A DNA stretch of 64,000 nt from Cellulomonas fimi ATCC 484 (lineage in GTDB: Bacteria; Actinomycetota; Actinomycetes; Actinomycetales; Cellulomonadaceae): the NCBI RefSeq assembly GCF_000212695.1, contig NC_015514.1, positions 1 to 64,000 on the forward strand, read 5' to 3'. Positions 1-64,000 of the stretch are shown piece after piece. The translations under genes and the position numbers were made by a program. Under the pieces are notes generated by a model that was not told the DNA's origin, did not search any database, and was given only the letters and a program-made list of their open reading frames with translations. Within the stretch, counting starts at the first letter, position 1. Every line of letters begins with the position of its first letter.

Positions 1-5
1 AACTA

Positions 6-14
6 TGTGGATAA
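6..14 (-). promoter_or_regulatory. Consensus DnaA box upstream of dnaA
   Basis: The 9-mer tgtggataa is the exact reverse complement of the DnaA box TTATCCACA. It lies about 55 bases before the dnaA start. This position is typical for autoregulation of dnaA or for the left edge of the origin. The sequence match is direct; the regulatory role is inferred. Confidence 0.7.
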
Positions 15-68
15 CGGGGGCCGTGCGAGACTCACCCCTCCACGCGATCGATCAGCTGAGGTAGGACG

Positions 69-1571
69 TTGTCACAGGACGAAGAGCTCGCCCGGGTCTG
101 GGGCCACGTCGTGGCGACCCTCGAGGCGAGTCCCGACATCACGCCGCGGCAGATCGCGTTCGTCCGGCTCGCCCGTCCGCTCGGCCTGCTGGACGGCACG
201 CTCCTGCTCGCGGTGGGCAACGACCTGACCAAGGACTACCTCGAGACGCGCGTGCGCGCCGAGGTCACCGAGGCGCTCAGCGACGCGCTCGACCGTGAGG
301 CGCGCTTCGCGATCACCGTGGACCCGGAGGTCGCGACCGACACCACGCCCGCCCTGCGGGTCGTGCCCCCGGCCCCGCCCGCGACCGACCTGCGCCCCGG
401 CGACGACGACGACGTGCCCGAGCGCCCCGACCTGTCGGTCGTGCACGGCGACGACCAGCGCGGCCGGCAGGACGGGCGGCGCGACCCCGCGGTCGACGAC
501 CGTCCCCTCCCGCCCGGACGCAAGCAGGCCGCGGAGCCGGCGCGGCTGAACCCGAAGTACCAGTTCGAGACGTTCGTCATCGGCTCGTCCAACCGGTTCG
601 CGCACGCGGCCGCGGTCGCGGTCGCCGAGGCGCCGGCGAAGGCGTACAACCCGCTGTTCATCTACGGCGACTCAGGTCTGGGCAAGACGCACCTGCTGCA
701 CGCCATCGGGCACTACGCGTACAACCTCTACCCGGGCGTGCGGGTGCGGTACGTGAACTCGGAGGAGTTCACGAACGACTTCATCAACTCGATCTCCGAG
801 GGCAAGGCCGGCGCTTTCCAGCGGCGTTACCGCGAGGTCGACGTCCTCCTCATCGACGACATCCAGTTCCTGCAGGGCAAGGAACAGACGATGGAGGAGT
901 TCTTCCACACGTTCAACACGCTGCACAACGCGAACAAGCAGGTCGTGATCACGTCCGACCTGCCGCCCAAGCAGCTGAACGGCTTCGAGGACCGTATGCG
1001 GTCGCGGTTCGAGTGGGGACTGATCACCGACGTGCAGCCGCCGGACCTGGAGACGCGCATCGCGATCCTGCGCAAGAAGGCGGGCAGCGAGCGGCTGCAG
1101 GCACCGCCGGACGTGCTGGAGTACATCGCGAGCAAGATCTCGACGAACATCCGCGAGCTCGAGGGCGCGCTGATCCGGGTGACGGCGTTCGCGAACCTCA
1201 ACCGTCAGCAGGTCGACCTGTCGCTCGCCGAGATCGTGCTGAAGGACCTCATCACCGACGAGCAGACGGCGGAGATCACGGCGACGCAGGTGATCGGGCA
1301 GACGGCGGCGTACTTCGGGCTGTCGATCGACGACCTGTGCGGGTCGAGCCGCTCGCGCGTGCTGGTGACGGCGCGGCAGATCGCGATGTACCTGTGCCGC
1401 GAGCTGACGGACCTGTCGCTGCCGAAGATCGGCCAGGCGTTCGGGGGGCGTGACCACACGACGGTCATGCACGCGAACCGCAAGATCCGCGAGCTCATGG
1501 CGGAGCGCCGGTCGATCTACAACCAGGTGACCGAGCTGACGAACCGGATCAAGCAGCAGAGTCGCGGCTGA
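69..1571 (+). CDS. dnaA: Chromosomal replication initiator protein DnaA
   Basis: DnaA binds DnaA boxes at oriC and, with ATP, opens the origin and helps load the helicase. The 500-residue product has an N-terminal oligomerisation domain, an acidic low-complexity linker (about residues 95-165), an AAA+ core with Walker [12 protein letters not shown] and Walker [13 protein letters not shown], and a C-terminal helix-turn-helix carrying the DnaA signature [11 protein letters not shown]. The start is a TTG that gives [11 protein letters not shown], the expected actinobacterial N-terminus; upstream in-frame alternatives lack such similarity. A DnaA box precedes the gene and the origin follows it. 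The long Asp/Pro-rich linker is usual in high-GC Gram-positives. Confidence 0.98.
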
Positions 1572-2400
1572 TCCTGTCCTGCTTGTCCGCTGGATGGCGG
1601 ATTCCTCCTCACGGTTTTCCACAGTTTCCACAGGTGGCCTGGGGATGTTTGTGACGTCGTTCACTCGAATGGCCCAGGCGGTCTCGCGAGCCGGTGGCAA
1701 AGCGTCCTGACCTGCGGCTCCGCGTCGACGCACGATTCGACGCCAGCCCCGGACGCGTCGGCGTCGATGAGACGCCTCTCATCCTCGAATCGATCCGACG
1801 CGCTCTTGCGCAACCCTCACGCGGTCCGTGAAGCATGCATGGGACGAATGTGCACACCTGTGCACACACCTGTGGACGACGGTGGACGACACGCCGGGAC
1901 GCTGTGGAGAACAGGCCCGCCGACCGTGGACGGCGCAGGAGGTCCTCGGAGCCGTCCACCGTCGTCCACGGGGACCCCGTCACGCCACGCACAGCACATC
2001 CACACCGCCATCGGCCCCTGACCTGCACAGACGGTCGTGATCCACACTGTGCACAGCACCGATGACGACGACGACACTTCTCTGTCTGAGGGATCCACAC
2101 ACCGTCGAGACGGCGGAACGGAGGCGGCCCGGCCCACCCGGCGCCCGCCGTGCGACGACTCCGGGACGCCCGGGCGCCAGAGCCGCAGGAGAGGCGTCAC
2201 GACGGTCGTCCACCGACCTCGCCGTCCGTGTACCGAGCGTGGGACCTCTCGCGTAGTGTTCGCGTGATGCCAGGACCGAGGCGAGGACCGGGCGCGCGCA
2301 CAGTCGCGTCCTTCCGCCGCCGGCGCACCGCGCACTCGTCGCCGCAGGTGGCCGGACGAGCCGGTCCTCGGGCAGCACTCGAACGACGAAGAGGTGACAC
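1572..2400. other. oriC: Chromosomal origin of replication (oriC) between dnaA and dnaN
   Basis: This 829-base non-coding gap between dnaA and dnaN is the classic actinobacterial origin position. It has many DnaA-box-like 9-mers one mismatch from the consensus: ttttccaca at 1615-1623, tgtggacga at 1871-1879, tgtggagaa at 1903-1911 and tgatccaca at 2038-2046. Weaker copies occur at 1624-1632 and 2091-2099. A cluster of tgtgcacacc/tgtgg repeats lies at 1851-1876. The open frames crossing it have no recognisable protein content. The stretch just before dnaN (about 2250-2400) probably holds the dnaN promoter; gaagaggtgac at 2388-2398 is the dnaN ribosome binding site. Confidence 0.9.
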
Positions 2401-3531
2401 ATGAGGTTCCGGGTCGACCGTGACGTCCTCGCCGACGCGGTCACATGGACGGCTCGCAGCCTTCCCACCCGCCCGCCGGTCCCGGTGCTCGCCGGGGTGC
2501 GGATCGAGGCGGACTCGACCGGCACCATCCAGCTGTCGAGCTTCGACTACGAGGTCTCGGCGCGCTCCCAGATCCCGGCGGACGTCGCCGAGCCGGGCAC
2601 GGTGCTGGTCTCCGGGCGGCTGCTGGCGGAGATCTCCCGCGCGCTGCCGGACAAGCCCGTCGACGTCGTGCTCGACGGAACCAAGGTCGTCGTCACGTGC
2701 GGCGCGAGCCGCTTCACGCTCCTGACCATGCCGGTCGAGGACTACCCGAGCCTGCCCGTGATGCCCGCGACGGCCGGCACCGTCGACGGTGACGAGCTCA
2801 CGCACGCGGTCGCGCAGGTGTCCGTCGCCGCGAGCCGCGACGACACGCTCCCCCTGCTGACCGGCGTCCGCGTCGAGATCGAGGGCGAGAAGGTCACGCT
2901 GCTCGCCACCGACCGCTACCGGCTCGCGCTGCGCGAGCTCACGTGGAAGCCGTCGGCGCCGGACATCTCCACGGTCGCGCTCGTGCGCGCCCGCACGCTG
3001 TCCGACGCGGCCAAGTCGCTCGGCAGCGCCGGGTCCGTGACGGTCGCGCTGTCGACGGGCGCGGGCGTCGACCTCATCGGCTTCGAGGCGGGCGGCCGCC
3101 AGACGACGAGCCTGCTGGTCGACGGCGACTACCCGGCCGTGCGCCGGCTGTTCCCCGACGAGACGCCGATCCACGCGATCGTCTCCACGCACGCGCTGGC
3201 CGAGGCCGCGAAGCGCGTCGCCCTCGTCGCCGAGCGCAACACGCCGATCCGGCTCGCGTTCACGCAGGGCCAGGTCGTCCTCGACGCCGGCCAGGGCGAC
3301 GACGCGCAGGCCTCCGAGGCGCTCGAGGCGACGCTCGTCGGCGACGACATCACGGTCGCGTTCAACCCGCAGTTCCTGCTCGACGGCCTGGGCGCGCTGG
3401 ACACGACGTTCGTGCGGCTGTCCTTCACCCACCCGAACAAGCCGGTGGAGTTCACCGGCCAGGAGTCGCTCGAGGGGGACGACAAGCAGGAGTACCGCTA
3501 CCTGCTCGTCCCCATCCGCTTCGCGAGCTGA
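2401..3531 (+). CDS. dnaN: DNA polymerase III sliding clamp, beta subunit
   Basis: The beta clamp encircles DNA and tethers the replicative polymerase and many repair proteins. The 376-aa length fits the family. The product starts MRFRVDRDVLADAV and shows the three-domain clamp pattern, with the conserved SRFTLLTMPVEDYPSLP block near residue 101 and a C-terminus ending in YRYLLVPIRFAS; the conserved LVPIR/MPMRL-type tail forms part of the protein-binding pocket. The ATG follows a good GAGGTGAC ribosome binding site. It sits in the standard dnaA-dnaN-recF origin cluster, with gnd inserted before recF, a common actinobacterial arrangement. Confidence 0.98.
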   Translation: MRFRVDRDVLADAVTWTARSLPTRPPVPVLAGVRIEADSTGTIQLSSFDYEVSARSQIPADVAEPGTVLVSGRLLAEISRALPDKPVDVVLDGTKVVVTCGASRFTLLTMPVEDYPSLPVMPATAGTVDGDELTHAVAQVSVAASRDDTLPLLTGVRVEIEGEKVTLLATDRYRLALRELTWKPSAPDISTVALVRARTLSDAAKSLGSAGSVTVALSTGAGVDLIGFEAGGRQTTSLLVDGDYPAVRRLFPDETPIHAIVSTHALAEAAKRVALVAERNTPIRLAFTQGQVVLDAGQGDDAQASEALEATLVGDDITVAFNPQFLLDGLGALDTTFVRLSFTHPNKPVEFTGQESLEGDDKQEYRYLLVPIRFAS

Positions 3532-3630
3532 TCCGGCTCGACGCGGCGCCGCGCGCACCGGTGCGGCAGAGTGACCGGTGCACCCCGGTCACGACGAGAG
3601 CCGGGCGCGTCCCGGGGAGAGTGAGGGGCC

Positions 3631-4578
3631 ATGCACGTCGGTCTGGTGGGTCTGGGCAAGATGGGCGCCAACATGCGCGAGCGCATCCGCGCGGCGGGCA
3701 TCGAGGTCACCGGGTACGACCGCAACCCCGACGTCACGGACGTGCCGAGCCTCGAGGCGCTGGTCGAGGCCCTGCCGGCCGGTGAGCGGGTCGTGTGGGT
3801 GATGGTGCCGTCGGGCGCGATCACCGACGGCGTCATCCGCGAGCTCGCGGGGCTGCTGGGCGAGGGCGACGTGGTGATCGACGGCGGGAACTCGTACTAC
3901 CAGGACGACCAGCCACATGCGGACCTGCTGGCGGAGCGTGGCGTGGGCTTCCTGGACGTGGGTGTCTCGGGTGGCGTGTGGGGCCTGAAGAACGGCTACG
4001 GCCTCATGGTCGGCGGCGACGCGGCGCTCGTGGAGCGCGTCCTGCCGGTGTTCGACGCCCTGCGGCCCGAGGGGCCCCGCGAGGAGGGCTTCGTGCACGC
4101 GGGCTCGGTCGGCGCGGGGCACTACGCGAAGATGGTCCACAACGGCATCGAGTACGGGCTCATGCAGGCGTACGCCGAGGGCTACGAGCTGCTGGCCGCG
4201 AAGGACCTGGTCACGGACGTGCACGGCACGTTCAAGGCGTGGCAGCGCGGCACGGTCGTGCGGTCCTGGCTGCTCGACCTGCTGGTCGAGGCCCTCGAGC
4301 AGGACCCGGCGTTCGGCGAGATCGACGACTGGGTCGAGGACTCCGGCGAGGGCCGGTGGACCGTCGACGAGGCGATCGAGCTCGCGGTGCCGGCGCCGGT
4401 GATCTCGGCGGCCCTGTTCGCGCGGTTCGCGTCGCGCCAGGAGGAGTCGCCCGCCATGAAGGCCGTGGCGGCGCTGCGCCAGCAGTTCGGCGGCCACGCC
4501 GTGAAGCCCGCCGGGACGACCGGCCCGGTCACGAGCACGACGCCCGTCCCCGACGCCGCGGTCCCGCCCTCGGCCTGA
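3631..4578 (+). CDS. gnd: 6-phosphogluconate dehydrogenase, decarboxylating (short, GndA-like form)
   Basis: This oxidative pentose phosphate enzyme converts 6-phosphogluconate to ribulose 5-phosphate and CO2 with reduction of NAD(P)+. The N-terminus [15 protein letters not shown] is a Rossmann glycine motif. [10 protein letters not shown] near residue 89 and [17 protein letters not shown] near 115 are family substrate-binding segments, and [17 protein letters not shown] near 169 carries the catalytic Lys. At 315 aa it belongs to the short class, which lacks the long C-terminal region of the roughly 470-aa dimeric enzymes. The tail after residue 290 is a Thr/Pro-rich extension. Cofactor preference cannot be decided from the sequence alone. 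The dnaN-gnd-recF order is conserved in actinobacteria. Confidence 0.93.
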
Positions 4579-4687
4579 GGCGGACCCGGTCCGGGAGCGG
4601 GTCGCACGACGCCGCACCCCGGCCGTACGCCCCCCGCGCCCGCCTGCCGCACGTTCGCCACCACACCGCCCACCGCGAAGAGACCTG

Positions 4688-5959
4688 ATGTACGTCGCCC
4701 ACCTGTCGCTCACGGACTTCCGCTCCTACGCGCAGGTCGAGCTGCCCCTGGACCCGGGCATCACCGCGCTGGTCGGGCCGAACGGGCAGGGCAAGACGAA
4801 CCTCGTCGAGGCGGTCGGCTACGTCGCGACGCTCGGGAGCCACCGGGTCCCGTCGGACGCGGCGCTGGTGCGGGCCGGGGCGAGCCGCGCGGTCGTGCGG
4901 ACACGGGTCGTCCGTGAGCTCGAGCCGGGGCGGCCCCGCACCACGCTCGTGGAGGTCGAGGTCACGCCCGGCAAGGCGAACCGGGCACGCGTCAACGGCG
5001 GTTCGCCGGGCCGGGCGCGTGACGTCCTCGGCATCCTGCGCACGGTGCTGTTCGCGCCCGAGGACCTGGCGCTCGTCAAGGGGGACCCGGACGGCCGCCG
5101 GCGGTTCCTGGACGACCTGCTCGTCCAGCTGGTTCCGCGCTACGCAGGCACGGTGCAGGACTACGAGCGCGTGCTCCGGCAGCGGTCCGCGCTGCTCAAG
5201 ACGGCGGGCGCGGCGATGCGCGGCGGCCGCGGCGCGGCGGACCTGCGGACGCTCGACGTGTGGGACGCCAAGCTCGCGCAGACGGGCGCGGAGCTGGTCG
5301 TCGCCCGGCGCGCGCTCGTCGCTGCCCTCGCGCCGCAGGTCACGAGCGCGTACGAGCAGGTCAGCTCCGGTCAGGGCGAGGCCGTCCTGACGTACCGGGC
5401 GTCCCTGGACGCCGCGCTGGCGGACGCGGCGGCGGCCGACCCGCAGGCTGCGCCCGGCGACGTGCCTGCGTCGCCGCGGCTCGTCGAGACGCAGCTGCTC
5501 GAGGCGATGGGGCGCCTGCGGCAGAAGGAGGTCGAGCGCGGCGTCTGCCTCGTCGGCCCGCACCGCGACGACCTGGTCCTCACGCTGGGCGGGCTGCCGG
5601 CGAAGGGGTACGCGAGCCACGGCGAGTCGTGGTCGTTCGCGCTCGCGCTGCGCCTCGCGTCGTACGCGCTGCTCTCGGGTGCGGCCGGCCGGCCGGGCGA
5701 CGGGACGGGCGACGGCGGGGCGGACCCGACCGCCGAGCTGCTGGCCCGGGGGGCGGACTGGGGCCCGGACGCGGAGCCGGTGCTCGTCCTCGACGACGTC
5801 TTCGCGGAGCTCGACACGCGGCGGCGCGACCGCCTGGCGGAGCTCGTCGCCCCGGCGCGGCAGGTCCTCATCACGGCGGCGGTCGCGCAGGACGTGCCCG
5901 AGCCGCTCGCGGGCGCGCGCGTCGACGTCCTGGGTGGTGAGGTGGCGCGTGTCCTCTGA
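4688..5959 (+). CDS. recF: DNA replication and repair protein RecF
   Basis: RecF is an SMC-like ATPase that helps load RecA at gaps and stalled forks. Visible features are [19 protein letters not shown] at the N-terminus, Walker [14 protein letters not shown] (about residues 34-46), the ABC-signature region near [17 protein letters not shown], and Walker [13 protein letters not shown] near residue 365. The 423-aa length is somewhat longer than the usual 360-400; the excess is Ala/Gly/Asp-rich linker around residues 245-260 and 340-360, typical of this GC-rich lineage. The ATG has a GAAGAGACC ribosome binding site. The 3' end overlaps the next gene by 11 bases, implying translational coupling. 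Confidence 0.97.
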
Positions 5960-6536
5960 CCGTGAGCCCGACGACGGTGCCCTGCTCCCCCCGGTGCGGC
6001 GGCCCCCCGTCGACGGCGTCCCGCTGCGGCAGGTCGTCGACCTGCTGCCGGAGCGCCAGGTCGCGGTGGCGGCGCTGAACCGCGCGAAGGAGGCGGCCCG
6101 CGCGCGCGGACTACGGCCGGGCGACGCGCCACGCCGCCGGGCGCTCGTCGACGCGCACCCCGGCACGGCCGGTCCCGGCGCGCGCGACCCGCAGGCGGTC
6201 GCGGACACCCTCGGGGCGCTGGTCGGGCAGTTCGGCTGGGGCTCGGGGCTGGTGTCGGGCACGGTGCAGCACCGGTGGGCGGAGCTGGTCGGGGCCGAGG
6301 TCGCGGAGCACTGCGCGTACGTGTCGCTCGAGGCGGGCGTGCTGACGGTGCAGGCGAGCTCGACGAGCTGGGCGACGAACCTGACGTGGGCGGTGCCGAC
6401 GATGCTGCGCCGCTTCGCGGAGGAGCTGGGCGAGGGGGTCGTCACGCAGATCACCGTCCTGGGTCCGGCGGGGCCGGGTTTCGGACGCGGTCGCAAGCGG
6501 GTCGTGGGCCGGGGACCGCGCGACACGTTCGGGTGA
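5949..6536 (+). CDS. dciA: DciA family (DUF721) replicative-helicase-associated protein
   Basis: DciA-type DUF721 proteins are small nucleic-acid-associated factors tied to the replicative helicase DnaB in bacteria without DnaC. The start is taken as GTG 5949, which overlaps recF and gives [10 protein letters not shown] and 195 aa, the usual size. The conserved domain is in the C-terminal half (about residues 80-170), recognised by the [17 protein letters not shown] and [14 protein letters not shown] segments. A basic end ([17 protein letters not shown]) is seen in many homologues. The recF-dciA-gyrB order is conserved in actinobacteria. An older annotation might call it a conserved hypothetical protein. 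Confidence 0.85.
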
Positions 6537-6736
6537 GCCGGGACCTGGGCGAGGCGTCGAGGGACTCGTCGGGCGCACCGGGCCCTGTCGCCCCGGTTCG
6601 AGGCCGGGGGACGGGTAGACTGTGGACGTCATTCTGGCGCGATTGCGCCGGTATCAGAGCCGAGAACTCCAGTCTCCTGGGGTGATCCGCCCTCCGAGGT
6701 CCTTGGCGGGGCGCTCTGTCGCGTGTGAGAGCTTGA

Positions 6737-8800
<2,064 letters not shown>

Positions 8801-8866
8801 CCCGGCGCGGCGCCCCGCCGGGCGCGCGCCCCACGTCCTCCCCCGAAGCACCAGCGAAGGAACCTC

Positions 8867-11475
<2,609 letters not shown>

Positions 11476-11479
<4 letters not shown>

Positions 11480-12312
11480 CCGATCCGACGCCGCCCACGA
11501 TCCCGCCGCGGCTGAAGCCGACCACCCCGACGACCGCACGGCCGTCGGCGAGCGGCAACGGGTCGTCGGGCGCCCGGAACGGCAGCGGCAGGACGGAGAC
11601 GGCTCCCCCGCGCGGTCCCGCCCCGACCGCGTCGGAGCCGCGACGTGACGCGACGGACCGCCCGGAGGCGCCGGTGCGCGTCTCGACCGGCGTGCCGCGC
11701 TCGACGGACGAGCAGGAGCCGCCGTCGCCCCTCATGGTCGCGGTCGACACCGCGACCGTGTGGTTCAAGAAGGCGGCGGGGGCGACCAGCTCTGCGCTCG
11801 CCTCGGTCACCCGACCCCGAACCGAGGACCCGACCATGACGAGCCCGGCCTCCGCCCCCGCGGCCACCGCCACCCGCCCCCCGAGCCGTCCCGCGACGGG
11901 CGCGACGCCGCTCGCCCGGCCGGCGACCGGCCGCATCCCGACCGTGGGCGGACCGCGCCGCGTGCGGCTCGCGATCTCGCGGGTCGACCCCTGGTCGGTC
12001 ATGAAGTTGTCGTTCCTGCTCTCCGTCGCGATCGGCATCATGATCGTCGTGGCCGCGGCCGTGATCTGGCTGACCCTCGACGGCCTGCACGTCTTCGCGA
12101 AGATCGACGACCTGGTCACGCAGATCACGGGCTCCGAGGGCAACGTCAACATCCTCGAGTTCGTCGAGTTCCGGCGGGTCGTGTCCGGTGCGACGCTCAT
12201 CGCGGTCGTCGACGTGTTCCTCATGACGGCGCTCGCGACGATCGGGGCGTTCCTGTACAACATCGTGGCGGCGCTGGTCGGCGGCGTGCACGTCACCATG
12301 ACGGACGAGTGA
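11476..12312 (+). CDS. DUF3566 domain-containing transmembrane protein
   Basis: This membrane protein of unknown function is found directly after gyrA in many actinobacteria. The first 160 residues are a Pro/Thr/Arg/Ala-rich, probably disordered cytoplasmic segment. The DUF3566 domain follows (about residues 160-278), starting at [17 protein letters not shown]. It contains two hydrophobic helices, about 176-200 ([20 protein letters not shown]) and 238-270 ([20 protein letters not shown]), separated by a short polar loop. The start codon overlaps the gyrA stop by four bases. It could be a small channel or division-related factor, but nothing visible proves a role. Confidence 0.88.
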
Positions 12313-12335
12313 GCCGGCGGACCACGACCGCCGGT

Positions 12336-12365
12336 TTGGGCGCGGCACCCCCGCTGGGGTAGTCT
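12336..12365 (+). promoter_or_regulatory. Likely promoter of the tRNA-Ile / DLW-39 / tRNA-Ala group
   Basis: TTGGGC (12336-12341) and TAGTCT (12360-12365), separated by 18 bases, form a plausible housekeeping promoter. It sits about 45 bases upstream of tRNA-Ile, inside the gap after the DUF3566 gene. It was found by inspection only. Confidence 0.5.
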
Positions 12366-12409
12366 CGTCCGGCGCGCAGCGCACGTGTTCGCACGTGCGT
12401 CAGCAGCAC

Positions 12410-12483
12410 GGGCCTATAGCTCAGACGGTTAGAGCGCTTCCCTGATAAGGAAGAGGTCACAGGTTCAAGTCCTGTTAGGCCCA
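12410..12483 (+). tRNA. tRNA-Ile (GAT)
   Basis: A complete cloverleaf can be drawn. The acceptor GGGCCTA pairs with TAGGCCC, the D-arm follows, the anticodon stem CTTCC/GGAAG has loop CTGATAA with anticodon GAT at 12444-12446, and the T-arm carries GGTTCAAGTCC. The 3' CCA is not encoded. Position and identity next to tRNA-Ala near gyrA match many actinobacterial chromosomes. Confidence 0.97.
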
Positions 12484-12506
12484 CTCCCGACCCGTGGGGG
12501 ACCCCG

Positions 12507-12626
12507 ATGAAGAAGCTCCTGCTCCTGGTGGCGGTCGCCGCCGTGGGTTACGTCGTCTGGCAGAAGTACCAGCAGGACCAGGACGAGCGGGACCTGTGGT
12601 CCGAGGTCACCGACACCTTCGAGTGA
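12507..12626 (+). CDS. DLW-39 family small membrane protein
   Basis: A 39-residue peptide begins MKKLLLLVAVAAVGYVVW and contains the diagnostic DLW triplet near residue 29. The family is named for this motif and this exact length. The first 18 residues form a hydrophobic helix and the rest is acidic and polar, consistent with a single-span membrane peptide. It lies between tRNA-Ile and tRNA-Ala, as usual for the family, with a GTGGGGG ribosome binding site in front. The function is unknown. It is easily missed because of its length. Confidence 0.92.
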   Translation: MKKLLLLVAVAAVGYVVWQKYQQDQDERDLWSEVTDTFE

Positions 12627-12665
12627 CCGTCTCCCCCACCTGAGCGCCGCGGTGCGGCCTCGCCC

Positions 12666-12741
12666 GGGGCCATGGCGCAATTGGTAGCGCACCTGCTTTG
12701 CAAGCAGGGGGTTAGGGGTTCGAGTCCCCTTGGCTCCACCA
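12666..12741 (+). tRNA. tRNA-Ala (TGC)
   Basis: The acceptor GGGGCCA pairs with TGGCTCC. The anticodon stem CCTGC/GCAGG encloses the loop TTTGCAA with anticodon TGC at 12699-12701. The T-arm is GGGGTTCGAGTCCCC, and CCA is encoded at 12739-12741. Confidence 0.97.
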
Positions 12742-12764
12742 CTGCACGCATCCGACCTGCGAGT

Positions 12765-12794
12765 ACGCCCTGCCCGGAAGACCGGGTGGGGCGT
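12765..12794. terminator. Hairpin terminator after tRNA-Ala
   Basis: A 13-base stem (12765-12777 with 12782-12794, two G-U pairs) has an AAGA loop and directly follows tRNA-Ala. There is no U-tract, which is usual in this lineage. Confidence 0.6.
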
Positions 12795-12898
12795 CGTCGA
12801 TTTCCGTGACCCAGCGTGGGCCGCAGAGCCGTGGGATCCCCGCCGCTCCCCGTCGCGGCAAGCTGTGGGCTTCGGCGTGCTGGGGCGCGCCTCGTCGG

Positions 12899-13579
12899 TC
12901 AGTCGAGGGTGAGGTAGCCGCGGACGGGGGCGAGGCCCTCGATGGTCACGTCCGGGCGCAGGTGGTCCGGGCGGGCGTCCCAGGCGTCACGCGTGAGGAG
13001 GAAGCGGCGCGTCGTGGCGGTCTCGCCGAGGCGGACCGTGCGCTCCAGGCCGTTGTCGGTGTAGCCGATGCGGCGCGAGACGCCGGTCGACGGGCCGTTG
13101 TCGGTGAACGCGCCGCTCGTGGCCTGCTCGGCGTCGAGGCCCTCGAACAGCAGGTGCAGCATCATGAGCCGCATGCGGGTGCCGACGCCGGCACCCTGGA
13201 AGCGCCGGCCGAGCCACGAGCCCGTCTCGGCGGTGCGCAGCACGGGGAACTCCTTGGCGTAGGCGCCCTGGATGCCGAGGACCTGGCCGTCACGGACGAC
13301 GGCGAGCTCGACGCGCCAGTCGTCGGGCTTCGTCTCGGCGCGCATGCGCCACTGGTACTGCAGGACGCTGCGGCCGACCTCGACGTGCGTGCCGCGCGTC
13401 CACGGCACCGTGAACGGCATGAAGTCCTCGTCGTGCACGCCCTCGGCGGCGGTCAGCGCGAGCTGCTCGGCGACCGTGTCGTCGATGTAGCGGAGCTCGA
13501 GGTCGCCGCTGGTGACGCGGAGCCCGGCGAAGGGCCACAGGTCGACGAGGGTGGTCGGGCGCGTCTCGGTCTCCGGCAT
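12899..13579 (-). CDS. GNAT family N-acetyltransferase
   Basis: The 226-aa product resembles the RimL-type GNAT group, which acetylates amino groups from acetyl-CoA. The core is seen as VELAVVRDGQVLGIQGAYAKEF (beta strands 3-4), then the acetyl-CoA loop GRRFQGAGVGTRMR near residue 135 and the late helix NGPSTGVSRRIGYTDNGLER. The start chosen is the ATG giving MPETETRPTTLVDLWP. The substrate is not predictable. It lies just downstream of the 13630-14193 gene on the same strand, with about 50 bases between them. Confidence 0.85.
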   Translation of the reverse strand: MPETETRPTTLVDLWPFAGLRVTSGDLELRYIDDTVAEQLALTAAEGVHDEDFMPFTVPWTRGTHVEVGRSVLQYQWRMRAETKPDDWRVELAVVRDGQVLGIQGAYAKEFPVLRTAETGSWLGRRFQGAGVGTRMRLMMLHLLFEGLDAEQATSGAFTDNGPSTGVSRRIGYTDNGLERTVRLGETATTRRFLLTRDAWDARPDHLRPDVTIEGLAPVRGYLTLD

Positions 13580-13629
13580 GCGCGCAGCCTGGTCGCCGGG
13601 GCGGTCGCCGGGCAAGGGAGATAGCGACG

Positions 13630-14193
13630 TCACCAGGCGTCGCCGCCGCGCGCGCGGGCGGTGATGCCGGCGAGCACGTCGGCGGAGTAGACGGGCTGGG
13701 GGGCGTGCGTGACGGGACCGTCGTCGAGGGTGGTCCAGCGCCAGTGCGGGGTGACGCGGGCGGTGGTGCCCTCCTCGGCGAGCCGCAGGTCGAGAAGAAC
13801 GCCGTAGCGGTACCCGAAGCGGCGCTGCACGGCGTGCGCGGTGTCGACATCGAGCGAGCCCGGGGCGCCGGACGCGTCGGCGCTCAGCTCGACGAGCAGG
13901 AGGTTGTGCTCGGGACCCAGGCGGCCGCGGCGGTGCACGATGAGGTGCGGCGGGCGGGACGTGCCCTCGTCCAGCCGCACGGACGACTCGAGGACCATGC
14001 CCGACCGGTCGTACTCCGCGTCGACGTCCCAGGTGCGCTCGATCATGCCGCGCAGGGCCCAGCCGAGGTGGAACGAGATGGTGCGCGGGCTGGGGCGGCT
14101 CGTCCCGGAGGACGGCGCGAACAGCGTCCACTGGTCGACGAGCGTGTTCGTCAGCGCGATGCGGACGCGGGACTGCAGGTCGGCGAGCAGCAT
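13630..14193 (-). CDS. Hypothetical protein with degenerate PD-(D/E)XK-like pattern
   Basis: The 187-aa product, starting MLLADLQSRVRIALTN, does not match a family I can name. Its central stretch [26 protein letters not shown] followed by FGYRYGVLLDL resembles a widespread nuclease-fold pattern, PD-I-I-x-H-R-R-G ... N-L-L-V-x-E-x-K ... Y-x-Y-G. Here the first Asp is His and the Lys after Glu is Ser-Ala, so the catalytic triad looks incomplete. There is no signal peptide or membrane segment. It may share an operon with the downstream acetyltransferase gene. The fold is an inference from the motif only. Confidence 0.7.
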   Translation of the reverse strand: MLLADLQSRVRIALTNTLVDQWTLFAPSSGTSRPSPRTISFHLGWALRGMIERTWDVDAEYDRSGMVLESSVRLDEGTSRPPHLIVHRRGRLGPEHNLLLVELSADASGAPGSLDVDTAHAVQRRFGYRYGVLLDLRLAEEGTTARVTPHWRWTTLDDGPVTHAPQPVYSADVLAGITARARGGDAW

Positions 14194-14359
14194 GGGCGGA
14201 CGCTACTGCCCGGTTCGTGCGTTCTCCCGGGACCACGGGCCCGGGACGCCTGCGGGGCGCCGCGCGTGCGGAGCCGGGTGCGGCGTCGTCGAGCGTCCCG
14301 ACCTGCGGCTCGACGACGACGTGGACCCGGCCGTGCCACCGGGTCCACGTCGCCAGGGC

Positions 14360-14650
14360 TCACCGTTCGGTGAGCGTGTAGTCGGTCTTCGTCTGCTTCA
14401 CGTAGACCTGCGCGCCGTACGCGGGCCACCCGCCGCCCGCCGCGAACGCCTCGCCGATCGCGGTCGCGAGCTGCTGGTAGAACTTCGGCTCGTTGCCCTC
14501 GTAGCCGCCGTCGCGGTGCGGGTCGGGGTCGAGCTTGTACGTGCGCTCGCCCTGGCCGGCGGTCCAGATGCGGATCGCGCGCGTGCCGGTGCGGATCTCC
14601 GCGTAGGAGAAGACGACGCCGCCGACGTCGACGCTCGGTGCTCCGTTCAT
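14360..14650 (-). CDS. Hypothetical protein, third gene of an unknown operon
   Basis: The 96-aa product begins MNGAPSVDVGGVVFSYAEIR and is not recognised. It is rich in aromatic and beta-forming residues, has no signal peptide or membrane helix, and ends KQTKTDYTLTER. It starts 9 bases after the stop of the 14660-15265 gene with a TGAGGAGCC ribosome binding site, so it is clearly co-transcribed with the two unknown genes upstream. Confidence 0.72.
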   Translation of the reverse strand: MNGAPSVDVGGVVFSYAEIRTGTRAIRIWTAGQGERTYKLDPDPHRDGGYEGNEPKFYQQLATAIGEAFAAGGGWPAYGAQVYVKQTKTDYTLTER

Positions 14651-14659
14651 GATGGCTCC

Positions 14660-15265
14660 TCAGGGGATGGGGTGGACGTGGGCAGCGACGGATGCCGCGG
14701 CCCTGGCGCTGAGCTGGTCGCGCAGCGCCGGGGTGAGGACCGCCGGGTTGGCGGTCAGGGTGGCGGTGTGGACGGTCATGGACGACGGCTGCGTGAGAGC
14801 GGCCCACGGGAACCCGGCCGCGGGCACGACGGGCCGGAACCCGACGTGCACGAGCCCGAGCGTGAGGCCGCCCTCGCCGGTCGCCTGGACGACGAACACC
14901 TGGCGGCCGTCCTGCGCGCACGCGCTGAGCGCGTCGAACCCGGCGACGGCACCCGCGTTCGCGTGGTGCACGGCGGTGAGCGCGTCGTGCACGACCGTGC
15001 CCGGGCCGTGCGGCGCCGCGAACGCTGCGGGCACCTGGTGCCGTGCCACCGTCGACGTCAGTGCCGACGACGCGGACGCCGTCCAGCCCATCTGCGTGAA
15101 CCCGGTGACGACCGCCTCGAGCACGGTCGCCGTCGTCGCCGGGCTTCCCGCCAGGGCGGGCACCACGGTGAGCAGCAGGCAGTCGCGCACGAGGTCCTGG
15201 TCGCCGGCCGCGACCGACGGCTCGATGCCGACGAGCACGCCGCTGACCTCGATGAACGTCGTCAT
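14660..15265 (-). CDS. Hypothetical protein, second gene of an unknown operon
   Basis: The 201-aa product begins MTTFIEVSGVLVGIEPS and is not recognised. It is Ala/Val/Thr-rich and predicted soluble, with alternating hydrophobic strands such as RQVFVVQATGEGGLTLGLVHVGF and a C-terminal helix (LRDQLSARAAASVAAHV). Its ATG overlaps the TGA of the upstream gene (ATGA), so the two are translationally coupled. With the 262-aa and 96-aa neighbours it forms a compact operon facing away from a SARP-like regulator. No catalytic motif is visible. Confidence 0.72.
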   Translation of the reverse strand: MTTFIEVSGVLVGIEPSVAAGDQDLVRDCLLLTVVPALAGSPATTATVLEAVVTGFTQMGWTASASSALTSTVARHQVPAAFAAPHGPGTVVHDALTAVHHANAGAVAGFDALSACAQDGRQVFVVQATGEGGLTLGLVHVGFRPVVPAAGFPWAALTQPSSMTVHTATLTANPAVLTPALRDQLSARAAASVAAHVHPIP

Positions 15266-16050
15266 CCCAGGTCCGGGAGGTTCGCGATGTACGACGCGGC
15301 GTGGCTCGCGATCTTCTGCTGCACGGACGCGCGGACGCCCGCGTAGACGGCGTCGTTGAGCGACAGCTGCGTCGAGCCGTTCTTGATGTGCACGGACGTC
15401 GCCGAGTACGACATCCACAGGAACTTCGTGGACGTCTCGGTGCCGCTGAACGTGAACGCGCCGACCTGCAGGGCGACGGAACCGTTCGTCTCGTTGGCGA
15501 GGCCGACGGCGAACGTCCCGGCGTTGTTGCTCGTCGAGCTCGACGAGTAGATCGACCACGGCGCGCCCCCGGAGTCGGCCGACCCCTGCAGCGCCTTGAC
15601 GGCCGCCTCGACGATGCCGAGCTCGGCCGGCGCGAGGATCGCGCCGAGGATCTCGAGGACGACCTGGTCGATCTGCACGGTCGCGGTGCTCGCCGTGTAG
15701 TCGCCGAACGAGATGTTCTGACCGGTGTAGCCGATCTGCTGCAGGAACGTCTGGACGTAGGTGTAGTACCCGATCGGGTCCGCGGTCGGGTCGTGGCCCT
15801 CCTTCACGGCCATGAGCTGCGCGAGGGCCAGGGAGTTGTTCAGGTCGTCCTTGTGCTGCGCCGAGACGTACGCGGTGAACGACGTCAGCGAGTTGCCGAC
15901 GACGGTCGCGCTCTCGGTGCCGTCCTGCTGGGCGGCGGCCGCGGCGGGTGCGGTGGGCTGCACGGCGCCGAGCAGCGTGCCCTGCGGCGGAAGCGAGGAC
16001 AGGTCGACGGCCGCGACGGACGCGGCGGCGAGGTCGGATGCGACGGACAT
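15262..16050 (-). CDS. Hypothetical protein, first gene of an unknown operon
   Basis: The 262-aa product begins MSVASDLAAASVAAVDLSS and is not recognised. Residues 1-60 are low-complexity Ala/Pro/Thr. The middle (about 60-150) is helical with a GYYTYVQTFLQQIGYTG segment. The C-terminal half is Ser/Thr-rich and beta-like (ALQVGAFTFSGTETSTKFLW). It has no Sec signal and no clear membrane helix. The overall layout, helical front and beta-rich back, loosely recalls small pore-forming or surface-active proteins, but I saw no diagnostic motif. A GGAGGCACC ribosome binding site precedes the ATG. The stop overlaps the next start. Confidence 0.72.
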   Translation of the reverse strand: MSVASDLAAASVAAVDLSSLPPQGTLLGAVQPTAPAAAAAQQDGTESATVVGNSLTSFTAYVSAQHKDDLNNSLALAQLMAVKEGHDPTADPIGYYTYVQTFLQQIGYTGQNISFGDYTASTATVQIDQVVLEILGAILAPAELGIVEAAVKALQGSADSGGAPWSIYSSSSTSNNAGTFAVGLANETNGSVALQVGAFTFSGTETSTKFLWMSYSATSVHIKNGSTQLSLNDAVYAGVRASVQQKIASHAASYIANLPDLG

Positions 16051-16296
16051 GGTGCCTCCTGCGGTGGTGGGCCGGCGGTGGTGCCGGTCGACCCCATGCC
16101 AGCGCGCACCCCGCCTCCGGCCCGCCCCGCCGACGCGACCGCGCGGTGCGCGGGCGTGACGTCGTGCGTGCGCACCGTGACGTCGCCGCCTCCCGTCCGT
16201 CGCGTGCCGTGACCCGTTCGTGTCCTGCGCGAGCGCGCACGTCGCGCGCGGCTACGTTGGCGGCACGCGACTCACGCGGGGGGCGAGGGGAGTCGG

Positions 16297-17022
16297 ATGA
16301 GCCACGTGCTCCAGCTGCTGGGACCGGTGCGGCTGCGCACGGACGGACGACGGGTCCCCCTCCCCCACGCGTGCGCGCGGCTGACGGCCGCGCTCGCCCT
16401 CGTCGGGCCGCTCTCCCGCGAGCAGGCGGCGGCGCTGCTGTGGCCGGACGCGCCGACCGGCAGGGCCCTGTCCAACCTCCGCACGGCCCTGTCACGCCTG
16501 CGCCGCCTCACCCCGGGGCTGGTCGACGCGCGCGGGACGGTGCTCGCGCTCGCGGACGACGTCACGGTCGACACCGACCGGATGCTGGCGTGGGTCAACG
16601 CGACGATCTACGACGACGCGCCCCCGAACGACCCGGCGGGCCCGCCGCGGGAGGTCGGCCGGGAGCTGCTCGCGGGCTGGGACGAGGAGTGGGTGCGGGA
16701 CCACCGGGACCGCTGGCAGGTGCTCGTCAGCCAGGCGTTGGAGAGCGCCGCGACGCGGCTGCTGGCGCAGGGTCGTCCGGCGGCGGCGCTGCCGTACGGG
16801 TTGGCGGCGGTCGCGGCGGAGCCGTGGTCCGAGTCCGCGAACCGGGTGCTCATCGAGATCCACGCGCGACGGGGCGACGGCGCGGGGGCGCTGCGGCAGT
16901 TCGAGCGGCTCAGCCGGGTGCTGCGGGCCGAGCTCGGGGTGCAGCCGGCTCCGGACATCGTGGCGCTCATCCGCCAGCTCTACCCGTTCGGCGTCGGGCG
17001 CACGGGGCAGCGGACGGCGTAG
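16297..17022 (+). CDS. BTAD/SARP-type transcriptional regulator
   Basis: The 241-aa product matches the core of Streptomyces antibiotic regulatory proteins. An OmpR-like winged-helix DNA-binding part (about residues 1-95: LLGPVRLRTDGR and SREQAAALLWPDAPTGRALSNLR) is followed by the bacterial transcriptional activation domain (about 97-241), with tetratricopeptide-like helices ending FERLSRVLRAELGVQPAPD. There is no ATPase or sensor module. Such proteins normally bind direct heptamer repeats and activate nearby operons. It is divergent from the three-gene unknown operon at 14360-16050 across a 246-base gap, so that operon is the natural target. This regulatory link is inferred from position. 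Confidence 0.9.
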   Translation: MSHVLQLLGPVRLRTDGRRVPLPHACARLTAALALVGPLSREQAAALLWPDAPTGRALSNLRTALSRLRRLTPGLVDARGTVLALADDVTVDTDRMLAWVNATIYDDAPPNDPAGPPREVGRELLAGWDEEWVRDHRDRWQVLVSQALESAATRLLAQGRPAAALPYGLAAVAAEPWSESANRVLIEIHARRGDGAGALRQFERLSRVLRAELGVQPAPDIVALIRQLYPFGVGRTGQRTA

Positions 17023-17142
17023 CGGGACCTGGTGCGCGACGGGACGGGGCTCCGCGGACGGCGTCCCCCGTGACGGTGACGTGTCGCATCCGCGGTGGAT
17101 CGCCGTTCCGTGTGTCGGCGGCGCGGTCTAGGTTGGACGGCT

Positions 17143-18066
17143 GTGACACCTGTCATCGCGGCCCACGGGCTCACCAAGCGCTTCGGCGAGCTCGTCGCCG
17201 TCGACGGCATCGACTTCGAGGTCGCCCCGGGCGAGTCGTTCGGCCTGCTCGGCCCGAACGGCGCCGGCAAGTCGACGACCATGCGGATGGTCGGCGCGGT
17301 GTCGACGCGATCGGGCGGCGAGCTGCGCGTCCTCGACCTCGACCCCGAGACGCACGGCCCGGAGATCCGCTCGCAGCTCGGCGTCGTGCCGCAGGAGGAC
17401 AACCTCGACACCGAGCTGACCGTCCGCGACAACCTGCTCGTCTACGGCCGCTACTTCGGCCTCCCCCGCCGCGTGTGCGCCGAGCGTGCCGACGAGCTGC
17501 TGGAGTTCGCGCAGCTCACGGAGAAGGCCAAGGTCAAGACGGACGACCTGTCGGGCGGCATGAAGCGGCGCCTGACGATCGCCCGTGCGCTCATCAACGA
17601 CCCGCGGATCCTCATGCTCGACGAGCCGACGACGGGCCTCGACCCGCAGGCCCGGCACGTCCTGTGGGACCGGTTGTTCCGGCTCAAGGAGCGCGGCACG
17701 ACGCTCGTCGTCACGACGCACTACATGGACGAGGCCGAGCAGCTGTGCGACCGGCTGGTCGTCGTCGACCACGGCCGGATCATGGCCGAGGGCAGCCCGG
17801 CGGAGCTGATCCGCCGCTACTCGACGCGCGAGGTCGTCGAGCTGCGGTTCGGCTCGTCGCGCAACGCGGAGGCGGCGGAGCGCATGGCGGGCGTGACCGA
17901 GCGCGTCGAGGTGCTCCCGGACCGGGTGCTGCTGTACGCGGACGACGGCGAGGCGGTCGTCGAGAAGGTCCTGGCCCTCGGGCTCGAGCCGACGACGAGC
18001 CTCGTGCGCCGCTCCAGCCTCGAGGACGTGTTCCTCCGGCTGACCGGACGGAGCCTGATCGAGTGA
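17143..18066 (+). CDS. ABC-2 type exporter ATP-binding protein (DrrA/NodI-like)
   Basis: The 307-aa ATPase powers the two permeases encoded immediately downstream. Walker A is GPNGAGKSTTMRM, the signature is LSGGMKRRLTIARALI and Walker B is RILMLDEPTTGLDPQ, with the switch His in VVTTHYMDEAEQL. The DrrA-type C-terminal tail follows, ending LEDVFLRLTGRSLIE. GTG 17143 is preferred because it gives MTPVIAAHGLTKRFG; an ATG 48 bases upstream would add a run of Arg/Cys residues with no family similarity. The stop overlaps the next gene's GTG. The substrate is unknown; relatives export antibiotics, lipids or saccharides. Confidence 0.93.
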   Translation: MTPVIAAHGLTKRFGELVAVDGIDFEVAPGESFGLLGPNGAGKSTTMRMVGAVSTRSGGELRVLDLDPETHGPEIRSQLGVVPQEDNLDTELTVRDNLLVYGRYFGLPRRVCAERADELLEFAQLTEKAKVKTDDLSGGMKRRLTIARALINDPRILMLDEPTTGLDPQARHVLWDRLFRLKERGTTLVVTTHYMDEAEQLCDRLVVVDHGRIMAEGSPAELIRRYSTREVVELRFGSSRNAEAAERMAGVTERVEVLPDRVLLYADDGEAVVEKVLALGLEPTTSLVRRSSLEDVFLRLTGRSLIE

Positions 18067-18911
18067 CGACGACGAGCGCACCGAGCCCCGCCGCGCAGCG
18101 CGCGCTGGCTGCGGCGGCCCTCCCCCGCCGGCTCGGCTGGTGGTACGTCGCCGAGGCGCAGCTGCGCAGCATGAAGGCGTACGGCTGGACGATCGTGGCG
18201 AGCGGCGTGGGCCAGCCCCTGCTGTACCTGCTGGGCATCGGCCTGGGTCTCGCGGCGTTCCTCGACGTGTCGATCGGGCAGGGGCCCGACGGCCCGGTCG
18301 ACTACGTGACGTTCGTGGCCCCGGCGCTGCTCGTGACGGCTGCGGTCGGCGTCGCGATGGACGAGTTCACGTACGCGGTGATGTCGGGGTTCAAGTGGCG
18401 GCGCCTGTACTGGGGGCCGAACGCCACGCCGATCTCGCCGGCGCAGCTCGCGACGGGCGTCGTCGTGGCGTGCGTGGGCCGGATGCTGTTCACGACCGTC
18501 GCGTACTACGTGCTCATGGTCGCGTTCGGGGCCGTCGGGGACCCGCTCGCCGGGTTGGCGATCCCGCTCGTCGGCGTGCTCGCCGGGCTCGCGTTCGGGC
18601 TGCCGGTCATGGCGTTCTCCGCGTCGCTCAAGGACGACCGGGGGCAGATCGCGCTCGTGCAGCGGTTCGTCTTCACGCCGCTCTTCCTGTTCTCCGGCAC
18701 GTTCTACCCGCTCACGACCGTGCCGGTCGCGCTGCAGTGGATCGGGTGGGTGTCGCCGGTCTGGCACGCGTCCGAGGTGGGCCGCTCGCTGAGCTACGGG
18801 TCGCCCCCCGGTGCCTGGCCCGTCGGGGTGCACCTCGCGGTCCTGCTGGTCATGGCGGGGGCGGGCGCGGTCGTCGCCGGGCGCATCTTCACGAGGAGGC
18901 TGCGCGGATGA
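18063..18911 (+). CDS. ABC-2 type transporter permease (first of pair)
   Basis: The 282-aa membrane subunit starts at GTG 18063, overlapping the ATPase stop (GTGA). Six hydrophobic helices are visible, including GQPLLYLLGIGLGLAAFL, FVAPALLVTAAVGVAMD, LAIPLVGVLAGLAFGLP and VHLAVLLVMAGAGAVVAG. The family segment LFLFSGTFYPLTTVP near residue 201 is diagnostic of DrrB/NodJ-type ABC-2 permeases. Its C-terminus ends RRLRG. It overlaps the next permease by four bases, so ATPase and both permeases are made in fixed stoichiometry. Confidence 0.92.
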   Translation: MTTTSAPSPAAQRALAAAALPRRLGWWYVAEAQLRSMKAYGWTIVASGVGQPLLYLLGIGLGLAAFLDVSIGQGPDGPVDYVTFVAPALLVTAAVGVAMDEFTYAVMSGFKWRRLYWGPNATPISPAQLATGVVVACVGRMLFTTVAYYVLMVAFGAVGDPLAGLAIPLVGVLAGLAFGLPVMAFSASLKDDRGQIALVQRFVFTPLFLFSGTFYPLTTVPVALQWIGWVSPVWHASEVGRSLSYGSPPGAWPVGVHLAVLLVMAGAGAVVAGRIFTRRLRG

Positions 18912-19738
18912 CGACGACGACCACGACGGCCGCCCCCCGCTGGCTGACCACGGGCGGGGTGCGTGCGCTGTCGTCCGGGAACGCCGGTGCGGTGGTCGAG
19001 CGCGGGCTGCGCGCGACGCGGTCCGGCAACTGGGTGATCGTGCTGTCCGGGTTCTTCGAGCCGGTGTTCTACCTGCTGGCGATGGGCTACGGGCTCGGCA
19101 CGTACATCGGCGACGTCGAGCTCGGCACGGGCGAGGCCGTCTCGTACGCCGCGTTCGTCGCGCCTGCGCTGCTGGCCGTCTCGGCGATGAACGGAGCGGT
19201 CTACGACTCGACGTGGAACGTCTTCTTCAAGATGCACTTCGGCAAGCTGTACGACGCGATGCTCACGACGTCGATGGGCCCGCTCGACGTCGCGCTCGGC
19301 GAGATCGCGTACGCGCTGCTCCGCGGGGGCGTCTACGCGTTCGGCTTCCTCACGGTCATGCAGGTCATGGGCCTCAACCTGGCGTGGACGGCCGTGCTCG
19401 CCGTGCCCGCGGTCCTGCTCATCGCGTTCGGCTTCGCGGCCGTCGGCATGGCCGTCACGAGCTACATGAAGACCTTCCAGCAGATGGACTGGATCAACTT
19501 CGTCCTGCTGCCGATGTTCCTGTTCTCGGCCACGTTCTACCCGCTGTCGGTGTACCCCGAGGCGGTGCAGTGGTTCATCAAGGCGATGCCGCTGTGGCAC
19601 GGCGTCGAGCTGATCCGCGGCCTGACGACGGGTGCCCTCTCCCCCGCGATGTGGTCGCACGTCGGCTACTTCGTCGGGATGATCGCGCTGGGCGTGACGT
19701 TCACGACGACCCGGCTGCGCGCCCTGTTCCTGCGCTGA
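18908..19738 (+). CDS. ABC-2 type transporter permease (second of pair)
   Basis: The 276-aa membrane subunit is paralogous to the permease upstream. The N-terminus MTTTTTTAAPRWLTTGG is polar, and six helices follow. The conserved segment LPMFLFSATFYPLSVYPEAV lies near residue 200. The ATG overlaps the preceding stop. Having two different permeases with one ATPase suggests a heterodimeric membrane domain. A strong hairpin terminator closes the operon 15 bases later. Confidence 0.92.
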   Translation: MTTTTTTAAPRWLTTGGVRALSSGNAGAVVERGLRATRSGNWVIVLSGFFEPVFYLLAMGYGLGTYIGDVELGTGEAVSYAAFVAPALLAVSAMNGAVYDSTWNVFFKMHFGKLYDAMLTTSMGPLDVALGEIAYALLRGGVYAFGFLTVMQVMGLNLAWTAVLAVPAVLLIAFGFAAVGMAVTSYMKTFQQMDWINFVLLPMFLFSATFYPLSVYPEAVQWFIKAMPLWHGVELIRGLTTGALSPAMWSHVGYFVGMIALGVTFTTTRLRALFLR

Positions 19739-19752
19739 GACCGGTCAGACGA

Positions 19753-19788
19753 ACGGGCCCCCGACGCCAGGTGGCGCCGGGGGCCCGT
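19753..19788. terminator. Bidirectional hairpin terminator between ABC exporter and cenB
   Basis: The inverted repeat acgggccccc/gggggcccgt, with extra GCGCC pairing around a short loop, sits between two convergent genes. It can serve both. Confidence 0.75.
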
Positions 19789-19821
19789 CGACCGTGAGGC
19801 GGTCGCCCTGAGATCAGCGGC

Positions 19822-23073
<3,252 letters not shown>

Positions 23074-23082
23074 CTAAACGAT

Positions 23083-24405
23083 TCAGCCCCGCTCACCAGC
23101 GGCGGTGCGCGCCACGTCCGCCTCACGCGGGGGCTCCTCGGTCTCGAGGTCGCCCCCCGGCCCGGCCGCCACGTCGGGCTCGTGAGCCCGATCCGTGGGC
23201 GCGTGGGTTGCGGGCTCGGCGCCGGGCGCGGGATCCGCCGGACCGGCCGAGGACGGGGCGTCGAGCGCCACCGGCGGCACCGCCGGCTGCTGCGCGTCCA
23301 CCCGGGTCGCGGTCGACCGCCGTGCGCGGCGCATGACGGGACGCTCCACGAGCAGCCAGCTCGCCAGCGCCAGCGGGATGGTCCCGAGGACGCACAGCAC
23401 GACGTAGGGCAGGAACCCGTAGCGGTTCAGGCCGAACATGACGAACAGCTGCTGCACCGGGAACGCGTAGATGTAGAAGCCGTAGGAGATGTCGTGCTTG
23501 TGCATGAGGCGCGGGATCGGGACGACCGACGCCACCCACATGATCACGTACGTCAGGAACGGCGCCGCGGCCTGCATCCCCCACCGGTCGACCTGCACGA
23601 GCAGGAAGGTGCCGACCGCCCCGGCGAGCAGCATCCCGGCCCAGTGCAGCGGGACACGTCTGCGCAGCGCGTACACGAGCCCACCACCCAGGAAGAAGGG
23701 CAGGTGCTCCAGGGCGACGGCCGAGTCGAACGAGTTGCCCATGTACGGCAGCACGACCGCGTTGTTGGCCCACAGCAGCACCGACGTCGCGAACAGCACG
23801 CCCATCGCCGTGGCGCTCCGGCGCACGATCGAGACGAAGCCGAGCGCGCCGATGACGAGGTAGCAGACGAACTCGACGTAGAGGCTCCACAGCGAGCCGT
23901 CCCACACGAGCGGGTACGGGACCCCCGTGGGTGTCCCCGCGACCTCGAACGTCGACACACGCAGGAACCAGTTCGAGATGACGAAGTCGAGGGGCGTCCG
24001 GGGCGCCGTGAGGAAGCCGTCGAGCGTGCCGTTCGCCTTCCAGTAGCCGATCGGCGCGAAGAGGCCGGCGATGACGACGAGACACACCCAGTAGGCGGGC
24101 ATGATGCGCGCGAGCCGGTGCAGCAGGTACGTGCCGAACGAGTTCGTGAACCGGCTGCCGGAGATCAGGTAGCCGCTGACGGCGAAGAACCCGAACACCG
24201 CGAGCGAGCCCATGTTCTTGCCGTGCAGCTGCGGGCCCACCCCCGACCCCGTCAGCGTGAACGAGTGCGTCCCGAGGACCATGAGGGCGAGCAGGAGCCG
24301 GACGGCGTTGAGGCTGTTGTCCCGCGGGTCGAGCTGGTGCGCGCGCAGCGCCCGGAACCGGCGCGGGGTGTCCAGCGGCTGCTCGACCGCGGTCGCGGCG
24401 GTCAC
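23083..24405 (-). CDS. Acyltransferase 3 family membrane protein
   Basis: The protein is about 440 aa, with ten or so hydrophobic helices in the acyltransferase-3 pattern (O-acetylation of polysaccharides or other envelope molecules). The family motif NAVRLLLALMVLGTHSFTL with catalytic His is near residue 42, and FFAVSGYLISGSRF and LHRLARIMPAYW follow. The C-terminal 90 residues are a Pro/Ala/Asp-rich cytoplasmic tail. GTG 24405 (MTAATAVEQPL) is chosen; an ATG at 24480 would add 25 residues without family similarity. The target substrate is unknown. It stands alone between cenB and the alanine-rich gene. Confidence 0.88.
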   Translation of the reverse strand: MTAATAVEQPLDTPRRFRALRAHQLDPRDNSLNAVRLLLALMVLGTHSFTLTGSGVGPQLHGKNMGSLAVFGFFAVSGYLISGSRFTNSFGTYLLHRLARIMPAYWVCLVVIAGLFAPIGYWKANGTLDGFLTAPRTPLDFVISNWFLRVSTFEVAGTPTGVPYPLVWDGSLWSLYVEFVCYLVIGALGFVSIVRRSATAMGVLFATSVLLWANNAVVLPYMGNSFDSAVALEHLPFFLGGGLVYALRRRVPLHWAGMLLAGAVGTFLLVQVDRWGMQAAAPFLTYVIMWVASVVPIPRLMHKHDISYGFYIYAFPVQQLFVMFGLNRYGFLPYVVLCVLGTIPLALASWLLVERPVMRRARRSTATRVDAQQPAVPPVALDAPSSAGPADPAPGAEPATHAPTDRAHEPDVAAGPGGDLETEEPPREADVARTAAGERG

Positions 24406-24594
24406 CGGCGTGCCCCGGCACGCGCCGGACGTACCCGGGAAGCGGCCGCGGCGTCCTTGTCGCCCTGGAACATGCCCCACATGGTCCGACAGTCTGTCGT
24501 ATCCCGAGGCACTCTCACGACGCCTCGAGGGCGCCGCGCGACGGCGGACCGCCGGCCATGACGCCCCCCGGCGCGGCGGCGCAGGTGGGACGCA

Positions 24595-24632
24595 CCACGC
24601 CCCCCGGGCGTCGAGGCCGGCGGGGGGCGTGG
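24595..24632. terminator. Hairpin terminator
   Basis: An 11-base perfect stem (ccacgcccccc with ggggggcgtgg) surrounds a 16-base GC-rich loop. It lies just beyond the stop of the minus-strand alanine-rich gene. Confidence 0.65.
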
Positions 24633-24664
24633 GAACTGCGGACCCGCGGCGCGGGCCGGGTGTG

Positions 24665-25693
24665 TCAGGCCTTCGGCTCGTCCGTCGTGCCGGAGGTGTC
24701 CGCGCCGGGCGTCACCGGGTCGACGTCCGCCGCCGGGCTGCCCGCGGCGTCACCGCCGGCGATCGGGGCGGCCGGCGTGAACTCCTCGGTGGTGCCTGCG
24801 GTCGTCGTGCCGGTGTCGACCGTCTTCTGCGACGAGCGGCGCACGCGCTTGGCGGCCTCCGTCGCACCCTCGCGGGCGTCGGCGACCTTCTCCGTGAGCT
24901 CCTCGCGGGCCTCGGCGACCTTCTCGGCGGCCTTGCGGGTCGCGTCGCGGCCCTTGGCCACGGCCGCGCCGGCCGCCTCGCCGACGGCGTCCGCCGCGTC
25001 GCCCACGGCGTCCGTCAGGTCGTGACGGGCCTCGTGCGCACGCGTTCGCAGATCGGCGTGCGACGGCCCGCCGAGCGACTCGGCGGGCTCCCACGGCTCG
25101 GCCCACGGGTCGACCTGCGACCGCGACCGGCTCCACGCGACGGCTGCGGCACCGGCGGCGGCGACACCCGCCAGCACCCAGAACACCTTGGCGCCCGTGT
25201 GCTTGTTCCGCTGCTCGGCCGCGGCAGCAGCTGCGGCGGCCGCAGCCGCCTTCGCCGCCTTGCGCGCGCCCCGCTTGGACGTCGCGGCCGACGAGTCCGC
25301 CGCCTTCTCGACGGCGGCGCCCGCGCGGACGGCCGCCTCGTTCATCGCGGCGACGAGCCGCGGCAGCAGGTCGTCGACGAGCTTGTCGTGCGCGGTGTCG
25401 ATCGCCGGGGACGCCTTGGCGGCGGCCTGCTCGACCTTGGGGGCGGCCGCGATGAGGCTCTCCTTGTACGCGTGCTCGACGCGCGGGATCAGCCAGTCGA
25501 CGAACGCCTCGACGCGTGGCGTCGTCCACTCCTTCGCGTGCACGGCGGCGTCGGACGCCTTGCCCGCACCGACGGCGGCCGCGATCTTGGCCTTGGCTGC
25601 GCGGTCGGCGAACTGCGCCCCGAGCTCGGCGGCCTGCTCCTTGAGGTGCTCCTTGTCGACGTCGATCGTCGTGCGGCTCTTGCTGAAGCCCAT
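24665..25693 (-). CDS. Alanine-rich single-span membrane protein, function unknown
   Basis: The 342-aa product begins MGFSKSRTTIDVDKEHLKE. Residues 1-160 are amphipathic helix rich in Ala/Lys/Glu, ending in a poly-Ala run. One membrane helix follows (about 170-187, VFWVLAGVAAAGAAAVAW). Then comes a WAEPWEPAESLGG linker and a second long Ala/Lys/Glu helix built from near-11-residue repeats (KAAEKVAEAREELTEKVADA), like apolipoprotein or LEA proteins. The tail is acidic and Thr/Pro-rich. Similar proteins occur in Cellulomonas relatives without known function. A structural envelope or stress role is possible but unproven. Confidence 0.8.
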   Translation of the reverse strand: MGFSKSRTTIDVDKEHLKEQAAELGAQFADRAAKAKIAAAVGAGKASDAAVHAKEWTTPRVEAFVDWLIPRVEHAYKESLIAAAPKVEQAAAKASPAIDTAHDKLVDDLLPRLVAAMNEAAVRAGAAVEKAADSSAATSKRGARKAAKAAAAAAAAAAAEQRNKHTGAKVFWVLAGVAAAGAAAVAWSRSRSQVDPWAEPWEPAESLGGPSHADLRTRAHEARHDLTDAVGDAADAVGEAAGAAVAKGRDATRKAAEKVAEAREELTEKVADAREGATEAAKRVRRSSQKTVDTGTTTAGTTEEFTPAAPIAGGDAAGSPAADVDPVTPGADTSGTTDEPKA

Positions 25694-25859
25694 CGTCCAC
25701 TCCCGGGGTCAGGTGTGCGGCGGGTGGCATGACCCGTCCGCGCTGGTCGGCGGCACTGGAGTCCCACTCTGCCACCGGACCTGCTCAGACGCAGGACGGT
25801 GACCCCGGGCATCACCCTGTCGACCGCGCCGGGCGGGCGCTGCGTGCGAGACTGTCGGC

Positions 25860-26399
25860 ATGTTCGCGACCCTGCACACGTCCGCCGGTGACATCCGGAT
25901 CGAGCTGTTCCCGAACCACGCGCCGCGCACCGTCGAGAACTTCGTGGGCCTCGCCACGGGCAGCAAGCCCTGGACGGACCCGGCGACGGGCGAGCAGCGC
26001 ACCGACGCGCTGTACTCCGACCTCGTGTTCCACCGCGTCATCGCCGACTTCATGATCCAGGGCGGCGACCCGCTGGGCACGGGCCGTGGCGGCCCGGGCT
26101 ACACGTTCGACGACGAGATCCACCCCGAGCTCACGTTCTCCGAGCCCTACCTGCTCGCGATGGCGAACGCCGGCAAGCGGCTCGACCCGACGACGGGCAA
26201 GGTCGGCGGCACCAACGGCTCGCAGTTCTTCATCTCCGTCGCGGCCACGACGTGGCTCAACGGCAAGCACACCATCTTCGGCAAGGTCGCGGACGACGCG
26301 AGCCGCGCGGTCGTCGACGCGATCGCCACCACGCCGACGCGGCCCGGCGACCGCCCCGTGCAGGACGTCGTGCTGCAGTCGGTGTCGATCGAGGACTGA
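25860..26399 (+). CDS. ppiA: Peptidyl-prolyl cis-trans isomerase, cyclophilin type
   Basis: A 179-aa cytoplasmic cyclophilin that catalyses proline isomerisation. Key blocks are ENFVGLATGS, FHRVIADFMIQGGDP (active-site Arg and Phe), GGPGYTFDDE, NGSQFFISVAATTWLNGKHTIFG and the trailing VQDVVLQSVSIED. There is no signal peptide. It is divergent from the alanine-rich gene. The rhomboid gene follows in the same reading frame, with the PPIase stop being the only in-frame stop between them. Confidence 0.95.
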   Translation: MFATLHTSAGDIRIELFPNHAPRTVENFVGLATGSKPWTDPATGEQRTDALYSDLVFHRVIADFMIQGGDPLGTGRGGPGYTFDDEIHPELTFSEPYLLAMANAGKRLDPTTGKVGGTNGSQFFISVAATTWLNGKHTIFGKVADDASRAVVDAIATTPTRPGDRPVQDVVLQSVSIED

Positions 26400-26408
26400 G
26401 AGGCCCTC

Positions 26409-27269
26409 ATCGCCGAGAACCCCGCGACGTCCGACGCGCCGGTCGCGCCGCCGGTCTGCCCGCGGCACCCCGACCGGGTGTCGTACGTGCGCTGCCAGCG
26501 GTGCGGCCGGCCGACGTGCCCCGACTGCCAGCGTCAGGCGGCCGTCGGCGTGCAGTGCGTCGACTGCGTCGCAGAGGCGGCGCGGGGCACCCGGGACGCG
26601 CGGACTCCCCTCGGGGGGCGGCGCCGTGAAGGGCGCCCGGTCGTCACGCTGACGATCATCGCGCTGTGCGTCGCGAGCTTCGTGCTGCAGCTCGTCGACC
26701 CGATGTGGACGATCCGCTGGTACTTCGACCCCGAGCGCGGGCTCGAGGAGCCGTGGAGGTTCCTCACCGCGTCGTTCCTGCACTCCCCCGGCAGCTACGT
26801 GCACATCGGCGTCAACATGCTGGCGCTGTGGATGACGGGACCGTTCCTCGAGCAGGCGCTCGGCCGGGCGCGCTTCCTCACGCTGTACGCGCTCAGCGCG
26901 TTCGGCGGCTCGGTCGCGGTCGTCGTGCTCGCGGAGCCCCTCGACGCCTGGGACGTGGGCGTCGTCGGTGCGTCGGGAGCGATCTTCGGGCTGTTCGGTG
27001 CCGTGCTCGTCGTCATGCGACGGCTGGGCGGTGACGTGCGGGGCATCCTCGTCGTGCTCGCGCTGAACGTCGTGATCGGCTTCGTGTTCGCCGGGATCGC
27101 GTGGCAGGCGCACCTGGGTGGGCTCCTGACGGGCGTGGCGCTCGGCGCGGCCTACGCGTACGCCCCCGCCGACCGGCGTCGTGAGGTGGCGTGGGTCGCC
27201 CCGGCGGTCGTGGGTGCCGTCCTGCTCGCCGCGACGCTGGTCGCCTACGCGGCTGCGGGGATGCTCTGA
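26409..27269 (+). CDS. Rhomboid family intramembrane serine protease with N-terminal zinc-ribbon
   Basis: The product combines an N-terminal Cys/His cluster (CPRHPDR, CQRCGRPTCPDCQ, QCVDC) with a six-helix rhomboid core. The core includes FLHSPGSYVHIGVNMLALW, the catalytic Ser loop VGASGAIFGLFGA and the second-helix His in WQAHLGGLLTGVALG. The frame stays open back to the ppiA stop, and the conserved first CxxH lies upstream of GTG 26478, the first canonical start. I place the start at ATC 26409, five bases after an AGAGG ribosome binding site; annotators may use 26478 instead. The substrate is unknown. Length from 26409 is about 286 aa. Confidence 0.85.
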   Translation: MAENPATSDAPVAPPVCPRHPDRVSYVRCQRCGRPTCPDCQRQAAVGVQCVDCVAEAARGTRDARTPLGGRRREGRPVVTLTIIALCVASFVLQLVDPMWTIRWYFDPERGLEEPWRFLTASFLHSPGSYVHIGVNMLALWMTGPFLEQALGRARFLTLYALSAFGGSVAVVVLAEPLDAWDVGVVGASGAIFGLFGAVLVVMRRLGGDVRGILVVLALNVVIGFVFAGIAWQAHLGGLLTGVALGAAYAYAPADRRREVAWVAPAVVGAVLLAATLVAYAAAGML

Positions 27270-27318
27270 CGGCTGTCGCCTGCCCGCTCCGCACGGTCGT
27301 GGTGCCTGCCGACGGGCG

Positions 27319-27449
27319 TTGTCCCCAGCCCGCCGCGGCTGTCGGTGTACGACGCAGGTTCCGTCCACAGGCTGTTGACCTGCGCTGACGCTCCCTCCGT
27401 CCCCAGCGGTGCACAACACTGTGGATAACTACAGCCGTGTAGTTCCACA
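27319..27449. promoter_or_regulatory. DnaA-box cluster outside the origin
   Basis: A perfect DnaA box tgtggataa lies at 27420-27428 on the minus strand. Near matches ttgtcccca (27319-27327), gtccacagg (27363-27371) and agttccaca (27441-27449) accompany it. The stretch is otherwise non-coding and lies between the convergent rhomboid and crgA genes, about 25 kb from oriC. Confidence 0.55.
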
Positions 27450-27504
27450 GGTGTGAGGGACGTTGGGGACGGCGGACCAGGGGATGAGACGGCGGCTCAG
27501 ACGC

Positions 27505-27544
27505 CGACGGCGGGGCGGCTCCTCCTCGAGCCACCCCGCCGTCG
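27505..27544. terminator. Bidirectional hairpin terminator between rhomboid and crgA
   Basis: A 17-base stem with one C-A mismatch (cgacggcgggg-ggctc and gagcc-ccccgccgtcg) encloses a six-base loop. It sits in the convergent gap. Confidence 0.7.
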
Positions 27545-27558
27545 ATCCCGTCTGCGCG

Positions 27559-27843
27559 TCAGCGCCAGCGGGTCGTCATCCCGAAACCGGCGATGATCAG
27601 CACGAAGCCGATCGCCAGGTTCCACTGGCCGATCTCCGGGATCGGGTAGCGCGACGACGACAGGTACGTCACCACGATCCACACCAGGCCGAGCAGCATC
27701 AGCCCGAGCATGACGGGCACGAACCACGGCGGGTTCGGCTTCTTGCCGGCCGACTTCTCGGGCGGCGGGATGTACGCGGCCTTCTTGCGCGACCTCGACT
27801 CAGGCACGTCCGGTTGCTCCTGTCCAGCGGCGGTGCGTGACAC
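27559..27843 (-). CDS. crgA: Cell division protein CrgA
   Basis: CrgA is a small actinobacterial septal membrane protein that helps recruit wall-synthesis proteins and FtsZ partners. At 94 aa it has a basic N-terminus with ESRSRKKAAYIPPPEK, and two membrane helices at about 42-62 (WFVPVMLGLMLLGLVWIVVT) and 74-90 (WNLAIGFVLIIAGFGMTT). The conserved YPIPEIGQWN sits between them. It ends TTRWR. Its position beside rhomboid, DUF881, sortase and the pknB block matches other actinobacteria. Confidence 0.95.
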   Translation of the reverse strand: MSRTAAGQEQPDVPESRSRKKAAYIPPPEKSAGKKPNPPWFVPVMLGLMLLGLVWIVVTYLSSSRYPIPEIGQWNLAIGFVLIIAGFGMTTRWR

Positions 27844-27984
27844 CCGGGCGCCACGCGGAACGACGGTGACGGCGCGTCACCGAGCGACAACGATGTGCGT
27901 GGAGGGCCCCGCGACGTCACGGGCTCCGCGCAACGTGACCTAGCGTAGTGGGCGGCAGCCCCCGACGAGCCCGAGAGGACGCCC

Positions 27985-28851
27985 GTGACCGACCACTCGC
28001 ACCGTGCGCGTCGGCTCCTCGCGCGCGGGACGCTCTCGGTCGCGGTCGTGCTGGCCCTGTCCGGGGCCCTGTTCGCCGCCAACGCCAAGTTCGCCCGCGC
28101 GGCGGACGACCAGCGCCACCCCCAGGACCTCGCCGAGCTCGCGACGGTCCGGACCGACCGGGTGCAGCAGCTCGCGGCCGAGGTCGACGACCTGCGCGCC
28201 GACGTCGAGGCCCTCGCGGACGAGACGAACGCCGACCTCGACGGGCAGATCGGCACGCCGAGCCTCGGGTACCTCGTCGAGGGCGGCTCGACGCCCGTCG
28301 TCGGGCGCGGCCTCACGATCCGTCTCGACGACGCCCCCGTCGACTCGCCGCTGCGCGGCACAAGCATCGACCCGGACGTCCTGGTCGTGCACCAGCAGGA
28401 CGTGCAGGCCGTCGTGAACGCCCTGTGGGCCGGCGGGGCTGAGGCCATGGGGCTCATGGACCAGCGGGTCATCTCGACGAGCGCGTTCCGCTGCGTCGGC
28501 AACGTCCTGCACCTGCACAGCCGCTCCTACTCGCCCCCGTTCGTCATCCACGCGATCGGCGACCCCGAGGAGCTGCGCGACGCGCTCGACGACTCGACCG
28601 CCGTCGCCGGCTACGTGCGCGACGCGAAGGACGTCGGACTCGGCTGGTCGGTCGAGACCGTCGACACCCTCGAGCTGCCGGCGTACTCGGGCGCGACCGA
28701 GCTGGACGAGGCACGGGTGCCCGACGACGTCGAGATCCTGCCCGGCCTCGAGGAGGCGCTCCGGGACGCCCGGCGTGACGCCGCCGCGACGCAGTCCCGC
28801 ACGCCGCAGGCGCCGACGTCCCCCACCGGTGGGGGAGCAGCGGATGACTGA
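27985..28851 (+). CDS. DUF881 family protein
   Basis: A 288-aa protein of the DUF881 (YlxX-like) family. It has an N-terminal membrane anchor (about 15-35, LSVAVVLALSGALFAANAKF), a coiled coil (about 55-80, LAAEVDDLRADVEALADE) and the DUF881 domain with GLTIRLDDAP, HQQDVQAVVNALWAGGAEAM and ISTSAFRCVGNVLHLHSRSYSPPF. The start is the GTG giving MTDHSHRARR. DUF881 genes commonly accompany crgA and sortase E near the pknB cluster; the biochemical role is unknown. It overlaps the sortase start. Confidence 0.92.
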   Translation: MTDHSHRARRLLARGTLSVAVVLALSGALFAANAKFARAADDQRHPQDLAELATVRTDRVQQLAAEVDDLRADVEALADETNADLDGQIGTPSLGYLVEGGSTPVVGRGLTIRLDDAPVDSPLRGTSIDPDVLVVHQQDVQAVVNALWAGGAEAMGLMDQRVISTSAFRCVGNVLHLHSRSYSPPFVIHAIGDPEELRDALDDSTAVAGYVRDAKDVGLGWSVETVDTLELPAYSGATELDEARVPDDVEILPGLEEALRDARRDAAATQSRTPQAPTSPTGGGAADD

Positions 28852-29665
28852 GGGCGGCACCGGCACGGCGACCACCCCCGGGCCTCGCAGCGACCGCCCG
28901 GCGCGCAGCAGCAGGCCGCAGCGCGGCCCGTCACGCGCGCGCAGCCGCGCCTACGGCGTCGTCGGGGTGCTCGGCGAGCTGCTCATCACGTTCGGCGTGC
29001 TGCTGTTCGCGTTCCTCGCGTGGCAGCTGTGGTGGACCGACGTCGAAGGCAACCGGGCGCAGGCGGAGATCGTCCGCGACCTGGACTGGCAGCCCGTGCC
29101 GACGCCCGAGCCGACCGCGACGGCGAGCGGCCCGCTCGTCGCGCAGCCGCGCCGCGACGAGGCGCCCCCCGTGATCGAGGAGCCCCCGCACGGGACGACC
29201 TTCGCGACGCTGCAGGTCCCGCGGTGGGCGGGGGAGCCGGAGCGGCCCGTGTCCCAGGGCGTCGACCGGCCGACGGTGCTCGACGTCCTCGGGATCGGCC
29301 ACTACCCGGGCACCGCGATGCCCGGCGACGTCGGCAACTTCGCGCTCGCCGGGCACCGGACCACGTTCGGCCGCCCGTTCCACCGCGTCGAGGAGCTGCA
29401 GGTCGGCGACCCGATCGTCGTCCGGACCCCGGACACCTGGTACGTCTACCGCGTCACCTCGACGCAGGTCGTGCTGCCGTCGCAGGTCGAGGTCATCGCG
29501 CCCGTCCCGGACCAGCCCGGCGCCGAGCCGACCGAGCGCCTCATCACGCTGACCACGTGCCACCCGATGTTCTCGGCCCGTGAGCGGTTCATCGTGCACG
29601 GGACGCTCGACTACTGGGCGCCCGTCACGGACGGCACCCCCGCCGAGCTCCTGCCTGGCGCATGA
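28844..29665 (+). CDS. Class E sortase
   Basis: A 273-aa transpeptidase that would cut LAxTG-type signals and attach proteins to the wall. After a basic Pro/Arg/Ser-rich cytoplasmic segment comes one membrane helix (about 41-62, VVGVLGELLITFGVLLFAFL). A linker leads to the sortase fold. Catalytic residues are His in NFALAGHRTTFG, Cys in LITLTTCHPMFS and Arg in ARERFIVHG. The ATG overlaps the DUF881 3' end. The crgA-DUF881-sortase-pabA-pknB order is a recurrent actinobacterial arrangement. Confidence 0.94.
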   Translation: MTEGGTGTATTPGPRSDRPARSSRPQRGPSRARSRAYGVVGVLGELLITFGVLLFAFLAWQLWWTDVEGNRAQAEIVRDLDWQPVPTPEPTATASGPLVAQPRRDEAPPVIEEPPHGTTFATLQVPRWAGEPERPVSQGVDRPTVLDVLGIGHYPGTAMPGDVGNFALAGHRTTFGRPFHRVEELQVGDPIVVRTPDTWYVYRVTSTQVVLPSQVEVIAPVPDQPGAEPTERLITLTTCHPMFSARERFIVHGTLDYWAPVTDGTPAELLPGA

Positions 29666-29711
29666 TGGTGCGGCGCACACACGCGCGGCGACCACGGACC
29701 AGGGGAGGGCG

Positions 29712-29873
29712 ATGATGTACGGGTGGCTCTGGCGACACCTGCCGGGACCGGCCGCCGTGCGCGCCCTGACCCTGGCGGTCGCGGCCGTGGCCGTGCTCGC
29801 CGCGTGCTTCCTGTGGGTGTTCCCCGCGGTCGCACCGTTCATGCCGTTCAACGAGACCACGGTGGGGGAGTGA
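29712..29873 (+). CDS. Small single-span membrane protein
   Basis: A 53-aa protein (MMYGWLWRHLPGPAAVRALT start) with one hydrophobic helix (about 18-38) and the C-terminal motif FPAVAPFMPFNETTVGE. A strong AGGGGAGGGC ribosome binding site precedes two adjacent ATGs. Peptides of this shape are conserved between sortase E and pabA in actinobacteria. The function is unknown. It lies one base before pabA, so the two are probably coupled. Confidence 0.82.
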   Translation: MMYGWLWRHLPGPAAVRALTLAVAAVAVLAACFLWVFPAVAPFMPFNETTVGE

Positions 29874-29874
29874 C

Positions 29875-30498
29875 GTGACGCGGATCCTGGTGGTCGACAA
29901 CTACGACTCGTTCGTCTACACGATCGTGGGCTACCTCGACCAGCTCGGTGCCGAGACGGTCGTCGTGCGCAACGACGCCGTGCCCCCCGTCGAGGAGCGC
30001 GCCGGTTTCGACGGCGTGCTCGTCTCGCCCGGGCCGGGCACGCCCGCGGAGGCCGGCGCGAGCATGCAGGTCATCCGGGACTGCGCCGCGAGCGGGACGC
30101 CGATGCTCGGCGTGTGCCTGGGGCACCAGGCGCTCGGTGAGGTGTTCGGCGGCACCGTGACGCACGCGCCCGAGCTCATGCACGGCAAGACCAGCCAGAT
30201 CGAGCACGACGGGGAGGGTGTGCTGGCCGGGCTGCCGACGCCGTTCACCGCGACGCGCTACCACTCCCTGGCGGTCGTCGACGGGACGGTGTCCGACGAG
30301 CTCGAGGTCACGGCCACGACGCACGGCGTCATCATGGGCCTGCAGCACCGCACGCTGCCCCTGCACGGCGTCCAGTTCCACCCGGAGTCCGTCCTGACCG
30401 AGGGCGGGCACCGTCTCCTGGCCAACTGGCTGGCCGTCTGCGGCGACGACGAGGCCGTGGCGCGCTCGGAGGGCCTGCACCCGCTCGTGCGCCTCTGA
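29875..30498 (+). CDS. pabA: Aminodeoxychorismate / anthranilate synthase component II (glutamine amidotransferase)
   Basis: A class I glutaminase that passes ammonia to a chorismate-using partner for folate or tryptophan synthesis. The 207-aa product starts with GTG (MTRILVVDNYDSFVYT). The nucleophile Cys is in GVCLGHQALGEVFGG near residue 80, the oxyanion region is VSPGPGTP, and the His-Glu pair is in VQFHPESVLTEGGHRLL. There is no synthase component nearby, so pabA and trpG roles cannot be separated; pabA is favoured by the conserved location beside pknB. Confidence 0.9.
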   Translation: MTRILVVDNYDSFVYTIVGYLDQLGAETVVVRNDAVPPVEERAGFDGVLVSPGPGTPAEAGASMQVIRDCAASGTPMLGVCLGHQALGEVFGGTVTHAPELMHGKTSQIEHDGEGVLAGLPTPFTATRYHSLAVVDGTVSDELEVTATTHGVIMGLQHRTLPLHGVQFHPESVLTEGGHRLLANWLAVCGDDEAVARSEGLHPLVRL

Positions 30499-30620
30499 GA
30501 CCCCTCCGGGGCCGTCCGGGGGCCACACCGCGGCTCGACGCCACGTCGCGACGCCACGGCCCGAACGGCACGCGCGACGACCCGGCCGGGCAGCACCTCT
30601 CGACGGTGCCGCTCGACGAC

Positions 30621-30658
30621 ACAGGGCCCGCCCCGTCCTCGGACGGTGCGGGCCCTGT
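30621..30658. terminator. Bidirectional terminator between pabA and pknB
   Basis: The inverted repeat acagggcccgc/gcgggccctgt, with inner CGTCC/GGACG pairing, lies between two convergent genes. Confidence 0.75.
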
Positions 30659-30676
30659 CGTCTGCGCGGGCGCGCC

Positions 30677-32686
30677 CTACGGCTTTGACGTGGGGTTGGG
30701 TGTTGCGCCGCCGTTGTTGTTGCCGCCCGGGCCCTTCGACACGTAGAGGTCGATCTGCTGGTCCGGCTCGACCTCGGAGCCGGCGTCGGGCTCGACGCGG
30801 ATGACCTCGCCCACGGGCCGGTCGGACTGCTCGTCGATGCGACGCACGTTCGTCAGGCCGGCCTGGCGCAGCGCGTTGACGGCCTGGTCGTACTGGGTGC
30901 CCTCGAGGTTGTCGGGGACGACCGGGTTCTCGGGCGCGACGGCGATCTCCAGGTTGACCGTCGTGCCCTGCCGCACGAGCGAACCGACCGACTTGTCCTG
31001 CGACAGCACGGTGTCGGGCGCGGCCTCGGTCGTCTCGACCGACTCGGTGTTGAGCAGGAGCTTGAGGTCGTTGAGGATCTGCTGGGCCTCGGCGCGCGGC
31101 TTGCCCGTGACGTCCGGCATCTCGACGTTGCCGCTCGACACGAACAGCTTCACGGTGCTGCCCGACGTCACCGACGTGCCCTCGGGCGGCTCGGTACGGG
31201 TCACGCGACCCGCCTCCTGCGTCGCGACGTCCTCCTGCTGGCGGTTCGGGTCGACGACGAGCCCGGCGGCCTCCAGGGCGGCGACGGCCTCCTGCTCGGT
31301 CATGCCGGCGAGGCCCGTCGGGATCGTCGTGCTGGCCGGACCCGTCGAGAAGGTCACCGTGACGTTCGACTCGGCGTCGACCTCGGTACCGACCGCGGGG
31401 TCGGTCTTGAAGGCCTCTCCGGCCGGCACGGTGTCGTTGGCCTCCTGCGCGGCCGTGAACAGCAGGTTCGCGTCCGTGATCGCCTTCTCGGCGGCGGCCT
31501 CGTCGAGCCCGATGACGTCCGGGACCTTCAGGACGTCGGGCTCGTCGTTCGCGGCGTTCGCGATGAGCAGCGCGACGATGCCCGCGACCGCGAGGACGGC
31601 GATGCCGATGAGCGTCCACAGCAGCCAGGGCCGCTTGCGCTCCTCCTCGGGCTCGGGCAGGTCCGCCGGCGTGGTCGGCTGGAGGCCCGTCGCACCCCAC
31701 GGGGTGGTGGGGGACAGGGCCTGCGTGGCCGCGACGGCCGCGGGGGGCGCCATGACCTGCGTCGTGTCGCCGGCGGCCAGCACCGCACCCGCGGCGGCCG
31801 CACCCACCGCAGGAGCGCTCACGACACCGCCGCGCAGCACCGCCTCCAGGTCGGCGCGGAACTCGGCCGCCGTCGAGTAGCGGGCGTCGCGCTCCTTGGC
31901 GAGCGCCTTCGCGGTGATGCGGTCGAGCGACTCGGGCACGTCGGACGCGAACTGCGACGGCGTGGGCGCCGTCTCACGGACGTGCTGGTAGGCGACGGCG
32001 ACGGGGGAGTCGCCGGTGAACGGCGGGCGACCCGTCAGGAGCTCGAAGAGCAGGCAGCCCGTCGAGTACAGGTCGGAGCGCGTGTCGACCTGCTCGCCGC
32101 GCGCCTGCTCGGGCGACAGGTACTGCGCGGTGCCGATCACCGCCTGCGTCTGCGTCATCGTGGCGGCCGAGTCGGCGACCGCGCGCGCGATGCCGAAGTC
32201 CATGACCTTGACCGCGCCCGTGGGGGTCAGCATGACGTTCGCGGGCTTGATGTCGCGGTGCACGATGCCCGCGTGGTGCGAGTACTCGAGGGCCGACAGC
32301 ACGCCGGCCGTGATCTCCACGGCCTCCTCGATCGGGACCGCGTGCCCGTCGCGCAGGATGCCGCGGACGGTGTGGCCCTCGACGTACTCCATGACGATGA
32401 ACGGCACGTGCGCGACGACGCCCGTCGGCTCGGTGAACACGTCCTCGCCGGTGTCGTAGACCGCGACGATCGCCGGGTGGTTGAGGGCCGCGGCGGCCTG
32501 CGCCTCGCGCCGGAACCGGTTCTGGAAGGAGGGGTCGCGTGCCAGGTCGGAGCGCAGGATCTTGATCGCGACCGTGCGGCCGAGCCGGGTGTCGTGGCCG
32601 ATGTGCACCTCGGCCATGCCACCGCGCCCGATGAGCTCGCCGACCTCGTACCGTCCGGCGAGGATCCGGGATCCGTCGTCCACCAC
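30677..32686 (-). CDS. pknB: Serine/threonine protein kinase PknB with four PASTA domains
   Basis: A membrane receptor kinase that senses muropeptides or lipid II and phosphorylates division and wall proteins. The 669-aa product has a kinase domain (about 1-270) with glycine loop IGRGGMAEVHIG, Lys42, HRDIKPANVML, DFGIA and GTAQYLSPEQ. A Pro-rich juxtamembrane stretch and one membrane helix (WLLWTLIGIAVLAVAGIVAL, near 352-375) lead to four extracellular PASTA repeats beginning VPDVIG, IPTGLAG, MPDVTG and VPDNLEG. The GTG start overlaps the pknA stop by one base (TAGTG). It is the last gene of the fhaA-to-pknB operon. Confidence 0.97.
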   Translation of the reverse strand: MVDDGSRILAGRYEVGELIGRGGMAEVHIGHDTRLGRTVAIKILRSDLARDPSFQNRFRREAQAAAALNHPAIVAVYDTGEDVFTEPTGVVAHVPFIVMEYVEGHTVRGILRDGHAVPIEEAVEITAGVLSALEYSHHAGIVHRDIKPANVMLTPTGAVKVMDFGIARAVADSAATMTQTQAVIGTAQYLSPEQARGEQVDTRSDLYSTGCLLFELLTGRPPFTGDSPVAVAYQHVRETAPTPSQFASDVPESLDRITAKALAKERDARYSTAAEFRADLEAVLRGGVVSAPAVGAAAAGAVLAAGDTTQVMAPPAAVAATQALSPTTPWGATGLQPTTPADLPEPEEERKRPWLLWTLIGIAVLAVAGIVALLIANAANDEPDVLKVPDVIGLDEAAAEKAITDANLLFTAAQEANDTVPAGEAFKTDPAVGTEVDAESNVTVTFSTGPASTTIPTGLAGMTEQEAVAALEAAGLVVDPNRQQEDVATQEAGRVTRTEPPEGTSVTSGSTVKLFVSSGNVEMPDVTGKPRAEAQQILNDLKLLLNTESVETTEAAPDTVLSQDKSVGSLVRQGTTVNLEIAVAPENPVVPDNLEGTQYDQAVNALRQAGLTNVRRIDEQSDRPVGEVIRVEPDAGSEVEPDQQIDLYVSKGPGGNNNGGATPNPTSKP

Positions 32687-33975
32687 TAGGCGTCCTTCAC
32701 TTCCGTCGTCAGCGGGCGCGCGGAGGCGTCACCGCGCCCGTCCACCGAGATCATCCCATCGGGACTGCCGCGATGAGGGTACTGACTGCCGTCGCCCTGC
32801 GGGGACGGGCTGTGCGCGACGAGCACCCCGGGGGTGTCCGGCGCGGGTGCGCCGCGGGTCAGGCCGTTGGCGACCGCCGCGCCGAGCGCCGCGACGAGCA
32901 GCAGCGCGAGAGCGAGCAGCGGCCAGCGGAACCGGGTGTAGCGGCCGAGGCGCGGACCGGTCGTGCGCAGCGACTGGACGTTGACGTGCCGCGGGGTCCC
33001 GCCCGACCGGCCGCGGGCCGGCTCGTCGCGCCGGGTGCGACGCGGCGGGTAGGTCGGTGGCGCCGACTCGGCGGTCGAGGGCCTCACCTTCGCGGTCGCG
33101 AACGTGTCGGCGGGCCGCGAGATCTTCGACACGAGGACCGGGACGCCGCTCGGCGGGGTGCGCGGGACCATGCGGTCCAGCAGGCGCGCGAGCTCCTCGC
33201 CGGACTGCGGCCGCTGGGCCGGGTCCTTGGAGAGCAGGCGCATGACCAGGGCCGCGAGGGCCTTGTCGACGCTCGAGGGCAGCGGCGGGACGGCGTTGTT
33301 CACGTGGGCGACGGCGATGTCGACCGCCGTCGGCCCCGTGAACGGCCGGTGCCCGACGATCGCCTCGTACGCGACCACGCCGAGCGAGTACAGGTCCGAC
33401 AGCGGGGTCGCGGCCTTGCCGACCGCCTGCTCCGGCGACAGGTACTGGGCCGTGCCCATGACCATGCCGGTCGCCGTCATGGTGATCTGGTTCTGCGCGA
33501 GCGAGACGCCGAAGTCGGTGATCTTCACGCGCCCGCCGCGGCCCAGGAGGATGTTGCCGGGCTTCACGTCGCGGTGCACGACGCCCGCCGCGTGCGCGGC
33601 GTGCAGAGCGCGGGCCGTCTGGGCGAGGATCGGCAGCAGCCGACGCGGGGCGAGCACGGGCTCGCGCTCGAGCAGGTCGGACAGCGGCTCGCCGACGACG
33701 AGCTCCATGACCAGGTACGCGGACCCGTCCTGCTCGCCGTAGTCGAACAGCTGCGCGATGCTCGGGTGCGACAGCGACGCCGAGTTGCGGGCCTCGGTGC
33801 GGAACCGCTCGAGGAACCCCGGGTCGCCCGCGAACTCCTCCTTGAGCACCTTGACCGCGACCTGGCGGGCCAGCGCGTCGTCGTGCGCCTCCCACACCTC
33901 GCCCATGCCGCCCGTCGCGATGGGCTTGATGAGGCGGTACCGCCCGTCCAGGGCCACGCCCGATGCCGTCCTCAT
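32686..33975 (-). CDS. pknA: Serine/threonine protein kinase PknA
   Basis: The companion kinase to PknB in growth control. The 429-aa product starts at the ATG giving MRTASGVALDGRYRL, which overlaps the pbpA stop (ATGA). The kinase domain (about 11-275) has IATGGMGEVWEA, Lys42, HRDVKPGNILL, DFGVSLAQ and GTAQYLSPEQA. A disordered Pro/Arg/Thr segment follows, then a membrane helix (about 350-370, WPLLALALLLVAALGAAV) and a short outer tail with no PASTA domain. Lack of PASTA repeats and operon position mark it as the PknA type. Confidence 0.95.
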   Translation of the reverse strand: MRTASGVALDGRYRLIKPIATGGMGEVWEAHDDALARQVAVKVLKEEFAGDPGFLERFRTEARNSASLSHPSIAQLFDYGEQDGSAYLVMELVVGEPLSDLLEREPVLAPRRLLPILAQTARALHAAHAAGVVHRDVKPGNILLGRGGRVKITDFGVSLAQNQITMTATGMVMGTAQYLSPEQAVGKAATPLSDLYSLGVVAYEAIVGHRPFTGPTAVDIAVAHVNNAVPPLPSSVDKALAALVMRLLSKDPAQRPQSGEELARLLDRMVPRTPPSGVPVLVSKISRPADTFATAKVRPSTAESAPPTYPPRRTRRDEPARGRSGGTPRHVNVQSLRTTGPRLGRYTRFRWPLLALALLLVAALGAAVANGLTRGAPAPDTPGVLVAHSPSPQGDGSQYPHRGSPDGMISVDGRGDASARPLTTEVKDA

Positions 33976-35423
33976 GAGCCCAGCACCGCCTGGATCACGG
34001 ACTTCGCGATGGGCGCCGCGACACGGCCGCCCGTCGCCTCGTTGCCCGCGCTCCCGCCGTGCTCGACGATGACCGCGACGGCGACCCGCGGGGCGTCGGC
34101 GGGCGCGAAGGCCGTGAACCACGCGTGCGGTGCCTCGTCGTCACCGGTCTGCGCGGTGCCGGTCTTGCCGGCCACCTGGACGCCGGGGATCTGCGCCGCG
34201 GTGCCCGAGCCGTCGGCCACCACGCCCACCATCATGTCGCGCAGCGCGGCGGCGGTACCGGGGGACACGGCGGTGGACAGCAGCTCGGGCTCCGTCTCGT
34301 CGACCGTGTGCAGGTCGGCCGAGCGGACCGTCTGCACCACGTAGGGCTTCATCAGCTGGCCGCCGTTCGCGATCGCGGCGGAGACCATGGCCATCTGCAG
34401 GGGCGTGGCGCGCACGTCGCGCTGGCCGATCGCCGACCCGGCCGTCGTCGGGGCGTCGAGGTCCTCGGGGAACACCGACGCGTCGACCTCCATCGGGATG
34501 GTCAGGGACGGGTCGTTGAACCCGAACCGCTCGGCCTGCGTGCGCAGCGCGTCGTCGCCCAGGTCCATGCCGAGCTGGGCGAACGTGGTGTTGCAGGAGA
34601 CGCGCAGCGCGTCGGCCAGCGTGATCGGGTCGGCGCCGCAGCCTCCGCCGCCGAAGTTGCCGATCGTCGACGTCGTCTGCGGCAGGTCGAGGGTGACCGG
34701 CGCCGGCAGCGGCGTCTGCGGGGTGTACGCGCCGCTCTCCAGCGCCGCGGCGGCCGTGACCAGCTTGAACGTCGAGCCCGGCGGGTACGTCTCGCGCGTC
34801 GCGTTGCTGCGCAGCGGGTTGCCCTCGGCCGCGTCGAGCTCGCTGAAGGCGGCACCGGCGGCGGCCGTGTCGTGCGTCGCGAGGGTGTTCGGGTCGAACC
34901 CCGGCGTCGAGACGAGCGCGAGGATCTTGCCCGTCGACGGCTCGATCGCGACGACCGCACCCTCCTGGCCGCCGAGGCCGTCGCGCGCCGCCTGCTGCGC
35001 GGCGGGCAGCAGCGTCGTCTCGACCGCGGCACCCTCCGGACGGCGGCCGGTGAGCAGGTCGCGGGCGCGCGTGAAGAACAGCTGGTCCCCGCGGCCGGTG
35101 AGCGCGTCGTTGGCCGCGAGCTCGAGCTCCGAGCGGCCGTTGACGACCGAGTAGTAGCCCGTGACCGTCGACCACAGGTCGCCGCCCGTGTACGAGCGCT
35201 GGTAGCCGAACGCGTCGTCGACCGGCGCCGACGACGCGACCGCCTCGCCCGCCACGAGGATCGGGCCGCGCGCGTTCCCGAACTCGCGGTAGAGCGTGCG
35301 CACGTTGCGGGGGTCGTTGTTGAGGCTGTCGGCCTGCACGTACTGGACCCACGTCGTGCCGGCCATGAGGACGACGAACATCGCGAGGACGACCGTCGCG
35401 AGGCGGCGCAGGGGTGTGTTCAC
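33972..35423 (-). CDS. pbpA: Penicillin-binding protein, class B transpeptidase
   Basis: A monofunctional D,D-transpeptidase that cross-links peptidoglycan with its SEDS partner. The 483-aa product (GTG start, MNTPLRRLATVV) has one N-terminal membrane helix (about 9-28) and a PBP dimer region. The catalytic triad motifs are STFK in YPPGSTFKLVTAA, SCN in RVSCNTTFAQLG and KTGT in VAGKTGTAQTGDD. The start overlaps the stop of the rodA/ftsW-like gene (GTGA) and the end overlaps pknA. Order and class match PbpA of mycobacteria. Confidence 0.96.
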   Translation of the reverse strand: MNTPLRRLATVVLAMFVVLMAGTTWVQYVQADSLNNDPRNVRTLYREFGNARGPILVAGEAVASSAPVDDAFGYQRSYTGGDLWSTVTGYYSVVNGRSELELAANDALTGRGDQLFFTRARDLLTGRRPEGAAVETTLLPAAQQAARDGLGGQEGAVVAIEPSTGKILALVSTPGFDPNTLATHDTAAAGAAFSELDAAEGNPLRSNATRETYPPGSTFKLVTAAAALESGAYTPQTPLPAPVTLDLPQTTSTIGNFGGGGCGADPITLADALRVSCNTTFAQLGMDLGDDALRTQAERFGFNDPSLTIPMEVDASVFPEDLDAPTTAGSAIGQRDVRATPLQMAMVSAAIANGGQLMKPYVVQTVRSADLHTVDETEPELLSTAVSPGTAAALRDMMVGVVADGSGTAAQIPGVQVAGKTGTAQTGDDEAPHAWFTAFAPADAPRVAVAVIVEHGGSAGNEATGGRVAAPIAKSVIQAVLGS

Positions 35424-36892
35424 GACAGGCCCCCGATGCGCTGCGTCGGCTGGTCGTCGCCCGGCGACGGGACCGCGGGGGTGCCCGCGGCGGGGCTGCG
35501 CGTGCCGGCGGTGACCGGCGTGCCGATCTCCGGCGTCGGCACCGCGCGCACCACGGGGGCGGGCCGGCGGGCCTCGTCGGAGATGCGCAGGAGGAGGGCC
35601 ACGATCACCCAGTTCGCGAGCAGCGACGAGCCCCCGTAGGCCAGGAACGGGGTCGTCAGGCCCGTGAGCGGGATGATCCGCGTGACGCCCCCGACCACGA
35701 CGAACGTCTGGAACGCGACGACGAACGCCAGGCCGCCCGCGAGCAGCTTGCCGAACCCGTCGCGCACGCCGATCGCGGTGCGCAGGCCGCGCTCCGTGAG
35801 GATCGTGTAGCAGAGCAGGAGCGCGAGCAGGCCGGTCAGGCCCAGCTCCTCGCCGAGGGACGCGACGATGAAGTCCGACTCCGCGAACGGCACGAGGTCG
35901 GGCCGCCCCGAGCCCCAGCCCGTGCCGAACAGCCCGCCGTTCGCGAGGCCGAACAGGCCGCGGACCAGCTGGCCCGACCCGCCGGGGGAGCGGTCGAAGA
36001 TCTCCTGGTCGAACGGGTGCAGCCACACGTCGAACCGGGCCCCCACGTGCGGGAACGCGGTCGCCGCCATCGCGGCACCGCCCACGAACAGGGCCATGCC
36101 GATGACGATCCAGCTCAGCCGCTCGGTCGCGATGTAGAGCATCGCGACGAACAGGCCGAACAGCAGAAGCGACGTCCCGAGGTCCCGCTCGAGCACGAGG
36201 ACGGCGAGCGAGACGGCCCACACGATGAGGATCGGGCCCAGGTCGCGCAGACGCGGCAGCTGCAGGCCCAGCACCTTCGGTCCCGCCAGCGCGAGGGTGT
36301 CGCGGTGCGTCACCAGGTACCCGGCGAAGAACACGGCCAGGACGATCTTGGCGAACTCCGCGGGCTGCATGCCGACGCCGCCGACGCGCACCCAGATCCG
36401 GGCGCCGTTGATCTGCTGCCCGATCACGGGGACCAGCGGCAGCGCGACCAGCACGAGCGCGACGACCATCGCCGTGTACGTGTACCGCCGCAGCGTGCGG
36501 TGGTCGCGCAGCAGCACGAGCACCAGCGCGGCCAGGACCACCGAGATCGCCGTCCACCCGAGCTGCCGCTCGGCGAAGCCCGCCGCCTTCTCGCGCGCCT
36601 CGTACGCGATGTCGATCCGGTAGATCATCGCCAGGCCGATGCCGTTGAGCGCGACCGCCACCGGCAGGATCACCGGGTCCGCGAACGGCGCGCGCCAGCG
36701 CAGGACGAGGTGCATCGCGACGGCCAGCGCCGTCAGGCCCGCGCCGTAGCCGAGCACGTCCGCCGGGACCCGACCCTCGGTGCCGAGACCGACGAGCGCG
36801 TAGCCCGCGATCGACAGCGCGAGCGCGAGCAGGAGCAGGCCGAGCTCGACGCCCCGGCCCGCCCGCACCGGGTGCGGCTGCACGGTCGCCAT
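35420..36892 (-). CDS. rodA: SEDS family peptidoglycan glycosyltransferase (RodA/FtsW)
   Basis: A polytopic lipid II polymerase that works with the class B PBP encoded next to it. The 490-aa product shows about ten helices. Diagnostic segments are NGARIWVRVGGVGMQPAEFAK, LERDLGTSLLLFGLF, NGGLFGTGWGSGRPDLVPFAESDFI and the final TTPFLAYGGSSLLANW. The C-terminal 60 residues are a Pro/Thr-rich cytoplasmic tail. FtsW and RodA cannot be split on motifs alone; pairing with PbpA in the kinase operon favours RodA. Confidence 0.94.
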   Translation of the reverse strand: MATVQPHPVRAGRGVELGLLLLALALSIAGYALVGLGTEGRVPADVLGYGAGLTALAVAMHLVLRWRAPFADPVILPVAVALNGIGLAMIYRIDIAYEAREKAAGFAERQLGWTAISVVLAALVLVLLRDHRTLRRYTYTAMVVALVLVALPLVPVIGQQINGARIWVRVGGVGMQPAEFAKIVLAVFFAGYLVTHRDTLALAGPKVLGLQLPRLRDLGPILIVWAVSLAVLVLERDLGTSLLLFGLFVAMLYIATERLSWIVIGMALFVGGAAMAATAFPHVGARFDVWLHPFDQEIFDRSPGGSGQLVRGLFGLANGGLFGTGWGSGRPDLVPFAESDFIVASLGEELGLTGLLALLLCYTILTERGLRTAIGVRDGFGKLLAGGLAFVVAFQTFVVVGGVTRIIPLTGLTTPFLAYGGSSLLANWVIVALLLRISDEARRPAPVVRAVPTPEIGTPVTAGTRSPAAGTPAVPSPGDDQPTQRIGGLS

Positions 36893-36902
36893 CAGACACC
36901 CC

Positions 36903-38291
36903 TCACGGGCTCGTCACCCCGGCTGCGGGGTCCGCGGCAGGGTCGACCGGCGGTGCGGCGGGGTCCGTCACCGGGGGAGTCGGCGTGGGCGTGGCGGTCG
37001 GGCTGGGTGTGGGGGTCGGCGTGGGCTCCGGCTCGGAGTCGTCCTCGAGGCGGCGGACCACGTCCCGCGCGTCCTCCAGCGACGTCGCGTGGATGGTCTG
37101 CTCGACGCGTTCGCGCAGGTAGGCGGACGCGAGGTCCTCGACCTGCGTGCCGGACCGCTCGACGACCGTCGACAGCGCGACCGGCCCGAGCGTCTGCGGC
37201 AGGCCGCGCAGGACGACGACCTCGCCGTCGTCGTCCGCCACGAAGTACTGCGTCTGCGTCCACAGGTAGCCCAGCGCGAGCACCGCGACCGTCGCGACCG
37301 CCGCGAGCGTCCAGACCACGGCCGGCCGCAGCCGGCGGCGCGGCGCCGGGTCGTCGTCGTCCGGGTCCGCGGGCGGCGGGGCGTCCTCGCCATCCGACCC
37401 GTCCTCCGCGGGCGCGGCAGCCGCGGCCCGGGCTGCCGACTGCGCGAGCGACGCGGCGCGCGCCGCGGGCCCGTCCACCGCCGACGTCGGCTCGTGCCGC
37501 GTCGTGGCCGCCGCCCCGACGACCGCCGCGGCCGTCGTCGGCCCCGCGCCGTCGGCCACGTCGTCCAGCTCGATGACGTCCGCGAGCACAACCGTCACGT
37601 TGTCGCCGCCGCCCGCGCGCAGCGCGAGCTGCACCAGCCGGTCCGCGCACACGTCGACGTCCGCGACCGTGCGCAGCGTCTCCTCGATCGTCTCCGCGCT
37701 CACGAAGCCCGACAGGCCGTCGGAGCACAGCAGCCACCGGTCGCCCGGTCGCGCCTCACGGACCGACAGGTCGGGCGTCGCCTCGGCGTCGAAGTCGCCC
37801 AGCACGCGCATCACGACGGACCGCTGCGGGTGGTGCTCGGCCTCCTCGGGCGTGATCCGGCCGATGTCCACCAGGTGCTGCACGAACGTGTGGTCCGTCG
37901 TGACCTGCGTCAGGACGCCGTCGCGGAACAGGTACCCGCGCGAGTCGCCCAGGTGCACCATCGCGAGCTTGTTGCCCGCCCGCAGGATCGCGATGACCGT
38001 CGTGCCCATGCCCGCGAGCTCGGGGTCCGCGTCCACGCGCGCCAGCAGCTCGTCCCGGGCCTGCTCGAGCGCCGCCTCCAGCTGGTCGAGCGCGTCGTCC
38101 GGCCCGTGCGACTCGCCGTCGAGCGGGGCGAACGCCGCGACCGCCAGCGAGGACGCGACGTCACCGCCCGCGTGGCCGCCCATGCCGTCGGCGACCATGA
38201 GCAGGTGCGGGCCCGCGTAGGCGGAGTCCTGGTTGTTGGTGCGCACGAGTCCGACGTCGGACCGGGCCGCGTACCTGAGGGCGACGGTCAC
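36903..38291 (-). CDS. stp: PP2C-family serine/threonine phosphatase Stp/PstP
   Basis: It removes phosphates added by PknA and PknB. The 462-aa product (GTG start, MTVALRYAARSDVG) carries the metal-binding PP2C motifs VRTNNQDS, LLMVADGMGGHAGGD, VHLGDSRGYL, LLCSDGLSG and RAGGGDNVTVVL within residues 1-240. A linker of Ala/Asp/Pro leads to one membrane helix (about 318-338, VVWTLAAVATVAVLALGYLW) and an outer domain. The C-terminal Pro/Thr repeat EPTPTPTPSPTATPTPTP is cell-wall-spanning in style. It is eight bases from fhaB. Confidence 0.96.
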   Translation of the reverse strand: MTVALRYAARSDVGLVRTNNQDSAYAGPHLLMVADGMGGHAGGDVASSLAVAAFAPLDGESHGPDDALDQLEAALEQARDELLARVDADPELAGMGTTVIAILRAGNKLAMVHLGDSRGYLFRDGVLTQVTTDHTFVQHLVDIGRITPEEAEHHPQRSVVMRVLGDFDAEATPDLSVREARPGDRWLLCSDGLSGFVSAETIEETLRTVADVDVCADRLVQLALRAGGGDNVTVVLADVIELDDVADGAGPTTAAAVVGAAATTRHEPTSAVDGPAARAASLAQSAARAAAAAPAEDGSDGEDAPPPADPDDDDPAPRRRLRPAVVWTLAAVATVAVLALGYLWTQTQYFVADDDGEVVVLRGLPQTLGPVALSTVVERSGTQVEDLASAYLRERVEQTIHATSLEDARDVVRRLEDDSEPEPTPTPTPSPTATPTPTPPVTDPAAPPVDPAADPAAGVTSP

Positions 38292-38294
38292 CGG

Positions 38295-38840
38295 TTACCT
38301 CTGCAGCTCGAGCACGCTCTGTCCCACGCGGACCGGTGTACCGGTCGGCAGGGGGATCGGTCCGTCGACGCGCTGGTCGGCCAGGAACGTCCCGTTCGTC
38401 GACCCCAGGTCCTCGACGTACCACTGGCCGTCCTGCGGGAAGACGCGCGCGTGCCGCGACGACGAGTAGTCGTCGTCCAGCACCAGCGTGCAGCTCGGCG
38501 CCCGACCGATCAGCACCGGCGACGTGCCGAGCGGGACGATCGTGCCGCGCAGCGGGCCTTCGGTGACGACCAGCCGGCGCGGCCCGGAGCCGCTGCGGGC
38601 CGACCGTGGCGTGCGCACCGGGGCCGACGGCGGGGCGGGTGCAGGCGTGGGCGCCGCGGCGGCCTCTGCCGGCTGGGGGCGCGTGGCAGGTGCTGACGGC
38701 GTGCCACGGCCCGCCCGGCGGCGGTCGGTGATGCGCGTGCCGTACAGGTCGCGGCGCAGCACGCCGATCGCCGACAGCACCAGCACCCACAGCAGCGCCA
38801 GGTACCCCAGCCGCAGCAGGGTGATCGTGACCTCACTCAT
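38295..38840 (-). CDS. fhaB: FHA domain protein FhaB (FipA)
   Basis: A phosphothreonine-binding adaptor recognised by PknA/PknB. The 181-aa product has an N-terminal membrane helix (about 7-26, LLRLGYLALLWVLVLSAIGV), an Ala/Pro linker and a C-terminal FHA domain (about 90-180). The domain contains VLIGRAPSCTLVLDDDYSSSRHARVF and EDLGSTNGTFLADQRVDG, with the phosphopeptide-binding Arg, Ser-Ser-Arg-His and Asn present. It ends GQSVLELQR. Confidence 0.95.
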   Translation of the reverse strand: MSEVTITLLRLGYLALLWVLVLSAIGVLRRDLYGTRITDRRRAGRGTPSAPATRPQPAEAAAAPTPAPAPPSAPVRTPRSARSGSGPRRLVVTEGPLRGTIVPLGTSPVLIGRAPSCTLVLDDDYSSSRHARVFPQDGQWYVEDLGSTNGTFLADQRVDGPIPLPTGTPVRVGQSVLELQR

Positions 38841-38849
38841 GCGCGGGCG

Positions 38850-39560
38850 TCACTCGTCCAGGTCCGGCTCGCCACCGGTCCAGAACTGGATCCGGGTCCG
38901 GCCGATCATGAGGGTGTTCCCGTCCACCAGCGTCGCCGCCGGCACGTGGTGCCCCTCGACGTACAGGCCGTTCGTCGACCCCATGTCCGAGGCGATGACG
39001 CCGTCCGGCGTCACCCGGATCTCCAGGTGCCGACGCGACACCCCCGGGTCGTCGACGATGATGTCCGCCTCCGAGCCCCGGCCGATCACCGTCACCGGGC
39101 CCGTGAGGATGTAGCGCTGGTCGTCGACGATGAGCAGCGGGTGCCGCGACGTCGGGGCCGTCGTCGACGCCGCCGGGGCCACCGCACCGCGCACCGTCGC
39201 GCTGTGCACCCGGAACCGGCCCGTCTCGAGCGCCGCGTCCTCGCCGAAGGACACCGTCACCGGCCCCACGAACGCGTACCGCTGACCCGCGGCGTGGTCG
39301 GTCACGGCAGCGGCGAACTCGTCCGCCATCGCCTCCGCGCCCCACTGCTCCACGTGGTCGTAGTCGGCACTCGACAGCTCGATCGTGAACTCGTTCGGCA
39401 CGACCGTCCGGTCGCGCCCCACGACGGCCGCCCGGTCGTCCAGCTCGCGGCGCAACGCGCTCGTCAGCTCGACCGGCTTCAGCTCGCTGCGGAAGGCCTT
39501 GGCGAAGGCGTTGTTCACGACGCGCTCCACGCCGTTCTCGAACTTGTCGAGGAAGCCCAC
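38850..39560 (-). CDS. fhaA: FhaA: DUF3662 and FHA domain protein
   Basis: A cytoplasmic regulator of wall synthesis that binds phosphorylated partners such as MviN/MurJ in mycobacteria. The DUF3662 domain covers about residues 1-120 (MGFLDKFENGVERVVNNAF). The FHA domain (about 145-236) has VIGRGSEADIIVDDPGVSRRHLEIR and SDMGSTNGLYVEGHHV. Start GTG 39560 is chosen because it lies five bases after an AAGGAGG site; a GTG six bases upstream overlaps that site. Length is 236 aa. The linker between domains is shorter than the long disordered one of mycobacterial FhaA. It is the first gene of the fhaA-fhaB-stp-rodA-pbpA-pknA-pknB operon. Confidence 0.95.
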   Translation of the reverse strand: MGFLDKFENGVERVVNNAFAKAFRSELKPVELTSALRRELDDRAAVVGRDRTVVPNEFTIELSSADYDHVEQWGAEAMADEFAAAVTDHAAGQRYAFVGPVTVSFGEDAALETGRFRVHSATVRGAVAPAASTTAPTSRHPLLIVDDQRYILTGPVTVIGRGSEADIIVDDPGVSRRHLEIRVTPDGVIASDMGSTNGLYVEGHHVPAATLVDGNTLMIGRTRIQFWTGGEPDLDE

Positions 39561-39818
39561 GCCCACCTCCTTGTCCTCGTGCCGCGCGGCCGGCGTGCCG
39601 GTCGGTGCCGCCGGGACGGCGGTCGCCGCCCGGTCCTGAGCGTCGATGGTATCCGTGCGGCGACCGTCACGGTCGGGTGACGGGGACCTTGTGGTGCGTG
39701 GACGTCGCGCAGATCCCGTGCCGGGGACGGGTGGAGGCAGGCGCCGGACCCTCCCGGGCGAGGGGTGTGCGGGGCCGGGTCGGGAGCCTCCCTCGCGCCG
39801 TGCTAGTGTTCTCGGCGC

Positions 39819-39901
39819 GCGCGAGTGGCGGAACGGCAGACGCGCTGGCTTCAGGTGCCAGTGTCCGAAAGGGCGTGGGGGTTCAAATCCCCCCTCGCGC
39901 A
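39819..39901 (+). tRNA. tRNA-Leu (CAG)
   Basis: An 83-base class II tRNA. The acceptor GCGCGAG pairs with CTCGCGC, the anticodon stem CTGGC/GCCAG has loop TTCAGGT with anticodon CAG at 39852-39854, the long variable arm is TGTCCGAAAGGGCG and the T-arm is GGGGGTTCAAATCCCCC. CCA is not encoded. A likely -10 element TAGTGT lies at 39804-39809. The mobile region begins a few hundred bases downstream, but I saw no copy of the tRNA 3' end that would prove integration here. Confidence 0.96.
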
Positions 39902-39941
39902 CAGTGGGGTGGTTCCCGATGGGGGCCGCCGAGTAGTACCG

Positions 39942-39978
39942 AAACTCCCGGTTAGAGTTCTCTGGCCGGGAGTTTTGT
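39942..39978 (+). terminator. Terminator of tRNA-Leu
   Basis: The perfect 10-base stem aaactcccgg/ccgggagttt has a 14-base loop and a TTTTG tail. It is one of the few here with a T-run. Confidence 0.8.
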
Positions 39979-40023
39979 GGTTCTCGGGGTGCCTCGGCGC
40001 GTCTGGAGGCGCTCGCGGGCGCT

Positions 40024-40060
40024 GAGAAGCCCTGCCGAGCGGGTCTCGGCAGGGCTTCTC
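40024..40060. terminator. Perfect 16-base inverted repeat
   Basis: gagaagccctgccgag and ctcggcagggcttctc pair perfectly around the loop cgggt. It is probably a terminator, or a structured end of the mobile region, between tRNA-Leu and the transposase gene. Confidence 0.65.
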
Positions 40061-40064
40061 GGGT

Positions 40065-40159
40065 TGATCAGGCGTCCGTGGGCCTGTTCGCGGGCAGGCT
40101 GACGCCGACTCGTCGGTGCGGTCGTGCGCGCCGGCCTGCGGCCGCGGTGATCAGGCGTC
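40065..40159. repeat. Direct repeat pair next to the transposase 3' end
   Basis: The 12-mer tgatcaggcgtc occurs at 40065-40076 and 40148-40159. A partial third copy, ttcaggcgtc, lies at 40164-40173 beside the transposase stop. It may reflect element ends; no matching copy was seen at the other side. Confidence 0.5.
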
Positions 40160-40172
40160 GGGGTTCAGGCGT

Positions 40173-41777
40173 CTACCCGCGGTACGGACGGCGCCGCCCT
40201 CTGGTCCACGTGTGGCGGTCCATCGGTTCAGTTGACGGTTCTTCGCCGAGCTCGACCTGCCAGGGGTCGGGTTGGTGCCGGCCGAGGTGCCAGTCGCGGA
40301 GGCGTTCGATGTTGTGCGCGGCGAGGGTCACGGCCATCAGCAGGGTGGTGGCGAGGAGGCCGGGGATGCGGAAGTAGCCGCGATTGACGTTGCGGACCTG
40401 GTAGCGGAGTTGCGCGTTGAGTCCTTCGATGAGGCTGCGGCGGTTGAAGGACAGCGCCCACCGGGTGGACTGCCAGGCGAAGGGCTGGCGGTCGCGCTCA
40501 AGGTCGGTATCGCGCACGGTGACGGTCTTGCCGCACGCACACGCGCCGCCCCTGGCGCACCCTGCGGTGGGCAGGTGGCGTCCCAGCCGCATCGACGCCG
40601 GGGTGTTCGGGCAGCGCAGGTGCCCGGCGAGGGCTGGTCCCTTCCACCGTTGGGTGCCCCGCTCGTCGTGGCGGCGGGCCAGTGGGGTGAAGCGGTAGGC
40701 CTCGCGCTTGTCGAACAGCTCACGGGCGCGGGCCTTCTCGGTGGCGGTGTCGCCGATCTTCGGCGGCTCGAGGTGGCGCAGGGGTTCGGGGAGCGCGTCG
40801 GAGTACAGGGCGCCGTCGATCCACAGGGACCCAGGGATCGGGCCGGGGCGCACGCCACGCTGGGTGGAGTGCAGGTCCATGGTGACCGTGATCCCGCGTT
40901 CACGGAGCGGGCGAGCGAGGTTCACAGCGCGTGAGGTGGTGTAGCCGCGGTCGAGCAGCACCTCGGTGACGTGCCGAAGCGCGTCGATGATGCCGAGCGC
41001 GGCACCGGCGCGATCCCCGACCCCGGGACGCAGGGCGAGGCCGGCCGCCAGTTGCGGGAGCGATTCCCCTTGTGGCTCGGGGGCGAAGGTGGCGATGTGC
41101 GCTTCGTAGCCGAAGTACAGCTCGGAGGGCCGTCGATCGGTGCCGGTGCGTTTGGCCCACCGCGCGTCGCCGTCAGGCGAACGGAGGGCGTCGTCGTCGG
41201 CCCTCGCGCTGGATGTGCGCGCCCGGTAGGCGGACTCGACGTCGGTGCCGTCGATGGCGACGACGCTCGGCGGTGTCCAGGTGGTGGGGATGCTGGCCTG
41301 CACGAGGCCTGTGGCGACGTCGTCGAGGCTCGCGGGAGTGAAGGGGCAGCCGTCCGGGCAATCGTCGACCTCGCCGGTCTGCTCGTCGGCGGTGAGGTCG
41401 TGGTCGTGGTCGACGAGGCATCCCGTCCCCATGGCCTCCCTGAGAGCGTGGAACCCGGAGAGGACTGGTCGGTACCGGATCACGGCGCCGGGCGGGAAGC
41501 CGAGCGCGAATCGCTCGCTGGGTGACACCGCCCGAATCGTGCGCGTGACACCGGAGATCGTCATCGCGGTGGGGCGACCGAGCGCGTGCAGCATGATCCC
41601 GGCGGCGACGGCGTCCAGCGGGAGCGCGCGGCGGCGACCTGTCGTGCGGATGCGAGCGGCGACCAGTCGAGTGATGACCTCGTGATCCGCCCACGCTCGG
41701 GCGCGCCGGACCTTCTCCGCGGTGGTCAGCGGGGCGGGCGTGTAGATGACGCGGCTGCGCCCGGTGGACGACGTCAT
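40173..41777 (-). CDS. DDE-type transposase (IS4/IS1182-like)
   Basis: A 534-aa transposase starting MTSSTGRSRVIYTPAPL. The N-terminal third contains the helical region EKVRRARAWADHEVITRLVAAR. The first catalytic Asp is in PPSVVAIDGTDVESAYR, the second in VLLDRGYTTSRAVN, and the probable Glu is in NRRSLIEGLNAQLRYQVRN. A Cys-rich insertion (HLPTAGCARGGACACGKTV) could bind zinc. It ends with a basic TWTRGRRRPYRG. The exact IS family is not certain without a database. The frame appears intact. Its start lies about 30 bases after the recombinase-like gene. Confidence 0.88.
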   Translation of the reverse strand: MTSSTGRSRVIYTPAPLTTAEKVRRARAWADHEVITRLVAARIRTTGRRRALPLDAVAAGIMLHALGRPTAMTISGVTRTIRAVSPSERFALGFPPGAVIRYRPVLSGFHALREAMGTGCLVDHDHDLTADEQTGEVDDCPDGCPFTPASLDDVATGLVQASIPTTWTPPSVVAIDGTDVESAYRARTSSARADDDALRSPDGDARWAKRTGTDRRPSELYFGYEAHIATFAPEPQGESLPQLAAGLALRPGVGDRAGAALGIIDALRHVTEVLLDRGYTTSRAVNLARPLRERGITVTMDLHSTQRGVRPGPIPGSLWIDGALYSDALPEPLRHLEPPKIGDTATEKARARELFDKREAYRFTPLARRHDERGTQRWKGPALAGHLRCPNTPASMRLGRHLPTAGCARGGACACGKTVTVRDTDLERDRQPFAWQSTRWALSFNRRSLIEGLNAQLRYQVRNVNRGYFRIPGLLATTLLMAVTLAAHNIERLRDWHLGRHQPDPWQVELGEEPSTEPMDRHTWTRGRRRPYRG

Positions 41778-41806
41778 ATGCGGCGTCCGTCGGGCGCGGG
41801 GCCGGC

Positions 41807-42772
41807 TCACCTCCGCACCATTGAGGCGAACACCTCGTCCTCGGGCCGCGGGGCCATGAACGGCATGACGTGGCCAAAGATCTTCCAGGAGGCGACGCCG
41901 GCGATCTGGGCGAGCGCCCCGAGGTGGACGCCGTGCTCGAGATGCTCCTTGACCCAGGTGACGCGGAGCCTGCTCGGGCGCAGCGCCGGGCAGTCGGGCG
42001 GGAGCTCGATGTTCTGCATGAGCCTGGACAGGCGCGAGCGGTCCCAATCGGCGGCGACGAAGCCCAGGAGCATCGACCCAGGGTCGGCCTCGCGGATGTG
42101 CTGCAGCGTCCGGTCGTGCGGTGGGCTGATCGGGATCGTGCGGGCCTGCCTGCCCGGCGTCGCCAGGCAGAGGTGGCCGTGCCGCTCGACGAGGCTGTCG
42201 GTCGTGACGTGCCAGATCTCGCGCGGGTACAGCCCGGCGCCGAGGCCGAGAGCCAGCAGCGACTGCATCCTGCGGCGCTGCAGGGGCGTGCGCTGAAGCG
42301 TGGACACTTCGAGGAGCCGGGCCACCTCGTCCGCGCTGTAGGGAACGATCCGCTGGTTCGCGCGCAGGCGCTCCTCGGGCGGCTCCCACGGAGCCTTCGA
42401 GGTCACGGCCGTGCCGAAGCGGCGAAGATCCGAGCGGCGCGTGGCACGCGAGGCCTCGGCCAGATGGGCACAGCCGACCTGGATGTACCGGCTCACCACG
42501 TCGGGGGTGAACACCTGCTCGCGGTCAAGCGGGAGCCCCTCACGGTGCACCCACACCAGGAACTGCGACAGGGTCCGCATCGCCTCGACAGCCCGGCGGT
42601 CGTCTGACGGGTGCACGTCGACGGCCACTGCTCGGGCGAAGTCGGCCACGGGCGCCCAGTCCTCAGGGGGCAGCGCCTTCGGGACGTACTGAGCGACGGC
42701 GCGGGCGGCGGTCAGCGGTTCTCGGGCGTGTCGGTTGACGAGGGCAGTTCTGGAATCTGAAGATGGGCGCAC
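41807..42772 (-). CDS. Tyrosine-recombinase-like protein lacking canonical catalytic residues
   Basis: The 321-aa product (GTG start, MRPSSDSRTALVNRH) has a tyrosine-recombinase layout: an N-terminal SAM-like DNA-binding helix bundle with FLVWVHREGLP, then a catalytic-like domain. Box I is seen as LALGLGAGLYPREIWHVT. The Box II equivalent reads PSRLRVTWVKEHLEHGVHLG, with Ser in place of the usual His of HxxR. The final helix IFGHVMPF has Phe where the nucleophile Tyr is expected. Only the first and second Arg are obvious. It may be an inactive DNA-binding partner of the transposase. It is co-oriented with the transposase gene, 29 bases apart. Confidence 0.75.
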   Translation of the reverse strand: MRPSSDSRTALVNRHAREPLTAARAVAQYVPKALPPEDWAPVADFARAVAVDVHPSDDRRAVEAMRTLSQFLVWVHREGLPLDREQVFTPDVVSRYIQVGCAHLAEASRATRRSDLRRFGTAVTSKAPWEPPEERLRANQRIVPYSADEVARLLEVSTLQRTPLQRRRMQSLLALGLGAGLYPREIWHVTTDSLVERHGHLCLATPGRQARTIPISPPHDRTLQHIREADPGSMLLGFVAADWDRSRLSRLMQNIELPPDCPALRPSRLRVTWVKEHLEHGVHLGALAQIAGVASWKIFGHVMPFMAPRPEDEVFASMVRR

Positions 42773-42897
42773 GAAAGCTCCTCACGAGGCGGGGTTCTCT
42801 TTCGAGCAGCGGCGGTAACCGCTGTGAAGGCGATCGGGCCGGGATGCCAGTCCCGGCCTCTCGCATGTCAGGGGATCGGCGGCCCGCGCCGAGCAGC

Positions 42898-43131
42898 TCA
42901 GGCCATGGCGTCTCCGGCGTCGTCGGCGAGGGCGGCCGCCAAGAGGTCAGACGCGACGGCGCTGACAGGACGGCCGGCGGCGCGAGCGCGCGCGAACAAC
43001 GGCCCGGCGACGGCCGCGGGCATGCGGATCTCCACCCGCACGAGCTCGTGGGGGTTCAGCTCGCGAGCGCGCGACGGCGGCCGGCCGGCGCGCGCCGCGG
43101 GCACGTGGATCGAACTGCCCGGCTCCTTCAC
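42898..43131 (-). CDS. Small ribbon-helix-helix-like protein
   Basis: A 77-aa product chosen from GTG 43131, eight bases after AGGAGGT. The segment LVRVEIRMPAAVAGPLFARA followed by GRPVSAVASDLLAAAL has the strand-helix-helix pattern of RHH DNA-binding proteins. It is Arg/Ala-rich and soluble. It sits upstream of the recombinase-like and transposase genes on the same strand and could regulate them. Family assignment rests on pattern only. Confidence 0.6.
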   Translation of the reverse strand: MKEPGSSIHVPAARAGRPPSRARELNPHELVRVEIRMPAAVAGPLFARARAAGRPVSAVASDLLAAALADDAGDAMA

Positions 43132-43578
43132 GTCACCCACCTCCTGTCTCGACGGCCAGCTGTGCGATGCAGATCTGTGCCTCTCACGAGGCGTCGCACG
43201 GCTGGTCAGACCGTCAAGAGGTGGATCGATGAAGTTGTCGCTCTGCGCCACAGGCGAGATCGCCTGAGAAGTGACCCGGCTTGCCGCACCGCGGTAAGGG
43301 GCCGTGCTCGCACGCTATCTCCGCCACGGAGCTCCTGGGGTGGCGACACGCCGCGCCTGGACGGCTCAGTCACCCTGTCGACCGACCCCGGAGAGTCCCT
43401 CTGCAGCCTCCTCGACGATGGCACCGCCAGCCACCCCACCCCACCCCACCCGACCTAGGACCGGAGCGCTGCCGGGAACTCGATCGACTGGCAGACGCGT
43501 CGCAGCACGCTGAGCACCCCCGCCCCTCGCTGGTGTGCCATCACGTGTAGCGCCTCACACCGCGGATACGCTGCCATC
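43132..43578. other. 447-base non-coding gap at the left edge of the restriction-like operon
   Basis: No convincing gene was found on either strand. It holds four CCACC units in tandem at 43431-43451 and probably the promoter of the downstream operon; TACGCT at 43567-43572, seven bases before the GTG, would give a nearly leaderless transcript. Confidence 0.5.
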
Positions 43579-44271
43579 GTGACCGCTACCACCGCCCTCC
43601 TCCCTGACCTAGCGGGAGACGGCGAGCGAAGCGACGGGTGGGAGGGGCTCATCAAGTCGAAGGCGCGTGTCAAGGCGCATGGCGAGGTATTCACACCTGC
43701 CCACATGGTCAACTTGATGCTCGACGTCGTCTCCGAGGAGCTGGAGACGGGGCCGGGCTTCGTCGACGCGACGTTCCTCGAGCCGGCCGCTGGAGACGGA
43801 AACTTCCTCGTCGCCATTCTGGGTCGCAAGCTCGCTGCGATCGAGACGCGCCTGTCACCGCGGGTATGGGAGCGCGAGTCGTTGTTCGCCCTCGCGTCGA
43901 TCTACGGCATTGAGTTGCTGGAAGACAACCACTCCGACGCGCAAGGCGCCATGCTCGACGTGTTCCTCTCCTGGCACAACCGTCACGGCACGGGCGTCAG
44001 TCGGCGCACAAATCTCTACCGCGCGGCGAAGTTCCTCATCGCGACAAACATTCGGCGCGGCAACACCTTGACCGGCGCGGCGCCGGACGGGTCTGAGATC
44101 GAGTTCTCGTGGTGGCACCGCACGTTGGGCAATCTCGTGGTCCGCGAGTCGTTCAAGTTCAACTCCCTGCGTGCCGATACCCCTGCAGTGGACCTGTTCG
44201 CCGCCCTCGAAGAACGGGTCGTCTACGCGCCGTGCCGTATTAACACCGTCTTCAACAAGGAAGCCAAGTGA
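43579..44271 (+). CDS. DNA N6-adenine methylase N-terminal half (motif I only)
   Basis: The 230-aa product (GTG start, MTATTALLPDLAGDG) resembles the front half of an Eco57I/Type I-like adenine methylase. GEVFTPAHMVNLMLD (residues 35-49) is the usual lead-in, FLEPAAGDGNFLV (66-78) is the SAM-binding motif I, IYGIELLED (108-116) is the motif II region and NIRRGNTLTG is the following strand. No NPPY catalytic motif is present; one occurs in the third gene of the operon. Its stop overlaps the start of the helicase gene (GTGA). Codon use is visibly less GC-biased than the flanks. It could be a subunit of a split methylase or a truncated relic. Confidence 0.85.
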   Translation: MTATTALLPDLAGDGERSDGWEGLIKSKARVKAHGEVFTPAHMVNLMLDVVSEELETGPGFVDATFLEPAAGDGNFLVAILGRKLAAIETRLSPRVWERESLFALASIYGIELLEDNHSDAQGAMLDVFLSWHNRHGTGVSRRTNLYRAAKFLIATNIRRGNTLTGAAPDGSEIEFSWWHRTLGNLVVRESFKFNSLRADTPAVDLFAALEERVVYAPCRINTVFNKEAK

Positions 44272-47200
44272 GTTCCTACACCCCCAAGATACGGACCTTC
44301 GACGAGGTCGTCCCGATGGTCTACTCCTGGACGACCCCCAGCGTCCTATCGCCCGACGGCACGACATTCCTCGAAGCCGCCGGCTGGGAGAAGGTCGGGT
44401 ACACCGAGGGCGACGTCGATGCCCGTATCGCTCAGCAGGCGTCGCAGATGGGTGGAATGGTTCAAAAGCGCAGACTCTGGGCGTACAAGGCGCGCTTCAT
44501 CACCGAAGGCGGCAGGTGGTTCACCGACCACGATTTCCACAGCTACCTGCGCCAGCAGGGCGTCAAGCGGTTCGAGGATCAGGGCAAGACTGAATGGCAC
44601 CAGTTCGCTGGGATGCCGAAGACCTCGCGGGAGTATTTCTCGGCGTTCATCATGCAAGACTTTGCCGTCGCCCAGACGGTGGAGCCGCAGGACTATAAGT
44701 TGCGCCCCGAGCAGCGGCAGGCGGTCGAGCAGGCCCTAACCGCGTTCGGGACTACCGTCGAGGGCAAAGAGGCGCTGTGGAACGCCAAGCCTCGGTTTGG
44801 CAAGACGCTGACGACGTACGACCTCATGCAAAGGATGGATGTCAAGCGTGCACTTATCGTGACCAATAGGCCGGCCATCGCGAACTCCTGGTTCGACGAC
44901 TATCAGAAATTCGTCGCCCACCGCACGACCTACCAGTTCGTGTCCGACTCGCCGTCGCTCGACAAGCGCCGTCCGATGACCCGCGACCAGTGGAAGGCAT
45001 ATTCCCTGGAGCACCAGGATCGCGACCCCCGCCTCATCGAGTTCGTCTCGCTCCAGGACCTCAAGGGGTCGCTATACTTCGGCGGGTCGTTCGACAAACT
45101 CAAGTACATCGCTGACACGCAGTGGGACCTGCTCGTCATCGACGAGGCGCACGAAGGCATCGACACCACAAAGACAGACATCGCCTTCGACAAGATCAAG
45201 CGGACCCACACGCTGCATCTGTCGGGCACCCCGTTCAAGGCCCTCGCCAAGGGGCGGTTCAGCCAGGACCAGATTTTCAACTGGACCTACGAGGACGAGC
45301 AGGCGGCCAAGGCTGACTGGTCCGACGAGACGCAGGACAACCCGTACGCCCAACTCCCGAAGCTCAACCTGTTCACCTATCAACTCTCGCGCATGGTAAC
45401 CGACCGTCTTGCCGAGGGTGTCGCACTGGACGAGGAGTCCGGGAATGTCGACTACACGTTCGACCTGGCTGAGTTTTTTGCCACCAAGGACAACGGCTAC
45501 TTCATCTACGAATCCGACGTTCGACGATTCCTGGACGCGCTGACGACCCAGGAAAAGTACCCGTTCTCCACCTCCGAACTGCGGGACGAAGTCAGGCACT
45601 CGTTCTGGCTTCTCAACCGCGTCGCCTCGGCGAAGGCACTGGAACGGCTGCTCAAGGCGCACCCAGTGTTCCGAGATTACACAGTGATCCTGGCGGCCGG
45701 CGACGGCAGGCCCAGCGCCGAGGATGGAGACGGGCTCGACGAGGCCGTTGACGACCTGGCAACCGCAGGAAAGTCGTTCGATAAGGTTCGTGAGGCCATC
45801 GCGAGAGCGGATGGCTCAGGCGGCAGAACCATCACACTGTCTGTCGGCCAGCTCACAACGGGCGTGACGGTGCCGGAGTGGACGGCGGTTATCATGCTCT
45901 CCAACCTGTCTTCGCCCGCCCTGTACATGCAGGCCGCGTTCCGCGCGCAGAACCCGCACACATTCGTCCGTGGCGATAAGGTGTTGCAGAAGAAGAACGC
46001 CTACATCTTCGACTTCGCGCCTGAGCGCACCCTGACGATCTTTGACCAGTTCGCCAATAACCTCGCCGCCCGCCCGCCCGTCGACGGCGTTGAGCGGCGC
46101 GGCAACATCCGACGGCTGCTCAACTTCTTCCCGATCCTGGGCGAGGATACCGAAGGCCAGATGATCGAGCTCGATGCGGAGAAGGTGCTCACTTTCCCGC
46201 AGGTCTTCAAGGCGCGCGAGGTCGTGCGACGCGGTTTCCTATCCAACCTGCTGTTCGCAAACGTCTCCGGCATCTTCCGGGCCGTGGAGCACTTCGAGGA
46301 CATCCTCAACCGACTGCCGGTAGCCAAGGAGAAGAAGGTCGAGAAGGGGACGCCCGTCGACGTGCCGGTCCCACCGCCAACCACGGATGCCGAAGGCAAC
46401 GTGCAGCTCGACTTCGAGACCGTCATCAACCCAAAGGTTGCCGAGATCGGTAAGCCGATCTACTCGAACGAGGACGTTCCCTCGCTCGACCCGGCGATCG
46501 TCAAGGCGGAGCAGGCTGCTAAGCAGATCGCCGCCGTGGTCAGCGAGAAATCCCGCGAGACCCGCGAGAAACTAGCCGCCGAGTACAAGATGAAGGCCAC
46601 GCGAGTCATCGCCGACGAGAAGGCGACTGAGGCGCAGGTGGGTTCGAAGGTGGAACGCGCCTTCATCGACCATCAGATCGCGCTCAATCACATCGAGGCC
46701 GAAGCAAAGCACGCCGCGACCGAGGTCGAGTTGAAAGTCCTGGAAATGAAGAAGGCCGAGGCGAAGGCCGACCTTGACGCACAAGTGCGCGCGATCGTCC
46801 ACGAAACCCTGGACACCATCACCGAGACCATCGTAAAGCGCGAAGAGACTAGGAAGGCGCAGGCGAGCGTTAATAAGACTCTCGATGCTGCACGCGACCA
46901 CCTGCGCGGGTTCGCTCGGACCATCCCAATGTTCGTCATGGCGTACGGTGACCGCGATATCACGCTTGCCAACTTCGACGACTACACCCCGAGCGACGTG
47001 TTCGCCGAGGTCACCGGCATCACCGAGGAAGACTTCCGCAAGCTGCGCGACGGAAGGGAGATCACGGACCCGACCACCGGAGAGGTCACACGTGTTCCCG
47101 GCCTATTCGATCAGGCAGTTTTCGACCAGGCGATGCAGGAGTTCCTCACCAAGAAGGAGGAGCTCGCCGACTACTTCGACCCGGCGCTGACCGAGGACAT

Positions 47201-47624
47201 TTTCGCCTACATTCCACAGCAGAATACCAGCCTCGTGTTCACGCCAAAGCCGGTTGTTCAAATGATGTGCGACGCCTTGGAAGCGGGAAATCCTGGCATC
47301 TTCTCGGATGCAAAGAAGACCTTCGCGGATCCGTTCTCGACCGCCGGGCTGTTCTGCATGGAGCTCGTCCGCCGGCTCGATGTGGGCCTGACCGAGGCGA
47401 TTCCCGACCCCGCCGAGCGCCTGGAGCACATTTTCACCAGGCAGGTTTTTGAGATGAGCCCCAATAAGATTCTTCATGACATCACACTGGAGGCTGTCAG
47501 CGGCGGCGTGCCCGAGCGGCGAGCATGGTTGGAAGACTCCGGGCACTTTCGCGTAGCCGACATTTCCAAGTTGAGCAGCCAGGAGCGCGAGGCGTTGGTT
47601 GACGAGATGCTGGGAGACGCCTGA
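44268..47624 (+). CDS. Restriction-type protein: GIY-YIG nuclease, DEAH helicase, coiled coil, methylase-like C-terminus
   Basis: A 1118-aa multidomain protein. Residues about 15-112 fit a GIY-YIG (T5orf172/MUG113) nuclease: VYSWTTP, KVGYTEGDVDARI (Arg53) and a final KTEWHQF (Glu109). The superfamily 2 helicase follows: LRPEQRQAVEQAL, Walker A NAKPRFGKT (172-180), DEAH (292-295), SGTP (319-322), GQLTTGVTVPEW and the Arg motif MQAAFRAQNPH. Residues about 745-880 are a long coiled coil. The C-terminus (from 991) has FTPKPVVQMM and DPFSTAGLF, a second methylase motif-I region, but no NPPY. The next gene starts one base after its stop. It probably cuts unmodified foreign DNA. The moderate GC content suggests transfer. 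Confidence 0.85.
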   Translation: MSSYTPKIRTFDEVVPMVYSWTTPSVLSPDGTTFLEAAGWEKVGYTEGDVDARIAQQASQMGGMVQKRRLWAYKARFITEGGRWFTDHDFHSYLRQQGVKRFEDQGKTEWHQFAGMPKTSREYFSAFIMQDFAVAQTVEPQDYKLRPEQRQAVEQALTAFGTTVEGKEALWNAKPRFGKTLTTYDLMQRMDVKRALIVTNRPAIANSWFDDYQKFVAHRTTYQFVSDSPSLDKRRPMTRDQWKAYSLEHQDRDPRLIEFVSLQDLKGSLYFGGSFDKLKYIADTQWDLLVIDEAHEGIDTTKTDIAFDKIKRTHTLHLSGTPFKALAKGRFSQDQIFNWTYEDEQAAKADWSDETQDNPYAQLPKLNLFTYQLSRMVTDRLAEGVALDEESGNVDYTFDLAEFFATKDNGYFIYESDVRRFLDALTTQEKYPFSTSELRDEVRHSFWLLNRVASAKALERLLKAHPVFRDYTVILAAGDGRPSAEDGDGLDEAVDDLATAGKSFDKVREAIARADGSGGRTITLSVGQLTTGVTVPEWTAVIMLSNLSSPALYMQAAFRAQNPHTFVRGDKVLQKKNAYIFDFAPERTLTIFDQFANNLAARPPVDGVERRGNIRRLLNFFPILGEDTEGQMIELDAEKVLTFPQVFKAREVVRRGFLSNLLFANVSGIFRAVEHFEDILNRLPVAKEKKVEKGTPVDVPVPPPTTDAEGNVQLDFETVINPKVAEIGKPIYSNEDVPSLDPAIVKAEQAAKQIAAVVSEKSRETREKLAAEYKMKATRVIADEKATEAQVGSKVERAFIDHQIALNHIEAEAKHAATEVELKVLEMKKAEAKADLDAQVRAIVHETLDTITETIVKREETRKAQASVNKTLDAARDHLRGFARTIPMFVMAYGDRDITLANFDDYTPSDVFAEVTGITEEDFRKLRDGREITDPTTGEVTRVPGLFDQAVFDQAMQEFLTKKEELADYFDPALTEDIFAYIPQQNTSLVFTPKPVVQMMCDALEAGNPGIFSDAKKTFADPFSTAGLFCMELVRRLDVGLTEAIPDPAERLEHIFTRQVFEMSPNKILHDITLEAVSGGVPERRAWLEDSGHFRVADISKLSSQEREALVDEMLGDA

Positions 47625-47625
47625 G

Positions 47626-48678
47626 ATGGCCAAGAAGTTCGACGTCGTCATCGGCAACCCGCCGTATCAGGCCGAGGCGCAAGGGGAAGGCACGCGCGAC
47701 ACCCCGATTTATCACGAGTTCATGGATGCCGCGTACGAGGTGGCGAAGCAGGCTGTCATCATCACTCCCGCACGGTTCTTGTCCGATGCTGGCTTCACGC
47801 CGAAGGCGTGGAACGCGAAGATGCTCGCAGACGAGCACCTGACGGTGGCGCACTTTGAGCCGGACTCGAACCGGTTGTTCCCGGGTCTCACGGACCCCAT
47901 CAAGGGTGGCATCGCCGTCACCCATCGCGACTCGGAGCGCAAGCTCGGACCCATCGGATTCTTCACGAAGTCCCCCGAGCTGAACACTGTCCTGCACAAG
48001 GTTCTGGAGTGCGGAGCGACGTTCATCGACGCGGAAGTGTCGAGCGGTCGTGCTTATGCGTTCACAAAGGCGATGCACGACCAGCACCCGGAGGCTTCGA
48101 GCGTTATGTCGAAGGACGCGAAGTTCCGCGTCAGCACGAACGCGTTCGACCAACTCGCGTTCCTGTTCCACGAGAACCGCCCCGAAGACGGCGGCGAGTA
48201 CATGCGCATCCTTGGCGTGCACAAGAACAGGCGGGTGATCCGTTGGATTCGCAGAGAGTACCTCACCACCCCTAGGAGTTCCGACAGGTATAAGGTCGCG
48301 ATCCCGGCGGCGAACGGGTCGGGTTCGACGACCGATTTCTTCGGCGTGGCCCTGAACAAGCCGACGGTGCTCGGCCCGTCGACTGGCGTCACTCAAACGT
48401 TCGTCACCATCGGCTCCTTCGATACCGAGACCGAAGGTGAGGCATGCCTGCGGTATATAAAGTCCAAGTTCGCCCGCGCAATGCTCGGTATCCTCAAGGT
48501 GACGCAGCACAACCCGCGCGCAACGTGGAAGTTCGTTCCGGTCCAGGACTTCACGCCTGAATCGGACATTGACTGGCAGCAGGATATTCCAGGCATCGAC
48601 GCTCAGCTCTACGCCAAGTACGGGCTGGCCGACGACGAGATCGCGTTCATCGAGGCGAACGTAAGGCCGATGGAGTGA
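47626..48678 (+). CDS. Eco57I-type methylase catalytic half with NPPY
   Basis: The 350-aa product starts MAKKFDVVIGNPPYQAEAQG. FDVVIGNPPYQ at residues 5-15 is the motif IV of N6-adenine methylases, normally found in mid-protein, here at the very N-terminus. ITPARFLSDAGFTPKAWN follows as the next conserved block. The remaining part (about 120-330) would serve as target recognition domain, with YIKSKFARAMLGILK and NPRATWKFVPVQDF typical of Eco57I relatives. It has no SAM motif I, so it must complement the first gene or the end of the second. It follows the helicase stop by one base. Confidence 0.87.
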   Translation: MAKKFDVVIGNPPYQAEAQGEGTRDTPIYHEFMDAAYEVAKQAVIITPARFLSDAGFTPKAWNAKMLADEHLTVAHFEPDSNRLFPGLTDPIKGGIAVTHRDSERKLGPIGFFTKSPELNTVLHKVLECGATFIDAEVSSGRAYAFTKAMHDQHPEASSVMSKDAKFRVSTNAFDQLAFLFHENRPEDGGEYMRILGVHKNRRVIRWIRREYLTTPRSSDRYKVAIPAANGSGSTTDFFGVALNKPTVLGPSTGVTQTFVTIGSFDTETEGEACLRYIKSKFARAMLGILKVTQHNPRATWKFVPVQDFTPESDIDWQQDIPGIDAQLYAKYGLADDEIAFIEANVRPME

Positions 48679-48696
48679 CGGCGGGACGAATGCTAG

Positions 48697-48825
48697 TGAA
48701 CCGGTAGGCGTCCCGATCGTCGAAGTGCCAGCGTGCGCGAGCCTTATCGGTGGCGCTGTCGACAGTCTTGGGCGGCTCGGGGTCCCGGAGCGGGTCAGGC
48801 AGTGCGTCGGAGCAGAGCACACGCC
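48697..48825 (-). pseudogene. Transposase relic
   Basis: Minus-strand translation gives CSDALPDPLRDPEPPKTVDS and RARWHFDDRDAYRFT. The matching part of the intact transposase at 40173-41777 reads YSDALPEPLRHLEPPKIGDT and RARELFDKREAYRFT. No start or flanking transposase sequence is left. It is therefore an internal scrap of a related element, on the same strand as the intact copy. It marks the right side of the restriction-like operon. Confidence 0.85.
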
Positions 48826-48953
48826 CTTCCGGTGACCGGCCCCGCGCGTACACCGCGTTGGCATGACAGCAGCCGTAGCCCGGTGGTGCCGTTCCTGCGG
48901 CGCACTAGCCTGACGCTCGGCAGCACACCGCACTCACCGGGAGGCGAACACCC

Positions 48954-50051
48954 ATGCCGCTCGAAATGGGCGTTTGGCGCATCGAGAACGGTGAGCCGCG
49001 CAGGCTGCCGCCAATGACCGTCCCGACCGAGGCGGCGCTGGAGTCGCTCCTCGAACGCGACCCGTCCTTGCTGGGCGAGCGGCTGCTCGTCATCGGCCGG
49101 CAGGTCCAGACCCCACACGGCAAGCGCATCGACCTGCTCGCGATGAACGGGGACGGCAACCTCGTCGTCTTGGAGCTCAAGAAGGACCGCACTCCTCGTG
49201 ATGTCGTCGCACAGATCCTCGACTACGGGTGGTGGGTGTCTCGCCTCGACCGGGACAGCGTCATCGACATCGCGAACACCCACCTGAACGTCCCGTTCGA
49301 GGCAGCGTTCGAGGAGGTATTCGGCACACCGCCACCGGATGAGCTCAACACCGGGCTGCGCCTGACCATCGTCGCGACCGAGCTCGACTCCTCCTCAGAG
49401 CGGATCGTCAACTACCTGCGCGAGTTCGGCGTCCCCGTCAACGCGGTCTTCTTCACCTACCTCGACGACGGCGACCGCCAGTACCTTGCGCGGTCCTGGC
49501 TCGTCGAGTCCACGGAGCAAGCGCCGTCCGCGCCGGCCCAGAAGAGGGGCAAGCGAGCCGAGTGGAACGGCAAGGACTGGTTCGTCTCGTTCGGCGACGG
49601 CGGAGGCCGCTCCTGGCAGGACGCCCGTAGCTACGGCTTCGTCTCAGCCGGTGGTGGCTCGTGGTACTCCCGGACCCTTCGGAACCTCCCCGTCGGCGCC
49701 AGAGTGTGGGTGCACATCGCGAACACCGGATATGTCGGCGTCGGCACCACGCTGGGCGAAGCGGTCCGGTTCGACGAAGCCGAGGTGCAGGTTGACGGGC
49801 AGTGGCTCCGGCTCGCTGACCAGCAGCTCACTGCCGCATATCGGCACGGTAACCCCGGCCGGCCCGTCACGGACGACGAGGACATCGACGAGTGGGTTGT
49901 GCCGGTCCGCTGGGACGTCACCCTCGACAAGGCCGACGCGTTTTGGCAGAGCGGCATGTTCGCGAACCAGAACTCCGCCTGCAAGCTCCGGCAGGAGTTC
50001 ACGCTCGAACGCCTCGCCGAGCGCTTTCCGGACGGCGGCCAGAGCGAGTAG
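48954..50051 (+). CDS. NucS/DUF91-like PD-(D/E)XK nuclease-domain protein
   Basis: The 365-aa product starts MPLEMGVWRIENGEPRRLP. Residues about 25-100 fit the NucS-type nuclease core: ALESLLERDPSLL, QTPHGKRIDLLAMNGDGNL, VVLELKKDRT and DVVAQILDYGWWV. This gives Asp60, Glu74, Lys76 and Gln87 as candidate active-site residues. The C-terminal half (about 205-365) is a separate domain with EWNGKDWFVSFGDGGGRSW and DARSYGFVSAGGGSWYSR, resembling modules found in defence-linked proteins. An AGGCGAAC ribosome binding site precedes the ATG. Its place beside the restriction-like operon and transposase scrap suggests a role in defence, but this is inferred. Confidence 0.85.
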   Translation: MPLEMGVWRIENGEPRRLPPMTVPTEAALESLLERDPSLLGERLLVIGRQVQTPHGKRIDLLAMNGDGNLVVLELKKDRTPRDVVAQILDYGWWVSRLDRDSVIDIANTHLNVPFEAAFEEVFGTPPPDELNTGLRLTIVATELDSSSERIVNYLREFGVPVNAVFFTYLDDGDRQYLARSWLVESTEQAPSAPAQKRGKRAEWNGKDWFVSFGDGGGRSWQDARSYGFVSAGGGSWYSRTLRNLPVGARVWVHIANTGYVGVGTTLGEAVRFDEAEVQVDGQWLRLADQQLTAAYRHGNPGRPVTDDEDIDEWVVPVRWDVTLDKADAFWQSGMFANQNSACKLRQEFTLERLAERFPDGGQSE

Positions 50052-50176
50052 GCGCGCCCGAGGAGGTGTGCCTGGACCGCGCCTCGGGGTGTGCCTGGGG
50101 CATCGACCGCGGCTGCGGAACTGGAGGTCAGCGCGTTTCGGGAACCACCCACAGTGTGATGTCGCAGGACATCGGC

Positions 50177-50207
50177 AACAGGCCGGACCCTCAGGGTCCG
50201 GCCTGTT
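50177..50207. terminator. Hairpin terminator
   Basis: The near-continuous palindrome acaggccggaccc/gggtccggcctgt has a minimal loop and is followed by tcgtgttgttgg. It lies between the NucS-like gene and the minus-strand gene, so it can act for both. Confidence 0.75.
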
Positions 50208-50255
50208 CGTGTTGTTGGGCTAGGTGGTCGCGGGTGCGGTCGCGCGTGGTGGCCG

Positions 50256-50828
50256 TCAGGGCAGCGTGATGCCCGCCTGGCTCGCGATGTCCCGGACGAA
50301 GCTCTGGCAGCTGTATCGCGGGTAGTCCGTCGCCTGCGGCAGGGCCGCGGGGTTGTAGTGGTACGCGCCCGTGGCGACACCGCGCGCGGCATCGACCACC
50401 GTGCTCGATGTCAGGCCGTCGGGCACGGCGACCGGCTGGACGACCGAGTTGTCCTTGTGCGGGACCGCACCCCAGAGCACGCGGGGTCCGTCGGCGAGGG
50501 TCAGGTCGAGCTGGAACCAGCCCTTGTCGCCCTGAGCGGACGTGGCCTCGAGGATGAGCCACCAGTGCTGCTTGTGGGCGATCACGCCGTCCGTCTTCCA
50601 GAGCAGGATCCTGGTGACGGTCCCTTCGACCTTCGGCCCCACGGTCTTCTCCAGCAGCGCGCCGCTGAAGCGCTTCAGCGTCGCGGGCACGTTCCCGACC
50701 GCTCCCGGCTGGGCGGTGGCGGCCGGGTCACCGCCCTCGAGACCACGCTGGACGGACACCTGTCGGACGCGCGGATCGAGGAGGCGGGTCGCCGCCCGGT
50801 TGCCGGCTGTCCGCTGGACGAGCAGCAT
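50256..50828 (-). CDS. Hypothetical protein with eCIS-type N-terminal motif
   Basis: The 190-aa product begins MLLVQRTAGNRAATRLL. This matches the LQRTAGNxAVxRLL pattern common near the N-terminus of proteins linked to extracellular contractile injection systems and their cargo. The rest contains WWLILEATSAQGDKGWFQLDL and a Cys-His-less C-terminus with YPRYSCQSFVRDIASQAGITLP, not recognised. The frame continues upstream without a usable start (ALARSLGAAE precedes the Met), so the gene may be 5'-truncated. No injection-system structural genes are in the window. Confidence 0.65.
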   Translation of the reverse strand: MLLVQRTAGNRAATRLLDPRVRQVSVQRGLEGGDPAATAQPGAVGNVPATLKRFSGALLEKTVGPKVEGTVTRILLWKTDGVIAHKQHWWLILEATSAQGDKGWFQLDLTLADGPRVLWGAVPHKDNSVVQPVAVPDGLTSSTVVDAARGVATGAYHYNPAALPQATDYPRYSCQSFVRDIASQAGITLP

Positions 50829-51145
50829 CTCGGCTGCACCGAGGGAGCGGGCGAGGGCCGGTCCCGTTGCGACCGCTCTCGAGACGTCACGCTCGGGATG
50901 TGAGCGCGTCGGCGGTGCTGCACGTCCCGGTCATTCGCCTACCCGCGCGTCCTGGAACCCGGTCCGGACCATGGCGACCACTCTCTTGACGTGGGGCGCT
51001 CCTGCTCGACATCGCCAGCGTAACCGGCTGCCCGTGGTCGCGGGCCTCCGGCCCCCACGAGCGCTCGACCCGACCGGCGCGCATGCTGGACGTTCCGGGC
51101 TGGAGCACAACGGCCCGTCGCGCGTGCTCGACGTGAGGAAAGTCG
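50829..51145. other. 317-base gap between divergent genes
   Basis: No supported gene. The right end contains the probable promoter and the GTGAGGAAAGTCG ribosome binding site of the SRPBCC gene. The left end carries in-frame remains of the eCIS-type gene back to a TGA. Confidence 0.5.
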
Positions 51146-51922
51146 ATGACCACGAAAGTCGAGAAGTCGGTCCTGGTGAACGTGCCGGTGGCCGTGGCGT
51201 ACAACCAGTGGACGCAGTTCGAGGACTTCCCGCAGTTCATGGGCGGCGTGAAGTCCGTGACGCAGCTGAGCGACGACCGGCTGCAGTGGGTCGCCGAGAT
51301 CGCCGGCGTGAAGCGCCAGTGGGAGGCGCGGATCCTCGAGCAGGTCCCCGACCGGAAGGTCGCGTGGGCGGCCACCGAGGGGGCGACCAACGCCGGTGCG
51401 GTGACGTTCGAGGACGTGGGGGGCGGGCAGACCTCGGTCCACCTGTCGCTCGAGTACGAGCCGGAAGGACTGGTCGAGAAGGTCGGCGACAAGCTGAACG
51501 TCGTCGAGAACCAGGCGGAGAAGGACCTCGAGCGGTTCAAGGCGTTCATCGAGGCCGAGGGGTACGCGACCGGTGCCTGGCGCGGGTCGGTCGGCGAGGG
51601 TGCCGCCGTCGGGACGCCGGGCGTCCAGGACGCGGCGGCGTCGCGCGGTGACTCGGGCAAGGCCGGGGTCTCGGCCAAGGCCGTCGCAGCCGGGGTGGGT
51701 CTCGCCGCCGCCGGGGCGGCTGCGGCCGCTGCGACCCGGAAGAGCGGCTCGACCGACGACGTCGTCGTGACCGAGTACGACGACGTCACGCCCGTCGTCG
51801 CCCCGGACGTCGGGGTCACGCCCGTCGTCGACGAGGACGGGGAGGTCGTCGTCACGGACGTGCGGCCCGCCGGGACCCTGCCCGCGACCGAGGACGGGAC
51901 CGACCCCGGAACCCGCATCTGA
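51146..51922 (+). CDS. SRPBCC family protein with Ala-rich C-terminal region
   Basis: The 258-aa product begins MTTKVEKSVLVNVPVAVAYN. Residues 1-145 form an SRPBCC (START/cyclase-like) ligand-binding fold: QWTQFEDFPQFMGGVKSVTQL, WEARILEQVPDRKVAW and VHLSLEYEPEGLVEKVGD. Residues about 175-202 are an Ala/Gly-rich hydrophobic stretch that may be a membrane helix. An acidic Val/Asp tail with repeated DDVTPVVAPDVGVTPVVDED follows. Such proteins are common in actinobacteria and often annotated as cyclase/dehydrase. The ligand is unknown. Confidence 0.88.
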   Translation: MTTKVEKSVLVNVPVAVAYNQWTQFEDFPQFMGGVKSVTQLSDDRLQWVAEIAGVKRQWEARILEQVPDRKVAWAATEGATNAGAVTFEDVGGGQTSVHLSLEYEPEGLVEKVGDKLNVVENQAEKDLERFKAFIEAEGYATGAWRGSVGEGAAVGTPGVQDAAASRGDSGKAGVSAKAVAAGVGLAAAGAAAAAATRKSGSTDDVVVTEYDDVTPVVAPDVGVTPVVDEDGEVVVTDVRPAGTLPATEDGTDPGTRI

Positions 51923-51947
51923 CCGGGACCACCGGGTCCGGACCAGC

Positions 51948-51984
51948 ACGACGGCCGCCGGTGACGTGGACCGGCGGCCGTCGT
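51948..51984. terminator. Bidirectional hairpin terminator between SRPBCC gene and GH9 cellulase
   Basis: A perfect 15-base stem acgacggccgccggt/accggcggccgtcgt surrounds a seven-base loop in the convergent gap. Confidence 0.8.
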
Positions 51985-52022
51985 CGCGCGTCATGCCCCT
52001 GCCGACGAGCGTGCCGTGCGGG

Positions 52023-54761
52023 TCAGGCGCAGGGCGACCCGTTGACGGTGAAGGCCGTCGGGGCGGTGTTGGTCCCGCTGTACGAGCCGTTGAAGCCGAT
52101 GCTCGTCGAGCCGCCGGCGGGAACGCTGCCGTTCCACGGTGCGTTCGTCACGGTCACGGCCGACCCCGTCTGGCTGTAGGTGGCGCTCCACCCCTGGGTG
52201 ACCTTCTGGTCGCCGGGGAAGGTGAAGCCGAGCGCCCAGGACGTCCACGGCGTCGACCCGGTGTTGGTGACCGTGATCGAGGCGGTGAAGCCGTTGCCCC
52301 AGGAGTTCGCCGTGTAGGTGACGCGGCAGGCGCCCGGCGGGGTCGTGACCGCGGGGAGGGTCCGGAAGGCCACGGTGGGCGAGAGGGCGGAGAGCTGGCC
52401 CGCGGTGTCCTTGGCCCGGACCGTCAGGACGTAGTCGGTCGCGGGAGTCAGACCGGTCAGCGTCACCGAGGGCGTGCTCGACGTCGCCACGACCGTGCCG
52501 TCCTGCGCCCGCAGGACGTCGTACCCGGTGACGCCCTTGTCGTCGGTCGAGGCCGTCCACGTGAGCGTCGCGCCCGTCTGCGTGATCGCCGAGGCCACCG
52601 GGACGCCCGGCGCGGTGGGCGGCAGGTCGGCCGTGGTCCCGGTGGTCCGCACCGCGACGGATGCCGAGTCCGAGGACAGCCGCGCGTTGTTGCGGGCGCG
52701 GACGACGAACGTGTACGCGGTGCTGGGCGTCAGGCCCGTCACCGTCGCGGAGGTCGTCGTCGTCGACGCGACGACCTGGAGCGCGTCGCCTGCGACGCGG
52801 ATCACGTCGTAGCCGAGGACGCCGCTCTCGGGGTCGCTCGACGCCGTCCAGCTGAGGGTGACCGACGTGTCGGTGACGGCGCTCGCGGTCGGCGTGCCCG
52901 GCGCGGTCGGCGGCGTGGTGTCGACGGCCGGCGCCGTGCCCGCGTGCTCGGCGGCCCAGGTGGCGAGCCAGGCCAGCGCCGAGTTCCAGTTGATCGCGAC
53001 CTCGTTCACCGAGTACGCCTCGATGTGGTCGACGAAGCACTTCTGGGGCGCGCAGCCGGCAAGCTGGGCGGCGGCGATCGGGTCCTGCAGCTCGCTGTTC
53101 GGGCCGCCCGAGAACGAGCCCGGCGGGGCGATCGGCAGCGACGCGTCGGCCTGGTGCGCCCAGAACCGGTGGTGCACGTTCTGCACCGCACGCTCGCCGT
53201 AGCCCGCGATGTACGACTGGTTCAGCGGGTTGCGGCCCTGGAAGTAGTCGAGCGCCGCGTAGACACCCGTGCGGTACTTCGCCTGGCCGGTGAAGTCGTA
53301 CGCCAGCGCGAGCGTGTTCGCGTTGTTGGCCACCTGGCCGTTCGAGCCCCAGTAGTAGACCGCCCCGGCGTTGTTCGGCGCGGGGTAGGCCTGGGCGTTC
53401 GCTCGGGCCAGCGCGGCGTCGGCGAACGCGACGATCGCGGCGCGCGTCGCGGCGACGTCGCCGGCGGGGAGCCCGGTCGGGACCAGCGCGAGCGTCGTGT
53501 CGCCGAGCCCGCCCGTCCAGCCCCAGTCGTACCCGCGCTGCGCGAAGCTCCCGCCCCGGTACAGCGACGAGCCGGTGACGTCGGCACGGTACGTGTCGGA
53601 GCCGGTCGTCGCGTAGAGCTCGGCGGCGGCCCAGTAGAGCTCGTCGGTGACCGACGCGTCACCGTAGGCGCCACCGCCCGTGCTGTCGCTGTTCGAGGCG
53701 ATCCGGTTCGGGTTCGCCTTGGCCGCCGCGTACGCGGTCTGCGCCGCCGCCAGGGCCCTCGCGGAGAACGCGGGGTCGTACGTCTTCCACAGCCGCGACG
53801 CCTGCGCGGCGACGGCGGCCATGTTGAGCGTCGCCGCGGTGCTCACGGGCGACAGGAGCCGGCGCTGGCTGTCCCGTGCCGGGATCGTCGGGAGCGCCGT
53901 CCAGCTCTCGTCGTGGATCTTGTGGTGCACCATCCCGGCGTCCGCGCGGCCCGCGGGGACCTGCATGCGGAGCAGGAACTCGACCTCCCAGCGCGCCTCG
54001 TCGAGCACGTCCGGCGCACCGTTCGCGCGCTCGGGGATCGCCATCGTGCCGTCGGCGAGCGCCGTGGCGTCGGCGCCCGCGACGTGGAGCGTCCGCTCGT
54101 ACGCGTTCTGCAGCTGCCACGTCGCGATCCCGCCGTTGACGACGTACTTGCCCTGGTCACCCGCGTCGTACCAGCCGCCGCGCACGTCCAGGCTGTACCC
54201 GCACGACTGCCGGCAGGGCACGCTCGTGTCCCCCTGGTTCGGTGCCACGCCCAGGTGCCCGGCGGCACGCGCGTACGTGCTGCCGACGTACTGCTGCTCG
54301 ATCGTGATGCCGCTGCGCTGGTGGTAGAAGAACGCGAGCGCGTCGTACCGCAGCTTCTTGACCGGGTCCGCGGAGATGTCGAAGGGCAGGCTGCTCGCGC
54401 CGCCGGCGGACAGCACGTAACCCGATCCCGCGGTGTCGAACGTCGAGAAGTCGATGAGGTGGGTCCAGTCGCCGGAGAGTGCGTCCGCACCCCGCACGGT
54501 CGACTGCCCCGACGCGACGGTCGTCCCCGCGGCGTTCCGCAGCGTCCACGCCACCGGTGTCGTCGAGGTGCTGACCAGGGTCGCGACCTTGGCGACGCCC
54601 GGCACGTAGGCGACCTGGTTGACCTTGACCTGCGAGCCCGGGTCGGGGGCGGCGAACGCCGCCTGGGGGGCGACGACGCCGCACACGGCCAGGGCGGCGG
54701 CGATCGTGAGGGCGGCGACGCGACCCCCGCGCGGCCCTCGGTGGTGGGTGTTCCGTGACAT
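52023..54761 (-). CDS. Secreted GH9 cellulase: Ig-like, GH9, two FnIII, CBM2
   Basis: The 912-aa product (ATG giving [15 protein letters not shown]) has a signal peptide ending near AAFA (residue 37). An Ig-like CelD_N domain follows (about 42-130, [16 protein letters not shown]). The GH9 catalytic domain comes next, with [17 protein letters not shown] near 197, the His segment [13 protein letters not shown] and the general-acid region [13 protein letters not shown]. Two FnIII repeats (about 615-705 and 710-800) and a C-terminal CBM2 (about 810-912) complete it. This is the GH9 subgroup with an N-terminal Ig domain, unlike CenB, which carries CBM3c; the two cellulases are therefore complementary. 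The CBM2 runs from [14 protein letters not shown] to NGSPCA. Confidence 0.95.
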
Positions 54762-55005
54762 GGCGGTCCTCTGCTGACGGACGACGGGTGGGTGGTCGGC
54801 CGCGGGGACCGGCCGGCCAGGCGGTCGCCGCAGACGCGCGCCGTCCACGCTAGGGCGCACCCGGTCCCGGTCAGGGGCGCTCCGCCAGCGGAATCGATTA
54901 GGCAGTGGCGCGCGACGGGGCGCCTGGCGCAGGGCGGGTCGAACGCCGGCGGACCGGCGGTGACGAGCGGCGTCCTGCGTGGTCGGCGCCCGCGATGATG
55001 GGCGC

Positions 55006-56625
55006 ATGTTCGGACGCCGTCGACGCCGTGACCCCGCGCCTGCCGAGGCCGCCCCGCAGGACGAGCAGTCGAGCGGCTCGCCCGCGGACGAGCGGCCCGT
55101 CGCCGGACCGGACCCTGCGGACGCGCTGCTGGCCGCGATCGTCGCGCGCCATCTCGACGGTGCGGTCGTCGAGGAGGGCACCGCCCGCGTCGTCTCCGCC
55201 GCGCTGACGGTGCAGTGCCACGTCGACCAGCTGCACGCGTTCGGGCCGCACCAGACGGCGGCGTGCTTCTTCGACGTCTCGGGCGGACCCCTCGGGGCCA
55301 CGCCCGTGTTCGCGTCCGTCAGCGGGTACGGCGGGACGCCGCAGGAGGCCGTCGCCGACGGGGGGCACGCGTGGGTCGGTCTCGTCTCGTCGCTGCTGCG
55401 GGCCGTCGACGACGCGGGGCCGAAGGGTGACGCCGAGCCGGAGCCGGACGTCGAGCCGGCTCCCGACGCCGGGCCGGCTCCCGACGCCGGGTCGGAGCCC
55501 GACGCCGGGTCGGAGCGCGACGCCGAGCCGGAGGGTGACGTCGAGCGGTTCGAGGTGGTGCTGGACGGGCGGCGCTTCCTGCTCGCGGTGAACGGGATCG
55601 ACCGCGGCTTCACCGACGGCTCGGCCGACGGCGTCCGGGGTGGTCTCCGCGAGCTGCGACGCCGGCTCGGGGGCTCCCCGTGGCTGCTCCCTCGCCTCGT
55701 CGAGGATGGCCGGCTCCCGTGGCTCGGCGGCGACGACGCTGCTCTGGTCAGCCTGCTGGTGGCCGAGTGGCCCGACCTGCACACCGTCGAGCTCAAGGTG
55801 AACGGTGCGGACTGGACGACGGCGGGGGTGCTCGAGGAGGCGGTCGAGCGGCCGGACGGGCTCGTCGGCGCGATGCTGCGCGAGCTGGCGCTGCTCGTCC
55901 CGCTCGACCCGCCGGGCATGCCGGAACGGCCCGCGGTGCAGCGCACGCTCGACGGCCTGGCGGAGCGGCAGGAACCGCGTCAGGCCGCCGGCTGGCAGGG
56001 GTGGGGCGCGCACGGCGGCGTCCTGGGGCCCGTGCTGAGCGACGCGCAGCTCGCGGAGGTGGAGGCCGGGACCGGACCGCTGCCCGACGACGTGCGCCTG
56101 TTCCTGACGCAGGTCGCCGGCCCCGGTGCGGGACCCGGCTACGGCCTGCTGCCGCTGCGACGCCTCGGCGGGGTCGTCCCCCTCGCGCACGCCGGGTGCG
56201 GCAACGCCTGGGTGCTCATGCTCGACGGTCCGTCGCGCGGCACGGTGTGGATGGACGCACCGGGGTCCGACGAGACGACCACGCAGGTCGCGTCGTCGTT
56301 CACCGAGTGGTTCACGGCCTGGCTGGACGCGGCCGTCCGCGACCGCGGGCCGTGGCTGCAGTACGACGTGCGCGCGTGCGCGTCCGTCAGCGTGATGTCG
56401 CAGCTGCTCACCGCCGCCTCCGAGCGTGCGTCGGCCGCCGGCGAGCCGGAGCCGGACTCGCTCGCGGGTCAGATGCGTGACGGCGGTCTACGACTCAGCG
56501 GCGGCGGGAAGTACCTGCCGGAGGGCCCGCTGGACCCGTGCCACGGGTGCGTCGCCGTGGCCGCGTCGTTGTCACTGCCGCCGACCGTCTTCGCCCCGGG
56601 ACCGCTGACCACCGGGCCTCTCTGA
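55006..56625 (+). CDS. DUF6348 and SUKH (SMI1/KNR4) domain protein
   Basis: The 539-aa product starts [15 protein letters not shown]. Residues about 60-140 plus 180-230 resemble DUF6348 ([20 protein letters not shown] and the [20 protein letters not shown] block). It is interrupted by an acidic repeat of [12 protein letters not shown] hexapeptides (about 144-178). The C-terminal half (about 340-450) looks like a SUKH fold: [20 protein letters not shown] and [24 protein letters not shown] proteins often act as immunity factors for nuclease or deaminase toxins, but no toxin is adjacent. It is predicted cytoplasmic. Confidence 0.75.
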
Positions 56626-56820
56626 CCCGGGTGCCGCCGACGCGTCGGTCGGTCCGAGCGATGTCCGCCCGGGCGGTCGAGAGGGGCCGGCGGTGAGGTG
56701 CGCGGAGTCTTCACGAGTCCTTGACGTGGAAGGACCGAGGTCTGCGCCCGCGGGTCGGTACGGTCGGCGCGGCGTCGGGCGGACCCGCGCTGACCTGGGG
56801 GGACGGACGGGGGGCGCGGG

Positions 56821-58494
56821 ATGCCGGGGACGGGTGCGGCGCGACGGGCCGGGGCGGCCGCGGTGGCCGTCGTCGGGGCATGGACCGCGGTGGTGCTGCT
56901 CGACGACACGGCACGAGGCCTGTTCGGCGACGCGCTGTGGGGGCTGCTCGGGCAAGGGCAGGCGACGTTCGGTGACGCGTTCGCCGCGACGAGGGGCGAC
57001 CTGCTCCCGGTGCTGGCGCTCGCACTCGGGCTGGTCCCCGTGGCCGCGCTGGTCCTCTCCGGGGCCGCATCCGCGTGGCGTCAGGGCGCGCCGCAGCTGG
57101 AAGGTCTGCGCGGGCTGGTCGGGACGGTCGTCGTGGCGGTCGGTGCGGTCGTCGCGCTGGGCGTCGGGCTGCTGGTGCCGGCGGCCGACCCGGTGGTGGC
57201 CGACGTGGCCCCCGTCTCCTGGCTGAGCCTGCTCGAGCAGGGGCGCGGGCACGTGGGGCTGTGGCTCGCGCTCGTGGCCGTGGGGGTGCTCGTCGCGGGT
57301 GCAGGGGTGCTGGGGCGTCGCCGGGGCGTCGTCGCGGTGGGGGCGGTGGTCGTGGCCGTCGGCGCGTGGGTCACGGCGGCGACCGCGGCGGGCTGGACGG
57401 TGCTGCTGCTCGCGCTGCTCCGGCGGTACCGGGGGGCGCCGATCTCCCCGGTCGTGGTGCTCGGCGACGGGACGCCGGCGGCGGGCCTGGTCGCGGTCGT
57501 GGCGCTGCTCGTCGCGGTGTGGTGCGCGGTCGCCGCGTGGTCGTCGCTGCCGGCCCCCGCCGTGCCGCCGCGGAGTGTCGCGTCGACGGACCCCCGCGCG
57601 CCCGGGACGAGCGTGCCGGGACCGCCTGTACCTGCGCCGATGGCGGCGGGGCGCCCCCGGGTCGCGGGGCGTCGGCTGGTCGCGGCGTGGGGCGTGCCTG
57701 CGGCGATCGTCCTCGTGGTGGTCCTCGTCGTCGCCGCGGTGCAGGAGGTCGAGCGGCGCTCGCCGTCCGTCGCGCTCGCGGACGCGACCCTGACGCGGTG
57801 CGTCGAGCGGTCGATCGGCGTGGCGGAGGGGTCCGGGATCCCGCCCGAGCGGCTCGACGAGGTGTACCGGATCGACTGCCCGTGGCGCGGGTCCGGGCCG
57901 AAGATCACGTCGCTCGAAGGCGTCGAGCGACTCACGTCGGTGCAGGTCGTCGACCTGACCGACCAGTCCGTGCACTCCCTGGCGCCGCTGTCCGCACTCA
58001 CCGGGCTCCAGTCGCTGCGCCTGACGGGGAACACCGAGGTCACGGATCTGACGCCGCTCACCGGCCTGCCGATCGAGAACCTGGGGCTGTCCGGCACGGG
58101 CGTGCACGACCTGTTCCCGCTCGCGTCCACGCCGACGCTGCAGTTCGTCGGGCTGGCCGCGACGGACGTCACGGACCTCGGCCCGCTCGCCGCGTCGTCG
58201 GGGCTCGTCGAGCTCGACGTGTACGAGGCCGCCGTCGCCGACCTGACGCCCCTGGCGAACCTGCACGCGCTGACCAGGCTCGACGCGCGGGGCAACCGCG
58301 TCGAGGACGTGACGCCGCTGGCGGGGATGGCGGCGCTCGACGAGCTGTGGATCGGCGGCAACCCGGTCCACGACCTGCGGCCGCTGCTCGACGCGCCGGC
58401 GCTCCTGGGCGTCGACGTCGAAGGTCTGGACAGCAGCACGCCGGGCATCGACGAGCTGCGCGCGAAGGGCGTCTACATCGGCGGGCTGGCCTGA
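56821..58494 (+). CDS. Membrane protein with C-terminal leucine-rich repeats
   Basis: The 557-aa product begins MPGTGAARRAGAAAVAVVG. The N-terminal 310 residues contain about seven hydrophobic helices, with loops rich in Arg and Pro. The outer C-terminal domain (about 360-557) has seven to eight internalin-type leucine-rich repeats of 21-22 residues, such as LTGLQSLRLTGNTEVTDLTP and LHALTRLDARGNRVEDVTPL. A short N-cap with two Cys (TRCVERSIG and RIDCPWRGSG) precedes them. No anchoring motif is seen at the end. It may be a surface binding protein; the ligand is unknown. Confidence 0.85.
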   Translation: MPGTGAARRAGAAAVAVVGAWTAVVLLDDTARGLFGDALWGLLGQGQATFGDAFAATRGDLLPVLALALGLVPVAALVLSGAASAWRQGAPQLEGLRGLVGTVVVAVGAVVALGVGLLVPAADPVVADVAPVSWLSLLEQGRGHVGLWLALVAVGVLVAGAGVLGRRRGVVAVGAVVVAVGAWVTAATAAGWTVLLLALLRRYRGAPISPVVVLGDGTPAAGLVAVVALLVAVWCAVAAWSSLPAPAVPPRSVASTDPRAPGTSVPGPPVPAPMAAGRPRVAGRRLVAAWGVPAAIVLVVVLVVAAVQEVERRSPSVALADATLTRCVERSIGVAEGSGIPPERLDEVYRIDCPWRGSGPKITSLEGVERLTSVQVVDLTDQSVHSLAPLSALTGLQSLRLTGNTEVTDLTPLTGLPIENLGLSGTGVHDLFPLASTPTLQFVGLAATDVTDLGPLAASSGLVELDVYEAAVADLTPLANLHALTRLDARGNRVEDVTPLAGMAALDELWIGGNPVHDLRPLLDAPALLGVDVEGLDSSTPGIDELRAKGVYIGGLA

Positions 58495-58541
58495 CGGGGA
58501 CGCCGACCGCGGGTGGACCGCCGCACCCTCCGCCCGACGGA

Positions 58542-58581
58542 CGGGAGGCGTGCGACCGGGGTAGGGGCCGCACGCCTCCCG
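58542..58581. terminator. Bidirectional hairpin terminator
   Basis: A perfect 13-base stem cgggaggcgtgcg/cgcacgcctcccg with a 14-base loop lies between convergent genes. Confidence 0.75.
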
Positions 58582-58595
58582 CGGGAGCGCCGGCG

Positions 58596-60914
58596 TCAGG
58601 TGAGACGGCGGCGGGCGAGGGTGCCGAGGCCGACGGCCCCGGCGAACAGGGCGAGCGCGGCGACGAGGCGGCCGACCGAGCCGACCCCCGACCCGTCGGC
58701 GCCCGCGATCTGGAGCGAGTACGCGGTGGTCCCGGCGGCACCCTCGGGGGCGCCGTAGGCCATGCCCTCGGTCTGGGCACGCTCGGCGCCGGCGGCGAGG
58801 ACGGCGTACCCGATGCCGAAGTCCGCGGCGGTGCCCTGGCCGGTCGCGGCGAGCTGCGACGTGCCCTCGACGGAGAGCCGCTCGGCGCCGTCGACGAGCG
58901 CCGGGGCGCCGTCCGCGGCGGTCTGCAGGCCGTCGGCGAGCTGCGTGGACCCGTCGGCGGCCCGCGTCAGGCCCGCGGCGAGCTCGGACGCACCGTCCTC
59001 CAGTCGGGTCGCCCCGGCGCCGAGCCGGGACAGGCCCGAGACCAGGGTGTCCCCTCCCGCGCTGAGCCGGGACGTCCCGTCCTGCAGGGCGTGGATGCCG
59101 CCGCGCAGCGTGCCGTCTGCCTTCGTATCGTCGGCGTCGCCCACGGCGCCCTGCACCGCGCCGACGACGCCCGAGACGAGCGTCGTGACGCCGGCGTCGA
59201 CCTGGGCGAGACCTTCGAGCAGGCCGGGCCGGGCCGCGTCGCACACGCCGGGGAGGGCGGCCGAGCTCAGGCCGCACTCGACCTTGACCAGGCCGGGGTT
59301 CGCGATGTTGGCGAGCCGGCCCTGCAGGTAGGTCAGGCCCTGCTGGAGCGTCGGGTCGGCGGCGGGCGGGGCGCCGTAGAACGCGGGGGAGGTCGGGTCG
59401 CCGAGCGCGGCCGGGTTCGCGAGCCGTGCCCGGCCGGCCTCGAGCTGCGTGGCGAGCGCGTCGAGGACGACGAGCTTGACCGGGTCGAGCGTCGGGGCCA
59501 GCGGGGGACGCGCCCCGCCCGGGTAGCAGGGGTCGGCACCGGCGGCCGCACCGTCGCGGACGTGCCCGACGACGGCGATCGCGCAGCCGAGCTTCTGGTA
59601 CGCGCCCGGCTCCGTCGCGCTGACGTTGTAGACGCCCTTCGCCATGCTGGCCAGTGCGGACGGGGCGGCGACCCCGACCTGCTGGCGGAGCTGGTCGACG
59701 CCCGCGAGCAGGGTGTCGGGCGTCGTGGTCGAGCCGATGCCTGCCCGGAGCCGGGCGATGCCGTCGTGCAGCTCCTCGGCCCGCGTGGGCAGCGCGCCGA
59801 CGGAGCCGTACATCGTCGAGAGCCCGGCGTCGACCTGCGCGAGCCCCGCGTCGACCTGCGCGAGACCGTCGAGGAGCTGCGGCGCCTTGGCCTGTGCCTG
59901 CGCGAGCCCGTCGTCGAGCTGCCGGGCGCCGTCGGCGAGCTGGTCGGCGCCGGGTGCGGCCTCGTCGTTCAGGCCGGCGGAGAGCTCTGTCGCGCCGTCG
60001 CGGAGCAGGAGCAGCCCGGCGAGGAGCTGGGCGGCGCCGTCGTGGAGCTGCAGGACGCCGTCGTCGAGCTGGAGCCCGGCCTGGGTCAGCGCGACGCCCT
60101 TGTCGGCCCCGGCCTGGTAGCTGCCGGCGCCGCCCTTGAACGACGGGTGGTCGAGCGGGGACACGGGCATGGCGGTGAGCGTCGCGGGCGGGACGACGCC
60201 GTCACGGACCTGCGCGGTCCAGCCGAACTCGGCGGTGGCCGAGCCGATCGGCGGGAACAGCGTCATCTGGAACTGCAGCCGCGTGCCGCCACGGCCGTCG
60301 CCGGCCAGCCCTGCCTCGTCGGAGCGGACGTCGGTGAAGGACGACGGGAGCACGGTGACGAGCTGGCCGATCATCGGGACGACGGTCTCGGCGGACGCCG
60401 TGGCGGTGGCTCCCGTGCCGTCGTCGTACGTGACGTCCTGCGTCCGGCCGGTCGTGTTGGTCACGGTGTAGCGGACCTCGAGGGTGCCGGACCGCCCGAC
60501 GACGGCACCGGGCTGAACGCGCTCCCCGTCGAGCTCGTAGACGACGTCGACCGTCAGCGGCAGCTCCTGGTCGTACGTGCTGACGGTCCGCTCACGGCGC
60601 TCGCCGTCGACGTCCAGCGTCGCGACGGTGCGCCCGTCGACGACCTCGAACCCGCCGAACCCGTCGAGGTTGCGCAGGCCCTTCGTCGAGACGGGGTTCT
60701 CGACGGTCGCGCTGCCGTGCCCGGTGAGCGCGAGCTGCTCGTACACGCGGGCACCCTGGAAGGCGCCGGTGGCGGAGAGCTGCGCCTGGACCGACTCGGT
60801 GTTGGTGACGACGACGTCCCCGTCGCCCTGCGTGGCCAGCGCCGGGGAACCGGCGGTGACGAGCAGCGGCACGAGAACGAGGGCCGCGGCGGCCGCGGTG
60901 GTGGTGCGGTGCAC
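58596..60914 (-). CDS. Secreted/anchored protein with YhgE-like tandem coiled-coil repeats
   Basis: The 772-aa product starts with GTG (MHRTTTAAAAALVLV). It has a signal peptide (about 1-27), an N-terminal beta-rich domain (about 35-250) and a long helical part with repeated QLxDGAxQLxxGL units (LQLDDGVLQLHDGAAQLLAG, ELAAGLTRAADGSTQLADGL). Such repeats occur in YhgE/Pip and in extracellular helical regions of RND- or ABC-linked proteins. A C-terminal membrane helix (about 748-765, LVAALALFAGAVGLGTLA) and RRRLT end anchor it. It starts one base after the upstream membrane-protein stop, so the two form an operon. The function is unknown; exposure outside the cell is inferred from topology. Confidence 0.8.
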   Translation of the reverse strand: MHRTTTAAAAALVLVPLLVTAGSPALATQGDGDVVVTNTESVQAQLSATGAFQGARVYEQLALTGHGSATVENPVSTKGLRNLDGFGGFEVVDGRTVATLDVDGERRERTVSTYDQELPLTVDVVYELDGERVQPGAVVGRSGTLEVRYTVTNTTGRTQDVTYDDGTGATATASAETVVPMIGQLVTVLPSSFTDVRSDEAGLAGDGRGGTRLQFQMTLFPPIGSATAEFGWTAQVRDGVVPPATLTAMPVSPLDHPSFKGGAGSYQAGADKGVALTQAGLQLDDGVLQLHDGAAQLLAGLLLLRDGATELSAGLNDEAAPGADQLADGARQLDDGLAQAQAKAPQLLDGLAQVDAGLAQVDAGLSTMYGSVGALPTRAEELHDGIARLRAGIGSTTTPDTLLAGVDQLRQQVGVAAPSALASMAKGVYNVSATEPGAYQKLGCAIAVVGHVRDGAAAGADPCYPGGARPPLAPTLDPVKLVVLDALATQLEAGRARLANPAALGDPTSPAFYGAPPAADPTLQQGLTYLQGRLANIANPGLVKVECGLSSAALPGVCDAARPGLLEGLAQVDAGVTTLVSGVVGAVQGAVGDADDTKADGTLRGGIHALQDGTSRLSAGGDTLVSGLSRLGAGATRLEDGASELAAGLTRAADGSTQLADGLQTAADGAPALVDGAERLSVEGTSQLAATGQGTAADFGIGYAVLAAGAERAQTEGMAYGAPEGAAGTTAYSLQIAGADGSGVGSVGRLVAALALFAGAVGLGTLARRRLT

Positions 60915-60915
60915 G

Positions 60916-61563
60916 TCAGGCCTCCGGCTGGGCGTCGAGGGGGCGGGTCGCGGCCAGGCCGCGGCGGGTCGGGGCCGCGGGGTCGGCGTGGTTCGGCGCG
61001 TAGGCGGGGGCCACCGGGGTGTCGTCGACGGGCGCCGGCTGCGGGTGCGGCGGGGGGGCCGGCGTGCGCTCGCGGTCACGGTCCTGCTCGACGACGGCGC
61101 CGAGCAGCGACGTCGCGAGGAACCCGGCCCCCACGGTGAGCAGGATCGTCGTCGCGGTCGTGGCGGACGACGTGACGAACGCCGACGGGTCGGCGGTGTA
61201 GGTCGCCTCGTACGCGCCCGCCATGGCCGCGGTCCCCAGGAGCGTGGCCCACAGGGGGAGCCGGCCGCGGGAGGCCACGGCCACGGCCAGGCACAGGCCG
61301 AGCACGACGAGGACGGCGACGGCCCGGCCGGCGGCCGCGTCGGGCAGGGCGGCGGCGCGCAGCACGTAGCCGGTCCAGGCGGCGACGAACCCGGCGCCGA
61401 ACGCGGCGGCGCGCTGGCCGGGGGAGCGGTCGGGCACGAGGCCGAGCGCCCCTCCGAGCGCGGCTCCGAGCAGGGCGACCCCGTGCAGGTCGGGGCCGGA
61501 GAGCAGCACGAGGGTCGTGGTGAGGAGCGCGAGGACGAGCCCCGCGAGGGCGTGTCGAGTCAT
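60916..61563 (-). CDS. Hypothetical polytopic membrane protein
   Basis: The 215-aa product from ATG 61563 (MTRHALAGLVLALL), placed five bases after GAGG. A GTG six bases upstream overlaps that site. Five hydrophobic helices are visible within residues 5-155 (for example LVLALLTTTLVLLSG and AVLVVLGLCLAVAVAS). The C-terminal 55 residues are Pro/Ala-rich and cytoplasmic. It is not recognised. It is coupled to the YhgE-like gene downstream and probably works with it. Confidence 0.75.
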   Translation of the reverse strand: MTRHALAGLVLALLTTTLVLLSGPDLHGVALLGAALGGALGLVPDRSPGQRAAAFGAGFVAAWTGYVLRAAALPDAAAGRAVAVLVVLGLCLAVAVASRGRLPLWATLLGTAAMAGAYEATYTADPSAFVTSSATTATTILLTVGAGFLATSLLGAVVEQDRDRERTPAPPPHPQPAPVDDTPVAPAYAPNHADPAAPTRRGLAATRPLDAQPEA

Positions 61564-61724
61564 GACCACCTCGTCGTGGTGACCGGCCCGTGGCGAGGGC
61601 GCGGTGCCGAGCAGGGGTGCCTCGCCGGGGTCAGGCGGAGCGGTGTCGTCGCCGTTGACGGCTGCTCGGCGGGCCCTCGGTCGGGCTGGCGACTGTCTAC
61701 CAGCGCCCCCGGCACCTGAGCCAC

Positions 61725-61760
61725 GCGGTACTAGGTAAATGTCGGCGGTATCAGGTACAT
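61725..61760. promoter_or_regulatory. Tandem operator-like direct repeats
   Basis: gcggtactaggtaaat (61725-61740) and gcggtatcaggtacat (61745-61760) are 13/16 identical and start exactly 20 bases apart, two helical turns. They lie in the 328-base gap upstream of the GH55-like gene and of the divergent membrane operon. Confidence 0.55.
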
Positions 61761-61820
61761 CGTTATGCGGCCGTGATCTGCGTCACGTCGACGGGTGCGT
61801 CGGGCAGTCCGACGGACGAG

Positions 61821-61844
61821 CACTTACTAACAGGTCGGTAAGTG
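61821..61844. promoter_or_regulatory. Dyad operator upstream of the GH55-like gene
   Basis: Perfect 7-base arms cacttac and gtaagtg flank a 10-base centre containing taac and gtcg. The layout is like a TetR-family operator. It lies about 55 bases before the ATG at 61898. Confidence 0.55.
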
Positions 61845-61897
61845 TGGTTGGCTCCGTTTCGTCCGATGCCGGATCTCAACGGAGAGGAACCGCGCAC

Positions 61898-62689
61898 ATG
61901 CACCACCGCACCGCCCCACCCTCGAGGGCACGACGGCGCGCCGCCGCCGTCCTCGGCCTCGCGCTCGCCGCGACCGCCGTCGCGTCGACCGCGACGGCAG
62001 GCCCGCCCCGCAGCGCCCCCGACCTCGGCCCGAACGTCGTCGTCTTCAGCCCCTCGACCCCCGTCGCCGAGATCCAGGCGAAGGTCGACGCGATCCACGC
62101 GCAGCAGGTCGACGCCGAGATGGGCACCGCCCGCTACAGCCTGCTGTTCCTGCCCGGCGAGTACGGCTCCGCCGAGCAGCCCCTGCAGCTCAAGGTCGGC
62201 TACTACACCGAGGTCGCCGGCCTCGGGGCGTCCCCGACCGACGTCACCGTGCACGGCAAGATCGAGACCTACAACCGCTGCCTGTCGAGCGACCCCGCCA
62301 ACCCCAACTGCCTGGCGCTCGTGAACTTCTGGCGCACGCTGTCCAACCTCACGCTCGACATCGAGGCCGCCGGCCAGGACGGCTGCCGCGCGTCGGCGAA
62401 CTTCTGGGCCGTGTCGCAGGCCGTCTCGCTGCGCCGGCTGAACGTGCTCGCCGGCGAGGGCGACCCCGGCTTCTCGCTCATGGACTACTGCACCGCGGGC
62501 CCGCAGTACGCGTCTGGCGGGTTCATCGCCGACTCGCGGTTCGGTGACGTCGTCAACGGCTCGCAGCAGCAGTGGCTGACGCGCAACAGCGAGGTCCGCA
62601 GCTGGTCCTTCACGGCGCAGCAGGCCGTCGACTACGGACTCGCGGACCGCGTCGTCACGACCCTCAAGGACGTCCCGGCCGCGGCCTGA
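61898..62689 (+). CDS. Secreted GH55-like beta-helix protein, truncated and fused to a ClpP-like tail
   Basis: The 263-aa product has a signal peptide (about 1-33, ALAATAVASTATAG). Its next 200 residues match the N-terminal half of actinobacterial GH55-like/pectate-lyase-fold proteins: GPNVVVFSPSTPVAEIQAKV, LFLPGEYGSAEQPLQLKVGY, YTEVAGLGASPTDVTVHG and MDYCTAGPQYASGGF, up to GSQQQWLTRNSEVRSW. From residue 236 it changes to SFTAQQAVDYGLADRVVTTL, which is the C-terminal motif of ClpP proteases. Full-length relatives are more than twice as long, so the catalytic half is missing and activity is doubtful. A GGAGAGG ribosome binding site precedes the ATG. Confidence 0.8.
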   Translation: MHHRTAPPSRARRRAAAVLGLALAATAVASTATAGPPRSAPDLGPNVVVFSPSTPVAEIQAKVDAIHAQQVDAEMGTARYSLLFLPGEYGSAEQPLQLKVGYYTEVAGLGASPTDVTVHGKIETYNRCLSSDPANPNCLALVNFWRTLSNLTLDIEAAGQDGCRASANFWAVSQAVSLRRLNVLAGEGDPGFSLMDYCTAGPQYASGGFIADSRFGDVVNGSQQQWLTRNSEVRSWSFTAQQAVDYGLADRVVTTLKDVPAAA

Positions 62690-62803
62690 CGCGCGGCCCG
62701 TCGGGGCCGGGCAGGCCACCCTCGCGGGCGAGACCGCCATGGCGCACGGTTGGCGCCCGCCACCCGGACGCCGTGGTGGTCTCGGCGGCTCTGCGGCGGG
62801 GGG

Positions 62804-63334
62804 TCAGGCGGCGAGCAGCAGGCCGGTGGGTCCGGTCGGTCGGGGGGTGAGCGTCGCGGGCGGGACGGCGAGCTCGTGGTCCGTGGCGACGAGGTCCACG
62901 ACGACCAGCGCGCGGTCGCTCCCGGTGCCGTCGGCGGGTCCACGCCCCGTCCGCCCGCGCACCTGCGGTCCGCGCGCCACGTCGTCCGGCAGCTCGACGT
63001 CGGGGCGGCGCGGGGGAGCGGTCAGGTCGACGACCACGCGGCCGTCGAGGCGGGCGAGCTCGGCATGGGCGGCGCCGACGAGGTCGACGAGCCGCATGCC
63101 GAGGGCGCGGCAGACGGCCACGAGCACCTCCGACGAGGCCTCCTTGCGACCGCGCTCGATCTCCGAGAGGTAGGCGACCGAGACGCGGGCGTCGAGCGCG
63201 ACGTCCCGCAGCGTGCGGCCCTGGTCCTCACGGCGCTCGCGCAGGACGGCACCGACCAGGCGGCGCAGCAGCGGCTCGGTGCGGTGCTCGAGGGTGTGCT
63301 GCGTCGTGACCGGGCCCGCGAGGTCCTGCGTCAT
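62804..63334 (-). CDS. XRE-family regulator, ClgR/PopR-like, with LAA C-terminus
   Basis: The 176-aa product (MTQDLAGPVTTQHTLEH) has an N-terminal Cro/C1 helix-turn-helix (about 25-85): LRERREDQGRTLRDVALDAR followed by VSVAYLSEIERGRKEASSEV. This pattern is shared with ClgR and PopR, actinobacterial activators of clp protease genes. The C-terminal half is Arg/Asp/Pro-rich and ends TGLLLAA; an exposed Ala-Ala end marks PopR/ClgR for degradation by ClpP. It converges with the ClpP-tailed gene. Direct control of clp genes is inferred. Confidence 0.82.
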   Translation of the reverse strand: MTQDLAGPVTTQHTLEHRTEPLLRRLVGAVLRERREDQGRTLRDVALDARVSVAYLSEIERGRKEASSEVLVAVCRALGMRLVDLVGAAHAELARLDGRVVVDLTAPPRRPDVELPDDVARGPQVRGRTGRGPADGTGSDRALVVVDLVATDHELAVPPATLTPRPTGPTGLLLAA

Positions 63335-63552
63335 CGCCGTCTCCCGTCGTCGGGCGTGCTCGTCGTGCGGAGTGGCGCCGCGGGTGCGCGCCGCCACTCC
63401 GGGCGGGTGATCCCGTCATGCGCCTGTCCGCCACGGTAGACCCGGGTCCGGCCGCCGGGAGGCCGCCGCGCGTCTGCTCTGAGCGGACACGCCGGGGGTC
63501 GCACGGCGCTGGGAACGGCCCCGAGGTGGGGACCGGGTGGCGGTGCCGGCGC

Positions 63553-64000
63553 TCAGGCGCCCGTGACCATCCAGGCCGTGCCGCGGGCGCGCCAGCCCGT
63601 CGTGACGGCGCGGGCCAGCATGAAGACGCCCGCGAACGCGGCCCACAGCCACGCGAGCCCGGGGGCGCCGTCGGGGGCGAGCGCGCGGACCCCGAGGGCG
63701 ACGGGCACATAGGCGACGAGGGTCGCGACCCCGGCCCACGCGAGGAAGCGCCCGTCACCGGCGCCGATGAGCACCCCGTCGAGCACGAACACCCACCCGG
63801 CCATCGGCATCGTGACCGCGGCCACCACGAGGGCGACCACGGCGGCGTGGCGGACGTCGGGATCGGTCGTGAACAGGCGCACGTACAGCCACGACGCGCC
63901 TCCGAGCACGAGGCCGAGCACGGCGCCGGCGCCGACGCCCCACTGCAGGGTGCGGCGCAGGAGCGCGCGGGTGCGAGGGACGTCCGCGGCGCCGAGGGCG
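63553..64000 (-). CDS. MATE family efflux transporter, C-terminal part (runs off the window)
   Basis: About 149 residues of a multidrug/toxin (DinF-like) MATE transporter are visible; the gene continues beyond base 64000. Four helices are seen: GVGAGAVLGLVLGGASWLYV, VVALVVAAVTMPMAGWVFVL, FLAWAGVATLVAYVPVALGV and LAWLWAAFAGVFMLARAVTT. The segment MAGWVFVLDGVLIGAGDGRF is characteristic of the last helices in actinobacterial DinF-type proteins. It ends TAWMVTGA. Confidence 0.88.
   Translation of the reverse strand, partial: ALGAADVPRTRALLRRTLQWGVGAGAVLGLVLGGASWLYVRLFTTDPDVRHAAVVALVVAAVTMPMAGWVFVLDGVLIGAGDGRFLAWAGVATLVAYVPVALGVRALAPDGAPGLAWLWAAFAGVFMLARAVTTGWRARGTAWMVTGA

Follow-up and report, generated by a model that had tools for sequence, protein, structure and literature searches.

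A DrdVI-type split methylase restriction-modification system in Cellulomonas fimi whose restriction protein appears to carry a methylase front half

The three genes and their surroundings

The first 64,000 nucleotides of contig NC_015514.1 of Cellulomonas fimi ATCC 484, hereafter the window, hold three intact, adjoining genes on the plus strand (Table 1; motifs X, I and II are numbered as is customary for methylases). Gene 1 overlaps gene 2 by four bases and gene 2 is separated from gene 3 by a single base, from which we infer coupled translation. The NPPY motif is absent from the full lengths of genes 1 and 2, and gene 3 opens with it. A first reading, made from the sequence alone, had described this arrangement, including motif I in gene 1 and a nuclease, a helicase and a second motif-I-like region in gene 2, and the ORFs, motifs and coordinates confirm it, in the case of the nuclease by way of relatives. 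That sequence-only reading was also right to see a single methylase core, of the m6A type, divided among the three genes.

Table 1. Features of the three-gene system and the nearby tRNA gene
Feature	Coordinates	Strand	Details
tRNA-Leu gene	39819-39902		upstream of the system
Gene 1 (M1), SAM-type front half	43579..44271	+	GTG start, 230 aa
Gene 1 motif X, GEVFTP	43681-43698	+	aa 35
Gene 1 motif I, FLEPAAGDGNF	43774-43806	+	aa 66
Gene 1 motif II, YGIELLEDN	43903-43929	+	
Gene 2 (R-M2F fusion)	44268..47624	+	GTG start, 1118 aa
Gene 2 GIY-YIG (T5orf172/MUG113-like) domain	44319..44606	+	~aa 18-113; alignment to relatives
Gene 2 ResIII-type SF2 helicase/translocase domain	44694..46187	+	~aa 143-640; Pfam, PHROG, motifs
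Gene 2 C-terminal second front half (M2F)	47157..47621	+	identity to M2 of pDrdVI; motif statistics
Gene 2 M2F motif X region, LVFTPK	47232-47249	+	aa 989
Gene 2 M2F motif-I-like FADPFSTAGLF	47322-47354	+	aa 1019
Gene 3 (M2B), catalytic back half and presumed target recognition region	47626..48678	+	ATG start, 350 aa
Gene 3 NPPY	47656-47667	+	residue 11, within FDVVIGNPPYQ (from aa 5)

Gene 2 is composed, in order, of a GIY-YIG-like nuclease, an SF2 translocase, a linker and a methylase front half without SAM hallmarks. Its motor motifs are PRFGKT (aa 175), DEAH (aa 292), SGTPF and QLTTGVTVPEW, and the region is matched by Pfam ResIII (aa 143-323, 1.6e-12) and by a PHROG helicase (aa 138-593, 2.5e-26). 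The N-terminus of gene 2 in the window has no Pfam match at E<=1, and the GIY-YIG assignment therefore comes from nine relatives, of which seven pass the T5orf172 cut-off and four the MUG113 cut-off. Mrr is absent among the Pfam matches. Gene 3 is matched by Pfam Eco57I (4e-14), and this match, the ResIII match and the recurrence of all modules of the three genes in relatives by profile comparison argue that the modules are more than chance resemblances.

The system coincides with a block of lower G+C that begins at ~43-44 kb (61-63% at 44-49 kb, compared with 67-78% in the window outside 43-50 kb). The flank at 38329-43317 is colinear with a congener at 80% and this colinearity ends just before the system; in the congener stretches fetched, no join past the system was seen that would mark an empty site, the colinearity up to ~43317 coming from one congener. 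Upstream ORFs have weak transposase and tyrosine-recombinase matches, and a search of 39700-52500 for attachment repeats of at least 16 bases at the tRNA-Leu gene found none. Almost the full length of the gene adjoining the system (48954-50051) is matched by PDC-S11, a candidate defence model of PADLOC (E 2e-149), and the gene also matches Pfam NucS_C (2e-6).

Kinship with DrdVI and the spread of chain layouts

Closest to the three genes is the DrdVI/MaeIV "split methylase" family, which has already been published; the split in itself is therefore known. The pDrdVI plasmid of Deinococcus wulumuqiensis NEB 479 encodes an M1 of 212 aa, an M2 of 539 aa and an R of 851 aa. Gene 1 is 40% identical to this M1 over 200 aa (E 4e-36), residues 38-662 of gene 2 match R (31%, 703 aligned columns, E 7e-76), residues 977-1061 of gene 2 match M2 residues 17-107 (35%, E 6e-12) and gene 3 matches M2 residues 202-535 (27%, E 2e-31). 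By these similarities gene 1 is M1, gene 2 is a GIY-YIG/translocase protein joined to the front half of M2 (M2F), and gene 3 is the back half of M2 (M2B). We regard this assignment to family and parts as very nearly certain. That the three genes form a DrdVI-type split methylase restriction-modification system of layout M1, R-M2F, M2B, with the roles proposed below, we consider probable at roughly 0.68.

The methylase M1-2.DrdVI has been cloned in E. coli and was assigned 6mA in GCAGCC (PMC6430315), and another paper presents it as having, next to M1 and M2, a translocase fused to the REase, and mentions a GIY-YIG relative from Bibersteinia (PMC4996451). DrdVI, which is listed as Type IIG, shares all modules with the window, namely M1, the M2 front half, the M2 back half with its recognition region, and the GIY-YIG/translocase part. 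The layout of the window is a variant: in DrdVI a single chain holds the two halves of M2 and R stands apart, whereas in the window the front half of M2 is attached to R and the NPPY half stands by itself. Unlike in DrdVI, whose cloned methylase consisted of M1 and M2, the restriction protein in the window's layout holds a structural methylase part. The M2F of the window also lacks a Cys/His set (C123, H151, C158 and C161) that is invariant in 33 M2F-M2B chains of the DrdVI layout and resembles a zinc ribbon. MaeIV of Methanococcus aeolicus (M1-M2, GCACY, m6A) is likened to the system by description, not by sequence.

The sequence-only reading had seen in the locus the redistributed parts of a Type ISP enzyme. 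An SF2 motor, an adenine methylase and a recognition region are indeed present, as judged by ResIII, Eco57I and a fold match of L128, an M2F-M2B relative of the DrdVI layout. Type ISP enzymes such as LlaBIII and LlaGI, however, are single chains with a nuclease of the Mrr family (PMC4666363), whereas the window has three chains, a GIY-YIG-like nuclease and an extra front half. We therefore rejected membership in Type ISP. In PADLOC, parts of both gene 2 (6e-14) and gene 3 (4e-21) are matched by PDLC03626 (REase_MTase_IIG, 1359 aa), and gene 3 by PDLC03375 (MTase_II, 348 aa; 2.7e-23); the two models are filed separately, as Type IIG and Type II entries, and gene 1 has only weak generic methylase matches (best 1e-8).

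Split methylases of the DrdVI kind occur in several phyla, on plasmids and on viral contigs, and their chains are laid out in at least five ways. Blow et al. report Type IIG-like systems in many permutations (PMC4752239). Gene 2 was matched at 1e-20 in 19 of 297 genomes of the host's taxonomic order, its own included (11 matches being partial), and by 83 plasmid records. M1 was found at 1e-12 in 15 of 296 genomes of the host's phylum, again with its own, and in 7 of 299 genomes of the phylum around another relative, that relative included. Relatives on genome contigs were scanned by helicase patterns, with 80 of 574 taken, and viral contigs were picked up by M1 or helicase patterns. Layouts were read with profiles for GIY, motor, M1, M2F and M2B on the fetched loci, nuclease domains being left out of the naming. 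From 209 loci with exactly one motor ORF, 47 with other or incomplete layouts were dropped (two exceptions were kept as "x"), and identical, near-identical and short loci were also removed, to give 121 non-redundant loci on a motor tree built with FastTree only.

The most frequent arrangement was that of DrdVI (layout C: M1, M2F-M2B, R; 32 of the 121 loci), followed by fused M1-M2B with R-M2F (layout E, 31), M1, M2B and R-M2F (layout D, 25), the window's M1, R-M2F and M2B (layout A, 17) and M1 with R-M2F-M2B (layout B, 7). In the remainder, a motor-M2B chain in which M2F was undetected had M1 before it (layout G, 4) or after it (layout F, 3), or the layout was of another sort (2). Layout C forms one clade on the motor tree. 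Layouts D and E swap repeatedly, and starred branches force at least nine changes for each. Recurrence of the window's gene order elsewhere, a check that the sequence-only reading had proposed, was found: of the 17 layout A loci, 13 form one clade with a support of 100 (FastTree) that comprises 12 actinobacterial loci, the window among them, and a viral contig (L210). The other four come from Streptococcus, Lactiplantibacillus, Caviibacterium and Psychrobacter. The NPPY half has been seen fused to either front half, M1 or M2F. A search of the fetched loci for a single natural chain uniting the three methylase modules, whose predicted structure would have revealed which front half pairs with gene 3, found none. 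A homologue with one intact methylase gene, which would have spoken against a genuine split, exists to the extent that layout E fuses the counterparts of genes 1 and 3; the difference is not a local frameshift, since its gene 2 still carries a front half of its own.

Individual loci depart from these layouts in detail. In two Lactobacillus loci (L028 and L033) the nuclease region of R is preceded by a long N-terminal extension, M1 lies downstream, and M2F is divergent and was missed by the profile. In Bifidobacterium longum (L024, 1166-3495) an IS256 element separates M1 from a relative of gene 3 that has no NPPY, and in one member of the layout A clade (L037) the nuclease part has its own ORF.

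The two methylase front halves

Gene 1 is a homologue of the gene 2 C-terminus (115 columns in hhalign, probability 97.3, E 1.7e-11), in agreement with the earlier proposal of a duplicated methylase front half. Their motifs were counted in unique sequences only, because viral contigs were partly fetched twice, at >=120 bits for M1 and M2F and >250 bits for M2B; weaker or degenerate copies, such as M2F of the two Lactobacillus loci and short phage M1s, fall outside these counts. M1 keeps the Glu and first Gly of motif I, as well as the motif II acid, in 155 of 155 sequences. In M2F the first motif I Gly is replaced in all 154, by Lys (141) or Thr (13), and so is the motif II acid, by Ala (121), Gly (19) or Ser (14), while the Thr of motif X (153) and, in motif I, the Asp (153) and the last Gly (154) are still kept. 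The Asn of NPPY in M2B is present in 149 of 149 covering rows, and the motif ends in Tyr in 149 cases and in Phe in one. Since both SAM hallmarks are missing in every M2F scored, the second motif I of gene 2 does not look like a working copy, and its uniform exchange across phyla looks more like selection than drift. M1 sequences are of two kinds, EPxxGxG, as in the window and DrdVI, and EITCGEAP with a longer N-terminus.

The sequence-only reading had also proposed to predict the complexes. AlphaFold supported the fold formed by the gene 2 half and gene 3, with a complete fold predicted, and M1 with the gene 3 half did not assemble. Searches by sequence for solved relatives returned, for the M1-M2B profile, one type I M chain covered over its front half only, and none for A5, A1 or gene 2; alignment A4 combines fused chains with M1-only and M2B-only rows, in which the M1-M2B junction may be weakened.

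A few methylome papers name split methylases of the DrdVI type, and an account of their mechanism was not found in the literature searched, a scope outside which lie REBASE and most subscription papers. What appears to be new here is the contrast between a gene 2 front half that uniformly lacks the SAM hallmarks and a gene 1 that uniformly keeps them in the sequences scored; with it, the loosely defined "split" becomes a division of labour that can be tested.

A possible division of labour and its alternatives

It is likely, then, that M1 is the SAM half. Gene 1 would supply SAM, and gene 3 would supply the adenine pocket and site recognition and flip the adenine, so methylation of the adenine in a short site would need both genes. 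As the break in the M2 fold falls between genes 2 and 3, a structural methylase part sits on the restriction protein, and M2F may hold gene 3 in the restriction complex and couple methylase to restriction, with the translocase and nuclease of gene 2 acting on unmethylated sites. Such a part on the restriction protein would keep cutting and protection in one assembly. The least certain step is how M1 reaches gene 3. It may replace M2F in an exchange of front halves, an option that we hold only tentatively, rather than dock on an M2F-gene 3 core. A more far-reaching version, which we think rather doubtful, is that one catalytic back half has two interchangeable front halves, gene 3 with gene 1 making the methylase and gene 3 with the conserved SAM-less mimic of gene 2 making the recognition module of the restriction enzyme. 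If that is true, protection or attack would be set by whichever front half gene 3 holds. The three-gene design is widespread and yet little studied, and one half of its enzyme seems able to pair with either of two partners. It may offer a natural case of a pseudo-enzyme half that has been retained to couple modification to restriction.

An alternative possibility is that M2F and gene 3 form a real methylase with a changed SAM pocket (K/T-x-G for G-x-G), and that gene 1, as an accessory regulator that binds SAM, makes no contact with the target base. We consider this unlikely, given that both hallmarks are gone from every M2F scored and kept in every M1, and that M1 and M2B occur without a detected M2F in L123, L130 and phage PTm1, where the pair is gp277 and gp279. 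Some phage records have the NPPY half beside M1 with the gene 2 module undetected; further M1-M2B chains like that of L130 were searched for in viral contigs, and L130 alone was found.

The existence of M1 with M2B where gene 2 is undetected would also suit a system in which genes 1 and 3 make up an ordinary methylase, gene 2 is an independent nuclease that perhaps depends on modification, and M2F is a binding remnant. This is very improbable, however, because M2F and M2B are one chain in layouts B and C and are predicted to complete one fold, and gene 2 should accordingly bind gene 3. Least probable of all is that the genes are functionless fragments of a decayed single-chain Type IIG or ISP enzyme, as the sequence-only reading had allowed; the IS256 locus of B. 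longum, the many ORFs in L221 and the separate nuclease ORF of L037 are in its favor, and we rejected it, together with a frameshift, on the order conserved in the 13-locus clade and on the window's intact genes with their kept motifs, all three of which look to be under purifying selection (in comparison with Microbacterium testaceum L034, the nearest relative, dN/dS is ~0.30 for gene 1, ~0.15 for gene 2 and ~0.24 for gene 3, with dS >1).

M1-like proteins also occur beyond these loci. Viral contigs L152-L183 mostly carry stand-alone M1-like SAM halves of the LEPxCGDGAF type, mostly of 132-225 aa, and for most of them an NPPY-motif ORF of at least 120 aa was not found in the contig stretch examined. 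M1-like matches were also seen in Synechococcus, Prochlorococcus, Aeromonas and Vibrio phages. Six of the contigs (L157, L159, L172, L177, L178 and L179) have NPPY-type ORFs of 372-1237 aa upstream of the M1-like ORF and are perhaps more distant split systems.
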